Source: an uncultured Bifidobacterium sp. (GTDB lineage: Bacteria; Actinomycetota; Actinomycetes; Actinomycetales; Bifidobacteriaceae). Taken from it: a DNA stretch of 64,000 nucleotides. Made by a program: the position numbers and the translations under genes. The DNA is taken from assembly GCF_945269915.1 (NCBI RefSeq), contig NZ_CALYOY010000006.1, positions 1 through 64,000 on the forward strand. Reading direction: 5' to 3'. The stretch's first letter is position 1. Each line of letters begins with the position of its first letter. Positions 1 to 64,000 of this stretch are shown here, in pieces. The notes under the pieces are model-generated. The model ran no database searches and was not told where the DNA came from. It worked only from the letters and a program-made list of their open reading frames with translations.

Positions 1-10
1 TTTCAGCCTG

Positions 11-84
11 TGCCCCCACGGGGGCTCGAACCCCGGACACGCTGATTAAGAGTCAGCTGCTCTAGCCAACTGAGCTATAGGGGC
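11..84 (-). tRNA. tRNA-Lys (CTT anticodon)
   Basis: The reverse strand folds as a complete cloverleaf of 74 bases. The 7-bp acceptor stem pairs GCCCCTA with TGGGGGC, followed by discriminator A. The D arm carries AGCTCAGTTGGC, the anticodon loop reads CTCTTAA (anticodon CTT, lysine), and the T arm contains GGTTCGAGCCC. CCA is not encoded and must be added after transcription. Confidence 0.96.
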
Positions 85-112
85 GAGTGGCACATAGCTG
101 AGCCAAGATGTA

Positions 113-140
113 ACTATACACGGTTTTCCCCACCTCGCAA
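113..140 (-). promoter_or_regulatory. Promoter of tRNA-Lys
   Basis: On the reverse strand TTGCGA (135-140) and TATAGT (113-118) are separated by 16 bases. This places the transcript start about 20 bases before the mature tRNA 5' end, as expected for a housekeeping sigma promoter. Confidence 0.6.
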
Positions 141-249
141 CACGGCGCGTCACTGAGTACCAAAGAATCAGTCGACGAAACCGGCGGCTGGTTGAAAGAG
201 GAAAAGCTTGGAAAACAAGCAGACCCATGCTGGGATGAGCTGCACATTG

Positions 250-281
250 CCGGGCCTCCCCACCTTGGCGGGGAGGCCCGG
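250..281 (-). terminator. Hairpin terminator downstream of fhs
   Basis: A perfect 12-bp stem (CCGGGCCTCCCC with its complement) closes an 8-base loop just after the fhs stop codon. No T-run follows on the reverse strand, so termination efficiency is uncertain. Confidence 0.6.
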
Positions 282-292
282 ATGATCGGCAC

Positions 293-1813
293 TCAGACGA
301 TCTTGGGCATGGGGGTGGTCAGGGAGGTGGTCAGGTTGACCTGGAGGAGGCCGGCGCCGGTGTGGGACTCCGCCTTCTTCAGGGTGACCGTCCGCTGGTC
401 CTCGGGGGCCGTATCGTCGTCGGTCATCGTGGCAGGGGATTTGACGGCGACGATGGCCAGATCCTCCAGCTTGACACCGGCCTGGACACAAAGCCGCCTG
501 ACCTGGTCCAGGGACTGGCGGAAGCCGTCCTTCTCCACCACCCTGTCGCCGGGAACACCATAGGCGCTCTGAGCGATCCAGCGAATCTGGTCCAGCACGT
601 CCATCCCCCGATGGCTGGCTGTATCGGCATGGACAGCGGACGGGGTCCCCAGAGCGGCAATCAGGCCATCCAGCTGATCCTCCAAGGCCTGACCGCCATC
701 GCGGAAGAGGTTGCCCACAATGGGGTTGCGGAAGCCCAGGTCGGAGGCGGTCCGGCGGAGCTGCCCCACCTGGTCGTCCTCCCCCTCCCAAAGGTTGATC
801 ATCGGGAAGGTGGGGATGCCCAGCCCCTCCAAACGGTTGACATGGAAGGGATAACGCCACTGAAGCTTGGGGTCGTCCCGCCAGGTGGTGGCCCGGGTGA
901 CGACGACGGCCGCCGCGGGCCATTGGGCCCCGTACTCGCGGGCGGCGATGTCCAGCCACTTCTGGGCACCGGCATCGGCACCGTACCCCGCTTCGACGAT
1001 GACCACGTCATGGCGGGCACAGGCCATCTGCACACTGACCAGGCTGGGGATGCCGATGGAGACGTTGGCGAAGGGGCCGCAGTGCACATAGACCGGGGAC
1101 CCCTCAAGGGTTTCGGTGTAGGCCGGCTTGACGGCATCGGTCAGGATACCGGTGATCCGCCAGAGATCGATGAAGTCACCGAACTTGACGGGCCTGCCAT
1201 CCAGGGTGCCTGCCACCATGTCGGCCACCCGCGTCCCAATCTCCTCCATGCTCCGGGAGAGGACCACGATCTGCATCAGCTCGCAGGTGGGGGTCAGCAC
1301 GGTCCGCTCGGCCAGGTCGCCCCTGCCGCGGTCCACGGCAATCTGGCGGAGGGAGCGGGAGGGGACCTCGGAGACCCTGGGCACCAGGACCGTATCCAGC
1401 TTCCCCTCATCCACGGCCCTCTCGGCGAAGGAGACCAGCAGGTTCTGGGCTGACTCAATGGCCGCCATCTCGCCGCAGAGGCCCCAGTCCACCAGCTCGG
1501 GGTGAGTCAGCGAGGCCTTGCCGCCGCCGGAGGCCCCGCCCTTGGACCCTGCCGCCGTAATACCCATGCTGGGCTGACGCAGGACGGCAGCCGCATCCAC
1601 TCCCCTGGCGCGCAGGGCGTCGATCAGGGCGATGGTGGTGGTGGTCTTGCCCTCACCGCGCGAAGCCTTGAGCGGGGTGTCGGCGGTGACCAGGACCACC
1701 TTGCCCTGCTTACGGGGCTTGTCGGGATGCTCCTGGAGATCCTTCAGGTAGCCGAAGGCATCGATCTTGCTGAACAGACCGTATGGCCTGACGAAATCCT
1801 CAAAATCGGTCAT
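293..1813 (-). CDS. fhs: Formate-tetrahydrofolate ligase
   Basis: This cytosolic enzyme makes 10-formyl-tetrahydrofolate from formate, tetrahydrofolate and ATP, feeding purine and fMet synthesis. The protein is 506 aa, shorter than the common 555 aa form. The nucleotide-binding loop RGEGKTTTT lies at about residues 52-60 and is followed by the family stretch with LRQPSMG. I chose the ATG at 1813 because AAGGAAGGGGAG lies just upstream and the homologous region begins there; the reading frame stays open further upstream but without family similarity. It follows the C69 dipeptidase gene on the same strand after about 155 bases and ends at a strong hairpin. In bifidobacteria, formate from pyruvate formate-lyase is a plausible substrate source (inference). 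Confidence 0.95.
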   Translation of the reverse strand: MTDFEDFVRPYGLFSKIDAFGYLKDLQEHPDKPRKQGKVVLVTADTPLKASRGEGKTTTTIALIDALRARGVDAAAVLRQPSMGITAAGSKGGASGGGKASLTHPELVDWGLCGEMAAIESAQNLLVSFAERAVDEGKLDTVLVPRVSEVPSRSLRQIAVDRGRGDLAERTVLTPTCELMQIVVLSRSMEEIGTRVADMVAGTLDGRPVKFGDFIDLWRITGILTDAVKPAYTETLEGSPVYVHCGPFANVSIGIPSLVSVQMACARHDVVIVEAGYGADAGAQKWLDIAAREYGAQWPAAAVVVTRATTWRDDPKLQWRYPFHVNRLEGLGIPTFPMINLWEGEDDQVGQLRRTASDLGFRNPIVGNLFRDGGQALEDQLDGLIAALGTPSAVHADTASHRGMDVLDQIRWIAQSAYGVPGDRVVEKDGFRQSLDQVRRLCVQAGVKLEDLAIVAVKSPATMTDDDTAPEDQRTVTLKKAESHTGAGLLQVNLTTSLTTPMPKIV

Positions 1814-1968
1814 GGTCTCCCCTTCCTTGGGCCGCGTCATCATGGTGACGCCGGGTCCGTTTTTTGCTCGGTTCTCGTGGTGGACGGTGACCGGGACGAC
1901 CTGCCGGGGTGGGCAGGCCGGTCCCGGTGATGGCCTCGGTGGAGCGGATAGGCAGATGACCCGCCCAC

Positions 1969-3495
1969 TCACTTGTCAGACAGATGGTAGCCGTTGCGCA
2001 TGGCCATACTGGCCGTATACAGGACCTCACCCAGGAGGTCGTCGGTCTCCTTGCGGAGCCTGTCGGCCAGATCCTGATTGGCGGCCTCGAGAATCCGGTG
2101 GACCTCGAGGTTGTCCGTACCCTGATCGCCCCCCTCCAGGCGGCTCACCTGGTCATCGGCAGCGGCGATCATCCGGTGACCCGCCCCACCCATGTTCTGC
2201 TGGTAGCGGTCGATGGCAGCCGAGGTCGAGGCGAAGACCGAGTCGCTCAGGGCGGCGATCAGCCGGTCGGACCAGTAGAGGCTGTCGGTGGAGACCCGGT
2301 TGGTCGCCTTGCTCAGGTAGTCGGGCATCCGGTCCACATTGGCGTAGAAGGGAACCAGGGCGTTGAAGGCGTTGGACCCGTACGACATCCACTGGATGGC
2401 CCGGCAGGACTCGGGGCGGTAGGGCCGCAGCTGGATGACGGCCAGTTGGTCGTTCCTGTTGATGCCGATGGGACGGAAGAGACCGCGGGTGTGCTCGTCG
2501 CCGACCACGCTGTAGGGGTCATAGGGGGTCCCCTGATAGTGGGAACCAAGGAGGTACTTCACGTCCTCGATGGTGACCTTCCGCTCGGGCTGACGGCACC
2601 AGGGGATGTTGTCGCTGGTCGGGGTGTGGTCGGCATCAGGACCATCCCAAACCTCGTCGTAGGGGTTGAGGAAGCGCTGCATGTACCAGGCGCGGGGGGT
2701 GTTGTAGACGTGGTCGGAATCGCTGTGGGAACCGAAGGCATCTCGCGGATTGAAGGGGGAGGCAGGCTCGACGGCCAGATCCAGGTGGTTGTCGCTGATG
2801 AACTCGCGCAGGTCGGCCGAGCACATGTGGTCCTCCTGGTCGCCCAGGGCGTCATCCAGGTCGAACTCGTCGATGCCCAGCTGGTTGGGCATGGTCACGT
2901 AGGAGTCATCCGGAACCCGCTTGGCGATCCAGTGATGGCCCCCGATGGTCTCCAGCCACCAGATCTCATCCAGGTCGCTGAAGGCAATACCGTTCATCTC
3001 ATAGGTGCCGTACTCCTCCAGGAGGGCACCCAGGCGCTGCACGCCCTCCCGGGCGGAATGGATATAGGGGAGGATGATGGTGACCAGATCCTCCTCGCCA
3101 ATACCACCGGGCACCTCGGCCAGGTAATCATCATCCCCGGGCTTGCCCTGGGCGGGCGCCAGCTCCACCAAGGGGTCGGCCCCCAGAACACGCTCGTTGG
3201 TGGTGATGGTCTCGGTGGCCGACATGGCCACGTTGGCGCTGTTGACACCGGCCTCGGCCCAGAGCCCCTGGTCCGGGACGGCATTGGGTACCGAAGTGTA
3301 GCGCAGCGGGTTGTCAGGCAGGTCCATGGCCACGTGGCTCAGGACGCTGCGATAATGGCGGGGCTGCTCATCCGGTTCCACCAGGACGAACCGCTTGGGG
3401 CGGAACTCCCCGTTGGGCGAGTCCTCATTGCGGGCGATGATGGTTGACCCGTCATAACTGGCCTTCTTGCCGATCAGCAGCGTGGTGCAAGGCAT
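1969..3495 (-). CDS. pepD: C69-family dipeptidase (PepD type)
   Basis: The 508-aa protein starts MPCTTLLIGKKASYDGST, with the near-terminal Cys3 expected to become the N-terminal nucleophile of an Ntn hydrolase. IIARNEDSP follows, typical of peptidase family C69 (PepD of lactobacilli and bifidobacteria). It probably hydrolyses dipeptides in the cytoplasm; no signal peptide is visible. AGGAAGG lies upstream of the ATG. It is upstream of fhs on the same strand, but the pairing suggests no shared pathway. Substrate range cannot be read from the sequence. Confidence 0.88.
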   Translation of the reverse strand: MPCTTLLIGKKASYDGSTIIARNEDSPNGEFRPKRFVLVEPDEQPRHYRSVLSHVAMDLPDNPLRYTSVPNAVPDQGLWAEAGVNSANVAMSATETITTNERVLGADPLVELAPAQGKPGDDDYLAEVPGGIGEEDLVTIILPYIHSAREGVQRLGALLEEYGTYEMNGIAFSDLDEIWWLETIGGHHWIAKRVPDDSYVTMPNQLGIDEFDLDDALGDQEDHMCSADLREFISDNHLDLAVEPASPFNPRDAFGSHSDSDHVYNTPRAWYMQRFLNPYDEVWDGPDADHTPTSDNIPWCRQPERKVTIEDVKYLLGSHYQGTPYDPYSVVGDEHTRGLFRPIGINRNDQLAVIQLRPYRPESCRAIQWMSYGSNAFNALVPFYANVDRMPDYLSKATNRVSTDSLYWSDRLIAALSDSVFASTSAAIDRYQQNMGGAGHRMIAAADDQVSRLEGGDQGTDNLEVHRILEAANQDLADRLRKETDDLLGEVLYTASMAMRNGYHLSDK

Positions 3496-3858
3496 GAAAC
3501 CGCGCCTTCCTTTCCTCGGTTACTTCCAATCCCGACGAGGAGACCGATCCACAGCCGATAACAACCAGCGGGACGACCCCGCCCGATTCGGGTCGATTTG
3601 CGTTGTTTTCACTCTAGTGCCTGGCGCTCCCAACCAAGAGTCGGGTTCCGAGAATGCGTCGAAACCGGAAATGGCTGAAAACCGCTAGGGACAGCCGTCC
3701 GGCGCGGCCCTTGAGCTCGGAAAGGCCGACTTTGACAAACGTGAGTTTGGCTACAGACCGCCCAACCAGGAGACTTCAGCAAGGGGCTTGGGACCCAGCA
3801 GGATCAACACCCCCTGCTGCCCATCCCCGGTAACCGGCCAGCCCTGGAATACGAAAGC
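3496..3858. other. Intergenic region, no gene seen
   Basis: No credible open frame with a ribosome site is present. It must contain the promoter for the dipeptidase on the reverse strand. A possible element pair is TTGGTT (3632-3637) and TAGAGT (3611-3616), but their 15-base spacing is short, so I leave the promoter uncalled. Confidence 0.5.
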
Positions 3859-3886
3859 GCCCGGAACCCTCCAGGGAATTCCGGGC
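3859..3886 (-). terminator. Terminator of the ptsI-ula operon
   Basis: An 8-bp stem, GCCCGGAA with TTCCGGGC, closes a loop that itself contains CCCT/AGGG pairing. It stands about 65 bases beyond the EIIC stop codon and is followed on the reverse strand by GCTTTCGT. Confidence 0.55.
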
Positions 3887-3952
3887 ACCGGTCTCATGTG
3901 CCGTGCGGGTCAATCCGAACCCCGACGGTCAATCGACCATTCCAACCATCGC

Positions 3953-5494
3953 TCACTCCGCTGAGGAGGCTGCCTTGGAGGCGGCACGGGCGCTCTTGGC
4001 GGCGGCACGAGCCTCTTCCTGGGCCTTCTTCTCCTCGGCCTTGACCTCATCGATGAAGGCGGCGTGCCTGGTCGCAGGCATCCAACCGGTGTTGACCACC
4101 TTGACCTGCCAGATCCAGGCCAGGGCGAAGATCACGATGGCCAGGAGGACCAGCATCACTGCGCCTGCAGGAATACCGAGCTGGGCGAGTTTGCCCACCA
4201 CGGTGCCGTACCAGGCGAAGTCCGCGTCCCCGAAGGTCGCATTGGAGAGGCCGAAGCTGCCCAGGACGGTCATCAGGATGGCCGGAAGGAAAGTGATCAG
4301 CAGGCCGTTGATGAAGCCGCCGACGATGGCTCCCAGACGACCACCGGTCGCGTTGCCGAAGACGCCGGCACCGCCACCATCGAAGAAGTGGGGAACCATG
4401 CCGGGGAGGATCAGGGCCAGACCCCAAACCGGTCCAAGCCAGACGGCGATGATGACCAGAGCGACCAGGCCACCGGCGAAGGATGCCAGGAAGCCGATCA
4501 GGGAGGCGTTGGCGCCATAGGGGAAGACAATCGGGATATCCAGGGCGGGGCGGGCACCCGGAACCACCCTGTTGGCGATGCCCTGGAAGGCCGGCACCAA
4601 CTCACCCAGGATGATACGCACGCCGTAGAGGATGATGCTGACGCCGATACCGAACTGCAGGGCCTGCGCGAAGGCAGCCATGAAGAAGGCTCCCCAGTTG
4701 GCCGGATGCGAGGGGAAGATGGCAAAGGCGGTCTTGGCGGGAACCACGATCGCGGCCCAGACGGCGAAGACAAGGTAGAGGACGACCATGAGCAGGGTGG
4801 TGGAGACCATGGAGTCGCGCAGGAAGCTCAGCCCCTTGGGGAAGTCGATGTCCTCGGTGGAACGGGACTTCTTGCCCACTGCACTGCCGACGGCACCAGA
4901 GACGATGTAGCCCAGGGTGTTGAAGTGGCCGATGGAGAGCTTGTCGCTACCGGTCACTCTGTTCATATAGGGCTGGGCGAAGGCGGGCATGGCCACCATG
5001 ATCACGCCCATGAGGAGGGCACCGATCAGGATGATCAGCCAGGTGTTGCCCTTGCCGAAGCCGATCGAGAGGACCAGGGCCAGGAGGGTCGACATGAAGA
5101 CCATGTGGTGGCCGGTCAGGAAGACGTATTTCAGGGGGGTGAACCGCGCCAGAATCAGCATCACGATGAAGCTGAGCACGATGATGTAGGCCGAGGCTGC
5201 GCCGAACTGGCTGGAGGCCTGGGCCACGATGACCTCGTTTGTAGGCACCACACCCTGGGCTCCGGTGGCTTTGAAGACCAGCTTGCCGAATGGGTCCAAG
5301 GCGTTGGTGACCACGGTCGCGCCTGCACCCAGAATCAGATAGCCCATGGCCGCCTTGAGGGCGCCGGAGATGACCTGACCAGCGCTGCGCTTGAGGGCGA
5401 TCAGACCAATGGCCGCCACAATACCGATCAGGTAGGCCGGCACATTGAGAATCTCCTGGCTGATGAAATTCAGCACCGCTAGGAAGACGTTCAT
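3953..5494 (-). CDS. ulaA: PTS ascorbate-type transporter EIIC
   Basis: This 513-aa polytopic membrane protein is the substrate channel of a phosphotransferase system of the ascorbate-galactitol superfamily. The N-terminus (NFISQEILNVPAYLIGIVAA) matches the UlaA/SgaT pattern, and about ten hydrophobic segments follow. The C-terminal 40 residues are charged and alanine-rich (AEEKKAQEEARAAAKSARAA), probably cytoplasmic. The start is supported by AGAAGGACAG before the ATG. It is the last gene of the run ptsI, EIIA, EIIB, EIIC on the reverse strand. L-ascorbate is the family's best known substrate, but a related sugar acid is possible. Confidence 0.9.
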   Translation of the reverse strand: MNVFLAVLNFISQEILNVPAYLIGIVAAIGLIALKRSAGQVISGALKAAMGYLILGAGATVVTNALDPFGKLVFKATGAQGVVPTNEVIVAQASSQFGAASAYIIVLSFIVMLILARFTPLKYVFLTGHHMVFMSTLLALVLSIGFGKGNTWLIILIGALLMGVIMVAMPAFAQPYMNRVTGSDKLSIGHFNTLGYIVSGAVGSAVGKKSRSTEDIDFPKGLSFLRDSMVSTTLLMVVLYLVFAVWAAIVVPAKTAFAIFPSHPANWGAFFMAAFAQALQFGIGVSIILYGVRIILGELVPAFQGIANRVVPGARPALDIPIVFPYGANASLIGFLASFAGGLVALVIIAVWLGPVWGLALILPGMVPHFFDGGGAGVFGNATGGRLGAIVGGFINGLLITFLPAILMTVLGSFGLSNATFGDADFAWYGTVVGKLAQLGIPAGAVMLVLLAIVIFALAWIWQVKVVNTGWMPATRHAAFIDEVKAEEKKAQEEARAAAKSARAASKAASSAE

Positions 5495-5608
5495 TTCTGT
5501 CCTTCTTCTCTTGTCGTATTGACCGAACGAATCAGTGGACCGCTCCCACCGGGTTCATGAAACCCCGGCCAGGAACACCCACGGAAACATGGAAACAGCG
5601 GCCGGGAA

Positions 5609-5881
5609 TCAATCGGCGTACCGCTCCAGAATGCTTTTGATCTCATCCGTATCCATGAAATTCTCAACGGTTTCAACAGGGGTGGTGGTCCCCTCGAGCT
5701 CAGGTGCCAGCTGGGGCGAGGTGAGCACCAGATCGTTCATGTTGGCAGTGCCCTTGGCGCTTCCCGCATCGGAGGTGGTCACGTTCACGTCCATGCCCAG
5801 GTCCGATGCCACCTGCTCGACGTTGACCTTCAGCAGGACCGAAGTTCCAATCCCGTTTCCGCACACGCAGAGGATATCCAT
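5609..5881 (-). CDS. ulaB: PTS ascorbate-type EIIB
   Basis: A 90-aa cytoplasmic phosphocarrier that passes phosphate from EIIA to the substrate during transport. The phosphorylation loop CVCGNGIGTS lies at the N-terminus, and the phospho-accepting cysteine should be the one in CGNG (residue 7). I start at MDILCVCGNG because GAAGGAGC sits five bases before that ATG. An ATG five codons upstream is in frame but lacks a ribosome site. It lies between the EIIA and EIIC genes on the same strand. Confidence 0.9.
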   Translation of the reverse strand: MDILCVCGNGIGTSVLLKVNVEQVASDLGMDVNVTTSDAGSAKGTANMNDLVLTSPQLAPELEGTTTPVETVENFMDTDEIKSILERYAD

Positions 5882-5996
5882 AAGTTGCTCCTTCATTTGA
5901 TTGAGTACTGCTTTTGCTTCTTGATTCTTGCTTGTTACTGGGTTCTTGCTTGATGGTTCACGTTGGCGTTCGGACGGACACGACCCGGGGCCGACT

Positions 5997-6443
5997 TCAG
6001 GATTCCAGGATGGAACGGATCTGTTCAGGGGTCTGGGCCTGGGCCAGTTCCGCCGTCTTCTCCTTATTGGTCAGGGCACCGGCAATGGCCGACATGACCT
6101 GCAGGTGCTCCTGCTCGTCCCGACCGGCCAGACCGATGACCAGGCTGACGGGGTCGTTGGCCTTGTTGCCGAACTCGACCGGGGTGGACAGCCTGACCCA
6201 GCTCAGTCCGGTTCCCAGGACGGCGTCACCGGGGCGGGAATGGGCCAGCGCCAGACCGGGGGCGATAACGATGTAGGGCCCCATCTTCTCCACGGTCTCA
6301 ATCATCTGATCCGTATAGGCATCGGTGGTGAACCCCGAAGCCACCAGACGATCACCTGCCTTGCGGATGGCATCGCGCCAATCCGAGGCAGGCACGTCCA
6401 GAGCAAAGGACGAATCAGGAAGGAAGGCTTTGAAATCAGGCAT
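5997..6443 (-). CDS. ulaC: PTS EIIA (mannitol/fructose/ascorbate type)
   Basis: A 148-aa cytoplasmic phosphocarrier that accepts phosphate from HPr and donates it to EIIB. The active histidine is His68 in the motif APGLALAHSRP, which fits the PTS EIIA-2 family. AAGGAGCAGCA precedes the ATG. It lies 45 bases downstream of ptsI on the same strand and upstream of EIIB, so all four genes can share one transcript. The family also serves fructose and mannitol systems; the neighbouring EIIC and EIIB set the assignment to the ascorbate type. Confidence 0.88.
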   Translation of the reverse strand: MPDFKAFLPDSSFALDVPASDWRDAIRKAGDRLVASGFTTDAYTDQMIETVEKMGPYIVIAPGLALAHSRPGDAVLGTGLSWVRLSTPVEFGNKANDPVSLVIGLAGRDEQEHLQVMSAIAGALTNKEKTAELAQAQTPEQIRSILES

Positions 6444-6488
6444 TGCTGCTCCTTTTCCGGGGTTGGTTGAATCTGGACGTATCGGCCT

Positions 6489-8141
6489 TCACTCCCAGCC
6501 GCGCGGATGGTAGAACTCACCATCCAGGGCCCTGGCGGCCTCTTTCTTGGCCTCATCCAGGGTGTACTTGGTGAGCTCGGCCCGAACATCGTCCAGGGCG
6601 ACGGGGGTCATCGACAGGCTGGTGACGCCGATGCCGGCCAGGACCACGGCCAACTGCGGATCGGCTGCCGCCTCGCCACACACACCCACCGGCATATCGT
6701 TGGCCTGGCCGGCATCCGCAATCATCTTGATGGCCCGCAGAACGGCGGGGTGCCAGGGGGTCTGATAGTTGGACACGGAACCGAGGGTCCGGTCCGCGGC
6801 CAGGGTGTATTGGGTCAGATCATTGGTGCCGATGCTGACGAAATCAGCCACCTTGGCCACCTTGTCGGCCATCAGGGCGATGGAGGGAACCTCAGCCATG
6901 ACGCCCACCTTCTTCAGGCCCTTGCTCTTGCCCAGCCGGACGAAATAGTCGGCCTCATGCTCATCGGCCACCATGGGCGCCATGACCCAGAGGTCGGCAT
7001 CGGTCTGGGCGTCAGCCTGGGCCAAGGCCTCAAGCTGATCATCCAGGACCTGCTTGTGGACTTTGAGGGTGCGCAGACCACGCAGGCCCAGGGCAGGATT
7101 GGGCTCGTCGGCCTGGGTCAGAAAGGGCAGGGGCTTGTCGGCACCCGCATCCAGGAGACGGATGACCACCTTGCGTCCGGGGAAGCGTTCCAGGAGGGCC
7201 TTGTAGGCCCTGGCCTGCTCCTCCACACCGGGGGCCTGCTCATTGCCCAGGAAGAGGAACTCGGAACGGAAAAGACCCACACCTTCGGCACCGCATTCCA
7301 GCGCCGGATCGGCATCGGCGGGCTTGCCCACATTAGCCAGGAGGGGGATCTTATATCCGTCCTTGAGCTGACCGGGCTGACCGCGCAGAGCCTTGGCCTG
7401 ATCGGCCGCCTGACGGGCGCGCTCCGCGTCGGCGACCTGGCTGTCGGTGGGGTCGGCAATAACCAGACTGGAAGCGGCATCGACAATGACCTGCTGACCA
7501 TTACGCAGATCCTCGGCACCCTCGGCGCTGACCACCGCAACGATGCCGCGAGACCTGGCCAGGATGGCGGTATGACTTGTGGGGCCACCCTCACTGGTGA
7601 CGATGGCCAGGACCTTGGTCATATCCAGGCTGGACGTATCGGCCGGTGAAAGGTCGGGGGCAACCAGGACAAATGGGGTGTCGCTCTCGGGAACGCCGGG
7701 GGCGGGAACCCCGAGCAGGTCGGCGATGACACGCTGGCCCACGTCATGCAGGTCGTTGGCGCGCTCCCCCATGTAGCCGCCGATCTCCTTGAGCTTCCCC
7801 TCGAAGTCGGCGAAAGCCTCGTAAACCGAACGCTCGGCCGTCTTGCCGGCATCCAGGAAGGAACGGATCGAAGTCTTCAGGGCCGGGTCCTGGGCCATCT
7901 GGGCCAGGGCCGTCAGGATGGGAGCTGCGTCCTTGGCGCCTTCACCGGCCTGGGCCTTCCGGGCCCGCTCGAGCAGGTCCTGGTTGACCGTGTCCAAGGC
8001 CTTGCCGATCCGCTCGAATTCGGCATCGGCAGACAGCTGCTCGGACCTGGCATCGTCACCGGGCACATCCAGTCCGGCCGCCATATGAATGACCGGACCG
8101 ACAGCGATGCCGCGGCCGATACCCACACCCTGGATTTCCAT
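6489..8141 (-). CDS. ptsI: PTS enzyme I (phosphoenolpyruvate-protein phosphotransferase)
   Basis: This 550-aa cytosolic protein takes phosphate from phosphoenolpyruvate and passes it to HPr, energising all PTS transporters. The phosphohistidine is His190 in SEGGPTSHTAILARS, and the C-terminal PEP-binding domain carries GVGLFRSEFLF and the late motif VGVCGEAAADP. Length is close to the usual 570. AAGGAGTGCAG precedes the ATG. Unusually for a general PTS gene, it heads an operon with a substrate-specific EIIA-EIIB-EIIC set, while ptsH lies divergently across a 235-base region. This suggests the Ula-type system is the main or only PTS of the cell (inference). Confidence 0.95.
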   Translation of the reverse strand: MEIQGVGIGRGIAVGPVIHMAAGLDVPGDDARSEQLSADAEFERIGKALDTVNQDLLERARKAQAGEGAKDAAPILTALAQMAQDPALKTSIRSFLDAGKTAERSVYEAFADFEGKLKEIGGYMGERANDLHDVGQRVIADLLGVPAPGVPESDTPFVLVAPDLSPADTSSLDMTKVLAIVTSEGGPTSHTAILARSRGIVAVVSAEGAEDLRNGQQVIVDAASSLVIADPTDSQVADAERARQAADQAKALRGQPGQLKDGYKIPLLANVGKPADADPALECGAEGVGLFRSEFLFLGNEQAPGVEEQARAYKALLERFPGRKVVIRLLDAGADKPLPFLTQADEPNPALGLRGLRTLKVHKQVLDDQLEALAQADAQTDADLWVMAPMVADEHEADYFVRLGKSKGLKKVGVMAEVPSIALMADKVAKVADFVSIGTNDLTQYTLAADRTLGSVSNYQTPWHPAVLRAIKMIADAGQANDMPVGVCGEAAADPQLAVVLAGIGVTSLSMTPVALDDVRAELTKYTLDEAKKEAARALDGEFYHPRGWE

Positions 8142-8206
8142 ACTGCACTCCTTAGTGCCTGATCAGATCATTCGGCCAAGCCGGGGACCGACGTGACTGA
8201 AGGCGA

Positions 8207-8222
8207 TTGAAACGTCTTTCAA
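8207..8222. promoter_or_regulatory. Candidate LacI-type operator for ptsI
   Basis: TTGAAACGTCTTTCAA is a perfect 6-base inverted repeat around CGTC, just downstream of the predicted ptsI transcript start. Its form resembles binding sites of LacI-family repressors. The LacI gene at 8687 is the obvious candidate regulator (inference). Confidence 0.45.
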
Positions 8223-8234
8223 GTATCGCTGTTC

Positions 8235-8262
8235 AGTATACACATTTTCATTCATTTTTCAA
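8235..8262 (-). promoter_or_regulatory. Promoter of the ptsI-ula operon
   Basis: On the reverse strand TTGAAA (8257-8262) and TATACT (8235-8240) are 16 bases apart, with TGTG just before the -10. The start would fall near 8228. The inverted repeat AACGGTAATCGTT (8261-8273) overlaps the -35 end and could be a second regulator site. Confidence 0.65.
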
Positions 8263-8297
8263 CGGTAATCGTTTTCTGACCCTATCTGGGGACATGG

Positions 8298-8303
8298 TAT
8301 TAT
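8298..8303 (+). promoter_or_regulatory. Possible -10 element for ptsH
   Basis: TATTAT lies 73 bases before the ptsH start. The best -35 candidate is CTGACC at 8276-8281, 16 bases upstream, with four of six matches. The call is weak. Confidence 0.35.
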
Positions 8304-8376
8304 TTTGAGGAGCGTTTACTATCCGCTTCGGTCGGCATCGCTCGTCGACCGAAACTACCTAGGGAGCTGATTCATC

Positions 8377-8643
8377 ATGGCTACTGCACAGCGTTCCGCA
8401 CTCATCACCGACCCGGTCGGGATTCATGCCCGCCCCGCCTCGGAATTCTCCCAGGCCGCTTCCTCCAGCGGCTGCAAGGTGACCATCGCCAAGGGCGAGG
8501 GCACACCGGTCGATGCGGCCAGCATCCTCATGGTCATGAGCCTGGGCATCGCCAAGGGCGACCAGGTCACCATCACGGTCGAGGGCGACCAGGCCGAATC
8601 CGTCGCCGACGACCTGATCACGAAGCTGACCGAGGCTGAATAA
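8377..8643 (+). CDS. ptsH: Phosphocarrier protein HPr
   Basis: An 88-aa cytosolic phosphocarrier between enzyme I and the EIIA proteins. The active histidine is His17 in DPVGIHARPAS. A serine at residue 49 (DAASILMVMSLG) lies where the regulatory Ser46 of Gram-positive HPr proteins sits. GGGAGCTGATTC precedes the ATG. It is divergent from ptsI and 43 bases upstream of the LacI gene on the same strand, so the two are probably co-transcribed. Confidence 0.96.
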   Translation: MATAQRSALITDPVGIHARPASEFSQAASSSGCKVTIAKGEGTPVDAASILMVMSLGIAKGDQVTITVEGDQAESVADDLITKLTEAE

Positions 8644-8686
8644 GACCAGAAGCCGCATCACCCGGAAGGAAGGCTGAACAGGACCC

Positions 8687-9748
8687 ATGGCTCGCAAGGC
8701 GGACAGTCAGGTTTCCATCGCCAACGTCGCAGCCATGGCCGGAGTTTCGACCGCCACCGTATCGCGCGTCCTCTCCGGCCACCGGCGCAAGGACGATGAA
8801 ATCAGCCGCCGAGTCCATGCAGCGGCCGAAAAACTGAACTATTCAGCCAACTTCGCCGCCAGCGCCCTGCGTTCCGAACAGACCAGGACCATCGGCCTGA
8901 TCATGGCCGGGGCCAACGACGGCCTGACAGGGGCCATCCTGGATCTGGTCAGTCACTGTTTGACCGAACGGGGCCGGTACCTGATGGTGATCTCCGAATC
9001 CGACAACCGGACCTGGGAAGCAGCCATCCGATCCCTGACGGCCCGCCAAGTGGAGGGAATCCTGGTCATTCCCTCCATGGACGCGGACCCGACCGACATC
9101 CCCCCGGATCTGGGATTGCAGATACCCATCGTCCAGATCGGCGGGCACCCCTTCTCATACCACGCCTGCTGGGTGGGGATGGACCTGGCGGCCTCCATGC
9201 GGATGGTCATCACCCACCTGGCCGAGCAGAACGCACAGTCCGTGGCCTTTCTGAGCCGCGACCTGAGCACAAGCGGAGCCACCGATCTCTTCACCACCTT
9301 CTACTCCCTGACCAGCACCTTGGACATGGCGCCCGAACCAGAATGGGTCCAGTTCGGCCCCTGCAGCATGCAACGCGGGCACGATGCCGCCAAGGACATC
9401 CTCACGACGGGGAGGACACACCCCGATGCCATCGTCTGCGGTGACGACCAATTGGCCCTGGGGGCTCTGATGGCCTGCCAGGAGTTGGGCATCGATGTTC
9501 CCGACCAGGTCAAGGTGGTCAGTTTCACCGACAGCCCCACCTGCCAGGTCTGCAAACCGACACTGACCACGGTCAGACCCCCTCTGGAGGGCATCGTCCA
9601 AGAGGCGCTCCGTCTCATCGAGACCAACAACCAGACCCTTTTGCCTGCCCATATAGCCCTGGCGCCGGAGCTGGATTGCCGCGAATCGACCTGGTCGCCG
9701 CGAACGGGCAGCAGCGACATGACCGAACCGGGCACCTTTCCCTACTGA
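8687..9748 (+). CDS. LacI-family transcriptional regulator
   Basis: A 353-aa DNA-binding protein. The N-terminal helix-turn-helix reads SIANVAAMAGVSTATVSRVL, the LacI signature, followed by hinge and periplasmic-binding-protein-like domains that bind a small effector. GGAAGGAAGG lies upstream of the ATG. It follows ptsH on the same strand and faces the ptsI-ula operon, whose control region contains two inverted repeats suited to this family. It probably regulates the PTS module; effector unknown. It converges with holB across only 10 bases. Confidence 0.92.
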   Translation: MARKADSQVSIANVAAMAGVSTATVSRVLSGHRRKDDEISRRVHAAAEKLNYSANFAASALRSEQTRTIGLIMAGANDGLTGAILDLVSHCLTERGRYLMVISESDNRTWEAAIRSLTARQVEGILVIPSMDADPTDIPPDLGLQIPIVQIGGHPFSYHACWVGMDLAASMRMVITHLAEQNAQSVAFLSRDLSTSGATDLFTTFYSLTSTLDMAPEPEWVQFGPCSMQRGHDAAKDILTTGRTHPDAIVCGDDQLALGALMACQELGIDVPDQVKVVSFTDSPTCQVCKPTLTTVRPPLEGIVQEALRLIETNNQTLLPAHIALAPELDCRESTWSPRTGSSDMTEPGTFPY

Positions 9749-9758
9749 AGCGGCCGTT

Positions 9759-10919
9759 TCAAGCCAGAAGGCCGCAGAAGAGGGCTTCGAAGTCAAGCAG
9801 GGTGGAACCGTTGGCCGCCAGACGCCGACGGGTCCGGGCTATGATTTCCAGCCGTTCGATGGCACCCTGGCGGGAGAGCTGCACCGAGAGCTCGGCAATG
9901 GCCGCACGGTTCTCAAGGTTGACCAATCCGGCCGTCTCCTCGGCCTGGTTCTGGAGAACACCCACATCCCGGTAGACGCTTGAAAGGGTGGTCAGGTTCC
10001 GGTCCAGAACATCCCTGGTCAGCCTGGTCACGCGTCGGCGCACCTGGTCCTTGCCCCCGAGGGCGTGGTAGGCACCGCGGAGCTGGCGGGGAATGCGCTC
10101 ATCCGGTGAGAGTCCGTTGACGGCCCTGAAATCCTGCTCGTCCTGCTTGACCTGTTCGTCGACCGTGTTGACGGCCTGGTCCCGGGCCGCATCGACCACC
10201 CGTCCAGCCAGGACCACCGCATCCGAAGCGCGCCGGAGGTTGAGGAGACCCACCACCAGGTCATCACGGTCCGTCAGCACCTGCTCCTTGGTGGCATAGA
10301 GCCTGGCAATGCCGATATGCCCCTGGGCCAGGCGGGCCGCCTTGGCCGCCAGAGGGGGCTGCACACCGACCTGGTCGGTCAGGAAACGGGCGACCGCCGT
10401 ATTGGAGGGGATGGCCAGGTTAATGATCCTGGTCCGCGAACGGATGGTAGGCAGGACGTCCTGGGCGCTGGGGGCGCAGAGGAGCCAGATGGTGTGGGGG
10501 GCCGGCTCTTCGATCTCCTTGAGGAGGACGTTGGTGGTCCTCTCCATCATCCGGTCCACGTCCTCGATGATGATGACCCGCCAGGGCGAAGTGGCCGGCA
10601 TCTGTTCCGAGGTCATGATCAGCTCTCGGACCTCGTCAATACCGATGGTGACCTTGTTGGTGGACAGGACCGTCACATCTGGATAGGTCCCTGCCATGAC
10701 CTGCTGGGTGATACGACTGGGCCGGTCGCCAAGACCGTGGTCGGGGCTGACCAGGGAGGCCGCAAAGGCCCGGGCCAGGTTCGAGCGTCCGGACCCAGGA
10801 GGACCACAGATCAACCAGGACTGGGCTATGGAGTCACGGCTGGAACCTTGGGAGGCCACAACCTGCTTAAGCAGGGCCACCGTCGGCTCCTGGCCGACGA
10901 TGGCATCCCAGACGCTCAC
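9759..10919 (-). CDS. holB: DNA polymerase III delta' subunit
   Basis: A 386-aa clamp-loader subunit. The AAA+ core starts [15 protein letters not shown], with a degenerate P-loop GPPGSGRSN (Arg for Lys) and the region [23 protein letters not shown], which resembles DnaX but lacks a full ATPase site, as expected for delta'. No zinc-binding cysteine cluster is present between the P-loop and AGTYPDV. The start is a GTG whose GTGA overlaps the tmk stop codon, implying translational coupling. The last 150 residues are helical and taxon-specific. Confidence 0.9.
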
Positions 10920-11902
10920 CGCGCCTTCCGCAGGAACCGCGCCCTGAAGAGCCTGTGCGACCTCATGACCGCAGAAGAGGACTGGTCATCATCCTCGTCC
11001 CCACCTTCGGAATCCGCCAGATCCTCATCCTGGTCATCTTCCTCGTCGCTGTTCTCGATATCCTCCAGGTCATCATCCTCATCGGCATAGTCGGGGTCCG
11101 ACTCGTCATCCCCGTCCTGGTAGGCATCCTCGACCAGGCCGTCTGTCCCGTCATCCGAATCCGCGTCAGCATCATCCCCCTCATAGGAGGAATCCCCGGA
11201 CCCGCCATCCTGGTCGAGAGTGTCGGGTGCCCTGCCCGCCACCAGGCCGTCCAGGTCATCTTGTATCTGCCGCCAGACCTCTTCGACAGGCAGGGAGGCG
11301 TCAATGACCACAAACCGGTCGGGCTCCTTCTCGGCCAGACTCAGGAAAGCCTCGCGTACGTTCTGTTGGAAGTCGTCACCGGCTGATTCCAATCGGTCGG
11401 GCTCATGGTCCAACCGCAACTTTGACTGGGTGGGATCGGCATCCAGCAGGTAGGTCCGGTTGGGTAGAAGACCGTCGGAGGCCCAGAGGCTCAGCCGTCG
11501 GATCACATCGGTCGAGAGCTCGCGACCACCGGCCTGGTAGGCCACGGATGAATCCAGGTACCTGTCGCAGAGAACGATGTCGCCACGGTCCAGGGCCGGC
11601 CTGACCACCTGGGCCACGTGCTCGGCACGGTCGGCCGCGTAGAGGAGAGCTTCGGTGCGGGGGGCCAGGTCATCGGTGGAATCGACCACGTCCGTGCCCC
11701 CGGTCACTGCCAGGGAGGGGAAGGATGCCATGCCGTGCAGGACCAGTTCCCTGATGGCCAGACCTGCAGGTGTGCCACCCGGCTCCCTGGTTACCAGGGA
11801 CCTCAGCCCCCGTGCCTGCAGGTAATCGTGGGCCCGCTGGGTCTGGGTCGACTTGCCGGCCCCGTCAACGCCTTCGAAGGATATGAATAATCCGTCGCTC
11901 AT
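10916..11902 (-). CDS. tmk: Thymidylate kinase with long acidic C-terminal tail
   Basis: The enzyme phosphorylates dTMP to dTDP. The P-loop [11 protein letters not shown], the TREPGGTP motif and [12 protein letters not shown] show a normal thymidylate kinase core in residues 1-226. After this comes about 80 residues in which aspartate and glutamate make up roughly half, ending in a short basic stretch ([15 protein letters not shown]). Usual family length is 205-215 aa, so the 328-aa product is about 100 residues too long. The ATG overlaps the topA stop (ATGA), and the tmk stop overlaps the holB start. The tail keeps frame and is no readthrough artefact, but its function is unknown. Confidence 0.93.
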
Positions 11903-14832
11903 GCCTTCTTCTCCGTAGTCGTGCTTCTCTTGCGCGTGCTGGTGCTCTTCTTGGCCGTAGTGGCCCTGGTGCGAGTGGTCCTGGTCTTGGAGGTCTTCCC
12001 GGTGGTCTTGGGCCTGGCGGCGGAAGACCTGCTCCTGCGCTTCCCGGGGCCTGCCGCCCGTTTCTCGGCCAGGAGGCGGAAGGCCTCCTCAGGTTCGATG
12101 GATTGGGCCGTGTACTGCTTGGGCAGGGTCCGGTTGGTCTGACCGTCAGTGATGTAGACCCCGTAGAACCCGTCCTTGATGGTGACCGGCTTGCCGCTTT
12201 CCGGATCCTGACCCAGCTCCCTCAGGGGCGGCTTGGCGCTCCCCCGGGAACGGCGACCATACTTGGGCTGGTCGAAGAGGGCCTTGGCTGTGGCCGGGTC
12301 GGTCGTGAAGATCTGCCCCTCATCGTTCAGGGACCTGGTTTCGGTGGAGCCATCCTGTTTGGTGGCCGTCAGGTAGGGGCCATACCGGCCGTTGCTGGCA
12401 GTGACCGTGGCCTGGTCGATCTGCCCGGTCTTGGCGTCGACCAGATCTATGGTACCCACGGTCCTGGGTAGACTAAGCAACTTCAGGGCCTCGTCCAGGG
12501 TCACGGTGTCCGGGTCCATGGTCTTGAAGAGCGAGGCCATCTTGGGCTTGGGAGCCTCGGACTTGCCGGAACGTCCACCCTTGTCCGACCTGGCGGGCTT
12601 GACCGGCTTCTTCTCTTCCGCGGCCTGGTCTTCGGGACCGATCAGAGCCACATAGGGACCGAACCGTCCTTTGCGCACCTCAACCCGACCGCCCGTCGCC
12701 GGATCGGTTCCCAATTCCCGAGGCCCACCGGCGTTGGAGGCGATAAGCTCATGCCCAGTGGCGGGTGTCAGCTCATCGGGGGCCATGGTCGGGGGCAGGG
12801 ATGCCCGCCTGGGGTTACCCTCGGCATCCAGATCGGCCGTGTCCTCCAGGTAGGGGCCGTACCGACCCACGCGGACCTGGAGTCCGTCGCCGATTTCAAT
12901 CGTGTTGATCTTCCGCGCATCAATGTCGCCCAGCTGGGCAACCTGTTCCTGGAGCCCCTGGTGGGCCTGGTCGGCGTTCTCCGCCGCCCCCTGGCCCGAA
13001 CCGAAGTAGAACCTGGTCAGCCAGTCCTTCCCCTTCTCCTTGCCATGGGCGATCATGTCCAGGCCGTTCTCCATCTGGGCCGTGAACCGGTAGTCCACGT
13101 ACCGGGGGAAGTTGGTCTCCAGCAGCCTGACCACCGAAAAGGCCAGCCAGGAAGGGATCAGGGCCCGGCCACGTTCATAGACGTAACCGCGGTCGATGAT
13201 GGTGGAGATGATGCTGGCATAGGTCGATGGACGCCCGATCTCCTTGGCTTCGAGGGTCTTGACCAGGGAGGCTTCGGTGTAGCGGGCCGGGGGCTGGGTC
13301 TCATGCCCGTCGGGTTCCACTGAAACGGCCTTGAGCCGGTCCCCCTCCTGCATGGGGGGAAGGGAGCCGTTGTCGACCTCGGAACCGGAGGACTCGACCC
13401 CCTCATGCTTCCCGGCGGAACCTCCCCGGGGCTTTTCGGATCCATACCCCATGGCCTTCATAAAACCGGGGAATTCAATGACGGTACCGGATGCCTGGAA
13501 GACGGCCTGACCGTTCTGTCCGGCCTGGGCCGAGAGACGGACCGAGGCGGTCGAACCTGTGGCATCGGCCATCTGAGAGGCCAGGGTCCTTCGCCAGATC
13601 AGCGTGTAGAGCTTGAGCTGGTCCGGGGGCAGGACGGAAGCCAGATCCTCGGGCCGCCGGAAGGATGACCCTGCCGGGCGGATGCACTCATGGGCCTCCT
13701 GGGCACCGGCCGACTTGGTCACGTACTGCTTGGATTTCTCCGAGAGGTATTCGGCCCCGTAGACCCTGGTGACGCTCTGCCGGGCGGCCGCTATGGCCTC
13801 CTGGGAAAGGGTGACCGAGTCGGTACGCATGTAGGTGATGAAACCGTTCTCGTAAAGACCCTGGGCGGCCCTCATCGCGGCCCGGGAACTCATCCCCAGC
13901 CTGTTGCCTGCAGCCTGCTGCATGGTGGAGGTGGTGAAAGGGGGTTGGGGCCTGCGCCGATAGGGCCTGGTCTCCATGCCCATAACGGTGAAGGGCTGGC
14001 CGGCGAGCGCCTTGGCCACCCGATCGGCCTGGGCCTGGTCCATCTGCAGGACCTGGTCCTTGGTGGCCGCGGCGGTCAGCTGCCCGGTGCTGGTGAAGTC
14101 CTTGGAAGAGGCCAGACGGCGGTCGTCCAACTGGACCATCTGTGCCCGGAATGTCGTAGGCTGGCCGTCCTCTGCATCGTCGACCGCATCCGGGTCGGCA
14201 GCCAGGTTCGCCACCAAGTCCCAGTAGGGGGCACGGATGAAGGCCATCCGTTCCCGTTCCCGCTCGACGATCAACCTGGTGGCCACGGACTGGACACGCC
14301 CTGCGCTCAGCCCGGGTCCCACCTTCCGCCAGAGCACCGGCGAGAGCTCATACCCATACAGGCGGTCCAGCACACGTCTGGTCTCCTGGGCGTCGACCAT
14401 GTTGGCATCCACGTCGCGGGTGTGGTTCAGGGAGTCCTTGATGGCTTCCGGGGTTATCTCATGGAAGACCATCCGCTTGACAGGGACCTTGGGTTTGAGG
14501 GTCTGCACCAGGTGCCAGGCTATGGCCTCCCCCTCACGATCCTCATCAGTCGCCAGGTAGAGTTCGTCGGCACCCTTCAGGGCCTTCTTCAGGTCGGAGA
14601 CGGTCTTTTTCTTCTTGTCGTCCACGATGTAGTAGGGCTTGAACCCGTCGTCCACATCGACCCCGAACCTGCCGTATTCCTTCTTCTGGGAGGCAGGCAC
14701 CTGGGAGGGCTGGGCCAGGTCACGAATATGACCGACCGAGGCCATGACGGTGTACCCCTTGCCCAGGTACCCACCGATTTTCTTTGCCTTGGTTGGCGAC
14801 TCAACAATGACGAGCTTATTGCCGGATGCCAT
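11899..14832 (-). CDS. topA: DNA topoisomerase I
   Basis: A 977-aa type IA topoisomerase that relaxes negative supercoils. The TOPRIM domain begins [12 protein letters not shown] and contains [14 protein letters not shown] at residues 94-107. The active tyrosine is Tyr334 in [10 protein letters not shown]. The C-terminal half has repeated topoisomerase C-terminal modules (GRYGPY, GRFGPY) in place of zinc fingers, and the last 50 residues are rich in Lys, Arg, Ser and Thr, as in other actinobacteria. It is the first gene of topA-tmk-holB, linked by 4-base overlaps. Confidence 0.97.
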
Positions 14833-15087
14833 GGCCTCTCCTTATATAGGGTGCTTCGCACGCCATCTTACTCACCTGAGGTTGTCATATCGCAAATCAA
14901 TGCCAATGTGCATGGTTGGGCACGACGGTAACTCGTGTGCATATTCCCCTCGGCGCACTCGGATGAGACTGCGACACACGGCAGGCAGGCAGGGGGCGCA
15001 GCAGGCAACCGCAAGGGGAGGAGCTCCAGGGATGACAGGAACGAATCCGCATATCAGCGGTCCTATCCATCAATATCGTCTGCGTTT

Positions 15088-16113
15088 TCAGTCTTCCCGA
15101 GGCGGGGCAGGAGGCTCACCGACCAGGCCCAGCCTGGTCAGGGGGGAGGCGGTCACCTGGCGCATGGCCAGGGCCAGCCCGATCAGGAGGGACAAAAGCG
15201 AGGCGATGAGGATGACGGCCGAGCAGTGGGCCCCGTAAAAGGTCCACATGGCACCCATCTCCAGGCCCGAGGAGATCTGCCAGATGACGAAGACCGCATA
15301 GAGGGTTCCCAGAATCCCCAGGGTCATCATCATGGTGGAGACGATCTGGACCGAGGCCGATGACATCCGCGTCCCCGGCAAATCCATACCGGAGGAACGG
15401 GTGAAGGCCAGCATGATCAGTCCCAGCCCCCCTGCCAGGAGGATGGCCATGACCACGTCGGCCGGACGGTGCCATCCACCCAGAACCAGAGAGCAGCCCA
15501 CCGAGAGGGTGAAGGCGAATCCGATCAGGGCCACCAGGGCCCGCCAGACCCGGGGCACCACGTAGAGCAGGACCAGGATGGCGGTCACGGCCATGATGGT
15601 GTGCCCGGACGGGGCGGAGTTTTCCTTGGTGGACTGAACGTTGATCAGGAGGGGCCGGGGCAGGACCCTCTTGAGAACCCTCCCAACCAGATAGGCAAGC
15701 AGGGAGTAAGCCGCCACCTGACCGAGGAGCCACCACCGTTTGCGGACCAGGACGACCACCAGGGCGATCAGACCGACCAGGATGCACATGCCGATGGCCA
15801 CATTGGGCATGGTGAAGATGCCCAGGTAGGCCTTGATCAGGGGAACCTGCTCGACAAAGCCCTTGAAGTTGGAGATGACCATGTCATCATAGGACTGTCC
15901 ACTCACGGTGTAAACGGCCAGCCACCAGACACCGACGGAGGCGGCCAGCATCAGCAGACCGAAGACCAGGCAGAGCACGAGGCTGGAAATACGGGGACGG
16001 ACCGTCAGCGGATCCAGCTTTCTCAAGGCCCGGTCACCCTCGTCGCGCTGATCCTTCGGGTCCTGCTGGTACCAGGCCTGTTCGGCCTGACCTTGATCTT
16101 GCATATCGGTCAT
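15088..16113 (-). CDS. PAP2-family membrane phosphatase
   Basis: This 341-aa integral membrane protein carries the three phosphatidic acid phosphatase signatures: KRVLPRP, PSGHT and a WHRPADV segment containing the catalytic histidine. Several hydrophobic helices surround them, after a polar, acidic N-terminal cytoplasmic stretch. Possible substrates are undecaprenyl pyrophosphate or another lipid phosphate; the sequence does not decide. The ATG at 16113 has GGGAGG only one base upstream; the in-frame ATG at 16104 has better spacing and may be the true start. It is separated from topA by about 250 bases. Confidence 0.82.
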   Translation of the reverse strand: MTDMQDQGQAEQAWYQQDPKDQRDEGDRALRKLDPLTVRPRISSLVLCLVFGLLMLAASVGVWWLAVYTVSGQSYDDMVISNFKGFVEQVPLIKAYLGIFTMPNVAIGMCILVGLIALVVVLVRKRWWLLGQVAAYSLLAYLVGRVLKRVLPRPLLINVQSTKENSAPSGHTIMAVTAILVLLYVVPRVWRALVALIGFAFTLSVGCSLVLGGWHRPADVVMAILLAGGLGLIMLAFTRSSGMDLPGTRMSSASVQIVSTMMMTLGILGTLYAVFVIWQISSGLEMGAMWTFYGAHCSAVILIASLLSLLIGLALAMRQVTASPLTRLGLVGEPPAPPRED

Positions 16114-16313
16114 ACCTCCCGACTTTATCCAAACCCCCGGGCCGGGACGCGTTCCCACCGCATAAGAAGTGCATGTCGTTCACAGCAGGACCGGTGATTC
16201 CTCCCTCCACGATTCAAACGACCACCGTGACGACCGTGGTTTGGAGTGACTTGCGCGAATTTCCGATACAGCCGGTGGAAGCGAATATGGCAGAACCATC
16301 CCAGGCATAAGAA

Positions 16314-16399
16314 AACTCCCACGCACCCGACAGAGGCCACTTACCCTTGCTGCATTCCTGCCCTGGGGGGATTGGGTGACATAACGCCACGTGAGAGCA
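16314..16399 (-). ncRNA. ffs: Signal recognition particle RNA (small bacterial type)
   Basis: The reverse strand contains the conserved SRP apical domain: CCCAGG, a GCA-GGAA-TGC hairpin with GGAA tetraloop, then AGCAAGGG. Flanking sequence closes with CTCTCACG pairing to CGTGGGAG. A T-rich stretch (GTTTTCTTAT) follows as terminator. The RNA scaffolds Ffh for co-translational membrane targeting. Ends are inferred from pairing and may be off by several bases. Confidence 0.85.
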
Positions 16400-16599
16400 A
16401 GTCACCATGATAGCAGACCGCACCTATTTGCGCGCGTCAGCGAACGGGAGACTCCGAACGATCCGGTCCGTCGGCTCATAGGTAACAGTTCGGTCCCGTT
16501 CCATCAGGGTCACTACCGGTAGCCGAAAGGCTCCGATATCATGGACTCAGCCAGGAAACGGGGATCCCGCGGGATCACACGAGCAGAAGAAGTCAAAGC

Positions 16600-17757
16600 G
16601 TGGATGCAGATCTGATTATCGTCGGAGCCGGACTCTTCGGTCTGACCGTGGCCCAGCAGGCCGTCGAGCATACCGGGGCACGGGTGCAGATCATCGACGT
16701 CCGCAATCACATCGGCGGCAACGCATACTCCTATATGGATGAGGAGACCGGGGCCGAGATCCACAAGTACGGAGCTCACCTCTTCCACACCTCCAACAGG
16801 AAGGTTTGGGAATATGTGAACCGCTTCACGGAGTTCACCGACTACACCCACCGTGTCTACACCACCCACGACGGGGAGGTCTACCCACTGCCCATCAACC
16901 TGGGCACCATCAACCAGTTCTTCCATGCCCACTACACCCCCCAGGAGGCCCGCGATCTGATCCGCGACCAGGCCGGGGAGCTGGCCGGGACCGACCCGGC
17001 CGACCTGAACGACCAGGGCATCTCCCTGATCGGCCGCCCTCTCTATGAGGCCTTCATCAAGAACTACACGGCCAAGCAGTGGCAGACCGACCCCTCCCAG
17101 CTGCCCGCATCGATCATCAAGCGTCTCCCCGTACGGTTCAACTATGACAACCACTACTTCAAGGACACCTGGGAGGGACTGCCCAAGAACGGATATACCG
17201 CCTGGTTCGAGCGGATGATCGACAATCCCCGCATCCAGGTGAGTCTGGGAGTGGATTTCTTCGATGCCTCCCAACCCTGGAACCGAGACGCCCTGGCGGG
17301 CAGGGTCCCCGTGGTCTACACCGGTCCGGTCGACCGTTACTTCGACTATGGCCTGGGCGAACTCAAGTGGCGTACGGTCGACTTCAAGGAACGCCGCTAT
17401 GACGAGGATGACCACTTCGGCTGCCCGGTCATGAACTTCTCCGACCCGGATGTTCCTTACACCCGGGCCATCGAGTTCAAGAACTTCAACCCGGAGCGCC
17501 ATGACCGGCAGAGTCATGAACGCACCGTGGTCTGGGAGGAATACAGCCGTTTCGCCGGCAAGGGCGACGACCCCTACTACCCCATCAACACGGCCGGTGA
17601 CCGGTCTCTCTACGCCCGCTACAAGGATCTCGCCGGGAAGGAACCCCAAGTGGTCTTCGGCGGTCGTCTGGGCACCTATGCCTACTACGACATGCATCAG
17701 GTCATCAATTCGGCCCTGGACTCCTGGGAGAAGAGGATTCAGCCCCTGATCGGCTGA
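16600..17757 (+). CDS. glf: UDP-galactopyranose mutase
   Basis: A 385-aa flavoenzyme that interconverts UDP-galactopyranose and UDP-galactofuranose, supplying galactofuranose for cell-surface polysaccharides. The FAD-binding motif IIVGAGLFGLTVA is at the N-terminus, followed by NHIGGNAY and HKYGAHLFHTSN, characteristic of Glf. The start is a GTG at 16600 with a weak AGAAGAAG upstream. It is a single gene, not next to glycosyltransferases, and converges with ino1. Confidence 0.95.
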   Translation: MDADLIIVGAGLFGLTVAQQAVEHTGARVQIIDVRNHIGGNAYSYMDEETGAEIHKYGAHLFHTSNRKVWEYVNRFTEFTDYTHRVYTTHDGEVYPLPINLGTINQFFHAHYTPQEARDLIRDQAGELAGTDPADLNDQGISLIGRPLYEAFIKNYTAKQWQTDPSQLPASIIKRLPVRFNYDNHYFKDTWEGLPKNGYTAWFERMIDNPRIQVSLGVDFFDASQPWNRDALAGRVPVVYTGPVDRYFDYGLGELKWRTVDFKERRYDEDDHFGCPVMNFSDPDVPYTRAIEFKNFNPERHDRQSHERTVVWEEYSRFAGKGDDPYYPINTAGDRSLYARYKDLAGKEPQVVFGGRLGTYAYYDMHQVINSALDSWEKRIQPLIG

Positions 17758-17784
17758 ACCATCTGAATTCGGGAACACAACGTT

Positions 17785-17805
17785 TCCTGTTGAACGCCAA
17801 CAGGA
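17785..17805 (+). terminator. Weak hairpin downstream of glf
   Basis: TCCTGTTG pairs perfectly with CAACAGGA around a 5-base loop, 28 bases after the glf stop codon. No T-run follows, so it may act as an mRNA 3' end rather than an intrinsic terminator. Confidence 0.35.
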
Positions 17806-17900
17806 TGGAGAGCACTGAGCCCCCTGCCGAACCAAAGGATCCCAGGACCCGAAACAGCCAAGCCGCGAGATCCATAACCCCGACACCAGCCAGGGCATAA

Positions 17901-17937
17901 GAATGGCCGTCCACCCGCTATGGGTGACCGGCCATTC
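17901..17937. terminator. Bidirectional hairpin between glf and ino1
   Basis: GAATGGCCG and CCACCC pair with GGGTG and CCGGCCATTC around a GCTA loop, with one bulge. The stem is about 15 bp and sits between converging genes. T-runs are weak on both sides. Confidence 0.55.
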
Positions 17938-18025
17938 CCATGAATTCAACCGTCTGCGACCAAGATGCTCCAGACGGAACCCCCTTGGGGCGGGCCAGGA
18001 ACTCAGACGGGCATGAGCTCAGGAC

Positions 18026-19168
18026 TCAGGCGTGCCAGACATCCTTGCCGTTGTCCTTGGCGGCCTTGACGTCGGCATTGAGGGCATCCTCGTCGCCTTC
18101 CACCTTGCCGGCGATGTAGTCCTCAACCAGCTGGCGGGCTTCGTTGTCCTCATGCTGCACGGCAGGGGACTTCATGAAGTAGGAGCTGGGGGCCAGGATC
18201 GGGCCGGCCAGGTGACGGTCCAGGGCGATCTTGGCGGCGCGCACCGCGTCGATGACGATACCGGCCGAGTTCGGGGAATCCCAGACCTCAAGACGGTACT
18301 CCAGATTCAGCGGCACATCACCGAAGGTGGTGCCCTCAAGCCGGACGAAGGCCAGCTTGCGGTCATCCAGCCAGGCCACATAATCCGAGGGGCCGATGTG
18401 GACGTTGTGCTCATCCATCTCGTGGGGGACGATCGAGGTGACGGCGCGGGTCTTGGAGACCTTCTTGGACTCCAGGCGGGAGCGCTGCAGCATGTTCATG
18501 AAGTCCATGTTGCCACCCACGTTCAGCTGGTAGGTGCGGTCCAGACGGACGCCGCGGTCCTCGAAGAGGCGGGCCATGACGCGGTGGGTGATGGTGGCGC
18601 CCACCTGGCTCTTGATGTCGTCGCCCACGATCGGCAGACCGGCGTCACGGAATTTCTGGGCCCACTCCGGGTCGGAGGCGATGAAGACGGGCAGGCAGTT
18701 GACGAAGGCGCATCCGGCCTTGATCGCCGCTGCTGCATAGGCCTTGTCGGCCTGCTCGGAACCTACGGGCAGGTAGGAGACCAGAACGTCGACCTTCTTG
18801 TCGCGCAGCACCTGGGCCACGTCGACGGGTTCGGCGTCGGACTCCTTGATCATCTTGCTGTAGTACTCGCCCAGACCGTCACCGGTGGGTCCACGCAGGA
18901 CCTCGACACCCAGGTTGGGCACATCGCTGAACTTGTAGGTGTTGTTCTGGGAGGCGAAGATGGCCTCGCTCAGATCCTTGCCCACCTTGAGTGAATCCAC
19001 ATCGAAGGCGGTCACAAATTCGACATCACGGATACGATACCCACCAAAATTGGCATGCATAATGCCGGGGATCTTGTCATCATCCTTGGCGTCCCGGTAA
19101 TATTCGACTCCCTGTACCAGCGAGGAAGCGCAGTTGCCCACGCCCGCTATAGCTACACGGATGCTCAT
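18026..19168 (-). CDS. ino1: Inositol-3-phosphate synthase
   Basis: A 380-aa NAD-dependent enzyme converting glucose 6-phosphate to myo-inositol 3-phosphate, the precursor of phosphatidylinositol in actinobacteria. The N-terminal nucleotide-binding motif is [30 protein letters not shown] and [15 protein letters not shown] are typical of the actinobacterial and archaeal form. AGGAGTTTGT precedes the ATG. It is divergent from the penicillin-binding protein gene and convergent with glf. Confidence 0.95.
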
Positions 19169-19478
19169 ACAAACTCCTCTGATTAACTGAGTTATTCCAA
19201 CATAAGCATACCTGTTCCCAGCGAGTTGCCGGGAACGGGAGGGAAAAGTCGTCCCAAGCGGGCGGCAGGACCGAATACCGCTTCATGACTTGGCATCAAG
19301 GGTGTCCCCTGTGTTCATGATTACCCGAATCACTCCATATATTTGTGTACAGGATATATACATACCTGCCGCTTCCCGCCCGGCAAGAGGCCTGCGAATG
19401 AACTGCGAGGGGCAAAAACGTACGGGAATGATGGACGTTCAGCCTTGGGTCGAACAGTTTTCAAGGTGGGTGGTTAGC
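19169..19478. other. Divergent intergenic region between ino1 and the PBP gene
   Basis: It holds promoters for both neighbours, but I find no convincing -35/-10 pair. An AT-rich island around 19337-19362 (ATATTTGTGTAC followed by GGATATATAC) is the most likely promoter zone for the PBP gene. The frame of the PBP stays open upstream to 19290, but that extension lacks a ribosome site and family similarity. Confidence 0.4.
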
Positions 19479-21698
19479 GTGGTTGTCATGGCCAAACAGA
19501 CTCGTTCAGTCAGCTCGGCAGCGGGAGGCAGACGTTCCGCCTCCTCCCCCCGGCCGGTGCGGCAGACCACCAAAACCAGGGGCAGGAAGAACAACAGGAC
19601 CCCCTCACATCGCATGGGCAGGAGGGCGAACCAGGGCAGTCACCGCAAGCAGCCCAAGAAGAGGCGGCATCTCCTGCTCAAGTGGACACTGGGCATCCTG
19701 GGGACCCTGCTGGTCGCCGCCATAGGCTGTTTCGCCTACCTCTATCTGACCACCGAAATCGTTCCGCCCGAAAAGCAGGCCCTGGCCCAGAAGACCACGG
19801 TCTACTACGCCGATGGCACTACCCCGATCGGCACCTACGCAGACCAGGACAGGGAGATCATCGACTGCTCGGTCCTGCCCAAGTACGTGGGCAATGCGGT
19901 CGTCGCCTCCGAGAACCGCTCCTTCTACAAGGACAGCGGCATCGACCTGAGGGGAATCGGACGCGCCCTGCTCAACAACGTGACCAAGGGGACCCGGCAG
20001 GGTGGCTCAACCATCACCCAGCAGTACGCCGAACGCTACTACCTGGGCGAAACCACCTCCTACCGGGGGAAGTTGCGCGAGGCCATCCTGGCTCTGAAGA
20101 TCTCGCAGACCGAGAGCAAGGAAACCGTTCTGTGCAACTACATGAACACCATCTACTTCGGGCGGGGGGCCTACGGAATCCAGGCGGCGGCCCAGAACTA
20201 CTACGGCAAGAACGCCAAGGACCTGACCATGCCCGAGTCGGCCATGCTGGCCGGCATCATCCCGGCTCCGACCACCTGGGACCCCGCGGTCAGCCCCAAA
20301 CAGGCCGAATCCAGGTTCCACCGGGTCCTGGGGATCATGGAGGAGGAACACTACATCAGCCACGCGGACAACGTCAAGGCCGCCATGCCCCAGACCATCA
20401 ACTACTCCCCCCAGAACGTCTATCAGGGGCCGAACGGGTACCTCCTGAGAATGGTCCGCAACGAGCTGGCGGCCGGGAAGAAGGCCCCCTTCACCCCGGA
20501 TGACCTGGACACCGGCGGGTACAGGATCGTCACGACCATCCAGAAGGACAAGCAGGATCTGATGTTCCAGGTGGCCAGCCCCTCCGCGGGAGGGAAGAAC
20601 CTCCCTCCGACCCTGCAGACCGGCGGCCTCTCGGTCAGCCCCCAGGACGGATCCATCATCGCCCTCTATGCGGGTGACGACTACCTGACCCACCAGCTCA
20701 ACAACGTGGACCAGGCCACCTTCCAGGTGGGCTCGACCATGAAGGCCTACACCCTCCTGGGGGCCATCCAGGACGGGGTCAGCCTCAACACCGTCTTCAA
20801 CGGCAACTCCCCCAGAACCTTCTCCAGCGTGGGCAAGTCCGTCGCCAATGCAGGCCAGGTGAGCTACGGGTACATCAACCTCTATTCCGCCTTCGCCAAC
20901 TCGGTCAACACGGTCTTCATGGACCTGGGGGAGCACGTGACCTCCCAGAAGACGGCGCAGCTGGCCCACACGGCCGGCATCACCGGGAAGATCGACGACA
21001 CGACCACCTTCGACACCCTGGGTCTGGATGCCCTGACCGTGTACGACGCCACCCAGGGATACGCCACCCTGGCCAACGGGGGAAAGAGGCCCGAGCTGCA
21101 TCTGGTGGCCCAGGTCAAGGACTCCAAGGACCGGGAGCTCTATACGGCCACGATCAAGGGCGACCAGGTCTTCAACCCCGACCAGGTGGCCCTCCTCCAG
21201 AAGGCCATGACCTCCACGGTCCAATACGGCACCGGCTCCTATGCCCGGTCCCTGGGACGGCCCATCGCGGGCAAGACCGGAACGGCCAATGACGAGACGG
21301 CCATCTCCTTCATCGGGTTCACCCCCTCGGTCCTGACCACCTTCGCCGTCTGGAACCAGGGCGCGGACGGAAGCGCCCAAAAGGTCCCCGAGGTCTACCA
21401 GGACCAGTTCTACCCGGTCCGCCTTTTCACCCAGTACATGAAGGGGGCCCTGGGCGACAGTCCGGTCGAGAGGTTCCCCGCCGCCGTCGACAAGGGCAAG
21501 ATCGGTGGCCCGGATGGCACTTGGGGTACCGGCGGCGTGCGCAACTACACACCACGGAACTACCAGACCGTGCCCTCCCAGGAGCCTCAACAGGAATCCA
21601 GGAGGGATGAGAGCAACTCCACCGGTGGCGGCAACGGCAATGGCGGAGAAACCCCACAGAGTAACCCGACCGAATCCACGGGCGGCAACAACCGGTAA
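19479..21698 (+). CDS. Class A penicillin-binding protein (transglycosylase/transpeptidase)
   Basis: This 739-aa bifunctional enzyme polymerises and cross-links peptidoglycan outside the membrane. A basic cytoplasmic N-terminus precedes one transmembrane helix (KWTLGILGTLLVAAIGCFAY). The glycosyltransferase 51 domain has SENRSFY and GGSTITQQYAERYYLG. The transpeptidase domain has STMK (nucleophile serine), SVN and KTGTAN. The tail is a Gly/Asn/Ser/Thr-rich low-complexity stretch without PASTA domains. I favour the GTG at 19479, nine bases after AAGGTGG; the ATG at 19488 is the alternative. Confidence 0.92.
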   Translation: MVVMAKQTRSVSSAAGGRRSASSPRPVRQTTKTRGRKNNRTPSHRMGRRANQGSHRKQPKKRRHLLLKWTLGILGTLLVAAIGCFAYLYLTTEIVPPEKQALAQKTTVYYADGTTPIGTYADQDREIIDCSVLPKYVGNAVVASENRSFYKDSGIDLRGIGRALLNNVTKGTRQGGSTITQQYAERYYLGETTSYRGKLREAILALKISQTESKETVLCNYMNTIYFGRGAYGIQAAAQNYYGKNAKDLTMPESAMLAGIIPAPTTWDPAVSPKQAESRFHRVLGIMEEEHYISHADNVKAAMPQTINYSPQNVYQGPNGYLLRMVRNELAAGKKAPFTPDDLDTGGYRIVTTIQKDKQDLMFQVASPSAGGKNLPPTLQTGGLSVSPQDGSIIALYAGDDYLTHQLNNVDQATFQVGSTMKAYTLLGAIQDGVSLNTVFNGNSPRTFSSVGKSVANAGQVSYGYINLYSAFANSVNTVFMDLGEHVTSQKTAQLAHTAGITGKIDDTTTFDTLGLDALTVYDATQGYATLANGGKRPELHLVAQVKDSKDRELYTATIKGDQVFNPDQVALLQKAMTSTVQYGTGSYARSLGRPIAGKTGTANDETAISFIGFTPSVLTTFAVWNQGADGSAQKVPEVYQDQFYPVRLFTQYMKGALGDSPVERFPAAVDKGKIGGPDGTWGTGGVRNYTPRNYQTVPSQEPQQESRRDESNSTGGGNGNGGETPQSNPTESTGGNNR

Positions 21699-21832
21699 AT
21701 CCCCACGCACAAAGGGCCGGCGGTCAGCCAGGACGGGACAGCAGCCGGGCGCTACCTGAGTGGCAAACCGCATCAATCGACGGCACCAGTCAGGAGCGAA
21801 CAAAACGGTCCGAACAAGTAGAAATACAGAAG

Positions 21833-21869
21833 AAGGCCGTCCCCGTCGCATGCCGACGGGGACGGCCTT
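21833..21869. terminator. Bidirectional terminator between the PBP gene and leuA
   Basis: A perfect 16-bp stem (AAGGCCGTCCCCGTCG with its complement) closes a 5-base loop. It is followed by TTT on the forward strand and by TTCTTCTGTATTTC on the reverse strand, so it can serve both converging genes. Confidence 0.88.
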
Positions 21870-21896
21870 TCATGGTATCTCGATCGGATGCTCCCG

Positions 21897-23807
21897 TCAG
21901 ATCCGTTCGAAGCGGTTGATGGCCGAGATGATGGCCTTGAGGGAGCTGGTCGAAATCGACGAATCGATACCGACACCCCAAATCACCCTCGCCTCAGCAG
22001 GTTCGCCCACCTTGCACTCCACGTAGGAGGCGGCCAGGGCGTCCGACCCGGCGGTCATGGCATGCTCGGCATAGTCCTGGACCGAAACGGTCAGATCCAG
22101 CGACTTGAGGGCATCCAGGAAGGCAGCTATGGGACCGTTGCCGCGGCCCTCGATACGGCGTTTGCACTCCTCGTCCTGGGGGCCCAGCCCCTTGTCCAGC
22201 ACGGTCGCTTCCAGCACAGTGTCCGACCCGTCCTCGCCGGAAGTGACCGAGACACCCAGAAGCTTGAGGCGGCCCCACTGGTTCAGGGTCTCGTCGTCCT
22301 TGTCGGCCATGGACTCCCCGTCGGCCACGCCGCCACCCTCTTCGACAGGCAGGTACTCGTCCTTGAAGAGTCGCCAGATATCGGCATCCTTGACCTCGTG
22401 CTTGGTCTTGTCGGCGTAGGCCTGGACCAGCTTCTCGAACTCCACCTGGAGTCGCTTGGGCAGGTCCAGGTGGTGATTGGCCTTGAGCAGGTATGCCATC
22501 CCGCCCTTGCCGGACTGTGAGTTGACACGGATGATCGCCTCGTAGCTGCCGCCGACGTCCTTGGGGTCGATGGGCAGGTAGGGCACCAGCCAGAGGTAGT
22601 CCTCCGTGTTGGCGTTATCGCGCAGGGCAGCCTGCTGACGGGCATCCAGCCCCTTCTTGATGGCATCCTGGTGGGAACCGGAGAAGGCCGTGAAGACGAA
22701 GTTGCCGGCATAGGGATGCCGTTCGGAGATCTTGATCTGGTTGCAGTACTCCACGGTTCTGCGGATGTTGGGCATATCGGAGAAGTCCAGCTGGGGGTCG
22801 ATGCCCTGAACCAGCATGTTCAGCCCAACCGTGCAGATGTCAACGTTTCCGGTACGCTCCCCGTTGCCCAGGAGGCACCCCTCGACCCGGTCGGCCCCGG
22901 CCAGGAGGCTCAGCTCGGTGGCGGCCACGGCCATGCCCTCGTCGTTGTGGGGGTGGAGGGAGAGGACCACGGAATCGCGGTCCTTCAGGTTGTTGGAGAT
23001 GTACTCCACCTCGTCGGCGAAGACGTTGGGGGTGGTCATCTCGACCGTGTTGGGCAGGTTGATGATCATCGGATGCTCTGGAGTGGGCCTGATTACGTCG
23101 ATGACCGCGTTGCAGACCTCCAAGGAGTACTCGGGCTCGGCCCCGGAGAAGGATTCGGGCGAGTACTCATAGTAGAGGTCGGTTCCCTCGGCATCCTCCT
23201 CCAGGGACTTGCAGAGCCCGGCCGCATCGGTGGCCAGCTTCTTGACGGCTGCCTTGTCCTTATGGAAGACCACTTCGCGCTGGAGCACGGAGACCGAGTT
23301 GTAGAAGTGGACCACGGCCCGCTTGGCCCCCAGCAGGGCCTCGTAGGTGCGCCTGATCAGATGCTCCCTGGCCTGGGTCAGGACCACGATGGTCACGTCG
23401 TCGGGAATCAGCTCACGCTCGATCAGGAGGCGGATGAAGTCATAATCGGTCTCGGAGGCCGAGGGGAAGCCCACCTCGATCTCCTTGAACCCCATGGAGA
23501 TCAGGAGGTTCCAGAAACGTAGCTTACGTTCCGAATCCATCGGGTCCACCAGGGCCTGGTTGCCGTCACGCAGGTCGACCGAACACCAGCGCGGGGCCCT
23601 CTGCAGGGTCTTCTCGGGCCAGGTGCGCTGCGGATAGTCGAAGGGCACCTGCTTCTTGTAAGCCACATACTTGTCGTAGGGCATGGGGCTGGGCTTCTGC
23701 GGCGAGCCGACGAACCGGCGGGGAGGCAGCAACAGATCGTTGTTACCTCCATTGGACGATGCAGCCTGGGCCGCAAGATCGAATACGGACGTATGATCCT
23801 GATCCAT
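21897..23807 (-). CDS. leuA: 2-isopropylmalate synthase
   Basis: A 636-aa enzyme condensing acetyl-CoA with 2-oxoisovalerate, the first committed step of leucine synthesis. The catalytic TIM barrel carries DLRDGNQALVDPMD and the metal-binding HPHNDEG segment. The C-terminal 130 residues form the regulatory domain for leucine feedback. The long form matches actinobacterial LeuA. AGAAGGAGGAG lies just before the ATG at 23807. A 37-codon reading frame immediately upstream ends in TGATG, overlapping this start. Confidence 0.95.
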   Translation of the reverse strand: MDQDHTSVFDLAAQAASSNGGNNDLLLPPRRFVGSPQKPSPMPYDKYVAYKKQVPFDYPQRTWPEKTLQRAPRWCSVDLRDGNQALVDPMDSERKLRFWNLLISMGFKEIEVGFPSASETDYDFIRLLIERELIPDDVTIVVLTQAREHLIRRTYEALLGAKRAVVHFYNSVSVLQREVVFHKDKAAVKKLATDAAGLCKSLEEDAEGTDLYYEYSPESFSGAEPEYSLEVCNAVIDVIRPTPEHPMIINLPNTVEMTTPNVFADEVEYISNNLKDRDSVVLSLHPHNDEGMAVAATELSLLAGADRVEGCLLGNGERTGNVDICTVGLNMLVQGIDPQLDFSDMPNIRRTVEYCNQIKISERHPYAGNFVFTAFSGSHQDAIKKGLDARQQAALRDNANTEDYLWLVPYLPIDPKDVGGSYEAIIRVNSQSGKGGMAYLLKANHHLDLPKRLQVEFEKLVQAYADKTKHEVKDADIWRLFKDEYLPVEEGGGVADGESMADKDDETLNQWGRLKLLGVSVTSGEDGSDTVLEATVLDKGLGPQDEECKRRIEGRGNGPIAAFLDALKSLDLTVSVQDYAEHAMTAGSDALAASYVECKVGEPAEARVIWGVGIDSSISTSSLKAIISAINRFERI

Positions 23808-23920
23808 CACTCCTCCTTCTGTATTGATTGGTGTGGGCCGTTTCCTTGCGGCGAACACCGTCCCCGCACCATCGTGGACGCCGTTGACACAGCCTTCACG
23901 TTTTGCAGGGCGAGATTCAC
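23807..23920 (-). CDS. Possible leader peptide upstream of leuA
   Basis: A GTG-started frame of 37 codons, beginning MNLALQNVKAVSTAS, runs from a TATATT -10-like element to the leuA start, where its TGA overlaps the leuA ATG (TGATG). The leuA ribosome site lies inside its last codons, so translation could be coupled. A hairpin with arms GGTGT/ACACC and GCCG/CGGC falls in its second half. It has only two leucine codons, so a classical leucine attenuator is unlikely. Coding status is unproven. Confidence 0.3.
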   Translation of the reverse strand: MNLALQNVKAVSTASTMVRGRCSPQGNGPHQSIQKEE

Positions 23921-23999
23921 CTCGTACACAAATATAACCATCGATTGCCGGAAAACATGGCCGGCGGTCACCCGACGAACGTTGATCCGGGGATTTCCC

Positions 24000-24620
24000 T
24001 CACCGGAAGAGGGAGATGCCGCGACGGCCCAGGCAGTATGCGTTGCCCAGCCAGGTGTGGCGGGAATTGGGCCAGACCGAGCCCAGGCGGGGTGCCGTCT
24101 GGCTCATCCAGATGCTGGGGACGCGACCGTCGGCGCTGTGCGAGCCAAGAAGGTTGAACCCGTTCTTGACGGCCAGCCAGTCGGGGTGTTGGGTGGCGAC
24201 GGCCAGGCCCTCCTCCAGGGTGAGGGGCAGACGGTCATCCGAGTCGATGAGCTTGCGGGCGACATCCGGTTCCCTGTTGACATAGCAGGTGCCCGTATGA
24301 GGCTCCAAGACGATATAGAAAGGCCCCTCAGGGGGCTCGAACCCGTTCTGGGGCAGGAAGCTGGCGATGTCACGCGGGGGCATGGTGGTAAAACCGGCCA
24401 TCCGGTTGATGCTGGTACGGGCGATCAGGGACTCGGGGCTGACCAGCTCCCGGGTCGGTATGAGCAGTATCTGATCACCCAGCTCGGTTCCTTCCAGGGC
24501 CGAGATAAGAGGCTGGGCCAGGGATCTGAAGGCGGAGGCGCTCACATCAGCCACGTCTGGATACCCCAGGGCCACAATCCGGTCCAGTTGCCGCCGTGCC
24601 TCGTCAGATGATTTGGTCAT
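24000..24620 (-). CDS. Conserved protein resembling the DUF5701 family
   Basis: A 206-aa soluble protein of unknown function. QLDRIVALGYPDVADVSASAF near the N-terminus, ILLIPTRELVSPESL, LTLEEGLAVATQHPDWL and the C-terminal HTWLGNAYCLGRRG recall an actinobacterial family I know as DUF5701; this is from memory. No signal peptide or membrane segment is visible. The ATG at 24620 begins MTKSSDEARRQ and has GGTGG close upstream. It stands alone between leuA and the decayed region. Confidence 0.65.
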   Translation of the reverse strand: MTKSSDEARRQLDRIVALGYPDVADVSASAFRSLAQPLISALEGTELGDQILLIPTRELVSPESLIARTSINRMAGFTTMPPRDIASFLPQNGFEPPEGPFYIVLEPHTGTCYVNREPDVARKLIDSDDRLPLTLEEGLAVATQHPDWLAVKNGFNLLGSHSADGRVPSIWMSQTAPRLGSVWPNSRHTWLGNAYCLGRRGISLFR

Positions 24621-24746
24621 GCCACCAAGTGTAGGGCCACCCGGCAATCTGACCGCTATCCGGGACTTTTGCCCGTCTGAACAATGTGCCAGCCCGTCAT
24701 CAATAACAGACCGACAACCGGCTTTCGAGTGAAGAACGGGAATTGC

Positions 24747-25399
24747 ATGCAGGAGGGCACCGATCGGCGCGAGGCCAAGGCAAAACCAACCCTGTCACGG
24801 ATTCTGGAAGCAGCCAGGAGCCTCTTCATGTCACAGGGATATGGCGAGACCTCCATGCAGGACATCCCCGACCGGTCGGGAGTCTCCGAGGGGTTCTTCC
24901 ACCACCACTTCCCCTCCAAGCAACCCTGCAGGACCTGGTCTGAACCCAGGAGAACCATACGCCGAACGCCCTGCAGGCCTGGGCATGCAGGAACCCGACA
25001 ACCCCGGGAGAAGGTCACCGGATGGCTGCGCCAGGTCCCCACCTCCCCAGACATGACCAGCCTGATCTCGTCACGGTGCGGCCGAAAAGGCACCGTTCGC
25101 ATTGCTCTTCACTCTCCACTCGATCAAGGGGCGCCTCTCCGGGCAACTTGCCTCGATGCCGCAAACCGGTCGGCAAAACGACGAATTCAAATGCCCCGAC
25201 CCGGCCCATACGACTTAGGACCGTCTCATCCTGCCGGACATCTGGCTTGACCCCTCATCTCGGGAACCGATTCACGGAGCAGGCTGCCAGGATGGATTGG
25301 ATCATGCGCCTCCTGGAGGTCTGTCAGGCCCCGGTGATCGACCCGATCCTGGTCGATGAAACCAGAGCCCGGCTGAAGGTCGAGGGGACACAACCATGA
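24747..25399 (+). pseudogene. TetR-family regulator, frameshifted remnant
   Basis: The first 60 codons encode a clear TetR DNA-binding domain (LSRILEAARSLFMSQGYGET, then SGVSEGFFHHHFPSKQ). After PSKQ the homologous sequence moves into another frame (LQDLV in frame 2). Later pieces such as EKVTGWLRQVPTSPDMTSL and the final RMDWIMRLLEVCQAP, ending at 25399, sit in different frames again. At least three frameshifts are needed to restore one protein, so the gene is broken. Confidence 0.75.
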
Positions 25400-25520
25400 A
25401 CCGCCATTCGAGGTATGGCACAGATGGCAACCCCGGGGGTCCGCTCCGCCAACCCCTCGGCATAGGAGGACAGACCCTGGGGGCAAAGCCATCGAACATC
25501 ACCAACCCTGCAGTGGCAGG

Positions 25521-26700
25521 GTGCTCATGGTCAACCTGCCCTTCGCCGGTCACCCCAACCCCACACTGGGACCCGCCAAAGACCCGGTCGGGCAGGGGCG
25601 CGAGGCGGATTCCATCAATGCCCCCGATTGGCAAGAGCGCATCGGAACGACAGGCGCGGGCTTTTCCGCCTACAACCGCATGCGGCATGACCGCCCCCCC
25701 CCCAATCGGCCCCTGTGGGAAATCTTTTCATGGTCGGCCGCCTACCAGACCGCCCGAGGGATGGCACCGGCCTATGACGCCTGATCCACGAAATGTTCTT
25801 CCTGCCCGGCGCGGCCCTGGCGGCCGAGGCGGGGATACCCTCCCACCGCCTTTCTCCGCCTTTGCCCTCAACTCCATGATCCTGAGGGAACCGGGCGAAA
25901 CCGGAGGGCCATACATGACCTCCGTCTTCAAGCATCCCGCCCTGTGTCGATCAGTGGGGGCTTGCTCAGGCGACGATCCCATCCCGCCCACGACGACATC
26001 GGTGCGAAGCTCTGGCTTACCAGCCTCGGAGGAACCATGCCTATACGGTCCGCCCCATGCAACCCCACCAGAAGACGTCTCCCGAGCAGGGCTACCACCC
26101 TGTCGAACCAGCCGCCTGCCTGCAAGGGACCAGTGGTGTGGCGAGGATGACGAGGAGGAAGACGGACAATGACGGTTATGAGGAATGCGGGGGGTATCAG
26201 GAGTGGCATGTCCCTCCATGAGAAGAAAACCACTGACCTGCGTGTCCCCGGAGAACCAGCCGGGGGTCGGGGCGGGAATACCACGCCAGCTGACGGAGGC
26301 TCCGGCCAATCTGGACGTTTCGGTCCTGGTGCCCACCCTGGACATACCACCTGGCCGACTGGGAGTCATCCCCTCCAACGTAGCGACCCGACCCTCTTTG
26401 CCGCAATCCGGTACGGGAACAGGCCAACCTCTTCATCACCCACGGCGGAATGAACAGCGTCAACGAAGCCCTGTCCTGCGCGGTCCCCTGGTGGTCGTCC
26501 CCGTCGGCAACGACCAGCCCACGGCGGCTGGACAGGTGAACAGACCCGGGTGCGGGAAGGTTCTGGACAGGCGAATCCGAGCGTGACAGACATCGGCGAG
26601 ACCGTCGGAACCATTCTTGCCGATCACAGCTACCGCCCATCCGGACGAAAGGTTGTCGGTCCTGGAAAGAAGCACCGGAAAGAATGGACAGACCGCGGAG
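25521..26700 (+). pseudogene. MGT/UGT-type glycosyltransferase, decayed
   Basis: Fragments of one glycosyltransferase are spread over three frames. The N-terminus VNLPFAGHPNPTLGPAK starts at about 25527. A middle piece EMFFLPGAALAAEAGIPSH lies near 25790 and PYMTSVFKHPALC near 25910. PANLDVSVLVPTLDIPPG lies near 26305, and the nucleotide-sugar motif FITHGGMNSVNEALSCAVP near 26430. Immediately after it the frame slips in a C-run and continues as PLVVVPVGNDQP. Such enzymes glycosylate macrolides or other small molecules. It follows the broken TetR gene on the same strand, so an inactivated resistance-like pair is plausible. Confidence 0.75.
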
Positions 26701-26752
26701 AAAACCTGTCCGGTCTGGGCAAAGACAGGCCCGCCCCCAAACGAACCTGATG

Positions 26753-26802
26753 GAAACGGGCAGGACCGCCCCCCTCCCCGAGGACGACCCTGCCCGCGTT
26801 TC
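26753..26802 (-). terminator. Hairpin terminator downstream of the MFS gene
   Basis: GAAACGGGCAGG pairs with CCTGCCCGCGTTTC (two-base bulge) around a long loop, 17 bases beyond the MFS stop codon on the reverse strand. No clear T-run follows. Confidence 0.45.
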
Positions 26803-26818
26803 CGTACGGAATACCCGA

Positions 26819-28180
26819 TCAGAGGCTTTCCAGATCCTTGCCCTTGGTCTCCTGGGCGAAGAGATAGACCACGGCACCGATGACCAGGCAGACACCGAAG
26901 AAGGTGAAGGCCGTGGTGACCACGCCGATGTTGATGTGCTGGGAGACATAATCCCCACCGACCAGGAGGCCCATGAAGATCGGGCCGACGATTTTTGCAG
27001 TGGCCCCGATGCCGTATCCCAGACCCAGACCGGTCGAGCGTACATCGTTGGGGAACTGCTCACCGCCGAAGGCGTTCAGGATGCCGAATACGCCATCGGC
27101 GAAGGTCATGATGACCAGGACGGCGATGTAGAACTGCCAGCCCGAATTGTGAAAGAAGGCGGCGTAGAAGCAGCCGAGGGCACCGATGATGCCGAAGGAG
27201 AACATCGTCCAGCGTCGGCCGATGACATCAGCCAACCAGGCCGAACCGAACCGGCCGATGCAGTCGGCCACCGAGACGCCCATGAAGAGGTATGCCACCA
27301 TCTTGGTCGAGAATCCGAAGGCATCCTTCATCAGGGTCTGGCCCCAGGACTGAATGGCAAAGGAACCCAAAATGAAGCAGAAAGAGCCAACGGAGATGAT
27401 GATCAGTGGCTTCAGATGCCTGGAGAAGAGCAGACGGTAGCTGGCCTTCTGCTCCTGCTCGACCTTGGGCAGGTCCCCGACCTGATTGGCCGGCAGCTCC
27501 AGGGCCCAACCCAGGGCCTTGCGGGCGTCATCATCACGGCCGACGCTCTGATAGAACCTGGGGGATTCGGGCACCATGGCCAGCCAGAAGAGCAGAAGGA
27601 CCGGGATGGCGCCCAGGGCCACCAGGACGCGCCAGTTCTCGCCAATCACACTCTGGGCGACCGAACCCAGGAGGAGACCCAGGGGGATGAAGACCGAAGC
27701 CAGGCCGGAGAGCATGCCGCGCTGCTTGGAGGGCACGAACTCCTGGACATATGGGATGGAGACGATGTTGAGACCGCCTACGCCGATGCCCACGCCCACG
27801 CGCAGGATGGCCAGGAGGACCCAGGCACCGTCGGGCAGGAAGACCGACAGGGCCGTGAACACGACGAAGCAGAGCACACACCACTGGAAGGCGTGCTTAC
27901 GACCGAACCGATCGGCCAGGCGCCCCCATACGATGGAGCCCATGACCGTGCCCAGACCGGAGCAGGCCAGGATGATGCCCGCCGATACACCGGTCAGATG
28001 CCAGGCCGAGGTCAGGATGGAGACCACGAATCCGATCAGGAACATGTCGAAGAACTCGGATATGTTGCCGGCTATGGCCAGGCCGATGATGCTTTTCTGA
28101 TGCCCGGTCAGGGGGCGGGTGTCGATCTGCTCGTAAGCGGTCAGACCTCCCTGGCTTGTTCGGGCTTGTGTATCGCTCAT
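26819..28180 (-). CDS. Major facilitator superfamily transporter (sugar/organic acid porter type)
   Basis: A 453-aa inner-membrane carrier with about 12 hydrophobic helices. The loop motif GRLADRFGRKHAF after helix 2, RVGVGIGVGGLN, PESPRFY before the central loop and a terminal AQETKGKDLE are sugar porter hallmarks. The start at 28180 (MSDTQARTS) has AAAGGGA upstream. It is the last gene in the run lactonase, decarboxylase, kinase, MFS on the reverse strand, which suggests it imports the substrate of that pathway, probably a sugar acid or lactone. Confidence 0.85.
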   Translation of the reverse strand: MSDTQARTSQGGLTAYEQIDTRPLTGHQKSIIGLAIAGNISEFFDMFLIGFVVSILTSAWHLTGVSAGIILACSGLGTVMGSIVWGRLADRFGRKHAFQWCVLCFVVFTALSVFLPDGAWVLLAILRVGVGIGVGGLNIVSIPYVQEFVPSKQRGMLSGLASVFIPLGLLLGSVAQSVIGENWRVLVALGAIPVLLLFWLAMVPESPRFYQSVGRDDDARKALGWALELPANQVGDLPKVEQEQKASYRLLFSRHLKPLIIISVGSFCFILGSFAIQSWGQTLMKDAFGFSTKMVAYLFMGVSVADCIGRFGSAWLADVIGRRWTMFSFGIIGALGCFYAAFFHNSGWQFYIAVLVIMTFADGVFGILNAFGGEQFPNDVRSTGLGLGYGIGATAKIVGPIFMGLLVGGDYVSQHINIGVVTTAFTFFGVCLVIGAVVYLFAQETKGKDLESL

Positions 28181-28183
28181 ATT

Positions 28184-28197
28184 GAAATCCCTTTCAT
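28184..28197. promoter_or_regulatory. Small inverted repeat in the MFS leader
   Basis: TGAAATCCCTTTCA has 5-base arms around TCCC and covers the MFS ribosome site. It could be a regulator site or hinder translation initiation; this is pattern only. Confidence 0.2.
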
Positions 28198-28290
28198 GGA
28201 TATGTCGATAAACGGGTTTCCCAGCAGGCCGACCCGCCCTTGATTCCACCGGGGATCAGGGCAGGGCAGGCCGTGCATACACCTATGAAG

Positions 28291-28304
28291 AGCCGTTTAC
28301 GGCT
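28291..28304 (-). terminator. Small hairpin after the kinase gene
   Basis: AGCCG pairs with CGGCT around TTTA directly next to the kinase stop codon. It is short and lacks a T-run; it may attenuate rather than end transcription into the MFS gene. Confidence 0.25.
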
Positions 28305-28305
28305 T

Positions 28306-29262
28306 TCAGCGGTTGATGTCCTCGCCCAGGGGAATGTCCAACTCGTGGGCACGGATGCGGGTCAGGTCGCCCATGTGGGTCAGGGCATATTCGGCCGCAC
28401 GCTGGCCCCAGCGCACGCCGCACTCCACATCATCGGAGAGGAACCCGTGCAGGGTGGCAGCCACGAAGGAGTCACCTGCACCCGGGCGGTCGACCACGGG
28501 GACCGTGGTGGTCGTGTACTTCTTGATCCCCTTGGCGGTACGCAAGTAGGGGCCGTCCAGATGGTTGGTGGAGACGATGTAGTCGTTGCCGAAACGCTGA
28601 TAGAGCTGCTCGCAGACCTTCTCGCCACTTCCCTCGATCCCAAAGACGCTTTTGGCGTCCTTGATGGAGCAGAAGAGGATACGGGCCTTCTCGGCGATGG
28701 GCTCCAGGACACGTCTGGCCTGCTCGCCCGTCCAGAGTTTGCTGCGGAAGTTCACGTCCAGGGCGATATCGATGCCTCGGCTGAAGGCCTGGTCGGCCGC
28801 ATAGGTAACAACCTCGGCCGTGGTATCCGTCAGGGCGGCGGTGATGCCGGTCAGGAAGACCAGGCGGGTGTCCAAGATCCTGTCCCAGTCGTATTCGTTC
28901 ACCCCGGTGGATCTGAATGGGGTGTACTCCCGGTCGTAGATCACATTGGCCGGCATCGGCGGTTCGCCCGGCTCCATGAAGTAGAGGGCGATCCGGCTGG
29001 CCGGCTTGCGGACCATGGTGCTCAGGTCCACGCCCACCGAGCGGTACTCGCTCAGCACGTACTCGCCCAGGTCACCCTCGGGCAGTGAGGAGGTCCAGAG
29101 GGTCTTGCGCTGCAACTGGGCCAGGACACCGGCCACGTTGGCCTCCGAACAGGCGGGATTCATCAGAACGGAACGCGCATTCATCAGACGCTCGCCCCTC
29201 CTGACCGTAAGTCTGATCTGACCTTCGCCAATCGTTGAAAGGTCATAGGTATGCTCTGCCAT
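28306..29262 (-). CDS. PfkB-family carbohydrate kinase (KDG-kinase-like)
   Basis: A 318-aa cytosolic sugar kinase. The N-terminal region STIGEGQIRLTV and CSEANVAGVLAQL, the middle motif LDVNFRSKLW, and the C-terminal ATP-site signature DRPGAGDSFVAATLHGFL place it in the ribokinase/PfkB family, nearest to 2-keto-3-deoxygluconate kinases by these motifs. It lies between the UlaD-like gene (314 bases upstream) and the MFS gene (125 bases downstream), so it probably phosphorylates the imported sugar acid or an intermediate. Substrate cannot be set from sequence. Confidence 0.85.
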   Translation of the reverse strand: MAEHTYDLSTIGEGQIRLTVRRGERLMNARSVLMNPACSEANVAGVLAQLQRKTLWTSSLPEGDLGEYVLSEYRSVGVDLSTMVRKPASRIALYFMEPGEPPMPANVIYDREYTPFRSTGVNEYDWDRILDTRLVFLTGITAALTDTTAEVVTYAADQAFSRGIDIALDVNFRSKLWTGEQARRVLEPIAEKARILFCSIKDAKSVFGIEGSGEKVCEQLYQRFGNDYIVSTNHLDGPYLRTAKGIKKYTTTTVPVVDRPGAGDSFVAATLHGFLSDDVECGVRWGQRAAEYALTHMGDLTRIRAHELDIPLGEDINR

Positions 29263-29576
29263 CGATATTCCTTAGTCTGTTTCACTCAGACCGTACCGGG
29301 ACTGCCATGTCCCTCTCCGGTCCACTTTCCCTGTTCGATTCGTCTTGTGCGAATCCGGTCCGGGTCGGACCACCTGCGATCGGGGTCCTCCCATTCAGTG
29401 CCTGTGCTTGGTTCGGTCATCGTCCCGACGGGGCCTGGCTGCTCCGGCAGGAGAGCGGCCCACACCGAACATCCGGCCTGGTCCCGTCTGGTCCGGAACC
29501 GGCCATCCGCAGGGTGCGCGTTTGCTCCTGTGCAAGGGGCATCACCACCACGGACGACCGGAATCCCATGGGGTCG
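29263..29576. other. Intergenic region between the decarboxylase and kinase genes
   Basis: No gene is visible. The only structure is a small inverted repeat near the kinase start (GTCTG with CAGAC around 29271-29287). A separate promoter for kinase-MFS may lie here, but I cannot identify one. Confidence 0.4.
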
Positions 29577-30266
29577 TCAGGACCAGACCCTGTCGATCGT
29601 ATCGCGCAATTCGGTGGCCGCCGCCAGCGGATCATCCGCCTTGACTATGCCACGACCGGAGATGACCACACCGACAGGGACACCCTTGAAGAAGGGGAGA
29701 TCCTTGGCGGTGACGCCGCCGGTGACCGTGACCTTGAAGCCCATATCATGCAGTTCGCGGATGCGCTCCTTGTCGTTCTCGCCCCAGGTCAGGGTTCCGG
29801 CCGCCTCGGCATCCCGGGAGCGGTGGACGATGACCTGGGTGGCACCAAGTTCACGCCACTGCCTGGCCTGATCGGGATCATACCGCTCGCCGAGCTCGAT
29901 CTGCACCTCGCCGTCGAACTCCTGGGCGACCTTGACGACCTGGCCCACCGTGGTCATGCTGGCCCCGGCCACGACCGAGACCCAGTTGGCCCCGGCCTCG
30001 AAGCAGGCCCTGGAGATGACGGCCCCGGCCTCGGCGATACGCACATCGGCCAGGATGGTCTTCTGAGGGTAGAGCGCTCGAATCTCGCGGACGGCTTTCA
30101 AACCCTCAGCGATGATCAGGACGGTCCCGCACTCAATTACATCAATCTTGCTGATGGCCGCGTTCAAGGGCTTCAGGGCCGAGGGCATGTCGAAGGTGTC
30201 CAAGGCAATCTGCAGCTGGGGACGTTCCAGAGCGCCCCTGGCTCCCGACCGGTTCTCCTGCGCCAT
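29577..30266 (-). CDS. ulaD: UlaD-like 3-keto-L-gulonate-6-phosphate decarboxylase with altered active-site motif
   Basis: A 229-aa TIM-barrel protein of the OMP decarboxylase suprafamily. LQIALDTFDMPSA, IDVIECGTVLI, WVSVVAGAS, VIVHRSRDAEAAG and GFKVTVTGGVTAKDLPFFKG align closely with remembered E. coli UlaD with a constant offset of 12. By that alignment Asp23, Glu45, Asp74, His148 and Arg151 match catalytic positions 11, 33, 62, 136 and 139. The suprafamily signature DxKxxD reads DVRIAE here, so Lys64 becomes Arg76 and Asp67 becomes Glu79. AAGGAGG precedes the ATG, and it starts 5 bases after the lactonase stop. It may be a functional variant with changed substrate or reaction. Confidence 0.82.
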   Translation of the reverse strand: MAQENRSGARGALERPQLQIALDTFDMPSALKPLNAAISKIDVIECGTVLIIAEGLKAVREIRALYPQKTILADVRIAEAGAVISRACFEAGANWVSVVAGASMTTVGQVVKVAQEFDGEVQIELGERYDPDQARQWRELGATQVIVHRSRDAEAAGTLTWGENDKERIRELHDMGFKVTVTGGVTAKDLPFFKGVPVGVVISGRGIVKADDPLAAATELRDTIDRVWS

Positions 30267-30271
30267 GGCGA

Positions 30272-31261
30272 TCAGGCCTCCTTACGGAAGGCGAAGAAGG
30301 TGCGTGCGTTGCCGATCAGCAGCTTGTCGACATAGGCGGGATCGAAGCCCTCGGCAATCATGCGGGGACCATCCACGGCGGGGTTGTAGTCGACACCGCT
30401 GACCGAACCGTAGACCTTCTGGTAGGAGCGCTTTCCGGAATCGGTGCCCAGAAGGATCCGGTCCTCGAAACCATCTTCCTTGAAAGCCTTGAGCTCCATG
30501 ATCCTGTTGGAATCGGGCTGGTATTTGATGCGGTTGGTACCGTCGATCTCCAGATAGACGCCCAGGTCAAGGATCTGCTCCAGATAGTAAACGTCTGCAT
30601 TGCGCTGGATATGGCCGATGGCGATCTGGTTGGCGGGGACACCCAGATCGATCAGGGTCTGGGCCTGCTCCAGGCCGCAGGTGCCATAAGTGGTGTGGGT
30701 GTTGATCGGGGCACCGGTCTCGATGGCGGCCTTGGCCGCGGCCTCCATGCACTTGTGTTCGAAGGGGGTGATCTTGCCATAGGCGGTGCCGATCTTGATG
30801 ACGCCGGCCTTGTAGGGGCTGCGGTCCACCAGGGGACCGGTGTAGTCATTACGGTCGATGCCCTCGGTGATGTCGGCGATGACCAGGTCAGCGATCTGGT
30901 CCACACTGTAGCGGTTGATCCAGTGGGACTGGGTCTCCAGGTAGACATGCTCGCGATGGAAACCGGTGGCGCCGATCACCTGCAAGTGGTCGACGGAACG
31001 GGCCACTTCGACCAGCTTCTCGATGTCACGTCCGCAGTTGATCGGGCACATGTCGACCACGGTGCCGCCTTGGTCGCTCCAGTTCAGGGAGGCCTTGGCG
31101 AAGTAGCCCGCCTCGGTCTCGGCCTTCTCCACCGAATCCAGCTGATGGTCCCCATCCAGGTAGACCTCTCCCGCCCCGACGCGAATCAGGTGGTCATGGC
31201 TGTTGACGACACCCAGGGTCTTGGGGTCCACATCTCCGAGAATTGTCCTTGCAAATGCCAT
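30272..31261 (-). CDS. Phosphotriesterase-family lactonase
   Basis: A 329-aa metal-dependent hydrolase of the amidohydrolase superfamily. Expected metal ligands are visible: His22 and His24 in NSHDHL, the bridging lysine in GVIKIGTAYGK, histidines in INTHTTYGT and IGHIQRN, and the aspartate in LLGTDSGKRS. Members of this group in mollicutes and streptococci hydrolyse phosphorylated pentono-lactones and lie beside Ula-type PTS genes (from memory). Here it precedes the UlaD-like decarboxylase by 5 bases, so it probably opens the lactone before decarboxylation, replacing UlaG. GGAGTTCG precedes the ATG at 31261. Confidence 0.82.
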   Translation of the reverse strand: MAFARTILGDVDPKTLGVVNSHDHLIRVGAGEVYLDGDHQLDSVEKAETEAGYFAKASLNWSDQGGTVVDMCPINCGRDIEKLVEVARSVDHLQVIGATGFHREHVYLETQSHWINRYSVDQIADLVIADITEGIDRNDYTGPLVDRSPYKAGVIKIGTAYGKITPFEHKCMEAAAKAAIETGAPINTHTTYGTCGLEQAQTLIDLGVPANQIAIGHIQRNADVYYLEQILDLGVYLEIDGTNRIKYQPDSNRIMELKAFKEDGFEDRILLGTDSGKRSYQKVYGSVSGVDYNPAVDGPRMIAEGFDPAYVDKLLIGNARTFFAFRKEA

Positions 31262-31380
31262 TCGAACTCCTTTGTTTGCTCTGCGATTGTCATGCACCGC
31301 ATCCTGCTATCCAGTGGCATCGGTGCCTTCCCTACAAAATCAACGATAGTGACCGGTCCAGCCCAAAAGCAACCAACTAG

Positions 31381-31394
31381 ATGCACATATGATT
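31381..31394. promoter_or_regulatory. Candidate SorC operator, copy 1
   Basis: ATGCACATATGATT shares 11 of 14 bases with ATGTACATATGTTC at 31499-31512. This copy lies in the upstream part of the lactonase leader; the other overlaps the SorC start. Two near-copies in a divergent regulatory region suggest a shared regulator. Confidence 0.35.
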
Positions 31395-31471
31395 ACTGCT
31401 ATTGCTACACTACGGAAGTGTCGATAAAAAAATCGCCTAATTCTTTGCCTTTTCATTCACTTAGTTTCGTA

Positions 31472-31500
31472 TTGTTTCTCCCGTAGTCGTTTGATAAGAT
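31472..31500 (+). promoter_or_regulatory. Promoter of the SorC regulator gene (leaderless)
   Basis: TTGTTT (31472-31477) and TAAGAT (31495-31500) are 17 bases apart. The predicted start falls on the A of the ATG at 31507, and no ribosome site precedes the gene, so the mRNA is likely leaderless. Confidence 0.6.
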
Positions 31501-31512
31501 GTACATATGTTC
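31499..31512. promoter_or_regulatory. Candidate SorC operator, copy 2
   Basis: ATGTACATATGTTC overlaps the -10 element and the start codon of the SorC gene. GATGTACA also recurs 10 bases after its first copy. Occupancy would block the gene's own transcription, as in autorepression (inference). Confidence 0.35.
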
Positions 31513-32532
31513 AATGATGTACAGTTGATGACCTCCGCGCAGGCGCGTGACCGGGTCCAGCTCCTCCTGGAAATCGCCCGCATGTACTACGAGGACCACA
31601 TGCTCCAGTCCCAGATCGCAGCCAAGGTGGGATACTCGCGTCCCTCCATCTCGCGGATGCTCAAGGAGGCCGAGGACCAGGGCCTGGTCTCCGTCACCAT
31701 CAGGGACCCCCTGGAACGTTTACAGGGCCTTGAAGCAGAGCTGATACACCGGTTCAACCTTCACTATGCCAGGGTTTCGGAACCCCCGCAGGGATGCACC
31801 GGCTACGATGTGGTGCCCCGCAGCGCGGCTTCCCTCCTGGTGGAGCACACCCGACCCGACTCCCTGGTCACGGTATCCAATGGCAATGCGGTGGCCTATA
31901 CGGTCCGCGAGGTTCCGCCGCAGAACTGGGCCAAGACCAATGTGGCTCAGATGATCGGCTCCCTCTCACCCACCAACCCCATGACGGATTCACCAGAAAT
32001 CTGCCGGATGCTGGCACAACGACTGGGGGGCAGCTATACCACCCTGCCCGTGCCCATGATCCTCTCCTCCAAGTCCGTCGCCAAGGCCATGCTCAAAGAG
32101 AAGCAGATCGCCGACACACTGACCCTGGGCGGCCATGCGGACGTGGCCGTGGTAGGGGTCGGATCCGTGGAGGAGGGGCGATCCGGACACATCTTCCATG
32201 ATTATGAAGACGCCGACCTGATTCGGCAGGTCACCTCCCTCAAGGCGGTCGGGCACATCTGCGGCCACCATATCGACGCCCAGGGCAACCACATCCGCAC
32301 CAGCCTGTGCGAGCGGACCATATCTATCGATTTCGACCGGCTCAGGCGCATCCCCCTGGTCATCGGCGTGGCCTGGGGACACCAGAAAGTGCCCGGAATC
32401 CTGGCCTGCCTCAGGGCCGGACTGATTTCCGCCCTGGCCACCGACCGGGAGACCGCCGAAGGGATTCTGAGTCTGGACGACGAACAGACCACAGGCAAGG
32501 GACAGAAACGACGTGGCGCTGAATCGGGATGA
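31507..32532 (+). CDS. SorC/DeoR-family sugar-responsive regulator
   Basis: A 341-aa regulator. The N-terminal helix-turn-helix is QIAAKVGYSRPSISRMLKEA, followed by a sugar-phosphate-binding domain of the SorC type (GGHADVAVVGVGSVEEG, HICGHHIDAQGN). It is divergent from the lactonase gene across 245 bases, so it probably controls lactonase-decarboxylase-kinase-MFS in response to a phosphorylated intermediate. The start at 31507 is preferred because a good promoter predicts a transcript beginning there; ATG at 31528 is the alternative. Confidence 0.88.
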   Translation: MFNDVQLMTSAQARDRVQLLLEIARMYYEDHMLQSQIAAKVGYSRPSISRMLKEAEDQGLVSVTIRDPLERLQGLEAELIHRFNLHYARVSEPPQGCTGYDVVPRSAASLLVEHTRPDSLVTVSNGNAVAYTVREVPPQNWAKTNVAQMIGSLSPTNPMTDSPEICRMLAQRLGGSYTTLPVPMILSSKSVAKAMLKEKQIADTLTLGGHADVAVVGVGSVEEGRSGHIFHDYEDADLIRQVTSLKAVGHICGHHIDAQGNHIRTSLCERTISIDFDRLRRIPLVIGVAWGHQKVPGILACLRAGLISALATDRETAEGILSLDDEQTTGKGQKRRGAESG

Positions 32533-32817
32533 GGGCATCCGTAGAGGTCCAGGTCTCGAATTCCGGCATGACCCACTGGGAACCTCTGGAGTCCTGACCC
32601 TCCTGCCAGCTGATTCTTATCTTCACGAACGCTCTTGGACGGAATCGGATCAAGGCGGACCCCAGGCGGCAAACCCCACCGGCACGGTATCGTCCGGATC
32701 CGGTCCCCGGGTCTATCGGTTCCGCGGTTCCACAGTTCCGCGTTCTGCTGACCAGGGCCACAATCCGCTGCCCCGTCAGACCCCGTACAAGTCCAGCAGG
32801 CCTACGGGCCTCGCGGC

Positions 32818-34586
<1,769 letters not shown>

Positions 34587-34599
34587 GTTCATCCTTCCG

Positions 34600-35421
34600 T
34601 CATCCTTCGTGGTTCGGTCGGTTGACTCGCTGTGCCTGGGCCACCTGCCGCTGGTCCGGTGCCAGGTTGGGAATGTCGGAAACACCCATATCCTGGGGCA
34701 TGATCAGGGTGCCCGGCCGGTGTGAGAACGAGCTGCGCACGTGGATGGGCATGTGGAACCGCTGGGCGTATTCCACGCACCGCAGGGCCAGGACCTTGGA
34801 TCCGCCCGCCGCCATTTCCAGCATCTCCTCATAGGAGATCCGAGAGATCCGGCGGGCGGTGGGTACGATTCTGGGATCGGCCGTGAAAACCCCGTCCACA
34901 TCGGTGTATATCTCGCAGACATCGGCATGGAGGGCCACAGCCAGGGCCACGGCAGAGGTATCCGACCCCCCTCGGCCGAGTGTGGTGGCATCGCCGTCGG
35001 CGCTGACCCCCTGGAATCCGGCCACAATGCCGACCTCACCCTGCTTCAGGGCATTCATGACCCGGTAGGGCTTGACGTTACGGATGTGGGCGGCCCCATA
35101 CCTGGCATCAGTCATGAACCCCGCCTGGGACCCGGTGAAGGAGTGGGCGCTTTCGCCCTGGGCGTGGATGGTCATGGCCAGAAGGCTCATGGAGATGCGC
35201 TCTCCGGCGGTCATCAGCATGTCCATCTCCCGGGCCGGCGGGTTGGAGTCCACATCCAGGGCCTGGTCGATCAGATCGTCCGTGGTATCCCCCATGGCCG
35301 AAACCACAACGGCCATGTCGTTCCCACCATGCTTGGTCTCGATGATGCGTTTGGCCACGCGCTTGATGGAATCCGAGTCCGCCACCGAGGACCCGCCGAA
35401 TTTCTGAACGATAAGAGCCAC
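34600..35421 (-). CDS. lysC: Aspartokinase catalytic subunit
   Basis: A 273-aa kinase that phosphorylates aspartate, the first step of the aspartate amino-acid family. It starts [15 protein letters not shown] from a GTG at 35421, matching other actinobacterial aspartokinases; an ATG 18 codons upstream is possible. [20 protein letters not shown] and [18 protein letters not shown] mark the active site. It ends after the kinase domain, without ACT domains, which are encoded by the next gene. The recR gene is upstream on the same strand. Confidence 0.92.
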
Positions 35422-35634
35422 TGCTATTCCATCCGCGAAGGTTGAGACACTTGGACGTAGGTTACGAGAAGCCATTATATGGACGACCGTGGTCCTGGAC
35501 GCATCGGTCACCAGCATATGGAACCCGAGCCAGACACCACAGCCGATGACGGGGAAACCACGAATCCGCCAACCATGGGAACGGCGGCCAGCGCCGGTTC
35601 CCCAGTACAGGCCCTTGACCATTCGACGAGGGCA

Positions 35635-36240
35635 TCAGACATCACGTCGGCCGGAAATCGCCCTACCCAAGGTGATTTCATCCGCATACTCCAGGTCGCT
35701 GCCCACCGGCAGACCGCTGGCCAACCTGGTGACCTTGATTTCCAGGGGATCCAGAAGACGGGCCAGATAGGTGGTTGTGGCCTCCCCTTCGATGTTGGGG
35801 TCCAAGGCCAGGATGATTTCCTTGACCTCATCCGTTTTGAGTCTCTTCAACAGTTCGGGGATGCGCAGGTCACCGGGGCCCACATTGGACATTGGGTCGA
35901 TGGCCCCGCCCAGAACGTGGTACAGGCCGTGATACTCCCCGGTCCGTTCGATGCTCATCACGTCCTTGGGCTCCTCGACCAGGCAGATCATGGACCGATC
36001 GCGACGAGGGTCCTGGCAAATCGGGCAGGGGCTGGTCTCACAGACGTTCCCGCAGATCTCGCAGAAGCGGACCTTCTCCTTGACTGTGACGATGGCATCG
36101 GCCAGGTCCTGGGCACTCTGCCTATCCGCCCCGAGAAGGTAGAAGGCTATGCGTTGTGCCCCCTTGGGGCCTATCCCGGGAAGCTTGGAGAAGGAGTCAA
36201 TCAAGTCCTGAATGGCCCCGTCATAGGTTCCGGCCATCAT
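35635..36240 (-). CDS. recR: Recombination protein RecR
   Basis: A 201-aa DNA-binding protein of RecFOR gap repair. The N-terminal helix-hairpin-helix ([20 protein letters not shown]), the four-cysteine zinc site [16 protein letters not shown] and the TOPRIM domain starting [10 protein letters not shown] are all present, and length equals the family norm. Its ATG overlaps the dnaX stop codon (ATGA), the usual dnaX-recR arrangement. Confidence 0.96.
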
Positions 36241-39164
36241 TCACCCGCCTGTCGTGCCTGCCGCCTGCGCTGTATGTTCAGTGGATTAGCCGGGTCATCG
36301 GCGGTAAAGTCCTCGACCTTGGATACATCGAACATTCTGGTCAGGTCATCCTGGTTCAGGGTTGTGTCAGCACCCAATCGGGCATCCTGCATCGAGTAGA
36401 CATCATTCTCGGGGTTGACGGCAGGCGTCGGCATTCCGCCCGTATCGGGGTCTGGTTGACCGGGTTCACCGGGATACACATGACCCCCTTGCCGAACAGG
36501 GGAATCCGACTGAACGGCCTGCCCGGGCTGGACCCTCCGGGTTGGCGGCACGAAGGAGGCAAACTGGTCACCAACCTGGAATCCCGTAGGCACGGTCTGG
36601 GATTGCGATTCAAAGCTATCCTGAGGACCGGCTGAGGTTTGAGGCTCAACTCCACCCTGGGACCCGGATTGCGGGACCTGTTCGACCTGGCCGCCCAACC
36701 CCTCTGCGCCAGCGCCTGGCATGGCCTCGGCCTGGCCGGATCCTGCACCAGGTCCAAACCCAACGGGAAGACCTGATGGCGCATCTCCAGCGGGTGCCGC
36801 ATCATCCTGACCGGAATCGATCGGGGAGGCATCCGGCCCAGCAGCCGGTCTGGTCTGCTCGGGGACCGCCCATGGATCCGTATCATCGCTCAGGTCGGGA
36901 AGGGCGACCTTCTTGGCCTCATGCTCCTCGGATGGGTCATCCTTATCCTTGTCGACGGGTTTCTCGGCTGGCTGTGCAGGCATGGGACGGGCCCAGGGAT
37001 CGTCGTCATCCTCCTGGGCATAAGAGTCAGTCGACCCGAACCCGGCTGCCGGCAAGGGGGCCGAAGCCTCCTGATCTGCAGACCCGGCTGAAGCTCCCTG
37101 CCCTCCTGAGACCTGCTGGTCAGCAGAAACCATCGCACCCGACGAAACGGGTTGACCAGTCAAGGGCATCCCACCGGTTGGAGCTTCCTGGCCGGAAGGC
37201 GACCCCGGGTGGTGACCTTCATCCGAACCGTCGCCGGTGCCGGCCTGGTCGCCCGCCGAGGATTTCTCCCCGTCGGGCTCACCCTGGGCTCCGGCCGCTT
37301 CACGGGCGGCATGACTCATGTCAGAAGCCGCATGGGGCTTGACGGCCGACCCCAAGCCCATGGTCGACAGGTTGGCCCTGGCCAGGGCAACCTCCTTCTT
37401 GACCTCGGCACGACGCTGGGGCGACATCTTGTTGACCGATTCCACCGGCTCCCCATTGGCGGCCGTCCCGGATGGGGCGATCATCGTCTTCTCGCCGAAC
37501 TCCTGCCGGGCCCGGACCATGATGATCCTGGGAACCTTGGTCTCCCCATCCACGCTCCGGGAGGTCACTGCCATGGCAAAGGCGTGCTGGCTCAACGGCT
37601 TGTCGAAGGTCATGGCCAGCATCTGCCTGCCCGAAGGACCGGCCGCCATGTCCACGGTCGGCACCTTGCTTCTGACCACATAGTCTCGGACCTCTTCCGG
37701 CAGGGCGGCGACCAGAGCATCCCAGCGCTTGTCAAGCTCGGCTCCGGTCGGGACAGACGCCTTATCGTCTGCTGCGGATGTGGGGGTGTGCACCGCCGTG
37801 GGCTGGCCACCCTGTGCAGGTGCCACACCAGGAGCCGCAGCCTCTGCCGGATCAGATGGTGTCGAGGTCCCGGCTGCCGCAGCCGCGGAAGCAGGATTGA
37901 AGGGGCCAGGACCTGCATGCGATGCGGCTTGAGATGGCCTGGCACCCTGCCCCGACTGACCCTGTTGCTTGGAACCGATGAAACCGGACCGTACAGGAGC
38001 AGCCTGCCTGGCTGCAGCGGCAGCTGGAGCCGGAACCTGCTGAGGGGTTTCCATGGGTTCACACCCTATAGCCAGGAGACGTGCTGCCAGCAGCTCCAGT
38101 CGCATCCGCGGAGAAGTGGACCCATTCATGCTGGCCAAGGTCTTGTTCATGCAATCGGCCATGGAAATCAGGGTGGACAGGTCCAGGGCATCCGCCTGGC
38201 GATGCAGGTCTGCTGCCTGGTCGGCGTCGGAATCCTCGCTCAGCACGCTTTCGGCCTTGTCTCCAGCCAGCTTCAAGACCAGAAGATCACGGACATGGGC
38301 CAGGAGATCCTCAACGAACCGCTGGGGCTCGAACCCACCGACCACCACCTTTTGAATCACGCCGTACAGGCCGGTGCCATCGTGGTCGATCAAGGTGTCC
38401 ACCGCTTCACCGATCAGGGATTCAGGGGTGAACCCTAGAAGGGCCACGGCGGAGTCGTAGGTGATGGTACCGTCTGCGGCCCCCACCATGAGCTGGTCCA
38501 GTACGGATAGGGTGTCACGGACGGAACCGCCCCCGGCCCTCATGGTCAGCTTCAACACACCAGGCTCGGCCTTGATGTCCTCCTTGGAGCAGATTTCCTC
38601 CAGATAGGGCCCCATGACCTCCTGGGGAACAAGACGGAAAGGGTAGTGGTGGGTCCTGGAACGAATCGTGCCGATGACCTTCTCGGGCTCGGTGGTCGCA
38701 AAGATGAACATGACATGCTCTGGCGGCTCTTCGACAATCTTGAGCAAGGCATTGAATCCCTGCTGGGTGACCATGTGAGCCTCGTCCAGGATGAAGATCT
38801 TATACCGATCGCGCACAGGTGCGAAGCCGGCACGCTCCCTGAGCTCCCTGGCATCATCGACACCATTGTGGCTGGCCGCGTCGATCTCCACCACGTCAAT
38901 CGACCCCGGGCCTCCGGTGGACAGGTCCTTGCAGCTGTCACACTTCCCGCAGGGGTGACTGGTGGGACCCTTGGCGCAGTTGATGCACCGGGCGAAAATT
39001 CGCGCACTGCTGGTCTTCCCGCACCCCCTGGGGCCCGAGAAAAGGTAGGCATGGGTGAGTTTGTTCTCATCCAGCGCCCGCGAAAGGGGTACCGTGACCT
39101 GATTCTGGCCTATGATGCCATCGAATGTGTCAGGACGATACCGCCTATAGAGTGCCAATGCCAT
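36237..39164 (-). CDS. dnaX: DNA polymerase III gamma/tau subunit
   Basis: A 975-aa clamp-loader ATPase. It begins [18 protein letters not shown], with Walker [13 protein letters not shown], a zinc site with four cysteines (CINCAKG to CDSC), Walker B ILDEAHM and the SRC-like ATTEPEKV segment. About 100 residues of Ala/Pro/Gln-rich linker follow the clamp-loader domain, then a globular region ([19 protein letters not shown]), then about 330 residues rich in Gly, Pro, Asp and Ser before a conserved end. It is much longer than the usual 600-800. It leads dnaX-recR. Confidence 0.94.
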
Positions 39165-39219
39165 GGTTCAAGGCTATCCATTTCTTTAGACACGTTCGCT
39201 TTCAGCCTTCACCCTGCGG

Positions 39220-39831
39220 TCAGGCACAGTCGACAGGCCCGGCACGGGACGATTGGGCCACCCTGGGGACAATGAGGACAGAGGTGTCCACCCCTACCTC
39301 GACCAGGACATCCTCACTCTCAACCGTACATGCTGTCAGATCCCCATGGTTGGCGGAAGCCACTGCAGAGGCCCGGGCGCAAGGAGAACCACTACCTTCA
39401 TCAAGTACCGTCGCCGCAGCCAGGGCAGAGGCGTCGGCTGCAGTACGTGCCCTGGTACGGCAGATCAGAAGATTCCCCACCATGGCCGCAATCACCAGTC
39501 CAAGAGCTACCAGTGCAACCAGGGCGATTCCCATGGATGAACCCGACCCGCAATCCTCTCCTCGCCACCACGGCCCATCTGATTTGGTTCCATGCTTCCG
39601 CGAACATGCCTTTCCGGCCTGTCCACTTGGAATCATTCGATTTCCGGTCCTTCTCCGGCGGGGTTCCACCCGACCTGATTCCACACGGATTGATTCCGTG
39701 CGACCTGATTCCTTCTGCTCTATTTCCTTCCGCCCTGTTTCCTCCTCTTCTCCTTTCGCGTCCACTTCCTTTCGGCCTTCATTCGAAACGGTCCGGCGAA
39801 TGAGTTTCCTTCCATCGGCCATGGCCTTCAC
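39220..39831 (-). CDS. tadF: TadF/Rv3654c-like pilus-associated membrane protein
   Basis: A 203-aa protein with one hydrophobic helix (MGIALVALVALGLVIAAMVG) followed by RTRARTAADASALAAATV, the signature of the TadE/TadG-like proteins that close actinobacterial Tad clusters. The first 90 residues are unusual: highly charged, with short near-repeats of ESGR. The start is a GTG whose GTGA overlaps the tadE stop; an ATG three codons later is also possible. The N-terminal extension could be cytoplasmic, or the true start may be nearer the helix. Confidence 0.7.
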   Translation of the reverse strand: MKAMADGRKLIRRTVSNEGRKEVDAKGEEEETGRKEIEQKESGRTESIRVESGRVEPRRRRTGNRMIPSGQAGKACSRKHGTKSDGPWWRGEDCGSGSSMGIALVALVALGLVIAAMVGNLLICRTRARTAADASALAAATVLDEGSGSPCARASAVASANHGDLTACTVESEDVLVEVGVDTSVLIVPRVAQSSRAGPVDCA

Positions 39832-40217
39832 TCCTCAAGGATTGCAACGGCCCTGCCTTGAATATGCGGCGGCAGGATTCCAAGCGGAGTTGAGACGACC
39901 GGACAGGAAAGGGTGACCTGGACCTGGCGACCGGAACGTTCGAGGGCCAACTCAGATGACCCTCCCGCCATTCGGGACACCAGACCGGCCGGGTCGTCCT
40001 TGCCCTGGTGGATCACCAGCTCCCGGGCCGCGGCATTGGCGGCATCCTGGCAGATCATGCCGATGCGGATGGTCTGGGTCAGGGCCAACAGCAGTATGGC
40101 CAGGGCCATGACCGCCGGAAGCACTACGGCAAACTCGGCCGTCACCGTTCCTGAATCGGTTCCGGCATCCCGGAAGCAGCCGGACCTGACCCGCCCTGCA
40201 GTACTGGGTCCGACCAT
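39828..40217 (-). CDS. tadE: TadE-like pseudopilin
   Basis: A 129-aa minor pilin-like protein. DSGTVTAEFAVVLPAVMALA matches the prepilin cleavage and hydrophobic segment of TadE proteins, with the +5-type glutamate in place. It is probably processed by a prepilin peptidase not encoded in this window. The ATG overlaps the end of the flp gene, and its stop overlaps the next gene, so all three are translationally coupled. Confidence 0.82.
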   Translation of the reverse strand: MVGPSTAGRVRSGCFRDAGTDSGTVTAEFAVVLPAVMALAILLLALTQTIRIGMICQDAANAAARELVIHQGKDDPAGLVSRMAGGSSELALERSGRQVQVTLSCPVVSTPLGILPPHIQGRAVAILEE

Positions 40218-40609
40218 CAGACGCTCAGGGCCTGTTTAACCAGCGAAGACAGGAGAGAACGAACAGTATCAGACTTGAGGATGGCCAGGAGCAGCCCGGC
40301 GAATGCCGTCGCGGCTATCAGTACCACGGCGTACTCGGCCGTCGCGGCCCCTGACTCCGGCCGTGCCGTCAACACCTTGATTTTGGCAGCACCTCCTTGA
40401 ATCAGAGCGAGGGGAAGCTGATGGAGGCGGCAGACACCTTCGGTCATCATCCCGTGCGCCCGCACCCGAAGCGTCTTCAGTCTGCCGAGTCCGCCTCCCC
40501 TACCCGTCTCGGCAGCCATCCGGATGCCGGTGTGTTTTTCAGAACGGGCCAATTCGGCTCCCTCCCCGTTCGGGCCTTTACCCTTGACCACCAAGTGCAT
40601 GCTTGTCAT
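40217..40609 (-). CDS. flp: Flp-type pilin (DUF4244-like)
   Basis: A 130-aa pilin precursor. The mature part ESGAATAEYAVVLIAATAFA shows the Flp cleavage context and glutamate-tyrosine pair, followed by about 25 residues. The leader before it is unusually long, about 85 residues, against about 40 or less in most Flp and DUF4244 proteins; the start is set at ATG 40609 after GGTGGCAG, but an internal start (MMTEGVCRLHQ) would give a normal leader. It is the major structural subunit candidate of the pilus. Confidence 0.78.
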   Translation of the reverse strand: MTSMHLVVKGKGPNGEGAELARSEKHTGIRMAAETGRGGGLGRLKTLRVRAHGMMTEGVCRLHQLPLALIQGGAAKIKVLTARPESGAATAEYAVVLIAATAFAGLLLAILKSDTVRSLLSSLVKQALSV

Positions 40610-40857
40610 AACTGCCACCTTTCCTTTCCGAAATCCCCAATTCATTGCGTTTCGTCGATGACGACGAGTCTTCCCAACCAGGTGACCCCACTCTGCCCCC
40701 GTTCAGACCTCTCATCCTCCCTGCAAGGTGCATGTGGTCAAATGAGCCCCGATGAACTCATCCTGTGGATTATCAGATGTTTGACAAAACGTTTCATCAA
40801 GACGTCAGGGAAGACACACAGCTAACAACCGGAGCGATGGAAGCATCTGGACTCGAC
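40610..40857. other. Gap between tadC and flp with regulatory potential
   Basis: A 248-base gap breaks an otherwise tightly overlapping operon. This is where pilin genes often gain extra expression from their own promoter. It contains the palindrome at 40781-40800 and GATAAT on the reverse strand 20 bases after a TTGATG, too far apart for a normal promoter. Confidence 0.4.
40781..40800. promoter_or_regulatory. LacI-type palindrome upstream of flp
   Basis: TTGACAAAACGTTTCATCAA has outer arms TTGA/TCAA and a core AAACGTTT with central CG, 16 of 20 positions symmetric. The form resembles LacI-family operators, including catabolite-control sites, suggesting pilin expression may respond to carbon supply (inference). 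Confidence 0.35.
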
Positions 40858-41397
40858 TCAGAACATTCCGCCCGCAAAGGCGGCAATACAGGGAATGACA
40901 CCAATGAGAACGAAGGCAGGCAGAATGCAGAGCCCGGTCGGTACCAGCATCCGAATGGAGAGCCTGGCAGTCTCCTGGTCCAATCCGCTGCGGGCCTGCC
41001 TCTCCAACTGCTCGACGGTGGTTTCCATCCGGTTCAGAGGCGAGGTTCCATGCCGCCAGGAGGACTCCAGACAACCCGACAGGACCGCCATCGATTTCCC
41101 CAGAAGGGGATGCCGCTTGGCCTGGGACCAGGCCAGATACCAGTCATTGCCATCACCCAACAGACGGGCCACCCGGATCAGCACCTCTGCATAGGTACCA
41201 CCAAGGGTCCGCCCTACCCCAGCCAGGGCCTGGGGAATCGAAGCACCCTGCCGCAGGCTTACCGCCATCATCTCCAGGACCAGGGTGAGCGGAGCATTTG
41301 CCCTCCCATGAGGACCAAGTCGCGAGCGCAGGCCGACCGACCTGCGGAACAGTGCATTTGCGAGGCCAATCAGAATGGCGGATCCCAAGGCCTTCAT
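40858..41397 (-). CDS. tadC: Tad pilus inner-membrane protein TadC
   Basis: A 179-aa type II secretion F-domain protein. SLRQGASIPQALAGVGRTLG and a C-terminal hydrophobic pair (MLVPTGLCILPAFVLIGVIP) match TadC. It is short compared with the 280-aa proteobacterial form but fits the reduced actinobacterial version. The ATG at 41397 overlaps the tadB stop (ATGA). It should form the membrane platform with TadB. Confidence 0.82.
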   Translation of the reverse strand: MKALGSAILIGLANALFRRSVGLRSRLGPHGRANAPLTLVLEMMAVSLRQGASIPQALAGVGRTLGGTYAEVLIRVARLLGDGNDWYLAWSQAKRHPLLGKSMAVLSGCLESSWRHGTSPLNRMETTVEQLERQARSGLDQETARLSIRMLVPTGLCILPAFVLIGVIPCIAAFAGGMF

Positions 41398-42056
41398 CAG
41401 AGTCCGCCCTTCTTTTCCATCCCCTTCAGGAGCACCCACATCCAGATCAGCCCTGCACAATAGAAACAAGTCCCCGTCGCCAGGCAAACCACCCCTGTTC
41501 CCCACCGGAAGAGAAAAGCCAGGGGGTGAGCGCCCAACAGCTCACCCAGGAAGACCGTCAGAATCGGCAGACCGGAAAGGAGCCTGACCGTGGCCCTCGG
41601 CATGGCAAAGGCCCCATCGCGGGCATCATCCAAGGCAGCCTGACGCTTCTGCAGGGAGGCCACCGCCTGCAGGCAGTCCGACGCCCGGCACCCCGATTCG
41701 GCACTGAGGCGATACGAGGCCGCCAAAGCCGCGGCGATGATATCCATCCCCTCTCCCCGTTCAGCAGGGGGAGAACGATCCAGCAGCATGGCATGAACTC
41801 GGTCATACGTCACCTCCCTGGTAGCGAAACGGCGACCGGCCAACTCCTCGAAGGCCTCCACCAAATCACTGCCGTTACGGACAAGTGCAATCAGAGAAGC
41901 GATCAGGACCGCAGCCCCCACCGGTTCAGGCCTTGATTCCATCACCGGTTCCAGCGAATCGAGACGAGGCTTGGCACCACTACGCCCCGTCAGGACAAGA
42001 GCAAAAGCGGCAAGGGCCGGGACGCAGACCTGGACGGAGACAAGTTCGAGGTTCAT
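41397..42056 (-). CDS. tadB: Tad pilus inner-membrane protein TadB
   Basis: A 219-aa platform protein with the F-domain pattern LVRNGSDLVEAFEELAGRRF and hydrophobic segments at both ends. GGGAGGAGACC precedes the ATG at 42056, which overlaps the tadA stop. It is truncated relative to classic TadB but in the expected operon position. With TadC it should transmit TadA ATPase motion to pilin assembly. Confidence 0.8.
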   Translation of the reverse strand: MNLELVSVQVCVPALAAFALVLTGRSGAKPRLDSLEPVMESRPEPVGAAVLIASLIALVRNGSDLVEAFEELAGRRFATREVTYDRVHAMLLDRSPPAERGEGMDIIAAALAASYRLSAESGCRASDCLQAVASLQKRQAALDDARDGAFAMPRATVRLLSGLPILTVFLGELLGAHPLAFLFRWGTGVVCLATGTCFYCAGLIWMWVLLKGMEKKGGL

Positions 42057-43141
42057 TCCCGGTCTCCTCCCGGACCACTGGTCCTGATTCCCCACCGTTT
42101 GGCGAATGGACCCCAGGCCGAACCGTACCGGGGGTGACCACTGCCGGACCAAATACAGACAGGCAGACCAACCAAGGTCCCCTCGCTACCCATAACCAGC
42201 CTTCCTATCTGGGCGATATGGCGCTGACTCCCGTGACGTTCCAGGTGAATCACCGCACCGAAGGCCCCTTCGGCCAGGGCAGACAAGGCCACGGGCTGAA
42301 GGCCGGCCAGAAGCCCCAAGGTAGCCAGGCGGGAAGGTACCCGTTCCACGCTGTCGGCATGGAGGGTGACCATCCCACCCGTGTGACCGGAGTTGAAGGC
42401 CCGCAGCAGGTCGGCTATCTCCTCGCCACGGCACTCCCCCAGGATGATCCGATCGGGTCTCATCCTCAGCGTCGCCTTGACCAGGTCGACCAGGCCGACG
42501 GCACCTGCTCCTTCCACATTGGATTCCCTCGCGGCCAGGGCAACCTGGTCGCCATGCCCCTCGATCATGCCCAACTCGCGCACCTCTTCGACGGTGACCA
42601 ACCGCTCCCCGGGCGGGCAGAGAGCCAGGAGGGAACGCAGGAGGGTGGTCTTACCCACACCCGTTCCCCCTGTAATCAGCAAGGTGGCACGGTTGACCAC
42701 CAGGGCCCTGAGGATGAAAAGCCAGTTGTGGGGGCAGAGCCCCGATGCCGCCAGCTCTTCCAGTCCGGGTCGTCGGTGGGCCGGAAGCCGTATGGATAAG
42801 GAGGCACCGGAAGGGACCAGCGGAGCCAGTACGGCATGGATACGGATGCCCGCCTCGTTGGACGCGTCGGCAATGGGGCGGGCATCATCCAGCCGCCTGC
42901 CGAGCTGAGAGCAGAGTTGCACCGCAAAATCACGAACGGCCCCGGGGCTTGCAAAACCCGGCTCCAAGATCTCCTCCTCCATGCCCCTACCCTTATCGGC
43001 CCAGACCCTTCCCTCCCCGGTGACGGCGATGTCCGTAACGGCGCGATCCTGCACCAGATCGTTCAGGTATCCGAAAGTCAGCTCTGACCCCCATCCCTGG
43101 AAGGACCGCCGGACAGAGCCGAATTCACCTGTAGCCATCAT
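42053..43141 (-). CDS. tadA: Tad pilus assembly ATPase TadA
   Basis: A 362-aa secretion ATPase. Walker A is ITGGTGVGKTTLLRS, the Walker B region RIILGECRGEEIADLL, and the histidine-rich GHTGGMVTLHADS motif is typical of the family. It powers pilin polymerisation at the inner membrane face. I take the ATG at 43141 with GGTGGT six bases upstream. TTG at 43171 would overlap the preceding stop codon and GTG at 43165 is also in frame, so the N-terminus is unsettled. Confidence 0.9.
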   Translation of the reverse strand: MMATGEFGSVRRSFQGWGSELTFGYLNDLVQDRAVTDIAVTGEGRVWADKGRGMEEEILEPGFASPGAVRDFAVQLCSQLGRRLDDARPIADASNEAGIRIHAVLAPLVPSGASLSIRLPAHRRPGLEELAASGLCPHNWLFILRALVVNRATLLITGGTGVGKTTLLRSLLALCPPGERLVTVEEVRELGMIEGHGDQVALAARESNVEGAGAVGLVDLVKATLRMRPDRIILGECRGEEIADLLRAFNSGHTGGMVTLHADSVERVPSRLATLGLLAGLQPVALSALAEGAFGAVIHLERHGSQRHIAQIGRLVMGSEGTLVGLPVCIWSGSGHPRYGSAWGPFAKRWGIRTSGPGGDRE

Positions 43142-43167
43142 TCGTTCACCACCGATGCTGCTCACTG

Positions 43168-44133
43168 TCAATACTCGACTTCGCCCGGACCCGTCAGGAG
43201 GGAATCCTCAATCACACCGATCAGGGAATCCAGAGCTTTCAGATAGGAGCGAGGTATCTTCTCCAGGCCCAGGCCGGACAGAATCGATCCGGCCAGGGAA
43301 GCGCTGGGTTTCAGCACACAGAGGGGCGGAAAACCCAGGAAATCTGCAGCCTCCTCCTGGTCGACGACCGAGGATGACCGCCCGGCACGGGGCAGGATTC
43401 CTATGACTGCCAGGGGATCGGGGCCGGCGAGATTCGCCCTGTCCGACCCCGGTTTTAGGCCTCCCCGAGCCACACCCTCTTGGCGGGGCACCCGGGCGCT
43501 GGGATCCCCATACGTGACCGATGACACTCCACCCCCATTCACACCCGCCCCCTGGAACGATTCGGGACCAACCAGGAGCGACCGGGCCCTGGCCAGTCCC
43601 AGGACCGTCATGTCAACCAGCAGCACCCTGGGCAGACCGGCCAGCGAGCGCAAATTCTCCAAGTCGGTTCCACGGCCGGCATCGATAAGGATCAGATCGG
43701 CAAAACATGACATGGCCCTGAGGGCCGCATCCATATCCCACCATCCAGGCGGACGGCCATTCCAGGGGTCATTGCTCAACACCGGAATACCGTCCCAGAC
43801 CGGGAGCTCCTCCTGCAAGGCCTGGGAGTCCATCCTCCCCAGAGGGGCGCGAATCTGCCCAAGACGCAAACCAGGAGCACCCTCGATTCCCAGAAGGACA
43901 TCCATTCCCCCACCCGCCAGGTCCATATCCGCTAGGACACAGACATGGGAACGCCTGGTCAACATCTTGGAGACCATGGCCACCAGGGTGGTCAATCCCG
44001 CCCCACCCGAGGCGCATAGAAAGACCAGACCGCCCGGTTTCCGGGACCTTCCACCAACATCAAGGCCCGAGCTCGTACCAGGGGTATTCCGGTTGGAGGA
44101 CTCATCCATCCCTACCTTGCTTCCGGCCATCAT
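43168..44133 (-). CDS. tadZ: TadZ/CpaE-like (Ssd) ATPase-fold protein
   Basis: A 321-aa MinD-like protein that localises pilus assembly. The nucleotide-binding loop reads FLCASGGAGLTTLVA, lacking the usual lysine (GGAGLTT instead of GGVGKTT), as in mycobacterial Ssd proteins from the same cluster. DMDLAGGGMDVLLGIE and DLILIDAGRGTDLEN are the next switch-like motifs. GGGTGGTGCC precedes the ATG at 44133; the frame stays open to 44229. It is the first gene of the Tad operon. Confidence 0.8.
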   Translation of the reverse strand: MMAGSKVGMDESSNRNTPGTSSGLDVGGRSRKPGGLVFLCASGGAGLTTLVAMVSKMLTRRSHVCVLADMDLAGGGMDVLLGIEGAPGLRLGQIRAPLGRMDSQALQEELPVWDGIPVLSNDPWNGRPPGWWDMDAALRAMSCFADLILIDAGRGTDLENLRSLAGLPRVLLVDMTVLGLARARSLLVGPESFQGAGVNGGGVSSVTYGDPSARVPRQEGVARGGLKPGSDRANLAGPDPLAVIGILPRAGRSSSVVDQEEAADFLGFPPLCVLKPSASLAGSILSGLGLEKIPRSYLKALDSLIGVIEDSLLTGPGEVEY

Positions 44134-44721
44134 GGCACCACCCGTCTCGCTCGACCAGGACCATGCCTGGCCTTCAATCCGCTTCTGCCTCATAGACCAA
44201 GTACACATGCACTTCATCAGCCGGACCATGAAGAAAGACGATTGTGGTCAAGTGTGAACACAGCCGACAAAACCAGACAAATTCATCAGAGCAGGGGGGG
44301 GGGGGCGATAATTCCTCCACGAAGCGCCATGAAACACCGCGAGCAATGGAAGACAGTGGACAACACCAAAGAGAGCACAGGGGAAAGAGACCCAAGAGGA
44401 CAGGGCAGCCACTACCGGAGTCGAGCTGGACAGGGAGGAAAAAAAAACGAGAGCCGAGAGATCAGGTCCGGAGAAAGCAGAACCCAGTTTGGCTGGATCG
44501 GATCGGACCGGACTGGACTCGACCGGACTTAACCCAATCGACCATGCAACTCAAATAACCGCGACACGCCTGCAATTCCAAGGATGCTCAGGCGAGGAGA
44601 AGTGATTCATAACATATGCGAACATAAGCCGACCCGAAACAACCAACTCACCCGTTCTTTGACCGTCCATATGCACGATATCGAACAAATCCTTCCTTCT
44701 TTTCGAGGACCTCAACCTGGC
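44134..44721. other. Non-coding upstream region of the Tad operon
   Basis: No gene is supported here; apparent frames are low-complexity and lack ribosome sites. It contains the G13 tract at 44294-44306, an A-rich patch near 44450 and an imperfect GGATCGGAC-like repeat around 44490-44525. The Tad promoter must lie here on the reverse strand, but no clear element pair is seen. Confidence 0.5.
44294..44306. repeat. G13 homopolymer tract upstream of tadZ
   Basis: Thirteen consecutive G on the forward strand (C on the coding strand), about 160 bases before the tadZ start. Tracts of this length slip during replication and are known sources of phase variation. Confidence 0.9.
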
Positions 44722-44749
44722 TTGCAGCCCTTGCGAAATCTGGCATAAT
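44722..44749 (+). promoter_or_regulatory. Promoter of candidate small RNA
   Basis: TTGCAG (44722-44727) and CATAAT (44744-44749) are spaced by 16 bases. The predicted start is near 44756. No coding sequence with a ribosome site follows before the terminator. Confidence 0.55.
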
Positions 44750-44755
44750 ACCAAG

Positions 44756-44917
44756 TACAAGGAAAACTCAATAGAGCGGAAGCCCACAAAGTGTATGGCC
44801 ACAAGGACCGATGCGTTGAACGGGCATTTACATACTTAGCCGTTGCAACGAAGATGTTGTGCAGAGATTCCGCCTGAGCAGACCTTGTGGGGCGGCCCTT
44901 CCGGGGCCGCCCCTTTA
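44756..44917 (+). ncRNA. Candidate structured small RNA upstream of ppk
   Basis: A segment of about 160 bases lies between a good promoter and a strong intrinsic terminator. Inside, CGTTGAACGG (44814-44823) pairs with CCGTTGCAACG (44840-44850), a 10-bp stem with one bulged G and a 16-base loop. A tiny frame (ATG at 44853, seven codons) precedes the terminator but has no strong ribosome site. It does not match SRP, tmRNA, RNase P or 6S features that I can recognise. Confidence 0.45.
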
Positions 44918-44930
44918 TGTATGGCCACAA
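44793..44930. repeat. Direct repeat GTATGGCCACAA flanking the small RNA 3' part
   Basis: GTATGGCCACAA occurs at 44793-44804 and again at 44919-44930, 126 bases apart. Both are followed within two bases by GACC. The second copy lies just past the terminator. Confidence 0.6.
44889..44917 (+). terminator. Intrinsic terminator of the candidate small RNA
   Basis: GGGGCGGCCC pairs perfectly with GGGCCGCCCC around a short loop and is followed by TTTAT. It lies 70 bases before ppk, so it isolates ppk from upstream transcription. Confidence 0.85.
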
Positions 44931-44949
44931 ACGACCAGCGACCCGGCAA

Positions 44950-44978
44950 TTGAAACGGACCATACTACGGAATAGAGT
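44950..44978 (+). promoter_or_regulatory. Promoter of ppk, probably leaderless
   Basis: TTGAAA (44950-44955) and TAGAGT (44973-44978) are 17 bases apart and end 8 bases before the ppk ATG. There is no ribosome site before the ATG. Confidence 0.5.
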
Positions 44979-44989
44979 TCTATAGTATG
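44961..44989. promoter_or_regulatory. Extended dyad over the ppk promoter and start
   Basis: CATACTA (44961-44967) and TAGTATG (44983-44989) are perfect inverted arms, with an inner GAA/TTC pair. The dyad spans the spacer, the -10 element and the start codon, a position suited to a repressor. Confidence 0.45.
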
Positions 44990-47236
44990 ATCCAGAAATT
45001 CGACGCACCCTCCAAGGCCATACTCAAAAGCCAGATTGCGGAGCATATAGCCGAGACCGACAAGCAGTCCCGTCATCCCGCAGGCAGACACGGCCAACCG
45101 GACACGCCCCTGCCCGAGGATCGATATTTCGACCGTGAAATCAGTTGGCTCAAATTCAACAAGCGCGTGCTCGAACTGGCGGAGGATGAGACCGTCCCCC
45201 TCCTGGAACGCGCCAACTTCGCCGCCATCTTCGCCTCAAACCTGGATGAGTTCTTCATGGTCCGCGTGGCCGGCCTCAAACGCCGCGTCGACACGGGCAT
45301 CGCCGTCACCGCAGCCAGCGGACTCAGCCCCCGCCAACAGCTTCGTGCCATATCCGAGCAGGCCCACAAGCTCCAGGACGAGCACGCCCACTATGTCATC
45401 GACCACATCCTGCCCGACCTGGCCAAGGAGCACATCATCCTGCTCGGATGGGACCAGCTCAGCAGCCAGGAACAGGAACGTCTGTCGAACTTCTTCCGCA
45501 ACCAGGTCTTCCCGGTCCTGACCCCCCTGGCCGTCGATCCGGCCCACCCCTTCCCCTACATTTCGGGCAACTCCCTGAACCTGGCCGTCCTGGTCGAGAA
45601 CCCCACCTCCGGCAAGACCCACTTCGCCCGGGTCAAGATACCCGACAACCTTTCCCGCCTGGTGCCCGTCGACGATCTGACCGACGAGGAGAGCCGCGAG
45701 GAGCGTTACGGCTTCATCACCATGGAGAACCTGATCATCGCCCACCTGGAATCACTCTTCCCCGGCATGATCATCAAGGAGGCCCGCTCATTCCGGGTCA
45801 CCCGCAACGAGGACATCGACGTGGAAGAGGATGATGCGGAGAACCTCCTGAACGCCATGGAGAAGGAACTCCTCCAGCGCCGGTTCGGCCCGCCCATCCG
45901 CCTGGAGATTTCAGACACCACCTCCCCCTTCCTCTCCCAGCTGCTGGCAACCAAACTCAGGGTCAATCCAGACGAGGTCTACCGCCTGCCCGCCCCCCTG
46001 GACTGGACCGTCCTCTTCGAGCTGCAGTCCATCGACCGGGCCGACCTGAAGTTCCGCCCCTTCATACCGACCACCAACCGGCAGATCGCCGAGGTCGAAT
46101 CCAGCCAGGCCCAGGACATCTTCGCGGCCATCCGCGAGCACGACATCCTCCTCCACCACCCCTACGATTCCTTCTCCACCTCGGTCCAGGCCTTCCTGGA
46201 GCAGGCGGCGGCCGACCCCCACGTCCTGGCCATCAAACAGACCCTCTACCGGACCTCGGGCAACTCCCCCATCATCAACGCCCTGGTCGACGCGGCCCAC
46301 GCCGGAAAACAGGTCCTGGCCCTGGTCGAGATCAAGGCAAGGTTCGACGAGGAGGCCAACATCGCCTGGGCCCGGCAGCTGGAACGAGCCGGTGTCCACG
46401 TGGTCTACGGCATCGTTGGGCTCAAGACCCATTGCAAGCTCTCCCTGGTGGTCCGCCAGGAGGAGGACGGCCTGCGTCGCTACTGCCATGTCGGGACAGG
46501 TAATTACAACCCCAAGACCGCCCGCCAATACACCGACCTCGGTCTCCTGACCTGCGATCCGGTGGTGGGCCAGGACCTGGCCAGACTCTTCAACCAGCTC
46601 TCGGGCTATGCCCCCAAGTCGTCCTTCCACCGTCTCCTGGTCGCCCCACGCACCGTTCGCTCGGGTCTCCTGCAGCGCATCGCCCGCGAGGAGGATGCGG
46701 CCCTGGACGGCAAGGAGGCCTGGATCAAGATCAAGGTCAACTCCCTGGTGGACGAAAAGACCATCGACGCCCTGTACAGGGCCAGCCAGGCCGGCGTCAA
46801 GATAGACATCGTGGAGCGCGGCATCTGCTCCCTGAAGCCCGGTGTGCCTGGCCTGAGCGACAACATCAGGGTCCATTCGATCCTGGGACGCTTCCTGGAA
46901 CACAGCCGCATCTTCGCCTTCGCCAACTCCCAGGGCCCCCAGATTGGAGAGGGTCCTCTTTCGGGCCCCGAGGTATGGATCGGGTCCGCCGACCTGATGC
47001 ACCGCAACCTGGACAGGCGCGTGGAGGCCCTGGTACGCATCACGGCCCCCGACGAGGTCCAGGGGCTGATCGAATACGTGGACCTGCAGATGGCCGATGC
47101 CACCAGCTCCTGGCATATGCAGGCGGACGGGACCTACGTCCGTCACTCACGCAACGAAAAGGGCGAACCCCTGGTCGACTGCCAGGAGTACCTGATCGAC
47201 AAACACACCCGTGCATTGAGGGCCCGGCGGCGATGA
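44987..47236 (+). CDS. ppk: Polyphosphate kinase
   Basis: A 749-aa PPK1 that reversibly makes polyphosphate from ATP. The N-terminal domain starts [21 protein letters not shown] and [14 protein letters not shown]. The catalytic region has the autophosphorylated histidine context [13 protein letters not shown] and [16 protein letters not shown]. The N-terminus ([13 protein letters not shown]) agrees with bifidobacterial homologues as remembered, supporting the ATG at 44987 despite the absence of a ribosome site. It is followed at 94 bases by the Nudix/histidine-phosphatase gene. Confidence 0.96.
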
Positions 47237-47330
47237 TGGTCTCACTCCGGACAGGCCACCCCCTGGAGAGCCCGCAGCGACCGGAATCACCGATGGTTCC
47301 TGAGGAACCGGTCCGAAGCGAGGTCAGGCC

Positions 47331-48413
47331 ATGAGCCGGTCTGTGGAGGCTGCCGGCGCCATTCTGTACCGGTGGCGGCAGGACTTCCAGGGGTGGATGA
47401 AGTTCAGTGACAATGGCCGACCCCCTGTCGATGCCGATCCCCGTGCCGCCCTGGATGATCTGGAGCTCTGCCTGGTGCACCGGCCCAAGTACGACGACTG
47501 GAGCTGGCCCAAGGGGAAACTCGAAAACCACGAGACTCACATGCATGCAGCCCTGCGTGAGGTGGGCGAGGAAACCGGGCAGATAGCCCGCCTGGGCCCC
47601 TACCTGGACGATGTCGAATACCCCCTGGTCAATGAGGGCAAGCGCAAGGGAGGCAAGGGGGGCAGGCTTAAACACATCCGGTACTGGATGGCAACCCCGG
47701 CCGGTGAGGATCGGGCCGACCGGCAACGCACCCTCATGGGCCCCATACACAAGCCCAGCACCAAGGAGATCGACCGGATCCGTTGGGTCGGCACCCAGAC
47801 GGCCAGGGGCCTTCTGACCCATCCCAGCGACCGGGCCATTCTCGACGCCTTCATCGACCGGGTGGACGAGGGGGCGCTCACCGCCCGACAACTCCTCATC
47901 GTCAGGCATGGCAAGGCGGTGCCCCGCAAGGAATGGACCGGCAAGGACGCCGACCGCCCACTCACCCCCAGAGGTGCAGGGACATCCTATGCCCTGGCCC
48001 GTGAGCTGGTGGCCTTCGCCCCCGACACAGTGGCGAGCTCCCCCTGGATTCGTTGCGTACAGACCCTCTGCCCCTTCACCGACGAGACGGACCTGCCCCT
48101 GACGAGCGTGAACCACCTGACGGAATCAGCGTTCCGCAAGGATCCCGACAGGGCCATCGAATGGTTGGATGCCCGAATGGCCGACCTTCTGGTTCAGGCA
48201 GACAGGACCGCAATGGTCTGCATGCACCGGCCGGTCATCGGCGGAATGTTTGCGCACCTGCGCGGGTTGTGTACCAGCAGGGGGCTGGCGAAGCGCCTGC
48301 CGGAAGGGTCACCTTTCATGCCCACCGGAACCGCCATCGTTCTCAGTCTGACGGGCGACCCCGCCCACCCATCCATCATCGACGTACAGAAGGTGACACC
48401 AATTGTCTACTGA
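47331..48413 (+). CDS. Nudix hydrolase fused to histidine phosphatase (MutT1-like)
   Basis: A 360-aa two-domain protein. The Nudix box spans GKLENHETHMHAALREVGEE (first residues of the GX5EX7REUXEEXGU motif) near residue 70. The second half begins LLIVRHGKA, the catalytic RHG motif of histidine phosphatases, and ends with a MHRPVI segment carrying the second histidine. Mycobacterial MutT1 with the same fusion hydrolyses 8-oxo-GTP and diadenosine polyphosphates. The position after ppk is conserved in several actinobacteria, suggesting a link with polyphosphate or nucleotide hygiene. Confidence 0.9.
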   Translation: MSRSVEAAGAILYRWRQDFQGWMKFSDNGRPPVDADPRAALDDLELCLVHRPKYDDWSWPKGKLENHETHMHAALREVGEETGQIARLGPYLDDVEYPLVNEGKRKGGKGGRLKHIRYWMATPAGEDRADRQRTLMGPIHKPSTKEIDRIRWVGTQTARGLLTHPSDRAILDAFIDRVDEGALTARQLLIVRHGKAVPRKEWTGKDADRPLTPRGAGTSYALARELVAFAPDTVASSPWIRCVQTLCPFTDETDLPLTSVNHLTESAFRKDPDRAIEWLDARMADLLVQADRTAMVCMHRPVIGGMFAHLRGLCTSRGLAKRLPEGSPFMPTGTAIVLSLTGDPAHPSIIDVQKVTPIVY

Positions 48414-49104
48414 CAGCAACTCACGGGTCGGCGCCTCATCCATCCGCCCTTCACGAACCGGCTTTGTGGCCTCGGGAACCGGATCCTCCAGACCCTCACG
48501 TCCAGGTCAATTGGACCCAGCTCTGCAAGCCCAGCTCACCGGGGGCATGGACCCCCAGCAGGTCAGCGAAATGAGCCATGTCTCAGCCGCCTCCCTCCTG
48601 GACAAGGTCCATCACACCGAGGATCCGAAGATCGTGGAACGGGTCCTGACCCTGGTCGACCGGGAGGGGGTCGACCTGATTGCCGAACTCTGGAGCGACG
48701 CAGATCCGGACTCCCTCCCGGGCATCCTCTGGCGGCTCTATATGCTGCGCTCCTGGATGCGTCGTGACGCCGACGGCATCTCCCGGCTCTGGAGGCTGGG
48801 AGAGCCCACGGACACGGCAGCCTCGGCCATCGCCGGCGTAGATCCGGCACCCGAGGCTGCCGACATCGCCAGGACCGCCGACTCCATCCTTTCCGGAGCC
48901 TTCACCGGTGACTTCGCCGTGGCCTTGGAGCGGGCAGGGGCCTTCTGCGATGTGATCGCCAGGGGCATCAAGGCCTCGGTCCGCCAGGCCGGGCCCGGTG
49001 GCCAGCAGGGTGAATCCGCCCTGGGGACAGCATCATCGCTGAACCAAACGGCCCGCGACTTCCTCCACGGCGCCTCACTCTGGCGGCGCGGCCGTCTGGA
49101 GTAG
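48403..49104 (+). CDS. Conserved hypothetical protein
   Basis: A 233-aa soluble protein of unrecognised family. It starts at a TTG (48403) preceded by AAGGTG and overlaps the end of the Nudix/phosphatase gene by 11 bases, so translation is coupled. The first 45 residues are Ser/Arg/Pro-rich and probably disordered; the rest is helical, with LLDKVHHTEDPKIVERVLTL and a repeated pattern of small residues. It has no membrane segment. Its place in the ppk operon is the only functional hint. Confidence 0.75.
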   Translation: MSTDSNSRVGASSIRPSRTGFVASGTGSSRPSRPGQLDPALQAQLTGGMDPQQVSEMSHVSAASLLDKVHHTEDPKIVERVLTLVDREGVDLIAELWSDADPDSLPGILWRLYMLRSWMRRDADGISRLWRLGEPTDTAASAIAGVDPAPEAADIARTADSILSGAFTGDFAVALERAGAFCDVIARGIKASVRQAGPGGQQGESALGTASSLNQTARDFLHGASLWRRGRLE

Positions 49105-49222
49105 GCGGGGACACCATCCTCATCCGTCCCGGTGAACCAGACCGACTGCCCCCGATTTCCGGCCTGGAGCATAAGTGCGTTCCCTGTCGGGAAAGCCCGA
49201 GGCGATGTCGTACAATGGTGTT

Positions 49223-49313
49223 TGCGTCGGACCATGCTTAAGCCCCGGGCTCCGTTTGTTGCCGCCGCGAGCGGCGTTTGCGCCGACAGGCGCTTTCATG
49301 GTTCGGCGTTTTC
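49223..49313 (+). ncRNA. Candidate cloverleaf-like small RNA upstream of upp
   Basis: A TACAAT -10 element at 49211-49216 places a start at about 49223. The RNA closes with a 12-13 bp stem (CGTCGGACCATG, 49225-49236, pairing with CATGGTTCGGCG, 49297-49308, with two G-U pairs). Inside are three hairpins: AGCC/GGCT, GCCGC-CGCGA-GCGGC (49261-49275) and GCGCC-GACA-GGCGC (49280-49293). TTTTCC follows the closing stem, giving a terminator. The -35 is weak. It is not a tRNA: there is no standard T arm or anticodon loop. Confidence 0.45.
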
Positions 49314-49613
49314 CTCATATCGTCAACACCCCCTCCTGAACCAGGGCATGTGGGCGACCATGAATACCACCCGAATCCGGCATATCAACCCGTATCCCTG
49401 ACGTATCTGCCGGGCCGTCAAGCCCCTAAGCCACATTCATCCTGCGACGAGGCCCCCTCCACCGTCGCCGGTACTGGCATTTCTCCAATATGCCAATTTC
49501 AACCGTTACATGGGAGACCCATCTGTCCGGCAGCCACTCGGTTTACGCACGGTTCACCCCGATTCCGATGCAGCCGATTCCGTCAAAGTCCTGCAGGGCA
49601 GGCAAACCTCGTA

Positions 49614-49624
49614 GGGGGGGGGGG
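49614..49624. repeat. G11 homopolymer tract upstream of upp
   Basis: Eleven consecutive G end 51 bases before the upp start codon. Length changes here could alter promoter geometry for upp. Confidence 0.85.
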
Positions 49625-49662
49625 AGGCTTGCCGTCCGCTACCGGAAGCGCACAGACTGGGC

Positions 49663-49668
49663 TACCCT
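49663..49668 (+). promoter_or_regulatory. Possible -10 element of upp
   Basis: TACCCT lies 7 bases before the upp ATG. AGGAGG also lies one base before the ATG, too close for efficient use, so a leaderless transcript is possible. No good -35 is seen. Confidence 0.3.
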
Positions 49669-49675
49669 AGGAGGT

Positions 49676-50314
49676 ATGGAACTTCATGTACTGGAACACC
49701 CGCTGATTGAACACAAGCTGACCGTACTGCGGGACAAGAACACCCCCTCCAACACCTTCCGTGAGCTGATCAGCGAGCTGGTCATGCTGGAAGCCTACGA
49801 GGCCACCCGCAACCTGGACATCGAGGACCACCCGATCGAGACCCCGGTGGCCCCCATGGTGGGTAAGAAACTCCGCTCCCCCCGCCCCATGGTGGTCCCG
49901 GTCCTGCGTGCCGGACTGGGCATGCTCGACGGCATGACCAGGCTCCTGCCCACGGCCGAGGTGGGTTTTCTGGGGATGAAGCGCGATGAAAGCACCCTGG
50001 ACATCATCACCTACGCCAACCGTCTGCCTGAGGACCTGTCAGGCCGTCAGTGCTTCCTGCTCGACCCCATGCTGGCCACCGGCGGAACCCTGATCGCAGC
50101 CACCAACTATCTGGCCGAGCGCGGCGCCAAGGATGTGACCTCAATCAACATCCTGGCCGCCCCCGAGGGACTGGGCCGCCTCAAAAAGGACATCGACCCG
50201 AACATCAACCTGAAGGTCGTGGTCTGTGCGGTCGACCAGAAGCTCAACGACCAGGCCTATATCGTCCCCGGTCTGGGCGACGCAGGCGACCGTCTCTACG
50301 GCGTCATCGACTGA
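49676..50314 (+). CDS. upp: Uracil phosphoribosyltransferase
   Basis: A 212-aa pyrimidine salvage enzyme converting uracil and PRPP to [36 protein letters not shown] and the PRPP-binding loop [13 protein letters not shown] are diagnostic, and the C-terminal GDAGDRLYG uracil-binding segment is complete. It is a single gene ended by a strong terminator. Confidence 0.97.
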
Positions 50315-50329
50315 TTCGGTTCTTTCTTT

Positions 50330-50368
50330 GGTGGGGGTCGTCACGCATTGACGATTCCCACCGTTTTT
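50330..50368 (+). terminator. Intrinsic terminator of upp
   Basis: GGTGGG and TCGTCA pair with TGACGA and CCCACC around a short loop and are followed by GTTTTT. It is 15 bases after the upp stop codon. Confidence 0.92.
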
Positions 50369-50472
50369 ATAGGTAGGCAGAACGCCGTTCAATCTCCCCT
50401 GCTTCCCGGACTCGCGATGATAGGCTTCACCCTAGGAGTCGAACAGTCACTATTGCCCGGGAGAGGCCTATC

Positions 50473-51870
50473 ATGGTTGAATCAATACAGGTCATCGACG
50501 ACGGCGACAGCATGGCACTACTGGGGGACCTCGAAGCCATCGACGGGTTCCTGCAGTCGCATCATCTGCAATCATTGGCCGAGCCCATCAATCCCCATAC
50601 CGACCGAGGGTACCTATCGGGAATGGTTGCACAGGTCCTTGGCGACAGGGCCATATCCGGCAAATGGGTCAGACAGGATGGGAAGGCCCCCAAAACCCTC
50701 AGCCAATACGACCTCCACCGGGACCAGCGCACGGGCCTGTCCGCAGGTACGGTCCTGGTGAAGGACGGCGGGGAGGCCCAGGCCGGGCAGCGGTTCCTGG
50801 GCGGGGTGGAATCCGCCCTGTCTCCGGTCCTGCTGACCAGCATCGGTGCCCTGATAACCCAGTATGAACTTCAACAGACCATGCAGGCCATGGTGAAGTA
50901 CCTGCAGAGAATCGACAGGCATGTGGACGATATCCTGCGCGCCCAGCGGGACACGGTCCTGACCAACATGGTCGGTGCCAACCTGGTCATCGAAGATGCC
51001 CTGGCCGCGCGCAACCAGATCGGGCACGTTTCGCAGACCACCTGGGACAAGGTGCAGGCCACGTCGTTGGCCATCGCCCAGACGCAGGCTTACGCAATCC
51101 GCCAAATCGATGACATCACCGAGAAGATGGGCGACGGATCAGGGGCCCATGACCCGGGCACCGACATGGGGAATTACCGGGATCAGATCAATGAGTGGCT
51201 GGCCGTCCTGGCCGGATCGCTCCGACTGCAGGATGCCGGCACGATCCTGGAACTGGACCGGGTCGCCCAGGTGGAACCCGATGAACTCGACCAACACCGC
51301 CGGGCGGCGAAGACCTCGCGTGAACACCGTGTCCGCGTCATTTCCGATAATGCCGACCATCTGCTCAAGCAAGTCGATCAGACAGCGGAAAAAGCCAACC
51401 AGGAGGTTCTGCTCCATCCCCAGCAATCGCCGCGCATAGTTGATTACTGCAACCTGATCAAGCAGGACATGGCGGAATTCGGCCAGGGCATCGGACTGGA
51501 CCGGAGCAGCGACCCGCTCATCTCCCGACCCTGGCTGGACGCAGCCCGTGACACGACGTTCCGGATCATGGAAACAAGCAGGGAAGGCATCGACACCGCA
51601 CGCAACATCGGCGGGCAGGTTCTCGGAAAGACCCTGGAAGGCGCAAGCGCCGCCTGGGACCTGAGTGGCCAGGTCCTTGACCGGACCAAGGGAGGTGTCG
51701 ACAATGCCCGCGACCTTGGTGACCAGGCCCTGAACCAGGCCAAGGAACTCAGCGGCAGGATAGCCGATTCGGTCTCCCGCCAGTCATCGGAAATTCTGCA
51801 TACCGTTAATCCGAAAAAGAGAATAACCCACCTCTTCCACCCGGATGGGCACAATCAGGATCCCCAATAG
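50473..51870 (+). CDS. Unknown protein with 18-residue amphipathic repeats
   Basis: A 465-aa protein I do not recognise. It is largely helical: residues 110-340 show heptad-like spacing with QQTMQAMVKYLQRIDRHVDD. Residues 372-425 form three tandem 18-residue repeats of the pattern G-x-x-x-A-x-x-x-G-x-Q-x-L-x-x-x-x-x, followed by a fourth partial unit. A weak hydrophobic stretch (SPVLLTSIGALITQY) lies near residue 120; there is no signal peptide. ATG at 50473 follows GGGAGAGG. It is isolated between upp and a permease. The repeats recall LEA-like or lipid-associating helices, but this is form only. Confidence 0.7.
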   Translation: MVESIQVIDDGDSMALLGDLEAIDGFLQSHHLQSLAEPINPHTDRGYLSGMVAQVLGDRAISGKWVRQDGKAPKTLSQYDLHRDQRTGLSAGTVLVKDGGEAQAGQRFLGGVESALSPVLLTSIGALITQYELQQTMQAMVKYLQRIDRHVDDILRAQRDTVLTNMVGANLVIEDALAARNQIGHVSQTTWDKVQATSLAIAQTQAYAIRQIDDITEKMGDGSGAHDPGTDMGNYRDQINEWLAVLAGSLRLQDAGTILELDRVAQVEPDELDQHRRAAKTSREHRVRVISDNADHLLKQVDQTAEKANQEVLLHPQQSPRIVDYCNLIKQDMAEFGQGIGLDRSSDPLISRPWLDAARDTTFRIMETSREGIDTARNIGGQVLGKTLEGASAAWDLSGQVLDRTKGGVDNARDLGDQALNQAKELSGRIADSVSRQSSEILHTVNPKKRITHLFHPDGHNQDPQ

Positions 51871-52191
51871 CCGACATCCCGGACGGCGCGAATACCATCC
51901 CTCCCGGTTTCCTCCCCGATCTGTTTCCATGTGCCGCCCGAGCGGCCCTGAGCCCCAGCCTTCCAAGAACCAACCCGCGACGGTCTCAGCTGACAGATTT
52001 TCGCCCATCCGGGCATGCCCGGCATCCCCATGCCATATTTCCCGGTGTGATCAGGTACCCTGATTCATCACTGATTCGACCCCGAAAACACCCTGAGGGA
52101 CAGTCCTTCCTGTGCTCGAATGGTGGTATCCGAACAATCGGGATACCCCGATGAGACGGATCCATGGGAATCGGATGGAGGGACTCCTGCT
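51871..52191. other. Intergenic region before the FtsX-type permease
   Basis: It contains a 14-base palindrome CCGGGCATGCCCGG (52009-52022) without a T-run and a second small inverted repeat ATCAGGTACCCTGAT near 52050. I see no gene. The permease frame stays open upstream to 52120, without a ribosome site there. Confidence 0.4.
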
Positions 52192-54252
52192 ATGCAGACG
52201 ACAAGGACGAACAGGGCACCATACCCGAATGCCGGAACCAGAACCGGAACCGTCAAGAGGCCGGATCTGCCTTCTCTGGTACTATCCCTCCTCCATGAGC
52301 ACCGAGCCTCCTACACGGTCATGGTCCTGGCGGTCATTGCCTCATCCGCGCTGACCAGCGCCTGGGTCCAGGTCGCATTGGCCGCGAGAATGGGCGACGG
52401 GATGCCGGACATGCGGACCCTGAGCGTCTTCGACCGCACCATGGCACAGAGCGCACAGGAAGCTGCCAAACAGCTGTCCATCATGGCCGCCTGTGTCTGT
52501 GGGTTCATCTCGATCTTCCTGGTCATCACCTCCGTAGGATTCCTGATTGAACGTCGCCGGCGTGAGTATGCCATGATGCGTCTTTCAGGAGCCTCTCCCA
52601 GGCGGGTGCGACTGATCTGTCTGCTGGAGTTCATCATTCCTTTGGGCCTGGCCGACCTGATCGGCAGCGCGGCAGGCTGCTTCCTGGTTCCCTCCTTCGC
52701 CAAGTCCCTCATCAACTCGGGTCTCGAACAGCTGAGCATGACCGCCCGGCCCCATCCCGAGGGGGTCCTCATCTCCTTCGGTGGCATCCTTCTGGCCTGC
52801 CTGATAGGGGCCTGGTTCGCCGCCAGGAGGATCACATCCATATCTCCCATCGAAGCCATGCAGGCATCAGAGCACCGGGCGGGAGCCAAGCCAATCGGCC
52901 CCTTGCGCCTGGTGATCGCCCTGGCAGGCCTGGCCGGTGGCCTGGTCCTGGTCTTCCACAACTTCCGCGACATGGATGTGGAGAGTCAGATTCTGGCCGC
53001 CACCGGCTGCATGCTTGTCGCCGTCGGCGCTCTGGCCCCCGTCCTGGTATCGGCCTGCAACAATCTGATAGGCATCCCCTTCCAGCTCGTCTCCCACGGT
53101 TCCGGCCTCCTGGCCAGGCAAAGAGCGTACAAGGAAAGCCGCAGTTCCACTGCCATAGCCCTGCCCGTCATCCTGATGCTGGTCATCATGACCGGTATGC
53201 TGAGCATGGCCAGAACGAGCTGGGCCAACTCAACCATCAACCAATACAAGCCGGTCACGGCCGACGTCCTGATCAGTGCAGGAAGCAAACGAACAGGGGA
53301 CCTGGACCGGCGACTTCAGTCTTCATCGGACATCGAATCCGCCGTCACCTACAGCAAGGATGTCTGGAAGGCGGAAGAAGACAGAACCAGCGCGGACGAC
53401 GATGAGGAGGCAACGGACAACCTTCCCGCCATCACGACCATGCACATCAGCAAGGCCGGCAATGCCACCGACGAACTCAGCCCCATCTTCGTCAAGGGGT
53501 CCGCCGATGACCTGGGTCCTGGCAGGATTGCCGTCACCCCGGATTGGTCCTTGTACCACAGCAAGCGGGACCCCTTGGGGCACAAGCTGGTCCTGGTCGA
53601 CAAGAACAACCGACGCCATACCGTAACCATCACCGCCGTAGTTGACATGACCCACACAGGGAGGACGGAGCAATACCTGAGTACGGATACCGATCTGATC
53701 GATCTGGCACCCGACCCCAGGGGGCTGACCACCCTGGTCAAGGCCGCACCGGGAGTCCAGACGGACGACCTGGTCGGTCGGCTCAACGGTTCATGGGACC
53801 ACAGGGACATCAAGGCGCGCACCAGGAAAGAGCACATCAGGTATGACATAGGCAGGTCCCAGGAAGTGCAACGGGCCCTGCCCAAGATGGTGGGTGGAGC
53901 CGTCATCCTCACATCCATCTTCCTGGTCCAGTCCTGTGCCATCGCCGTCAGCGAGCACCGTCAGGAAAATCGCAGGATGCATGCCGCCGGTGTTGTACGT
54001 GGAACATCGGTCCGCGCCTCCGTCTGGGAATCGATGATTGACACCCTCTCGGCCACCCTCCTTTCGGCCCTGGCCATGGTGGGCGTGCTGGCAATCATCT
54101 TCAGGGCCTTGTCGAAGCAGGTCGACATGGACATGGTGCCACTGCCATACGATTACTTCCTCATCATGGCCCTGTGCGCGTTGGTCCTGGCCGCCCTGGT
54201 CTCCGGTGTCTACGGCTGGTTCAGTTCCCGGGCAGATAGGACTCGAAGATGA
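52192..54252 (+). CDS. FtsX-type ABC transporter permease
   Basis: A 686-aa membrane protein with FtsX architecture. Early and late hydrophobic segments (TVMVLAVIASSALTS, AACVCGFISIFLVITSVGFL, MVGGAVILTSIFLVQSC) frame a large extracellular domain between about residues 380 and 580. The coupling region IERRRREYAMMRLSGASPRRV is characteristic. ATG at 52192 has GGAGGG nine bases upstream. No ATP-binding gene lies beside it, unlike most such permeases, so the partner ATPase must be elsewhere. Its 3' end overlaps the converging GDPD gene by 32 bases. Confidence 0.82.
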   Translation: MQTTRTNRAPYPNAGTRTGTVKRPDLPSLVLSLLHEHRASYTVMVLAVIASSALTSAWVQVALAARMGDGMPDMRTLSVFDRTMAQSAQEAAKQLSIMAACVCGFISIFLVITSVGFLIERRRREYAMMRLSGASPRRVRLICLLEFIIPLGLADLIGSAAGCFLVPSFAKSLINSGLEQLSMTARPHPEGVLISFGGILLACLIGAWFAARRITSISPIEAMQASEHRAGAKPIGPLRLVIALAGLAGGLVLVFHNFRDMDVESQILAATGCMLVAVGALAPVLVSACNNLIGIPFQLVSHGSGLLARQRAYKESRSSTAIALPVILMLVIMTGMLSMARTSWANSTINQYKPVTADVLISAGSKRTGDLDRRLQSSSDIESAVTYSKDVWKAEEDRTSADDDEEATDNLPAITTMHISKAGNATDELSPIFVKGSADDLGPGRIAVTPDWSLYHSKRDPLGHKLVLVDKNNRRHTVTITAVVDMTHTGRTEQYLSTDTDLIDLAPDPRGLTTLVKAAPGVQTDDLVGRLNGSWDHRDIKARTRKEHIRYDIGRSQEVQRALPKMVGGAVILTSIFLVQSCAIAVSEHRQENRRMHAAGVVRGTSVRASVWESMIDTLSATLLSALAMVGVLAIIFRALSKQVDMDMVPLPYDYFLIMALCALVLAALVSGVYGWFSSRADRTRR

Positions 54253-55312
54253 TGCCGTCGAAATCCGGGCCGACGGCCTGCTGGGCCTGTTCGGAACGAA
54301 TGGTCCAGGCGATTGGGACCCCGCCCAGGAACCGGTAGAGGCGCATGGGCACAGAGTGTCCACCATGCCACTCGCAGGCCACGAAGTCCGGCCGCCCCAG
54401 CCAATTGAAGAGGAGGGAGCCGGCCATCCACCGCAGGGCAGAATCGAAGGAGTTCACCCGACCGTGGTATGGGGCCACCAACTGCCCTCGGGTCACCTCG
54501 GGCCGGTGGGCCCGATACCAGGCAAGCGCCAGGACATTGAAGGATTCGATGACATAGTCACCCCGATAGGCGGAAAGGATGTCATCTGTCTTGCTCATGA
54601 GCTCCCTGTCCAATCCGCCGTTCATTTTGATCTCGACGACCAGGGGCACCCGGCCATCCACCAGGGCAAGCACCTCGGTCAGGAGAGGTACGTGCGGGGC
54701 CTCGGGACCCCCGACCTCCCCGCCTCCCGTCTGTCTGCCTCGACCTCCGACATGATCGGCATGCATCGGGCTCCTGTCATCGGGGCCATCCATCACGCCT
54801 TCCCCGGTGTAGAGGGGAATCTGCTGCAATTGTGCATAGGTCAGGTCGGCCACGGCACGATTGACACCCGCCACCCTTCGCAGGTCCCCGTCATGGATGA
54901 CCACCACCTGGCCGTCACGGCTGAGGTGCACATCCAGCTCGATGCCATAGCCTGCCTTACACGCGGCCTCGAAGGCAGGCAGGGAGTTCTCCGGAGCCAC
55001 AACCCTGGCGACCCCCTCCGGCCTCCCCGGTGATGCATGCCTGCCCGCCGGTCTTGCCGATTCGACATGCAGACACTCATGGACCCGGTTCAGATACGCC
55101 GTCCGCCCGGGACTGGGCTCGTTCAAGTCCATGCCAGACCCGGCATCGTGCAATCCCCTGTGAGCATATGGACGGAAGGACAGGCCCTGCGTCCGTCTCC
55201 TGCCAGTGACCACCGAAAGCCCCGGTGCCAGGGCCCAGCACCATGCCCCCAGGGCCCCGAGCCCCAAACCCAGTGCGACCTTGCCGACCGAATGTTCCTT
55301 GGACCTCATCAT
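54221..55312 (-). CDS. Glycerophosphodiester phosphodiesterase
   Basis: A 363-aa enzyme that releases glycerol 3-phosphate from glycerophosphodiesters. Active residues are His51 and Arg52 in AHRGLHD, the pair E125/D127 in GIELDVHLS and His140 in VVIHDGD. An N-terminal hydrophobic segment (VALGLGLGALGAWCWALAPG) anchors it to the membrane. Two insertions are odd: about 40 extra residues after AHRGLHD and a Gly/Arg-rich stretch at residues 175-205. The frame is intact. It converges with and overlaps the permease gene. Confidence 0.88.
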   Translation of the reverse strand: MMRSKEHSVGKVALGLGLGALGAWCWALAPGLSVVTGRRRTQGLSFRPYAHRGLHDAGSGMDLNEPSPGRTAYLNRVHECLHVESARPAGRHASPGRPEGVARVVAPENSLPAFEAACKAGYGIELDVHLSRDGQVVVIHDGDLRRVAGVNRAVADLTYAQLQQIPLYTGEGVMDGPDDRSPMHADHVGGRGRQTGGGEVGGPEAPHVPLLTEVLALVDGRVPLVVEIKMNGGLDRELMSKTDDILSAYRGDYVIESFNVLALAWYRAHRPEVTRGQLVAPYHGRVNSFDSALRWMAGSLLFNWLGRPDFVACEWHGGHSVPMRLYRFLGGVPIAWTIRSEQAQQAVGPDFDGIIFESYLPGN

Positions 55313-55478
55313 CGCCTCCCGCCGTCAGGTATGTCATCATCCACGCTAGCATCACGGAAATGTAATCCGGGTTTGTCAATTTGACTTCGAGTGGCTTCAA
55401 AGACATATGGTGGATGAGAGGGCAAAAGCGGTTCACCTATCCGCTCCGGCCCACCGGTATCAGAGAAGAGGCCAGACC

Positions 55479-56339
55479 TTGCACGAGACTCAATCCACAT
55501 CAATCCCGACCGTCACACTCAACAACGGTGTTCTCATGCCCATGGAGGGCTTCGGCGTCTACCAGATCGCCGACCACGACGAGTGTCGGCGTTCCGTCAT
55601 GGATGCCCTGGAGACAGGCTACCGGGCCATTGACACAGCCCAGGCCTATGGGAACGAGGAGGCCGTCGGAGCCGCCCTGGCCCAGACCGGTATCGACCGT
55701 GACCAGGTCTTCCTGACCACCAAGGTCTGGATCACCAACTACGGATACGACCGGACCCGGGCCTCGGTCGAGGAGTCCATGAAGAAGCTGGGCACGGACC
55801 ATCTGGACCTGGTCCTCCTGCACCAGCCCTTCAACGACTACTACGGGGCCTGGCACGCCCTGGAGGACCTGTACGACCAGGGGGCCCTGAGGGCCATCGG
55901 CGTCTCGAACTTCTACGCCGACCGGTATGTGGACCTGGTCAAGTTCAACCGGATCGTCCCGGCAGTCAACCAGCTGGAGACCCATGTCTTTTATCAACGA
56001 CCGCTCGAACGCACCTATATGGACAGGTACGGCACGAAAATCGAATCCTGGGGGCCCTTCGCCGAGGGGCGTCAGGGGATGTTCACCAACCCGACCCTGA
56101 CTGAAATCGGGAAGGCGCACGGCCGGACCACTGCCCAGATCGCCCTGCGCTTTTTGGTCCAGGACGGGGTGATCGTCATCCCCAAGTCCACCCATCGCGA
56201 GCGCATGAAGGAGAACCTGGACATCTGGGACTTCGAACTGACCCAGGAGGAGATGGACCGGTTGCGGGCCATGGACACCGGCAAATCGGCCTTCATGGAC
56301 CATGAGGACCCAGCCGTGGTGGAGCGCTTCGGCAACTGA
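55479..56339 (+). CDS. Aldo/keto reductase
   Basis: A 286-aa NADPH-dependent oxidoreductase of the AKR superfamily. The catalytic tetrad is visible: Asp in YRAIDTAQAYGNE, Tyr in the same segment, Lys in TTKVWI and His in LVLLHQPFND. The IPKSTHRERMKEN cofactor motif lies near the end. It resembles 2,5-diketogluconate/methylglyoxal reductases; substrate unknown. I use the TTG at 55479, seven bases after AGAGG; the frame upstream to 55407 looks non-coding. Confidence 0.88.
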   Translation: MHETQSTSIPTVTLNNGVLMPMEGFGVYQIADHDECRRSVMDALETGYRAIDTAQAYGNEEAVGAALAQTGIDRDQVFLTTKVWITNYGYDRTRASVEESMKKLGTDHLDLVLLHQPFNDYYGAWHALEDLYDQGALRAIGVSNFYADRYVDLVKFNRIVPAVNQLETHVFYQRPLERTYMDRYGTKIESWGPFAEGRQGMFTNPTLTEIGKAHGRTTAQIALRFLVQDGVIVIPKSTHRERMKENLDIWDFELTQEEMDRLRAMDTGKSAFMDHEDPAVVERFGN

Positions 56340-56357
56340 GAGTTTCCCGGGCCCCGG

Positions 56358-58064
56358 CTAGGCGCCACCGTGCTGTCTGCGCTTGAGCGCCCGGTGCTTG
56401 ACCAGGATGTCCAATACGATCCATGCCGAAAGGATGAAAGCCACGACGTATCCCAGCATGCTGACCACAGGAATGCCGAAGATGACCGGCTTGATCCGGG
56501 CAAAGTAGACGATTGAGGAACCTACGTAGAGGCCGACGACGATCAGGGCCATGGTCAGCCTGTTGACCATGTCAGCCAACTGCTGCAGGGGCTCTTCGGA
56601 GCCCACAAGCTGCACATTGGCGCGAAGCTGGCCCCGGGTCAGCATCCGTGCTGCGGTCCGAGACTCGGCCATGGCATCAAGCAGGCCATGCAGGGCCAAA
56701 TCACCCTGGGAACCCAGTTTCTCGACGTTCTCCTTGACCCTGGCCCCGACCTCCTGGCTGGAGGCCACATGGTCGGCAATGATCTGGACGATGTTGGCTT
56801 CTGGTATGAACTCATCCAGGAGCCCTTCCAGAGTGACCAGGCAGCGCGCCACCATGGTGACGGAACCAGGCACCTTGATACCATGCCGGGCGGCCAACTG
56901 CATGACGGTGTTGACGTACTCGGCCAGGTCAAGGTCGGCCAGGTCAAGCTTCCCATAGCGCTGGACCACGGCATCCAGGTCGGCGAGCAGATAGGGATAA
57001 TCCTCCGCCCTGGACTCCCCGGTCCCGGCGAACCGAAGGAGCCCCTGGGCCAGGGCGGGCGAATCCTCACGGCCTACCGCGAAAATCATGTCCTTGAGGG
57101 CCGCCCGGGTTACCTTGTCGAGTCGCCCCACCATGCCCAGGTCAATCAGGACGATCTGGCCGTCGCGAATGATGATGTTGCCGGGGTGCGGATCGGCATG
57201 GAAGAACCCACGATCCATGATCTGCGTGGCGTAGTTGTCAACCAGCTTGGTGCCGACCTCGTTCAGGTCATACCCCTGGGCCGCCAGCCGACCGGGGTGG
57301 GAGAGGGAGATGCCGTCGATATACTCCATGACCACCACATGCCTGGTGCAGAAGTCCGGGTAGGGGCGGGGACAGTCGATGTAGGCATAGGGGGCGCAGA
57401 AATCCTTGAACTCGGACAGGTTGCCGGCCTCCTGCAGGAAGTCGATCTCGGACTGGAAGGTCTCCCAGAGCTCCTCGACCACCCCTCGGATATCGACCAC
57501 CTGGGTGCTACGGACGAACCTGGATGCCCACTTGACCACGCTGCGCATGATATCGATGTCCTGGATCATGGTCTCCCGGATGCCGGGGCGTTGGACCTTG
57601 ACGGCCACATCCTCACCGGTGACCAACCGGGCCCGATGCACCTGGGCCAGGGATGCCGAACCCAACGGGGTGGGGTCAATTGATGCGAAAATCCGGTCCA
57701 GGGGACGGTCGTACTCTACGGCCAGGGTCTGCATGACCACGGAATACGGGATGGGATCGGCATCGGCCCGCAGTTTGGAGAGCTCCTGGCAGAAGGCTTC
57801 GGGAAGGATCTCGGAACGCATGGAAAGGATCTGCCCCACCTTGACGAAAGTCGGTCCCAGGGCCTCGAACATGAGACGCATGGTGACAGGGGTCAGGCCA
57901 TGAACGATATCGAACCGGTTGGCGATGCGGATGATCTGGGCCAGCCTTCTGGCCCTGCCCCGCCGCCGACGGAACCGTCCCGAGGGATTCTCGTCCTCGT
58001 CCCGTCCGACCCCGAACAGGCCGATGGTCTGCACCTGCCCCTCATGCCGATCCGTGGCATCCAT
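56358..58064 (-). CDS. UbiB/ABC1-family atypical kinase
   Basis: A 568-aa protein with the UbiB signature KVGQILSMRSEILP, the alanine-rich loop LGSASLAQVHRA, VAVKVQRPG, and the catalytic FHADPHPGNI and LIDLGMVG motifs. Two hydrophobic helices lie at the C-terminus (ALIVVGLYVGSSIVYFA and the next segment). Such proteins support isoprenoid-lipid metabolism in other bacteria; bifidobacteria lack ubiquinone, so the role is unknown. It follows a phasin-like gene on the same strand by 96 bases. Confidence 0.88.
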   Translation of the reverse strand: MDATDRHEGQVQTIGLFGVGRDEDENPSGRFRRRRGRARRLAQIIRIANRFDIVHGLTPVTMRLMFEALGPTFVKVGQILSMRSEILPEAFCQELSKLRADADPIPYSVVMQTLAVEYDRPLDRIFASIDPTPLGSASLAQVHRARLVTGEDVAVKVQRPGIRETMIQDIDIMRSVVKWASRFVRSTQVVDIRGVVEELWETFQSEIDFLQEAGNLSEFKDFCAPYAYIDCPRPYPDFCTRHVVVMEYIDGISLSHPGRLAAQGYDLNEVGTKLVDNYATQIMDRGFFHADPHPGNIIIRDGQIVLIDLGMVGRLDKVTRAALKDMIFAVGREDSPALAQGLLRFAGTGESRAEDYPYLLADLDAVVQRYGKLDLADLDLAEYVNTVMQLAARHGIKVPGSVTMVARCLVTLEGLLDEFIPEANIVQIIADHVASSQEVGARVKENVEKLGSQGDLALHGLLDAMAESRTAARMLTRGQLRANVQLVGSEEPLQQLADMVNRLTMALIVVGLYVGSSIVYFARIKPVIFGIPVVSMLGYVVAFILSAWIVLDILVKHRALKRRQHGGA

Positions 58065-58160
58065 AACCGTGCGCTCACCTTCCTGAAACCTTGCGGACGA
58101 AGGCCGGACCGGCCCAGAACCGGTCCGACGGCCCGCCCGCAATCTTGAGTCCCCGATTTT

Positions 58161-58559
58161 TCAGGCCTCGGGCCCTTTGACGGGGTCTGCTGAGGTGATT
58201 GGAATGTCGCCATCCCGGGGATCCGGCAGGGGGACATGGGGCTCCTGACGGGCCAGGGGACCCTCCCCTCCGGCCAGAGGTCCCTGACCCGGCTTCGTCC
58301 CAGACCCATGGGCGTCCTGGCCCGGTGTCGGTACCGGTCCCGGCGCGGATGACTGCGAGGCGGTCCTGGGACCTGCCCCCTGACCCTGTCTGTTGCGCTT
58401 GAGTTCCGTATTGAGAATCTTCCCCTGCTCGACGGTCAGCTCGCCCTTTTTGACCAGGTTGTCGACTATCTCCTGACCCTTCTCGACCCCCGTGGCCAGA
58501 GCACCAATGCCGGCCAGGAGAACCTTGTGCAATCCATCACCAATATCGAAATCCGCCAT
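58161..58559 (-). CDS. Phasin-like / PHA-granule-associated-like small protein
   Basis: A 132-aa protein. Residues 1-55 (FDIGDGLHKVLLAGIGALAT, then EKGQEIVDNLVKKGELTVEQG) match the helical domain seen in phasin-like, UbiB-associated proteins. The remainder is Pro/Gly-rich and disordered. GGGAGG precedes the ATG at 58559. Co-orientation with UbiB suggests a joint function at the membrane or lipid surface. Confidence 0.7.
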   Translation of the reverse strand: MADFDIGDGLHKVLLAGIGALATGVEKGQEIVDNLVKKGELTVEQGKILNTELKRNRQGQGAGPRTASQSSAPGPVPTPGQDAHGSGTKPGQGPLAGGEGPLARQEPHVPLPDPRDGDIPITSADPVKGPEA

Positions 58560-58906
58560 GATATGCCTCCCAGCACTCATATGCCCGCGGAAATCCGGGG
58601 GCACTCTTGCGGCAGTGGAATGCCGATGGATCGATTCGAACCACAACGGACCCCACCACTCTTCCAGTCTACAGTGATGGCGGTTGCAGAGAGAACTTGA
58701 CGCCGCCCGGAACAACCTTCGGAAAGCCGCCTCCGAACAGTCTTCACCATGTTTGGCGTACACGCGGTACAGACCAACCGGCAGCGTCCCGCCTATACCA
58801 CCGGAGCACGGTCCGAGCATGCCGCAATCCAGCCATCGTCACCCGACCGGGCTCATTGCCTTGGCTCACGGTGACGACCACCGGATCAGGGCAAATCCCG
58901 TCTTGG

Positions 58907-59791
58907 TCATCTGGGCCTGGAAGCAGCGATTCTGCTGGCCTGGCCGGCCAGGGAGTCCAGGCGCCCCAGCTCCTGACGATTGGCCTGGTCCATGGACTGC
59001 CTCATTCGCTTCAGGGTGTCCTGCCCATACCGCCTGTCGGCTGCGGCCCCGATCAGAAAGTCCGCGATGGCAGGATTCTTAGGGAGGAGGGACCCATGCA
59101 TGTAGGTGCCGATCACCTTCTTCCGGCGAGCGCCTTCGGTATGGTCCCTGCCGTTGTTGCCGCGACCTTCCTGATTCACCGTCCCCAAGGGTTGAGCACC
59201 CTCCCCAAGGTAGGTCAGACCCGAATGGTTCTCGTAGCCGACCACCTGGCCGAAGTCGGGGCTCTGCTCCACCAGGTTCCCGATCATCCGGTCCGACCGG
59301 GCCACCGTGTGCACATCCAGGATGCCGATGCCCTCCAGACGTTCATGGTCCGAGGTCTCGAAATAATGGCCGAAGAGCTGATACAGTCCACAGATCATCA
59401 GCATGGGGACCCCCTGTTCGGCCAGGTTTCCGAGAAGGGGACCCCTCCGATGGAGGTCCTGGATGATTCGTTCCTGGCCATGGTCCTGGCCACCACCCCC
59501 CAGGATCAGATCGACCTGGTCGGGCCAGGGGTCACCGGGATTGTAATAGTGGACCACCGGTCGGAATCCATAGAGCTCGGCCCGCCGGGTCACGCTGAGG
59601 ATGTTGCCCGAGTCCCCGTAGATGTTCATGTCTCGATGGTAGAGGGAGAGGATATGCAGGGCCGGCCGATCCATGACCGAGGCCATCGTCCTGTTCTCGC
59701 CTGCTTCTCCTGTCCGGGGTCCACCGGCCTTGCCGGTCAGGGTATCCGCCATCTTCCCGCTTTCCTCTCTGGGATTCGCCACCATGCTCAT
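58907..59791 (-). CDS. gatD: Lipid II isoglutaminyl synthase, glutamine amidotransferase subunit
   Basis: A 294-aa class I amidotransferase-like protein that supplies ammonia to MurT for amidation of the D-glutamate of lipid II. ILSLYHRDMNIYGDSGN opens the domain, Cys134 in MLMICGLYQLFG is the nucleophile and the histidine lies in GTYMHGSLLPKNP. About 40 residues precede the usual start (MDRPALHILSLY). The ATG overlaps the murT stop (ATGA), matching the fixed murT-gatD pair. Confidence 0.93.
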   Translation of the reverse strand: MSMVANPREESGKMADTLTGKAGGPRTGEAGENRTMASVMDRPALHILSLYHRDMNIYGDSGNILSVTRRAELYGFRPVVHYYNPGDPWPDQVDLILGGGGQDHGQERIIQDLHRRGPLLGNLAEQGVPMLMICGLYQLFGHYFETSDHERLEGIGILDVHTVARSDRMIGNLVEQSPDFGQVVGYENHSGLTYLGEGAQPLGTVNQEGRGNNGRDHTEGARRKKVIGTYMHGSLLPKNPAIADFLIGAAADRRYGQDTLKRMRQSMDQANRQELGRLDSLAGQASRIAASRPR

Positions 59792-61188
59792 GCCCCCACT
59801 CCGGCATCACTGACCGTGGTCACACGACCAAGCTCCGCCCGCAGGCGCAGCATGGATGTGTAGGTGCAGTAGATTCGCTTGGGTCGGCCGGGATGTGCAT
59901 CCAGGAAGGTGGCCAGAGCCTGGTCCAGGTCGGTCTCGACCCGGTCCACGGGCACCTGTTCATAGGCCAGGCGGAGGGCCATGTCGTAGGCCCGGGTGCC
60001 GGAGACCATGGCCACACCGGACTTCCTGAGCGAGGTGAAGTCCACATCCCAGAGCCAGCTCATGTCGCGCCCGTCGGCGTAGTCGTCACGAATGGCGATC
60101 ATCGTATCCCGACCGTCAGGGTCGAAGGAGGAGAGTGCCAGCCTGAATCCCATCGGGTTCTTGACCAGGACCAGCTCCACCGACGCCCCCTGATAGGTGA
60201 TGACCTCACCACGACCAAAGGCCGGAGTCACCTGGGCCAGGGCCTGCATCAGCCGTTGATCGTCCGGTTCATGATCCGCCAGGACGGAACGGACCAGGGT
60301 CAGGGCGGCCGCGGCGTTGTAGAGGTTGTAGACCCCCTCCAAGCGCACGTCGGTCTCCAGACGCCGCCCATCCACCCGGAAGGCAGCCCGGTGGTCCATG
60401 ACCTTCTCCAGAACCACGTCCGCAGGCAGGTGGTGACCGGGCCGGACGGCGGGGGAAGCCTCGGATCCCTTGTCGTTCATTGACCCCTCAGCCTCAACCC
60501 GGGCATGCATGTCATCATCGGTCGGGAAGTATGTCAGCAGGTCATCGGACAGACCGAAGTAGGCCACCCGGGTCTTGGCCGGGGTCTGCGCAGCCAGGGC
60601 GGAGATACGAGGATCCTCCCTGTTCAGGACCACGGTGCCGGTGGTGACCTTGGCCACCTGGGCCAGGAGCCTGGCGGTGGTATCGATTTCACCGAACCGG
60701 TCCAGCTGGTCACGCATGACGTTGAGGAGGAGGGCGTAACGGGGCTTGACCTGTCTGACGAAGTGGACGGCATAGGCCTCGTCCAGCTCCAGCACGGCGA
60801 CGTCGGCATCCAGCCTCCCACCCAGGCCAAGGGTGGAGACCAGGGCCGACACCACTCCCCGGGTGAAGTTGGACCCGGTCGGGTTGGTGAAGACCTTCAG
60901 ACCAAGGGATTCCAGCATGGAGGCCACCATCCGGGTGGTGGTGGTCTTCCCGTTGGTCCCCGAGACCAGGACCACCCCTCTGGGCAGACGGGAAAGGGTA
61001 CGGGCCAGGAAGGTCGGATCGATCCGCTCGACCACCCGCCCCGGCAGGGCCGAACCCCCATGATGGGTCAGCCTGGAGACGGCGCGAACCGTCTTTCCCG
61101 CTGGCAGGGCCAGGAAGGAGTACCAGTGCCGCATGGGGGAAGGCCTGCGCTCCTGCCGCCCCTTTCCCGACGTCTCCTGCCGAGCCAT
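59788..61188 (-). CDS. murT: Lipid II isoglutaminyl synthase, Mur ligase-like subunit
   Basis: A 466-aa Mur-ligase-like ATPase that amidates lipid II with GatD. The P-loop VSGTNGKTTTTRM lies at residues 75-87, followed by FTNPTGSNFTRGV and LELDEAYAVHFV. The C-terminal DUF1727-like domain has VKNPMGF and DDYADGRDMSWLWDVDF. The expected four-cysteine zinc finger in the middle domain is absent: residues 210-265 contain no cysteine. It starts 2 bases after the dnaB stop. Confidence 0.93.
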   Translation of the reverse strand: MARQETSGKGRQERRPSPMRHWYSFLALPAGKTVRAVSRLTHHGGSALPGRVVERIDPTFLARTLSRLPRGVVLVSGTNGKTTTTRMVASMLESLGLKVFTNPTGSNFTRGVVSALVSTLGLGGRLDADVAVLELDEAYAVHFVRQVKPRYALLLNVMRDQLDRFGEIDTTARLLAQVAKVTTGTVVLNREDPRISALAAQTPAKTRVAYFGLSDDLLTYFPTDDDMHARVEAEGSMNDKGSEASPAVRPGHHLPADVVLEKVMDHRAAFRVDGRRLETDVRLEGVYNLYNAAAALTLVRSVLADHEPDDQRLMQALAQVTPAFGRGEVITYQGASVELVLVKNPMGFRLALSSFDPDGRDTMIAIRDDYADGRDMSWLWDVDFTSLRKSGVAMVSGTRAYDMALRLAYEQVPVDRVETDLDQALATFLDAHPGRPKRIYCTYTSMLRLRAELGRVTTVSDAGVGA

Positions 61189-61190
61189 GA

Positions 61191-62606
61191 TCAGACACCT
61201 CCCTGCTGATAATCCTGGGGCATGTCCTTGAACTTGGACTTCTCGCCCAGGAAGGCCAACTGGAAGGTCTCGGTGGGGCCGTTACGGTGCTTGGCCAGGA
61301 TGATGTCGGCCTCGCCCGGACGGTCCTCCTTGTCGTAGAAGTCAGGCCTATGGACCAGGAAGACCACATCGGCGTCCTGCTCGATGGAACCCGATTCACG
61401 CAGATCGGAGAGCATGGGCTTTTTGTCGTTACGCATTTCAGGACCGCGGTTGAGCTGGCTCAGGGCCACCACCGGAACCTCCAGCTCCTTGGCCAGGAGC
61501 TTCAGGGCACGGGAGAAGTCCGAGACCTCCTGCTGGCGGGACTCCACCCGCTTGCCCGAGGTCATCAGCTGGAGGTAATCGATGACGACCAACTTCAGGT
61601 CGTTGGTCTGCTTGAGCCGACGGCACTTGGCCCGGATCTCCATCAGGCTCATGTTGGGGGAATCATCCAGGAAGAGGGGGGCCTCCTGGAGTTTGCTCCA
61701 GAAATTGTTGAGGGTGTTCCACCGCTCCGGGGTGATGTCGTCGGCCCTGCGCAGGGCGACCAGGGGGATGTCGGTCTCGGCCGAGATGATGCGCTGGGCC
61801 AGCTCGGTCTTGCTCATCTCCAGGGAAAAGACGACGGTGGTCATGTGGTGATGGAGGGCTGCTGCGCGGGCGAAGTCGATGCCCAGGGTCGACTTGCCCA
61901 TGGCCGGACGACCTGCCACAACGATCATCTGGCCGGGCTGGAGGCCCTGGGTCATGTCGTCGATGCTCTTGAACCCGGTGGGTACGCCGCGCTCGACCAG
62001 GCCGTTCTGCAACTTGTCCAGCTGTTCCAGGGTGTCATGGACCACCGGCCCGATGGCTTCGTAATCCTGGCGGACCTTCCCCACGCTCATCTCGTAGACC
62101 TCGGCCTGGGCCAGGTTGACGATGTCCTCGGCCTGGGACCCCTCGGCCGAGTATCCCAACTGGGCAATCTTGGTGCCTGCGGCGATGACGTTACGGAGGA
62201 TGGCCCTCTGATGGACGATTTCGGCGTAGTACGTAGCGTTTGCGGCCGTAGGGACCGCGGCCACCAGGGAGTGGAGGTAGTCGGTACCGCCCACCTTCTC
62301 CAGATCGCCGGACTTGAGGAGCTCGTTGGCCACCAGGACGGCATCCACCGGCTGGGAGGCCGAGAAGAGTGTGATGATGGCCTCGTAGATGGTCTGGTGC
62401 TTGGGCTGGTAGAAGTCGGAGACGTCGATCATCTGGCTGACCTCGCCGATGGCATCCTTACTCATCAGCATGCCGCCAAGAACGGCCATCTCGGAATCGT
62501 CATCATGCGGAGGCACCCGGTCGAAGAGCACATCACGCGAGTCTTCACCCTCGCGAGGTGGACGCAGCTCGGGGTGGGTGTAATCGGTAAAGTTGTCAGA
62601 AGCCAT
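61191..62606 (-). CDS. dnaB: Replicative DNA helicase
   Basis: A 471-aa hexameric helicase. The N-terminal domain starts PHDDDSEMAVLGGMLMSKDA; the RecA-like domain has Walker A GRPAMGKST, Walker B VIDYLQLM and QEVSDFSRALKLLAKEL. It has no intein. I use the ATG at 62606 (MASDNF); the frame is open further upstream but not family-like. On the reverse strand TAGAAT lies 7 bases before this ATG without a ribosome site, so it may be leaderless. murT and gatD follow as one operon. Confidence 0.96.
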   Translation of the reverse strand: MASDNFTDYTHPELRPPREGEDSRDVLFDRVPPHDDDSEMAVLGGMLMSKDAIGEVSQMIDVSDFYQPKHQTIYEAIITLFSASQPVDAVLVANELLKSGDLEKVGGTDYLHSLVAAVPTAANATYYAEIVHQRAILRNVIAAGTKIAQLGYSAEGSQAEDIVNLAQAEVYEMSVGKVRQDYEAIGPVVHDTLEQLDKLQNGLVERGVPTGFKSIDDMTQGLQPGQMIVVAGRPAMGKSTLGIDFARAAALHHHMTTVVFSLEMSKTELAQRIISAETDIPLVALRRADDITPERWNTLNNFWSKLQEAPLFLDDSPNMSLMEIRAKCRRLKQTNDLKLVVIDYLQLMTSGKRVESRQQEVSDFSRALKLLAKELEVPVVALSQLNRGPEMRNDKKPMLSDLRESGSIEQDADVVFLVHRPDFYDKEDRPGEADIILAKHRNGPTETFQLAFLGEKSKFKDMPQDYQQGGV

Positions 62607-62613
62607 AGGTCCG

Positions 62614-62619
62614 ATTCTA
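62614..62619 (-). promoter_or_regulatory. -10 element of dnaB
   Basis: TAGAAT on the reverse strand ends 7 bases before the dnaB ATG. The -35 region is weak. Confidence 0.4.
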
Positions 62620-62811
62620 CGGACGGCACCCGTCACACGCGACAGTTCACCAGGTTTTGGCTCAAGGCTTTTTCCAGCCCTGCACAAGGGGATGAAACCC
62701 CCGGTCCGGGTCCTGCCGGGGATCCTGCCAGGAAGGTTCGTCACCATTACTTCACATCCACAGGCATGTCGCCAAGGAACCCGACCGGGAGTGACCTGGA
62801 CCACATCTGCC

Positions 62812-62904
62812 TGTGCATAAGAAGAAAAGTTATCCACATTTTAGGCGTGTCTTAGAGGATATGTCTTAAACTTATCCACCTCATGGGTATAACTGTGTGG
62901 AAAA
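62812..62904. promoter_or_regulatory. Cluster of four DnaA-box-like sites
   Basis: TTATGCACA on the reverse strand (62812-62820), TTATCCACA (62830-62838) and TTATCCACC (62872-62880) on the forward strand, and TTTTCCACA on the reverse strand (62896-62904) lie within 93 bases. The first two fit the 9-base DnaA consensus exactly. AT-rich sequence lies between the second and third. Confidence 0.6.
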
Positions 62905-63024
62905 CCTGGGGATAGGGCTCTCCTGCGCGAGTGGCTGTTGCCACTTACTCATAAAGGTGCTAAGGCATCACCTACCAGCCATGATGAGGACCCGAGAGGG
63001 AGAGGACCGAGCCGGGGTTGTAGC

Positions 63025-64000
63025 ATGACATCCGTGACTTCACCAGATCAGGACCACCCGGGGACCGAATCCAGCAAGAGGCACCAAGACCTTTCCGTCT
63101 ATGCCACCATCGCCTCCCTGGCCATCCCCACCTTCGGGCAACTGATCGCCGAGCCGCTCTTCGTCATGATCGACACCGGCATCGTCGGCCACGTCAGCGA
63201 TCAGGCCCTGGCCGGCCTCTCCATCGGATCCACCGTGGTCCTGACCACCGTCGGCCTCTGCGTCTTCCTGGCCTACGGGACCACCTCCCAGGTGGCCCGC
63301 CTGATGGGTGCCGGCCGCCGCAAGGAGGGGATGGAGACCGGAGTCGACGGGATGTGGCTTGCCTTCATCATCGGTGTAGCGGTCTGCGCCATCCTGATGT
63401 TCTTCAGCCGACCCCTCTGCTCGGTCATGGGGGCCTCCGGGCTGGTCCTGGATGCCGCAGAGCAGTATCTGGAAACGCTGATCTTCGGCCTGCCCGCCAT
63501 GCTCCTGGTCTATGCGGCCAACGGCATCTTCCGCGGCCTGCAGAAGGTCAACATCACCATGGTCTCCGCCATATCAGGCGCCGTCCTGAACACAATCCTG
63601 GAGGTCCTCTTCGTCTTCGGCCTCCACATGGGCATCCTTGGCTCCGGCTTGGCCACCCTGATCGCCGAATGGTACATGGGGATCCTCCTGACCATCCCCG
63701 CCCTGGTCTGGGCCAGGCGGGAAGGGGCCAGCCTGAGACCCAGGCTGAGCGGAATAGCCAACAGCATGGGCGATGGTTTCCCCCTCTTCCTGCGTACCCT
63801 GGCCCTGCGCATCTGCCTGGTCATGACCGTGGTCGCCGCCGCCCATCTGGGCGATCAGGTCCTGGCCGCCTATCAGGGGGTCAACTCGGCCTGGAACTTC
63901 GGCCTGAACATGCTGGACGCGGTCGGCATCGCCGGACAGTCCCTGGTGGCCACCGAACTGGGGGCCCGCCATAAGGCCAAAGCCCGGATGATGACGGACC
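63025..64000 (+). CDS. MATE-family efflux transporter, 5' part
   Basis: A frame open from ATG 63025 to the window edge codes for at least 325 residues of a multidrug and toxin extrusion protein. The pattern LAIPTFGQLIAEPLFVMIDTGIVGHV and GIFRGLQKVNITMVSAISG are typical of DinF/NorM-like carriers, with at least eight hydrophobic helices. No close ribosome site precedes the ATG; GGGAGAGG is about 20 bases away. It is divergent from dnaB, with DnaA-box-like sites between them. The gene continues past 64000. Confidence 0.85.
   Translation, partial: MTSVTSPDQDHPGTESSKRHQDLSVYATIASLAIPTFGQLIAEPLFVMIDTGIVGHVSDQALAGLSIGSTVVLTTVGLCVFLAYGTTSQVARLMGAGRRKEGMETGVDGMWLAFIIGVAVCAILMFFSRPLCSVMGASGLVLDAAEQYLETLIFGLPAMLLVYAANGIFRGLQKVNITMVSAISGAVLNTILEVLFVFGLHMGILGSGLATLIAEWYMGILLTIPALVWARREGASLRPRLSGIANSMGDGFPLFLRTLALRICLVMTVVAAAHLGDQVLAAYQGVNSAWNFGLNMLDAVGIAGQSLVATELGARHKAKARMMTD

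Follow-up and report, generated by a model that had tools for sequence, protein, structure and literature searches.

An operon encoding a phosphotriesterase (PTE)-family lactonase, a UlaD-type decarboxylase, a PfkB-family kinase and an MFS carrier, with a SorC-type regulator transcribed divergently, lies in the window (the 64,000-nucleotide stretch of DNA analysed here). Together with UlaE and UlaF it probably constitutes a PTS-independent pathway of L-ascorbate catabolism. The source genome (1.97 Mb) belongs to the bee-gut-type Bifidobacterium asteroides/indicum group. The decarboxylase carries DxRxxE in place of the DxKxxD signature of its suprafamily, and the best reading is that the change marks a lineage and brings no new function, the protein being a variant KGPDC that would perform the usual reaction. 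That a carrier and a kinase stand in for the ascorbate PTS, which the first-pass annotation of this DNA missed, is more unusual than the motif. The elements of the locus are as follows.

26819..28249, minus strand: MFS carrier (sugar-acid/aromatic-acid symporter-like; PF07690/PF00083), proposed to take up ascorbate; likely start at an ATG near 28180
28306..29262, minus strand: PfkB-family kinase (PF00294), proposed ATP-dependent L-ascorbate 6-kinase
29263..29576: interval separating ulaD from the kinase gene; at this place most relatives have a gene for a UlaE-type 3-epimerase (and, outside Bifidobacterium, also one for a UlaF/AraD-type 4-epimerase)
29577..30266, minus strand: ulaD, encoding a UlaD/KGPDC homologue of 229 aa
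30030..30047, minus strand: motif codons GAT GTG CGT ATC GCC GAG, encoding D74-V-R76-I-A-E79
30272..31297, minus strand: PTE-family (COG1735; PF02126) lactonase, putatively acting on L-ascorbate 6-phosphate; translation probably begins at the ATG at 31261
31381..31395, minus strand: predicted second operator copy, degenerate (3 mismatches), upstream of the lactonase gene
31499..31513, minus strand: predicted palindromic operator, TGAACATATGTACAT, at the start of the regulator gene
31507..32532, plus strand: SorC/DeoR-type sugar-binding regulator (PF04198), divergent

Gene context and the proposed pathway

We tallied gene content by tblastn over 46 loci that encode a DxRxxE UlaD. The PfkB kinase is present in all 46, the SorC-type regulator in 45, UlaE in 44, the MFS carrier in 43 and UlaF in 42; the UlaF gene of many bifidobacteria comes after that of the MFS carrier. 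The lactonase is of the PTE family in 43 loci and is UlaG in three, never both and never neither. The UlaABC PTS is absent from the clusters at these 46 loci, the one UlaA-like IIC match (27%) lying at the outer end of a single flank. The three UlaG proteins are 65-68% identical to the E. coli L-ascorbate-6-P lactonase, and that of locus L116 reaches 620 bits on the equivalog model for L-ascorbate 6-phosphate lactonase, about twice the cut-off of 306. This exchange of PTE-family protein and UlaG is the strongest evidence that the former acts on ascorbate 6-phosphate as its lactonase, which would place the phosphorylation step before the opening of the ring. At one locus (L115:12723-16620) an ABC transporter (binding protein, permease and ATPase) follows the cluster, and the MFS gene is absent while the kinase is kept, which suggests a carrier swap for the same substrate.

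In the pathway that we propose, the MFS carrier would import ascorbate, which the PfkB kinase would phosphorylate at the expense of ATP, giving L-ascorbate 6-phosphate; ring opening by the PTE-family lactonase would then yield 3-keto-L-gulonate 6-phosphate, UlaD would decarboxylate this to L-xylulose 5-phosphate, and UlaE and UlaF, encoded elsewhere in the genome, would yield D-xylulose 5-phosphate, which may enter the phosphoketolase pathway. We infer every one of these substrates, and the catalytic roles of Arg76 and Glu79, from what is observed here: sequence, conservation, the single origin of the motif, gene context and the sharing of an operator.

The nearest named families of the kinase are KDG (2-keto-3-deoxygluconate) kinases, and it falls below the cut-off of each (NF041332, 195.4 bits against 440; NF040938, 86.9 against 400; NF052444, 42.3 against 400). 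The best PDB match of the lactonase is a Mycoplasma amidohydrolase (3msr/3ovg, E=5e-58), and its best NCBIfam model, the phospho-furanose lactonase NF045706, matches at 251.3 bits, below the cut-off of 630. At the phosphate-site positions of the Mycoplasma protein MS53_0025, which we take to be K217, K244, Y245, R275 and Y278, the window lactonase has R, K, Y, K and Y, so that charge and tyrosines are kept with two conservative changes.

A paralogous cluster is found in two Bifidobacteriaceae (L113:4283-11702 and L114:4689-11748), with SorC, PTE (33-34%), UlaD (38-43%), PfkB, UlaE, UlaF and MFS genes. Its UlaD has DIRIAR in the motif as well as A169 and S192, and the cluster probably represents a related pathway for another substrate.

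Such diversification, together with the distance of the window lactonase from the characterised phospho-furanose lactonase, of which it is not an equivalog, would fit a cluster acting on a lactone or sugar acid akin to L-ascorbate, such as erythorbate or some other furanolactone, and not on L-ascorbate itself, with DxRxxE as part of the change in specificity. We consider this rather unlikely, because the three clusters with UlaG so close to the E. coli enzyme have UlaD, UlaE and kinase of the same types, and because the KGPDC substrate residues E112, H136 (in Bifidobacteriaceae), R139, T169 and R192 are intact. The shifted substrate or reaction that the first-pass annotation had read from the motif is likewise not supported, as the clusters hold the rest of the L-ascorbate pathway, including a genuine UlaG in three cases. 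L-ascorbate is the substrate that we favour.

The UlaABC-type PTS and the UlaE and UlaF genes

A UlaABC-type PTS operon spans positions 3953-8643 of the window, 22 kb from the ulaD cluster, with HPr on the opposite strand.

3953-5494: PTS IIC (511 bits against the ascorbate-IIC equivalog cut-off of 380)
5609-5896: PTS IIB
5997-6443: PTS IIA
6489-8141: PTS EI

With a IIC well above its cut-off and IIA, IIB, EI and HPr adjoining, this system might be the one that supplies ascorbate 6-phosphate, the MFS carrier and PfkB kinase then serving some other purpose. Among Bifidobacteriaceae the PTS and UlaD co-occur slightly above expectation, a UlaA-type IIC being encoded in 14 of 30 UlaD-positive vs 41 of 159 UlaD-negative genomes (odds ratio 2.5, Fisher p=0.03, uncorrected for kinship). 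Nevertheless, 41 of the 55 PTS-positive Bifidobacteriaceae have no UlaD, the kinase is encoded at every DxRxxE locus, and around the PTS there is no copy of the operator, even with 3 mismatches allowed. Furthermore, at the E-value limits used, a UlaA-type IIC is absent from 41 of 69 UlaD-positive genomes, namely 16 of 30 Bifidobacteriaceae (including the closest by UlaD) and 25 of 39 other actinomycetes, indicating that the cluster is not generally dependent on the PTS. It is thus quite improbable that the PTS takes the place of carrier and kinase, which remain the preferred source of ascorbate 6-phosphate in the cluster. In the window species the PTS could also supply this compound, and both routes may be operating.

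The window locus contains neither ulaE nor ulaF. Among the 46 loci, just two lack ulaE, this one and that of B. indicum, and neither has ulaF; a tblastn search of the gap at 29263-29576 for a UlaE remnant gave chance-level matches only. A whole-genome search placed on contig 38 a gene for a UlaE homologue (39%) with one for a UlaF homologue (48%) behind it; NCBIfam confirmed both families. On this contig (L137), two closely similar UlaF-like genes (5633-6277 and 10363-11004) flank the UlaE gene.

The two loci are joined by their predicted operator. The Bifidobacterium loci have in common, in the regulator-lactonase intergenic region, the palindrome TGAACATATGTTCA, to which the SorC protein presumably binds; most of them have two copies of it, spaced about 95-120 bp apart. 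In the window genome, TGAACATATGTWCAT with at most one mismatch occurs in three places only, where about 0.04 would be expected from base composition: at 31499 in the window and at 8973 and 9127 on contig 38, both upstream of ulaE (start 9359). Since the operator is common to the window operon and to the contig 38 ulaE-ulaF genes, the pathway appears to be complete and co-regulated, though split over two loci. We give very little credence to the idea that the window copy is a decaying remnant whose pathway was broken when ulaE and ulaF were lost from the operon. The absence of these genes from the locus and the degenerate second operator copy agree with decay, but the locus retains an intact regulator and four intact structural genes, and the contig 38 genes bear two near-perfect operators.

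The DxRxxE lineage of UlaD

The first-pass annotation gave the bounds of the open reading frame at 29577-30266 exactly but named no strand; the coding strand is the minus strand, the plus-strand reading not being the protein. Its assignment of the product to the UlaD-type decarboxylases is strong and is borne out here: the protein is 49% identical to E. coli UlaD, matches PF00215 and passes NF009832 (258.6 bits; cut-off 250). It misses the UlaD equivalog NF009831 (222.7 bits; cut-off 294). "KGPDC variant" describes it better than plain membership of the family: it departs from DxKxxD and falls below the equivalog cut-off while agreeing with KGPDC in the other sequence and context tests that were run. 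Its top PDB matches are E. coli KGPDC, again 49% identical, which leaves the close DxRxxE relatives without a solved structure. The nearest relative found is that of B. indicum (95% identity), with other species of the B. asteroides group at about 90%. In Bifidobacterium callitrichos DSM 23973 (Contig01; L024:10001-10647) ulaD is frameshifted near its 5' end, which reflects either a sequencing error or a pseudogene.

The motif codons, read on the minus strand from 30047 to 30030, are as first reported, and the alignments uphold the replacement of Lys64 by Arg76 and of Asp67 by Glu79, DVRIAE standing in place of DxKxxD with D62 kept. The constant offset of 12 relative to E. coli UlaD that had been claimed holds at all residues then named (D11 to D23, E33 to E45, D62 to D74, H136 to H148 and R139 to R151), as well as for K64 to R76 and D67 to E79, but it breaks down beyond about residue 159, near which a one-residue insertion shifts it to 13 (T169 to T182). 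The positions that separate KGPDC from hexulose-phosphate synthase (HPS), namely E112, H136, R139, T169 and R192, are unchanged in the window protein, and the remaining KGPDC-specific residues are all retained.

We aligned UlaD from the related loci with E. coli UlaD and SgbH, UlaD of Enterobacterales, lactobacilli, Vibrio and Mycoplasmopsis, and HPS proteins. K64 and D67 are kept in every non-actinobacterial KGPDC row and in every HPS row, and the two characterised KGPDC rows tabulated elsewhere (PMC5980557) also keep them. R64 and E67 are found in every UlaD of the DxRxxE clade that was recovered, whether from Bifidobacteriaceae, Actinomycetaceae or other Actinomycetes, with identities as low as 48-51%; this clade-wide conservation rules out a sequencing error or a chance local accident. 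The first-pass annotation had proposed placing collected homologues in a tree with other UlaD and HPS proteins. In the maximum-likelihood phylogeny of 69 rows that we obtained, the R64 rows form a single group of 56 actinomycete sequences (support 90/98), and parsimony assigns one change to K64R, two to position 67 and one to H136K, so that R64 arises once; these counts are indicative, as the motif columns were included and some branches are long. Within the R64 group, position 67 is E in 54 of 56 rows and R in two paralogues. H136K occurs in 35 of the 56 rows in the same operon context (e.g. L028-L034, L053-L062 and L065-L082), Lys136 being present in most Actinomycetaceae and in other families and His136 being kept in Bifidobacteriaceae, including the window. 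Throughout the main R64/E67 clade E33, D62 and T169 are kept, as is R139 in all rows but one. A phylum-wide search at a strict E-value returned one genome beyond that of the window, already in our set, so the clade seems to be concentrated in few families; Firmicutes and other phyla were sampled through plasmid records only.

In the E. coli enzyme, E33 and D62 hold the Mg2+ that stabilises the enediolate; Lys64 contacts the enediolate, and the proton is delivered by waters near E112/Lys64 and near His136/Arg139. With Arg76 in place of Lys64 a positive charge would stay beside the enediolate, and Glu79 in place of Asp67 would preserve its acidic partner, so that the Arg76-Glu79 pair may keep the charge pattern of Lys64-Asp67 and Mg-dependent decarboxylation could be retained with a rewired motif. 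In the Lys136 subclade the other protonation side would be altered as well. That the DxRxxE enzyme is instead an HPS, or an otherwise re-purposed member of the suprafamily, is hardly credible: the fold family is the same and TIGR03128 does match the window protein, but at 143.9 bits it is below the cut-off of 200, residues E112, R139, T169 and R192 are KGPDC-type where the HPS rows have D, another residue, A and S, and the cluster has no hxlB.

Taken together, we lean slightly towards a broader view, namely that actinobacteria possess a PTS-free ascorbate catabolism with a previously undescribed PfkB ascorbate 6-kinase and a KGPDC lineage passing from the supposedly invariant DxKxxD to DxRxxE and on to H136K, in which the presumed proton-delivery residues gave way in succession while function was preserved. 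The open-access literature searched contained no description of an ascorbate kinase, of a DxRxxE UlaD or of the cluster, an absence that is weak evidence as most subscription papers are outside its scope. If the view is correct, vitamin C can be fermented by bacteria that have no ascorbate PTS, bee-gut bifidobacteria and many Actinomycetaceae among them, via a kinase named in no paper of that literature. The case also cautions against reading a new reaction into every change of a superfamily signature, and this lineage will escape annotation pipelines that rely on DxKxxD or on linkage to a PTS to call UlaD. The natural series K64/D67/H136, R64/E67/H136 and R64/E67/K136 is suited to testing which catalytic residues of the OMPDC suprafamily are required.

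Comparison with known systems

The window protein resembles E. coli UlaD in fold, length, the metal ligands E33/D62 and the residues E112, H136, R139, T169 and R192, and in relatives of the window ulaD has, as in E. coli, UlaE and UlaF neighbours, whereas the actinomycete clade has fixed K64 to R and D67 to E and most of its clusters have neither PTS nor UlaG. The E. coli ula regulon (UlaABCDEF-UlaG) has the same lactonase, decarboxylase, 3-epimerase and 4-epimerase steps. It differs in that here an MFS (or ABC) carrier and a PfkB kinase are found instead of the PTS UlaABC, UlaG is mostly replaced by a PTE-family lactonase, and the regulator is of the SorC type, unlike the DeoR-type UlaR of E. 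coli. In the E. coli yiaK-S system for 2,3-diketo-L-gulonate, non-PTS uptake and a separate kinase likewise feed a UlaD-type decarboxylase and epimerases, but the kinase there is the FGGY-type LyxK, preceded by the reductase YiaK, whereas here we find a PfkB kinase and a lactonase and no reductase.

The closest parallel for the lactonase comes from mycoplasmas, whose phospho-furanose lactonase (MS53_0025; PDB 3msr/3ovg) belongs to the same family and holds the UlaG position of an ascorbate operon. This enzyme was reportedly assayed on xylono- and arabinono-lactone phosphates. A phosphotriesterase gene has been proposed as the missing mycoplasma UlaG (PMC4866288), and a later paper states this substitution, citing Korczynska et al. 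2014 (PMC11092275). In Mycoplasmopsis gallopavonis we find an independent case, in which a phospho-furanose lactonase of this family replaces UlaG in an ascorbate PTS-UlaD-UlaE-UlaF operon. Mycoplasma differs from the actinomycete clusters in keeping both the ascorbate PTS and a DxKxxD UlaD.
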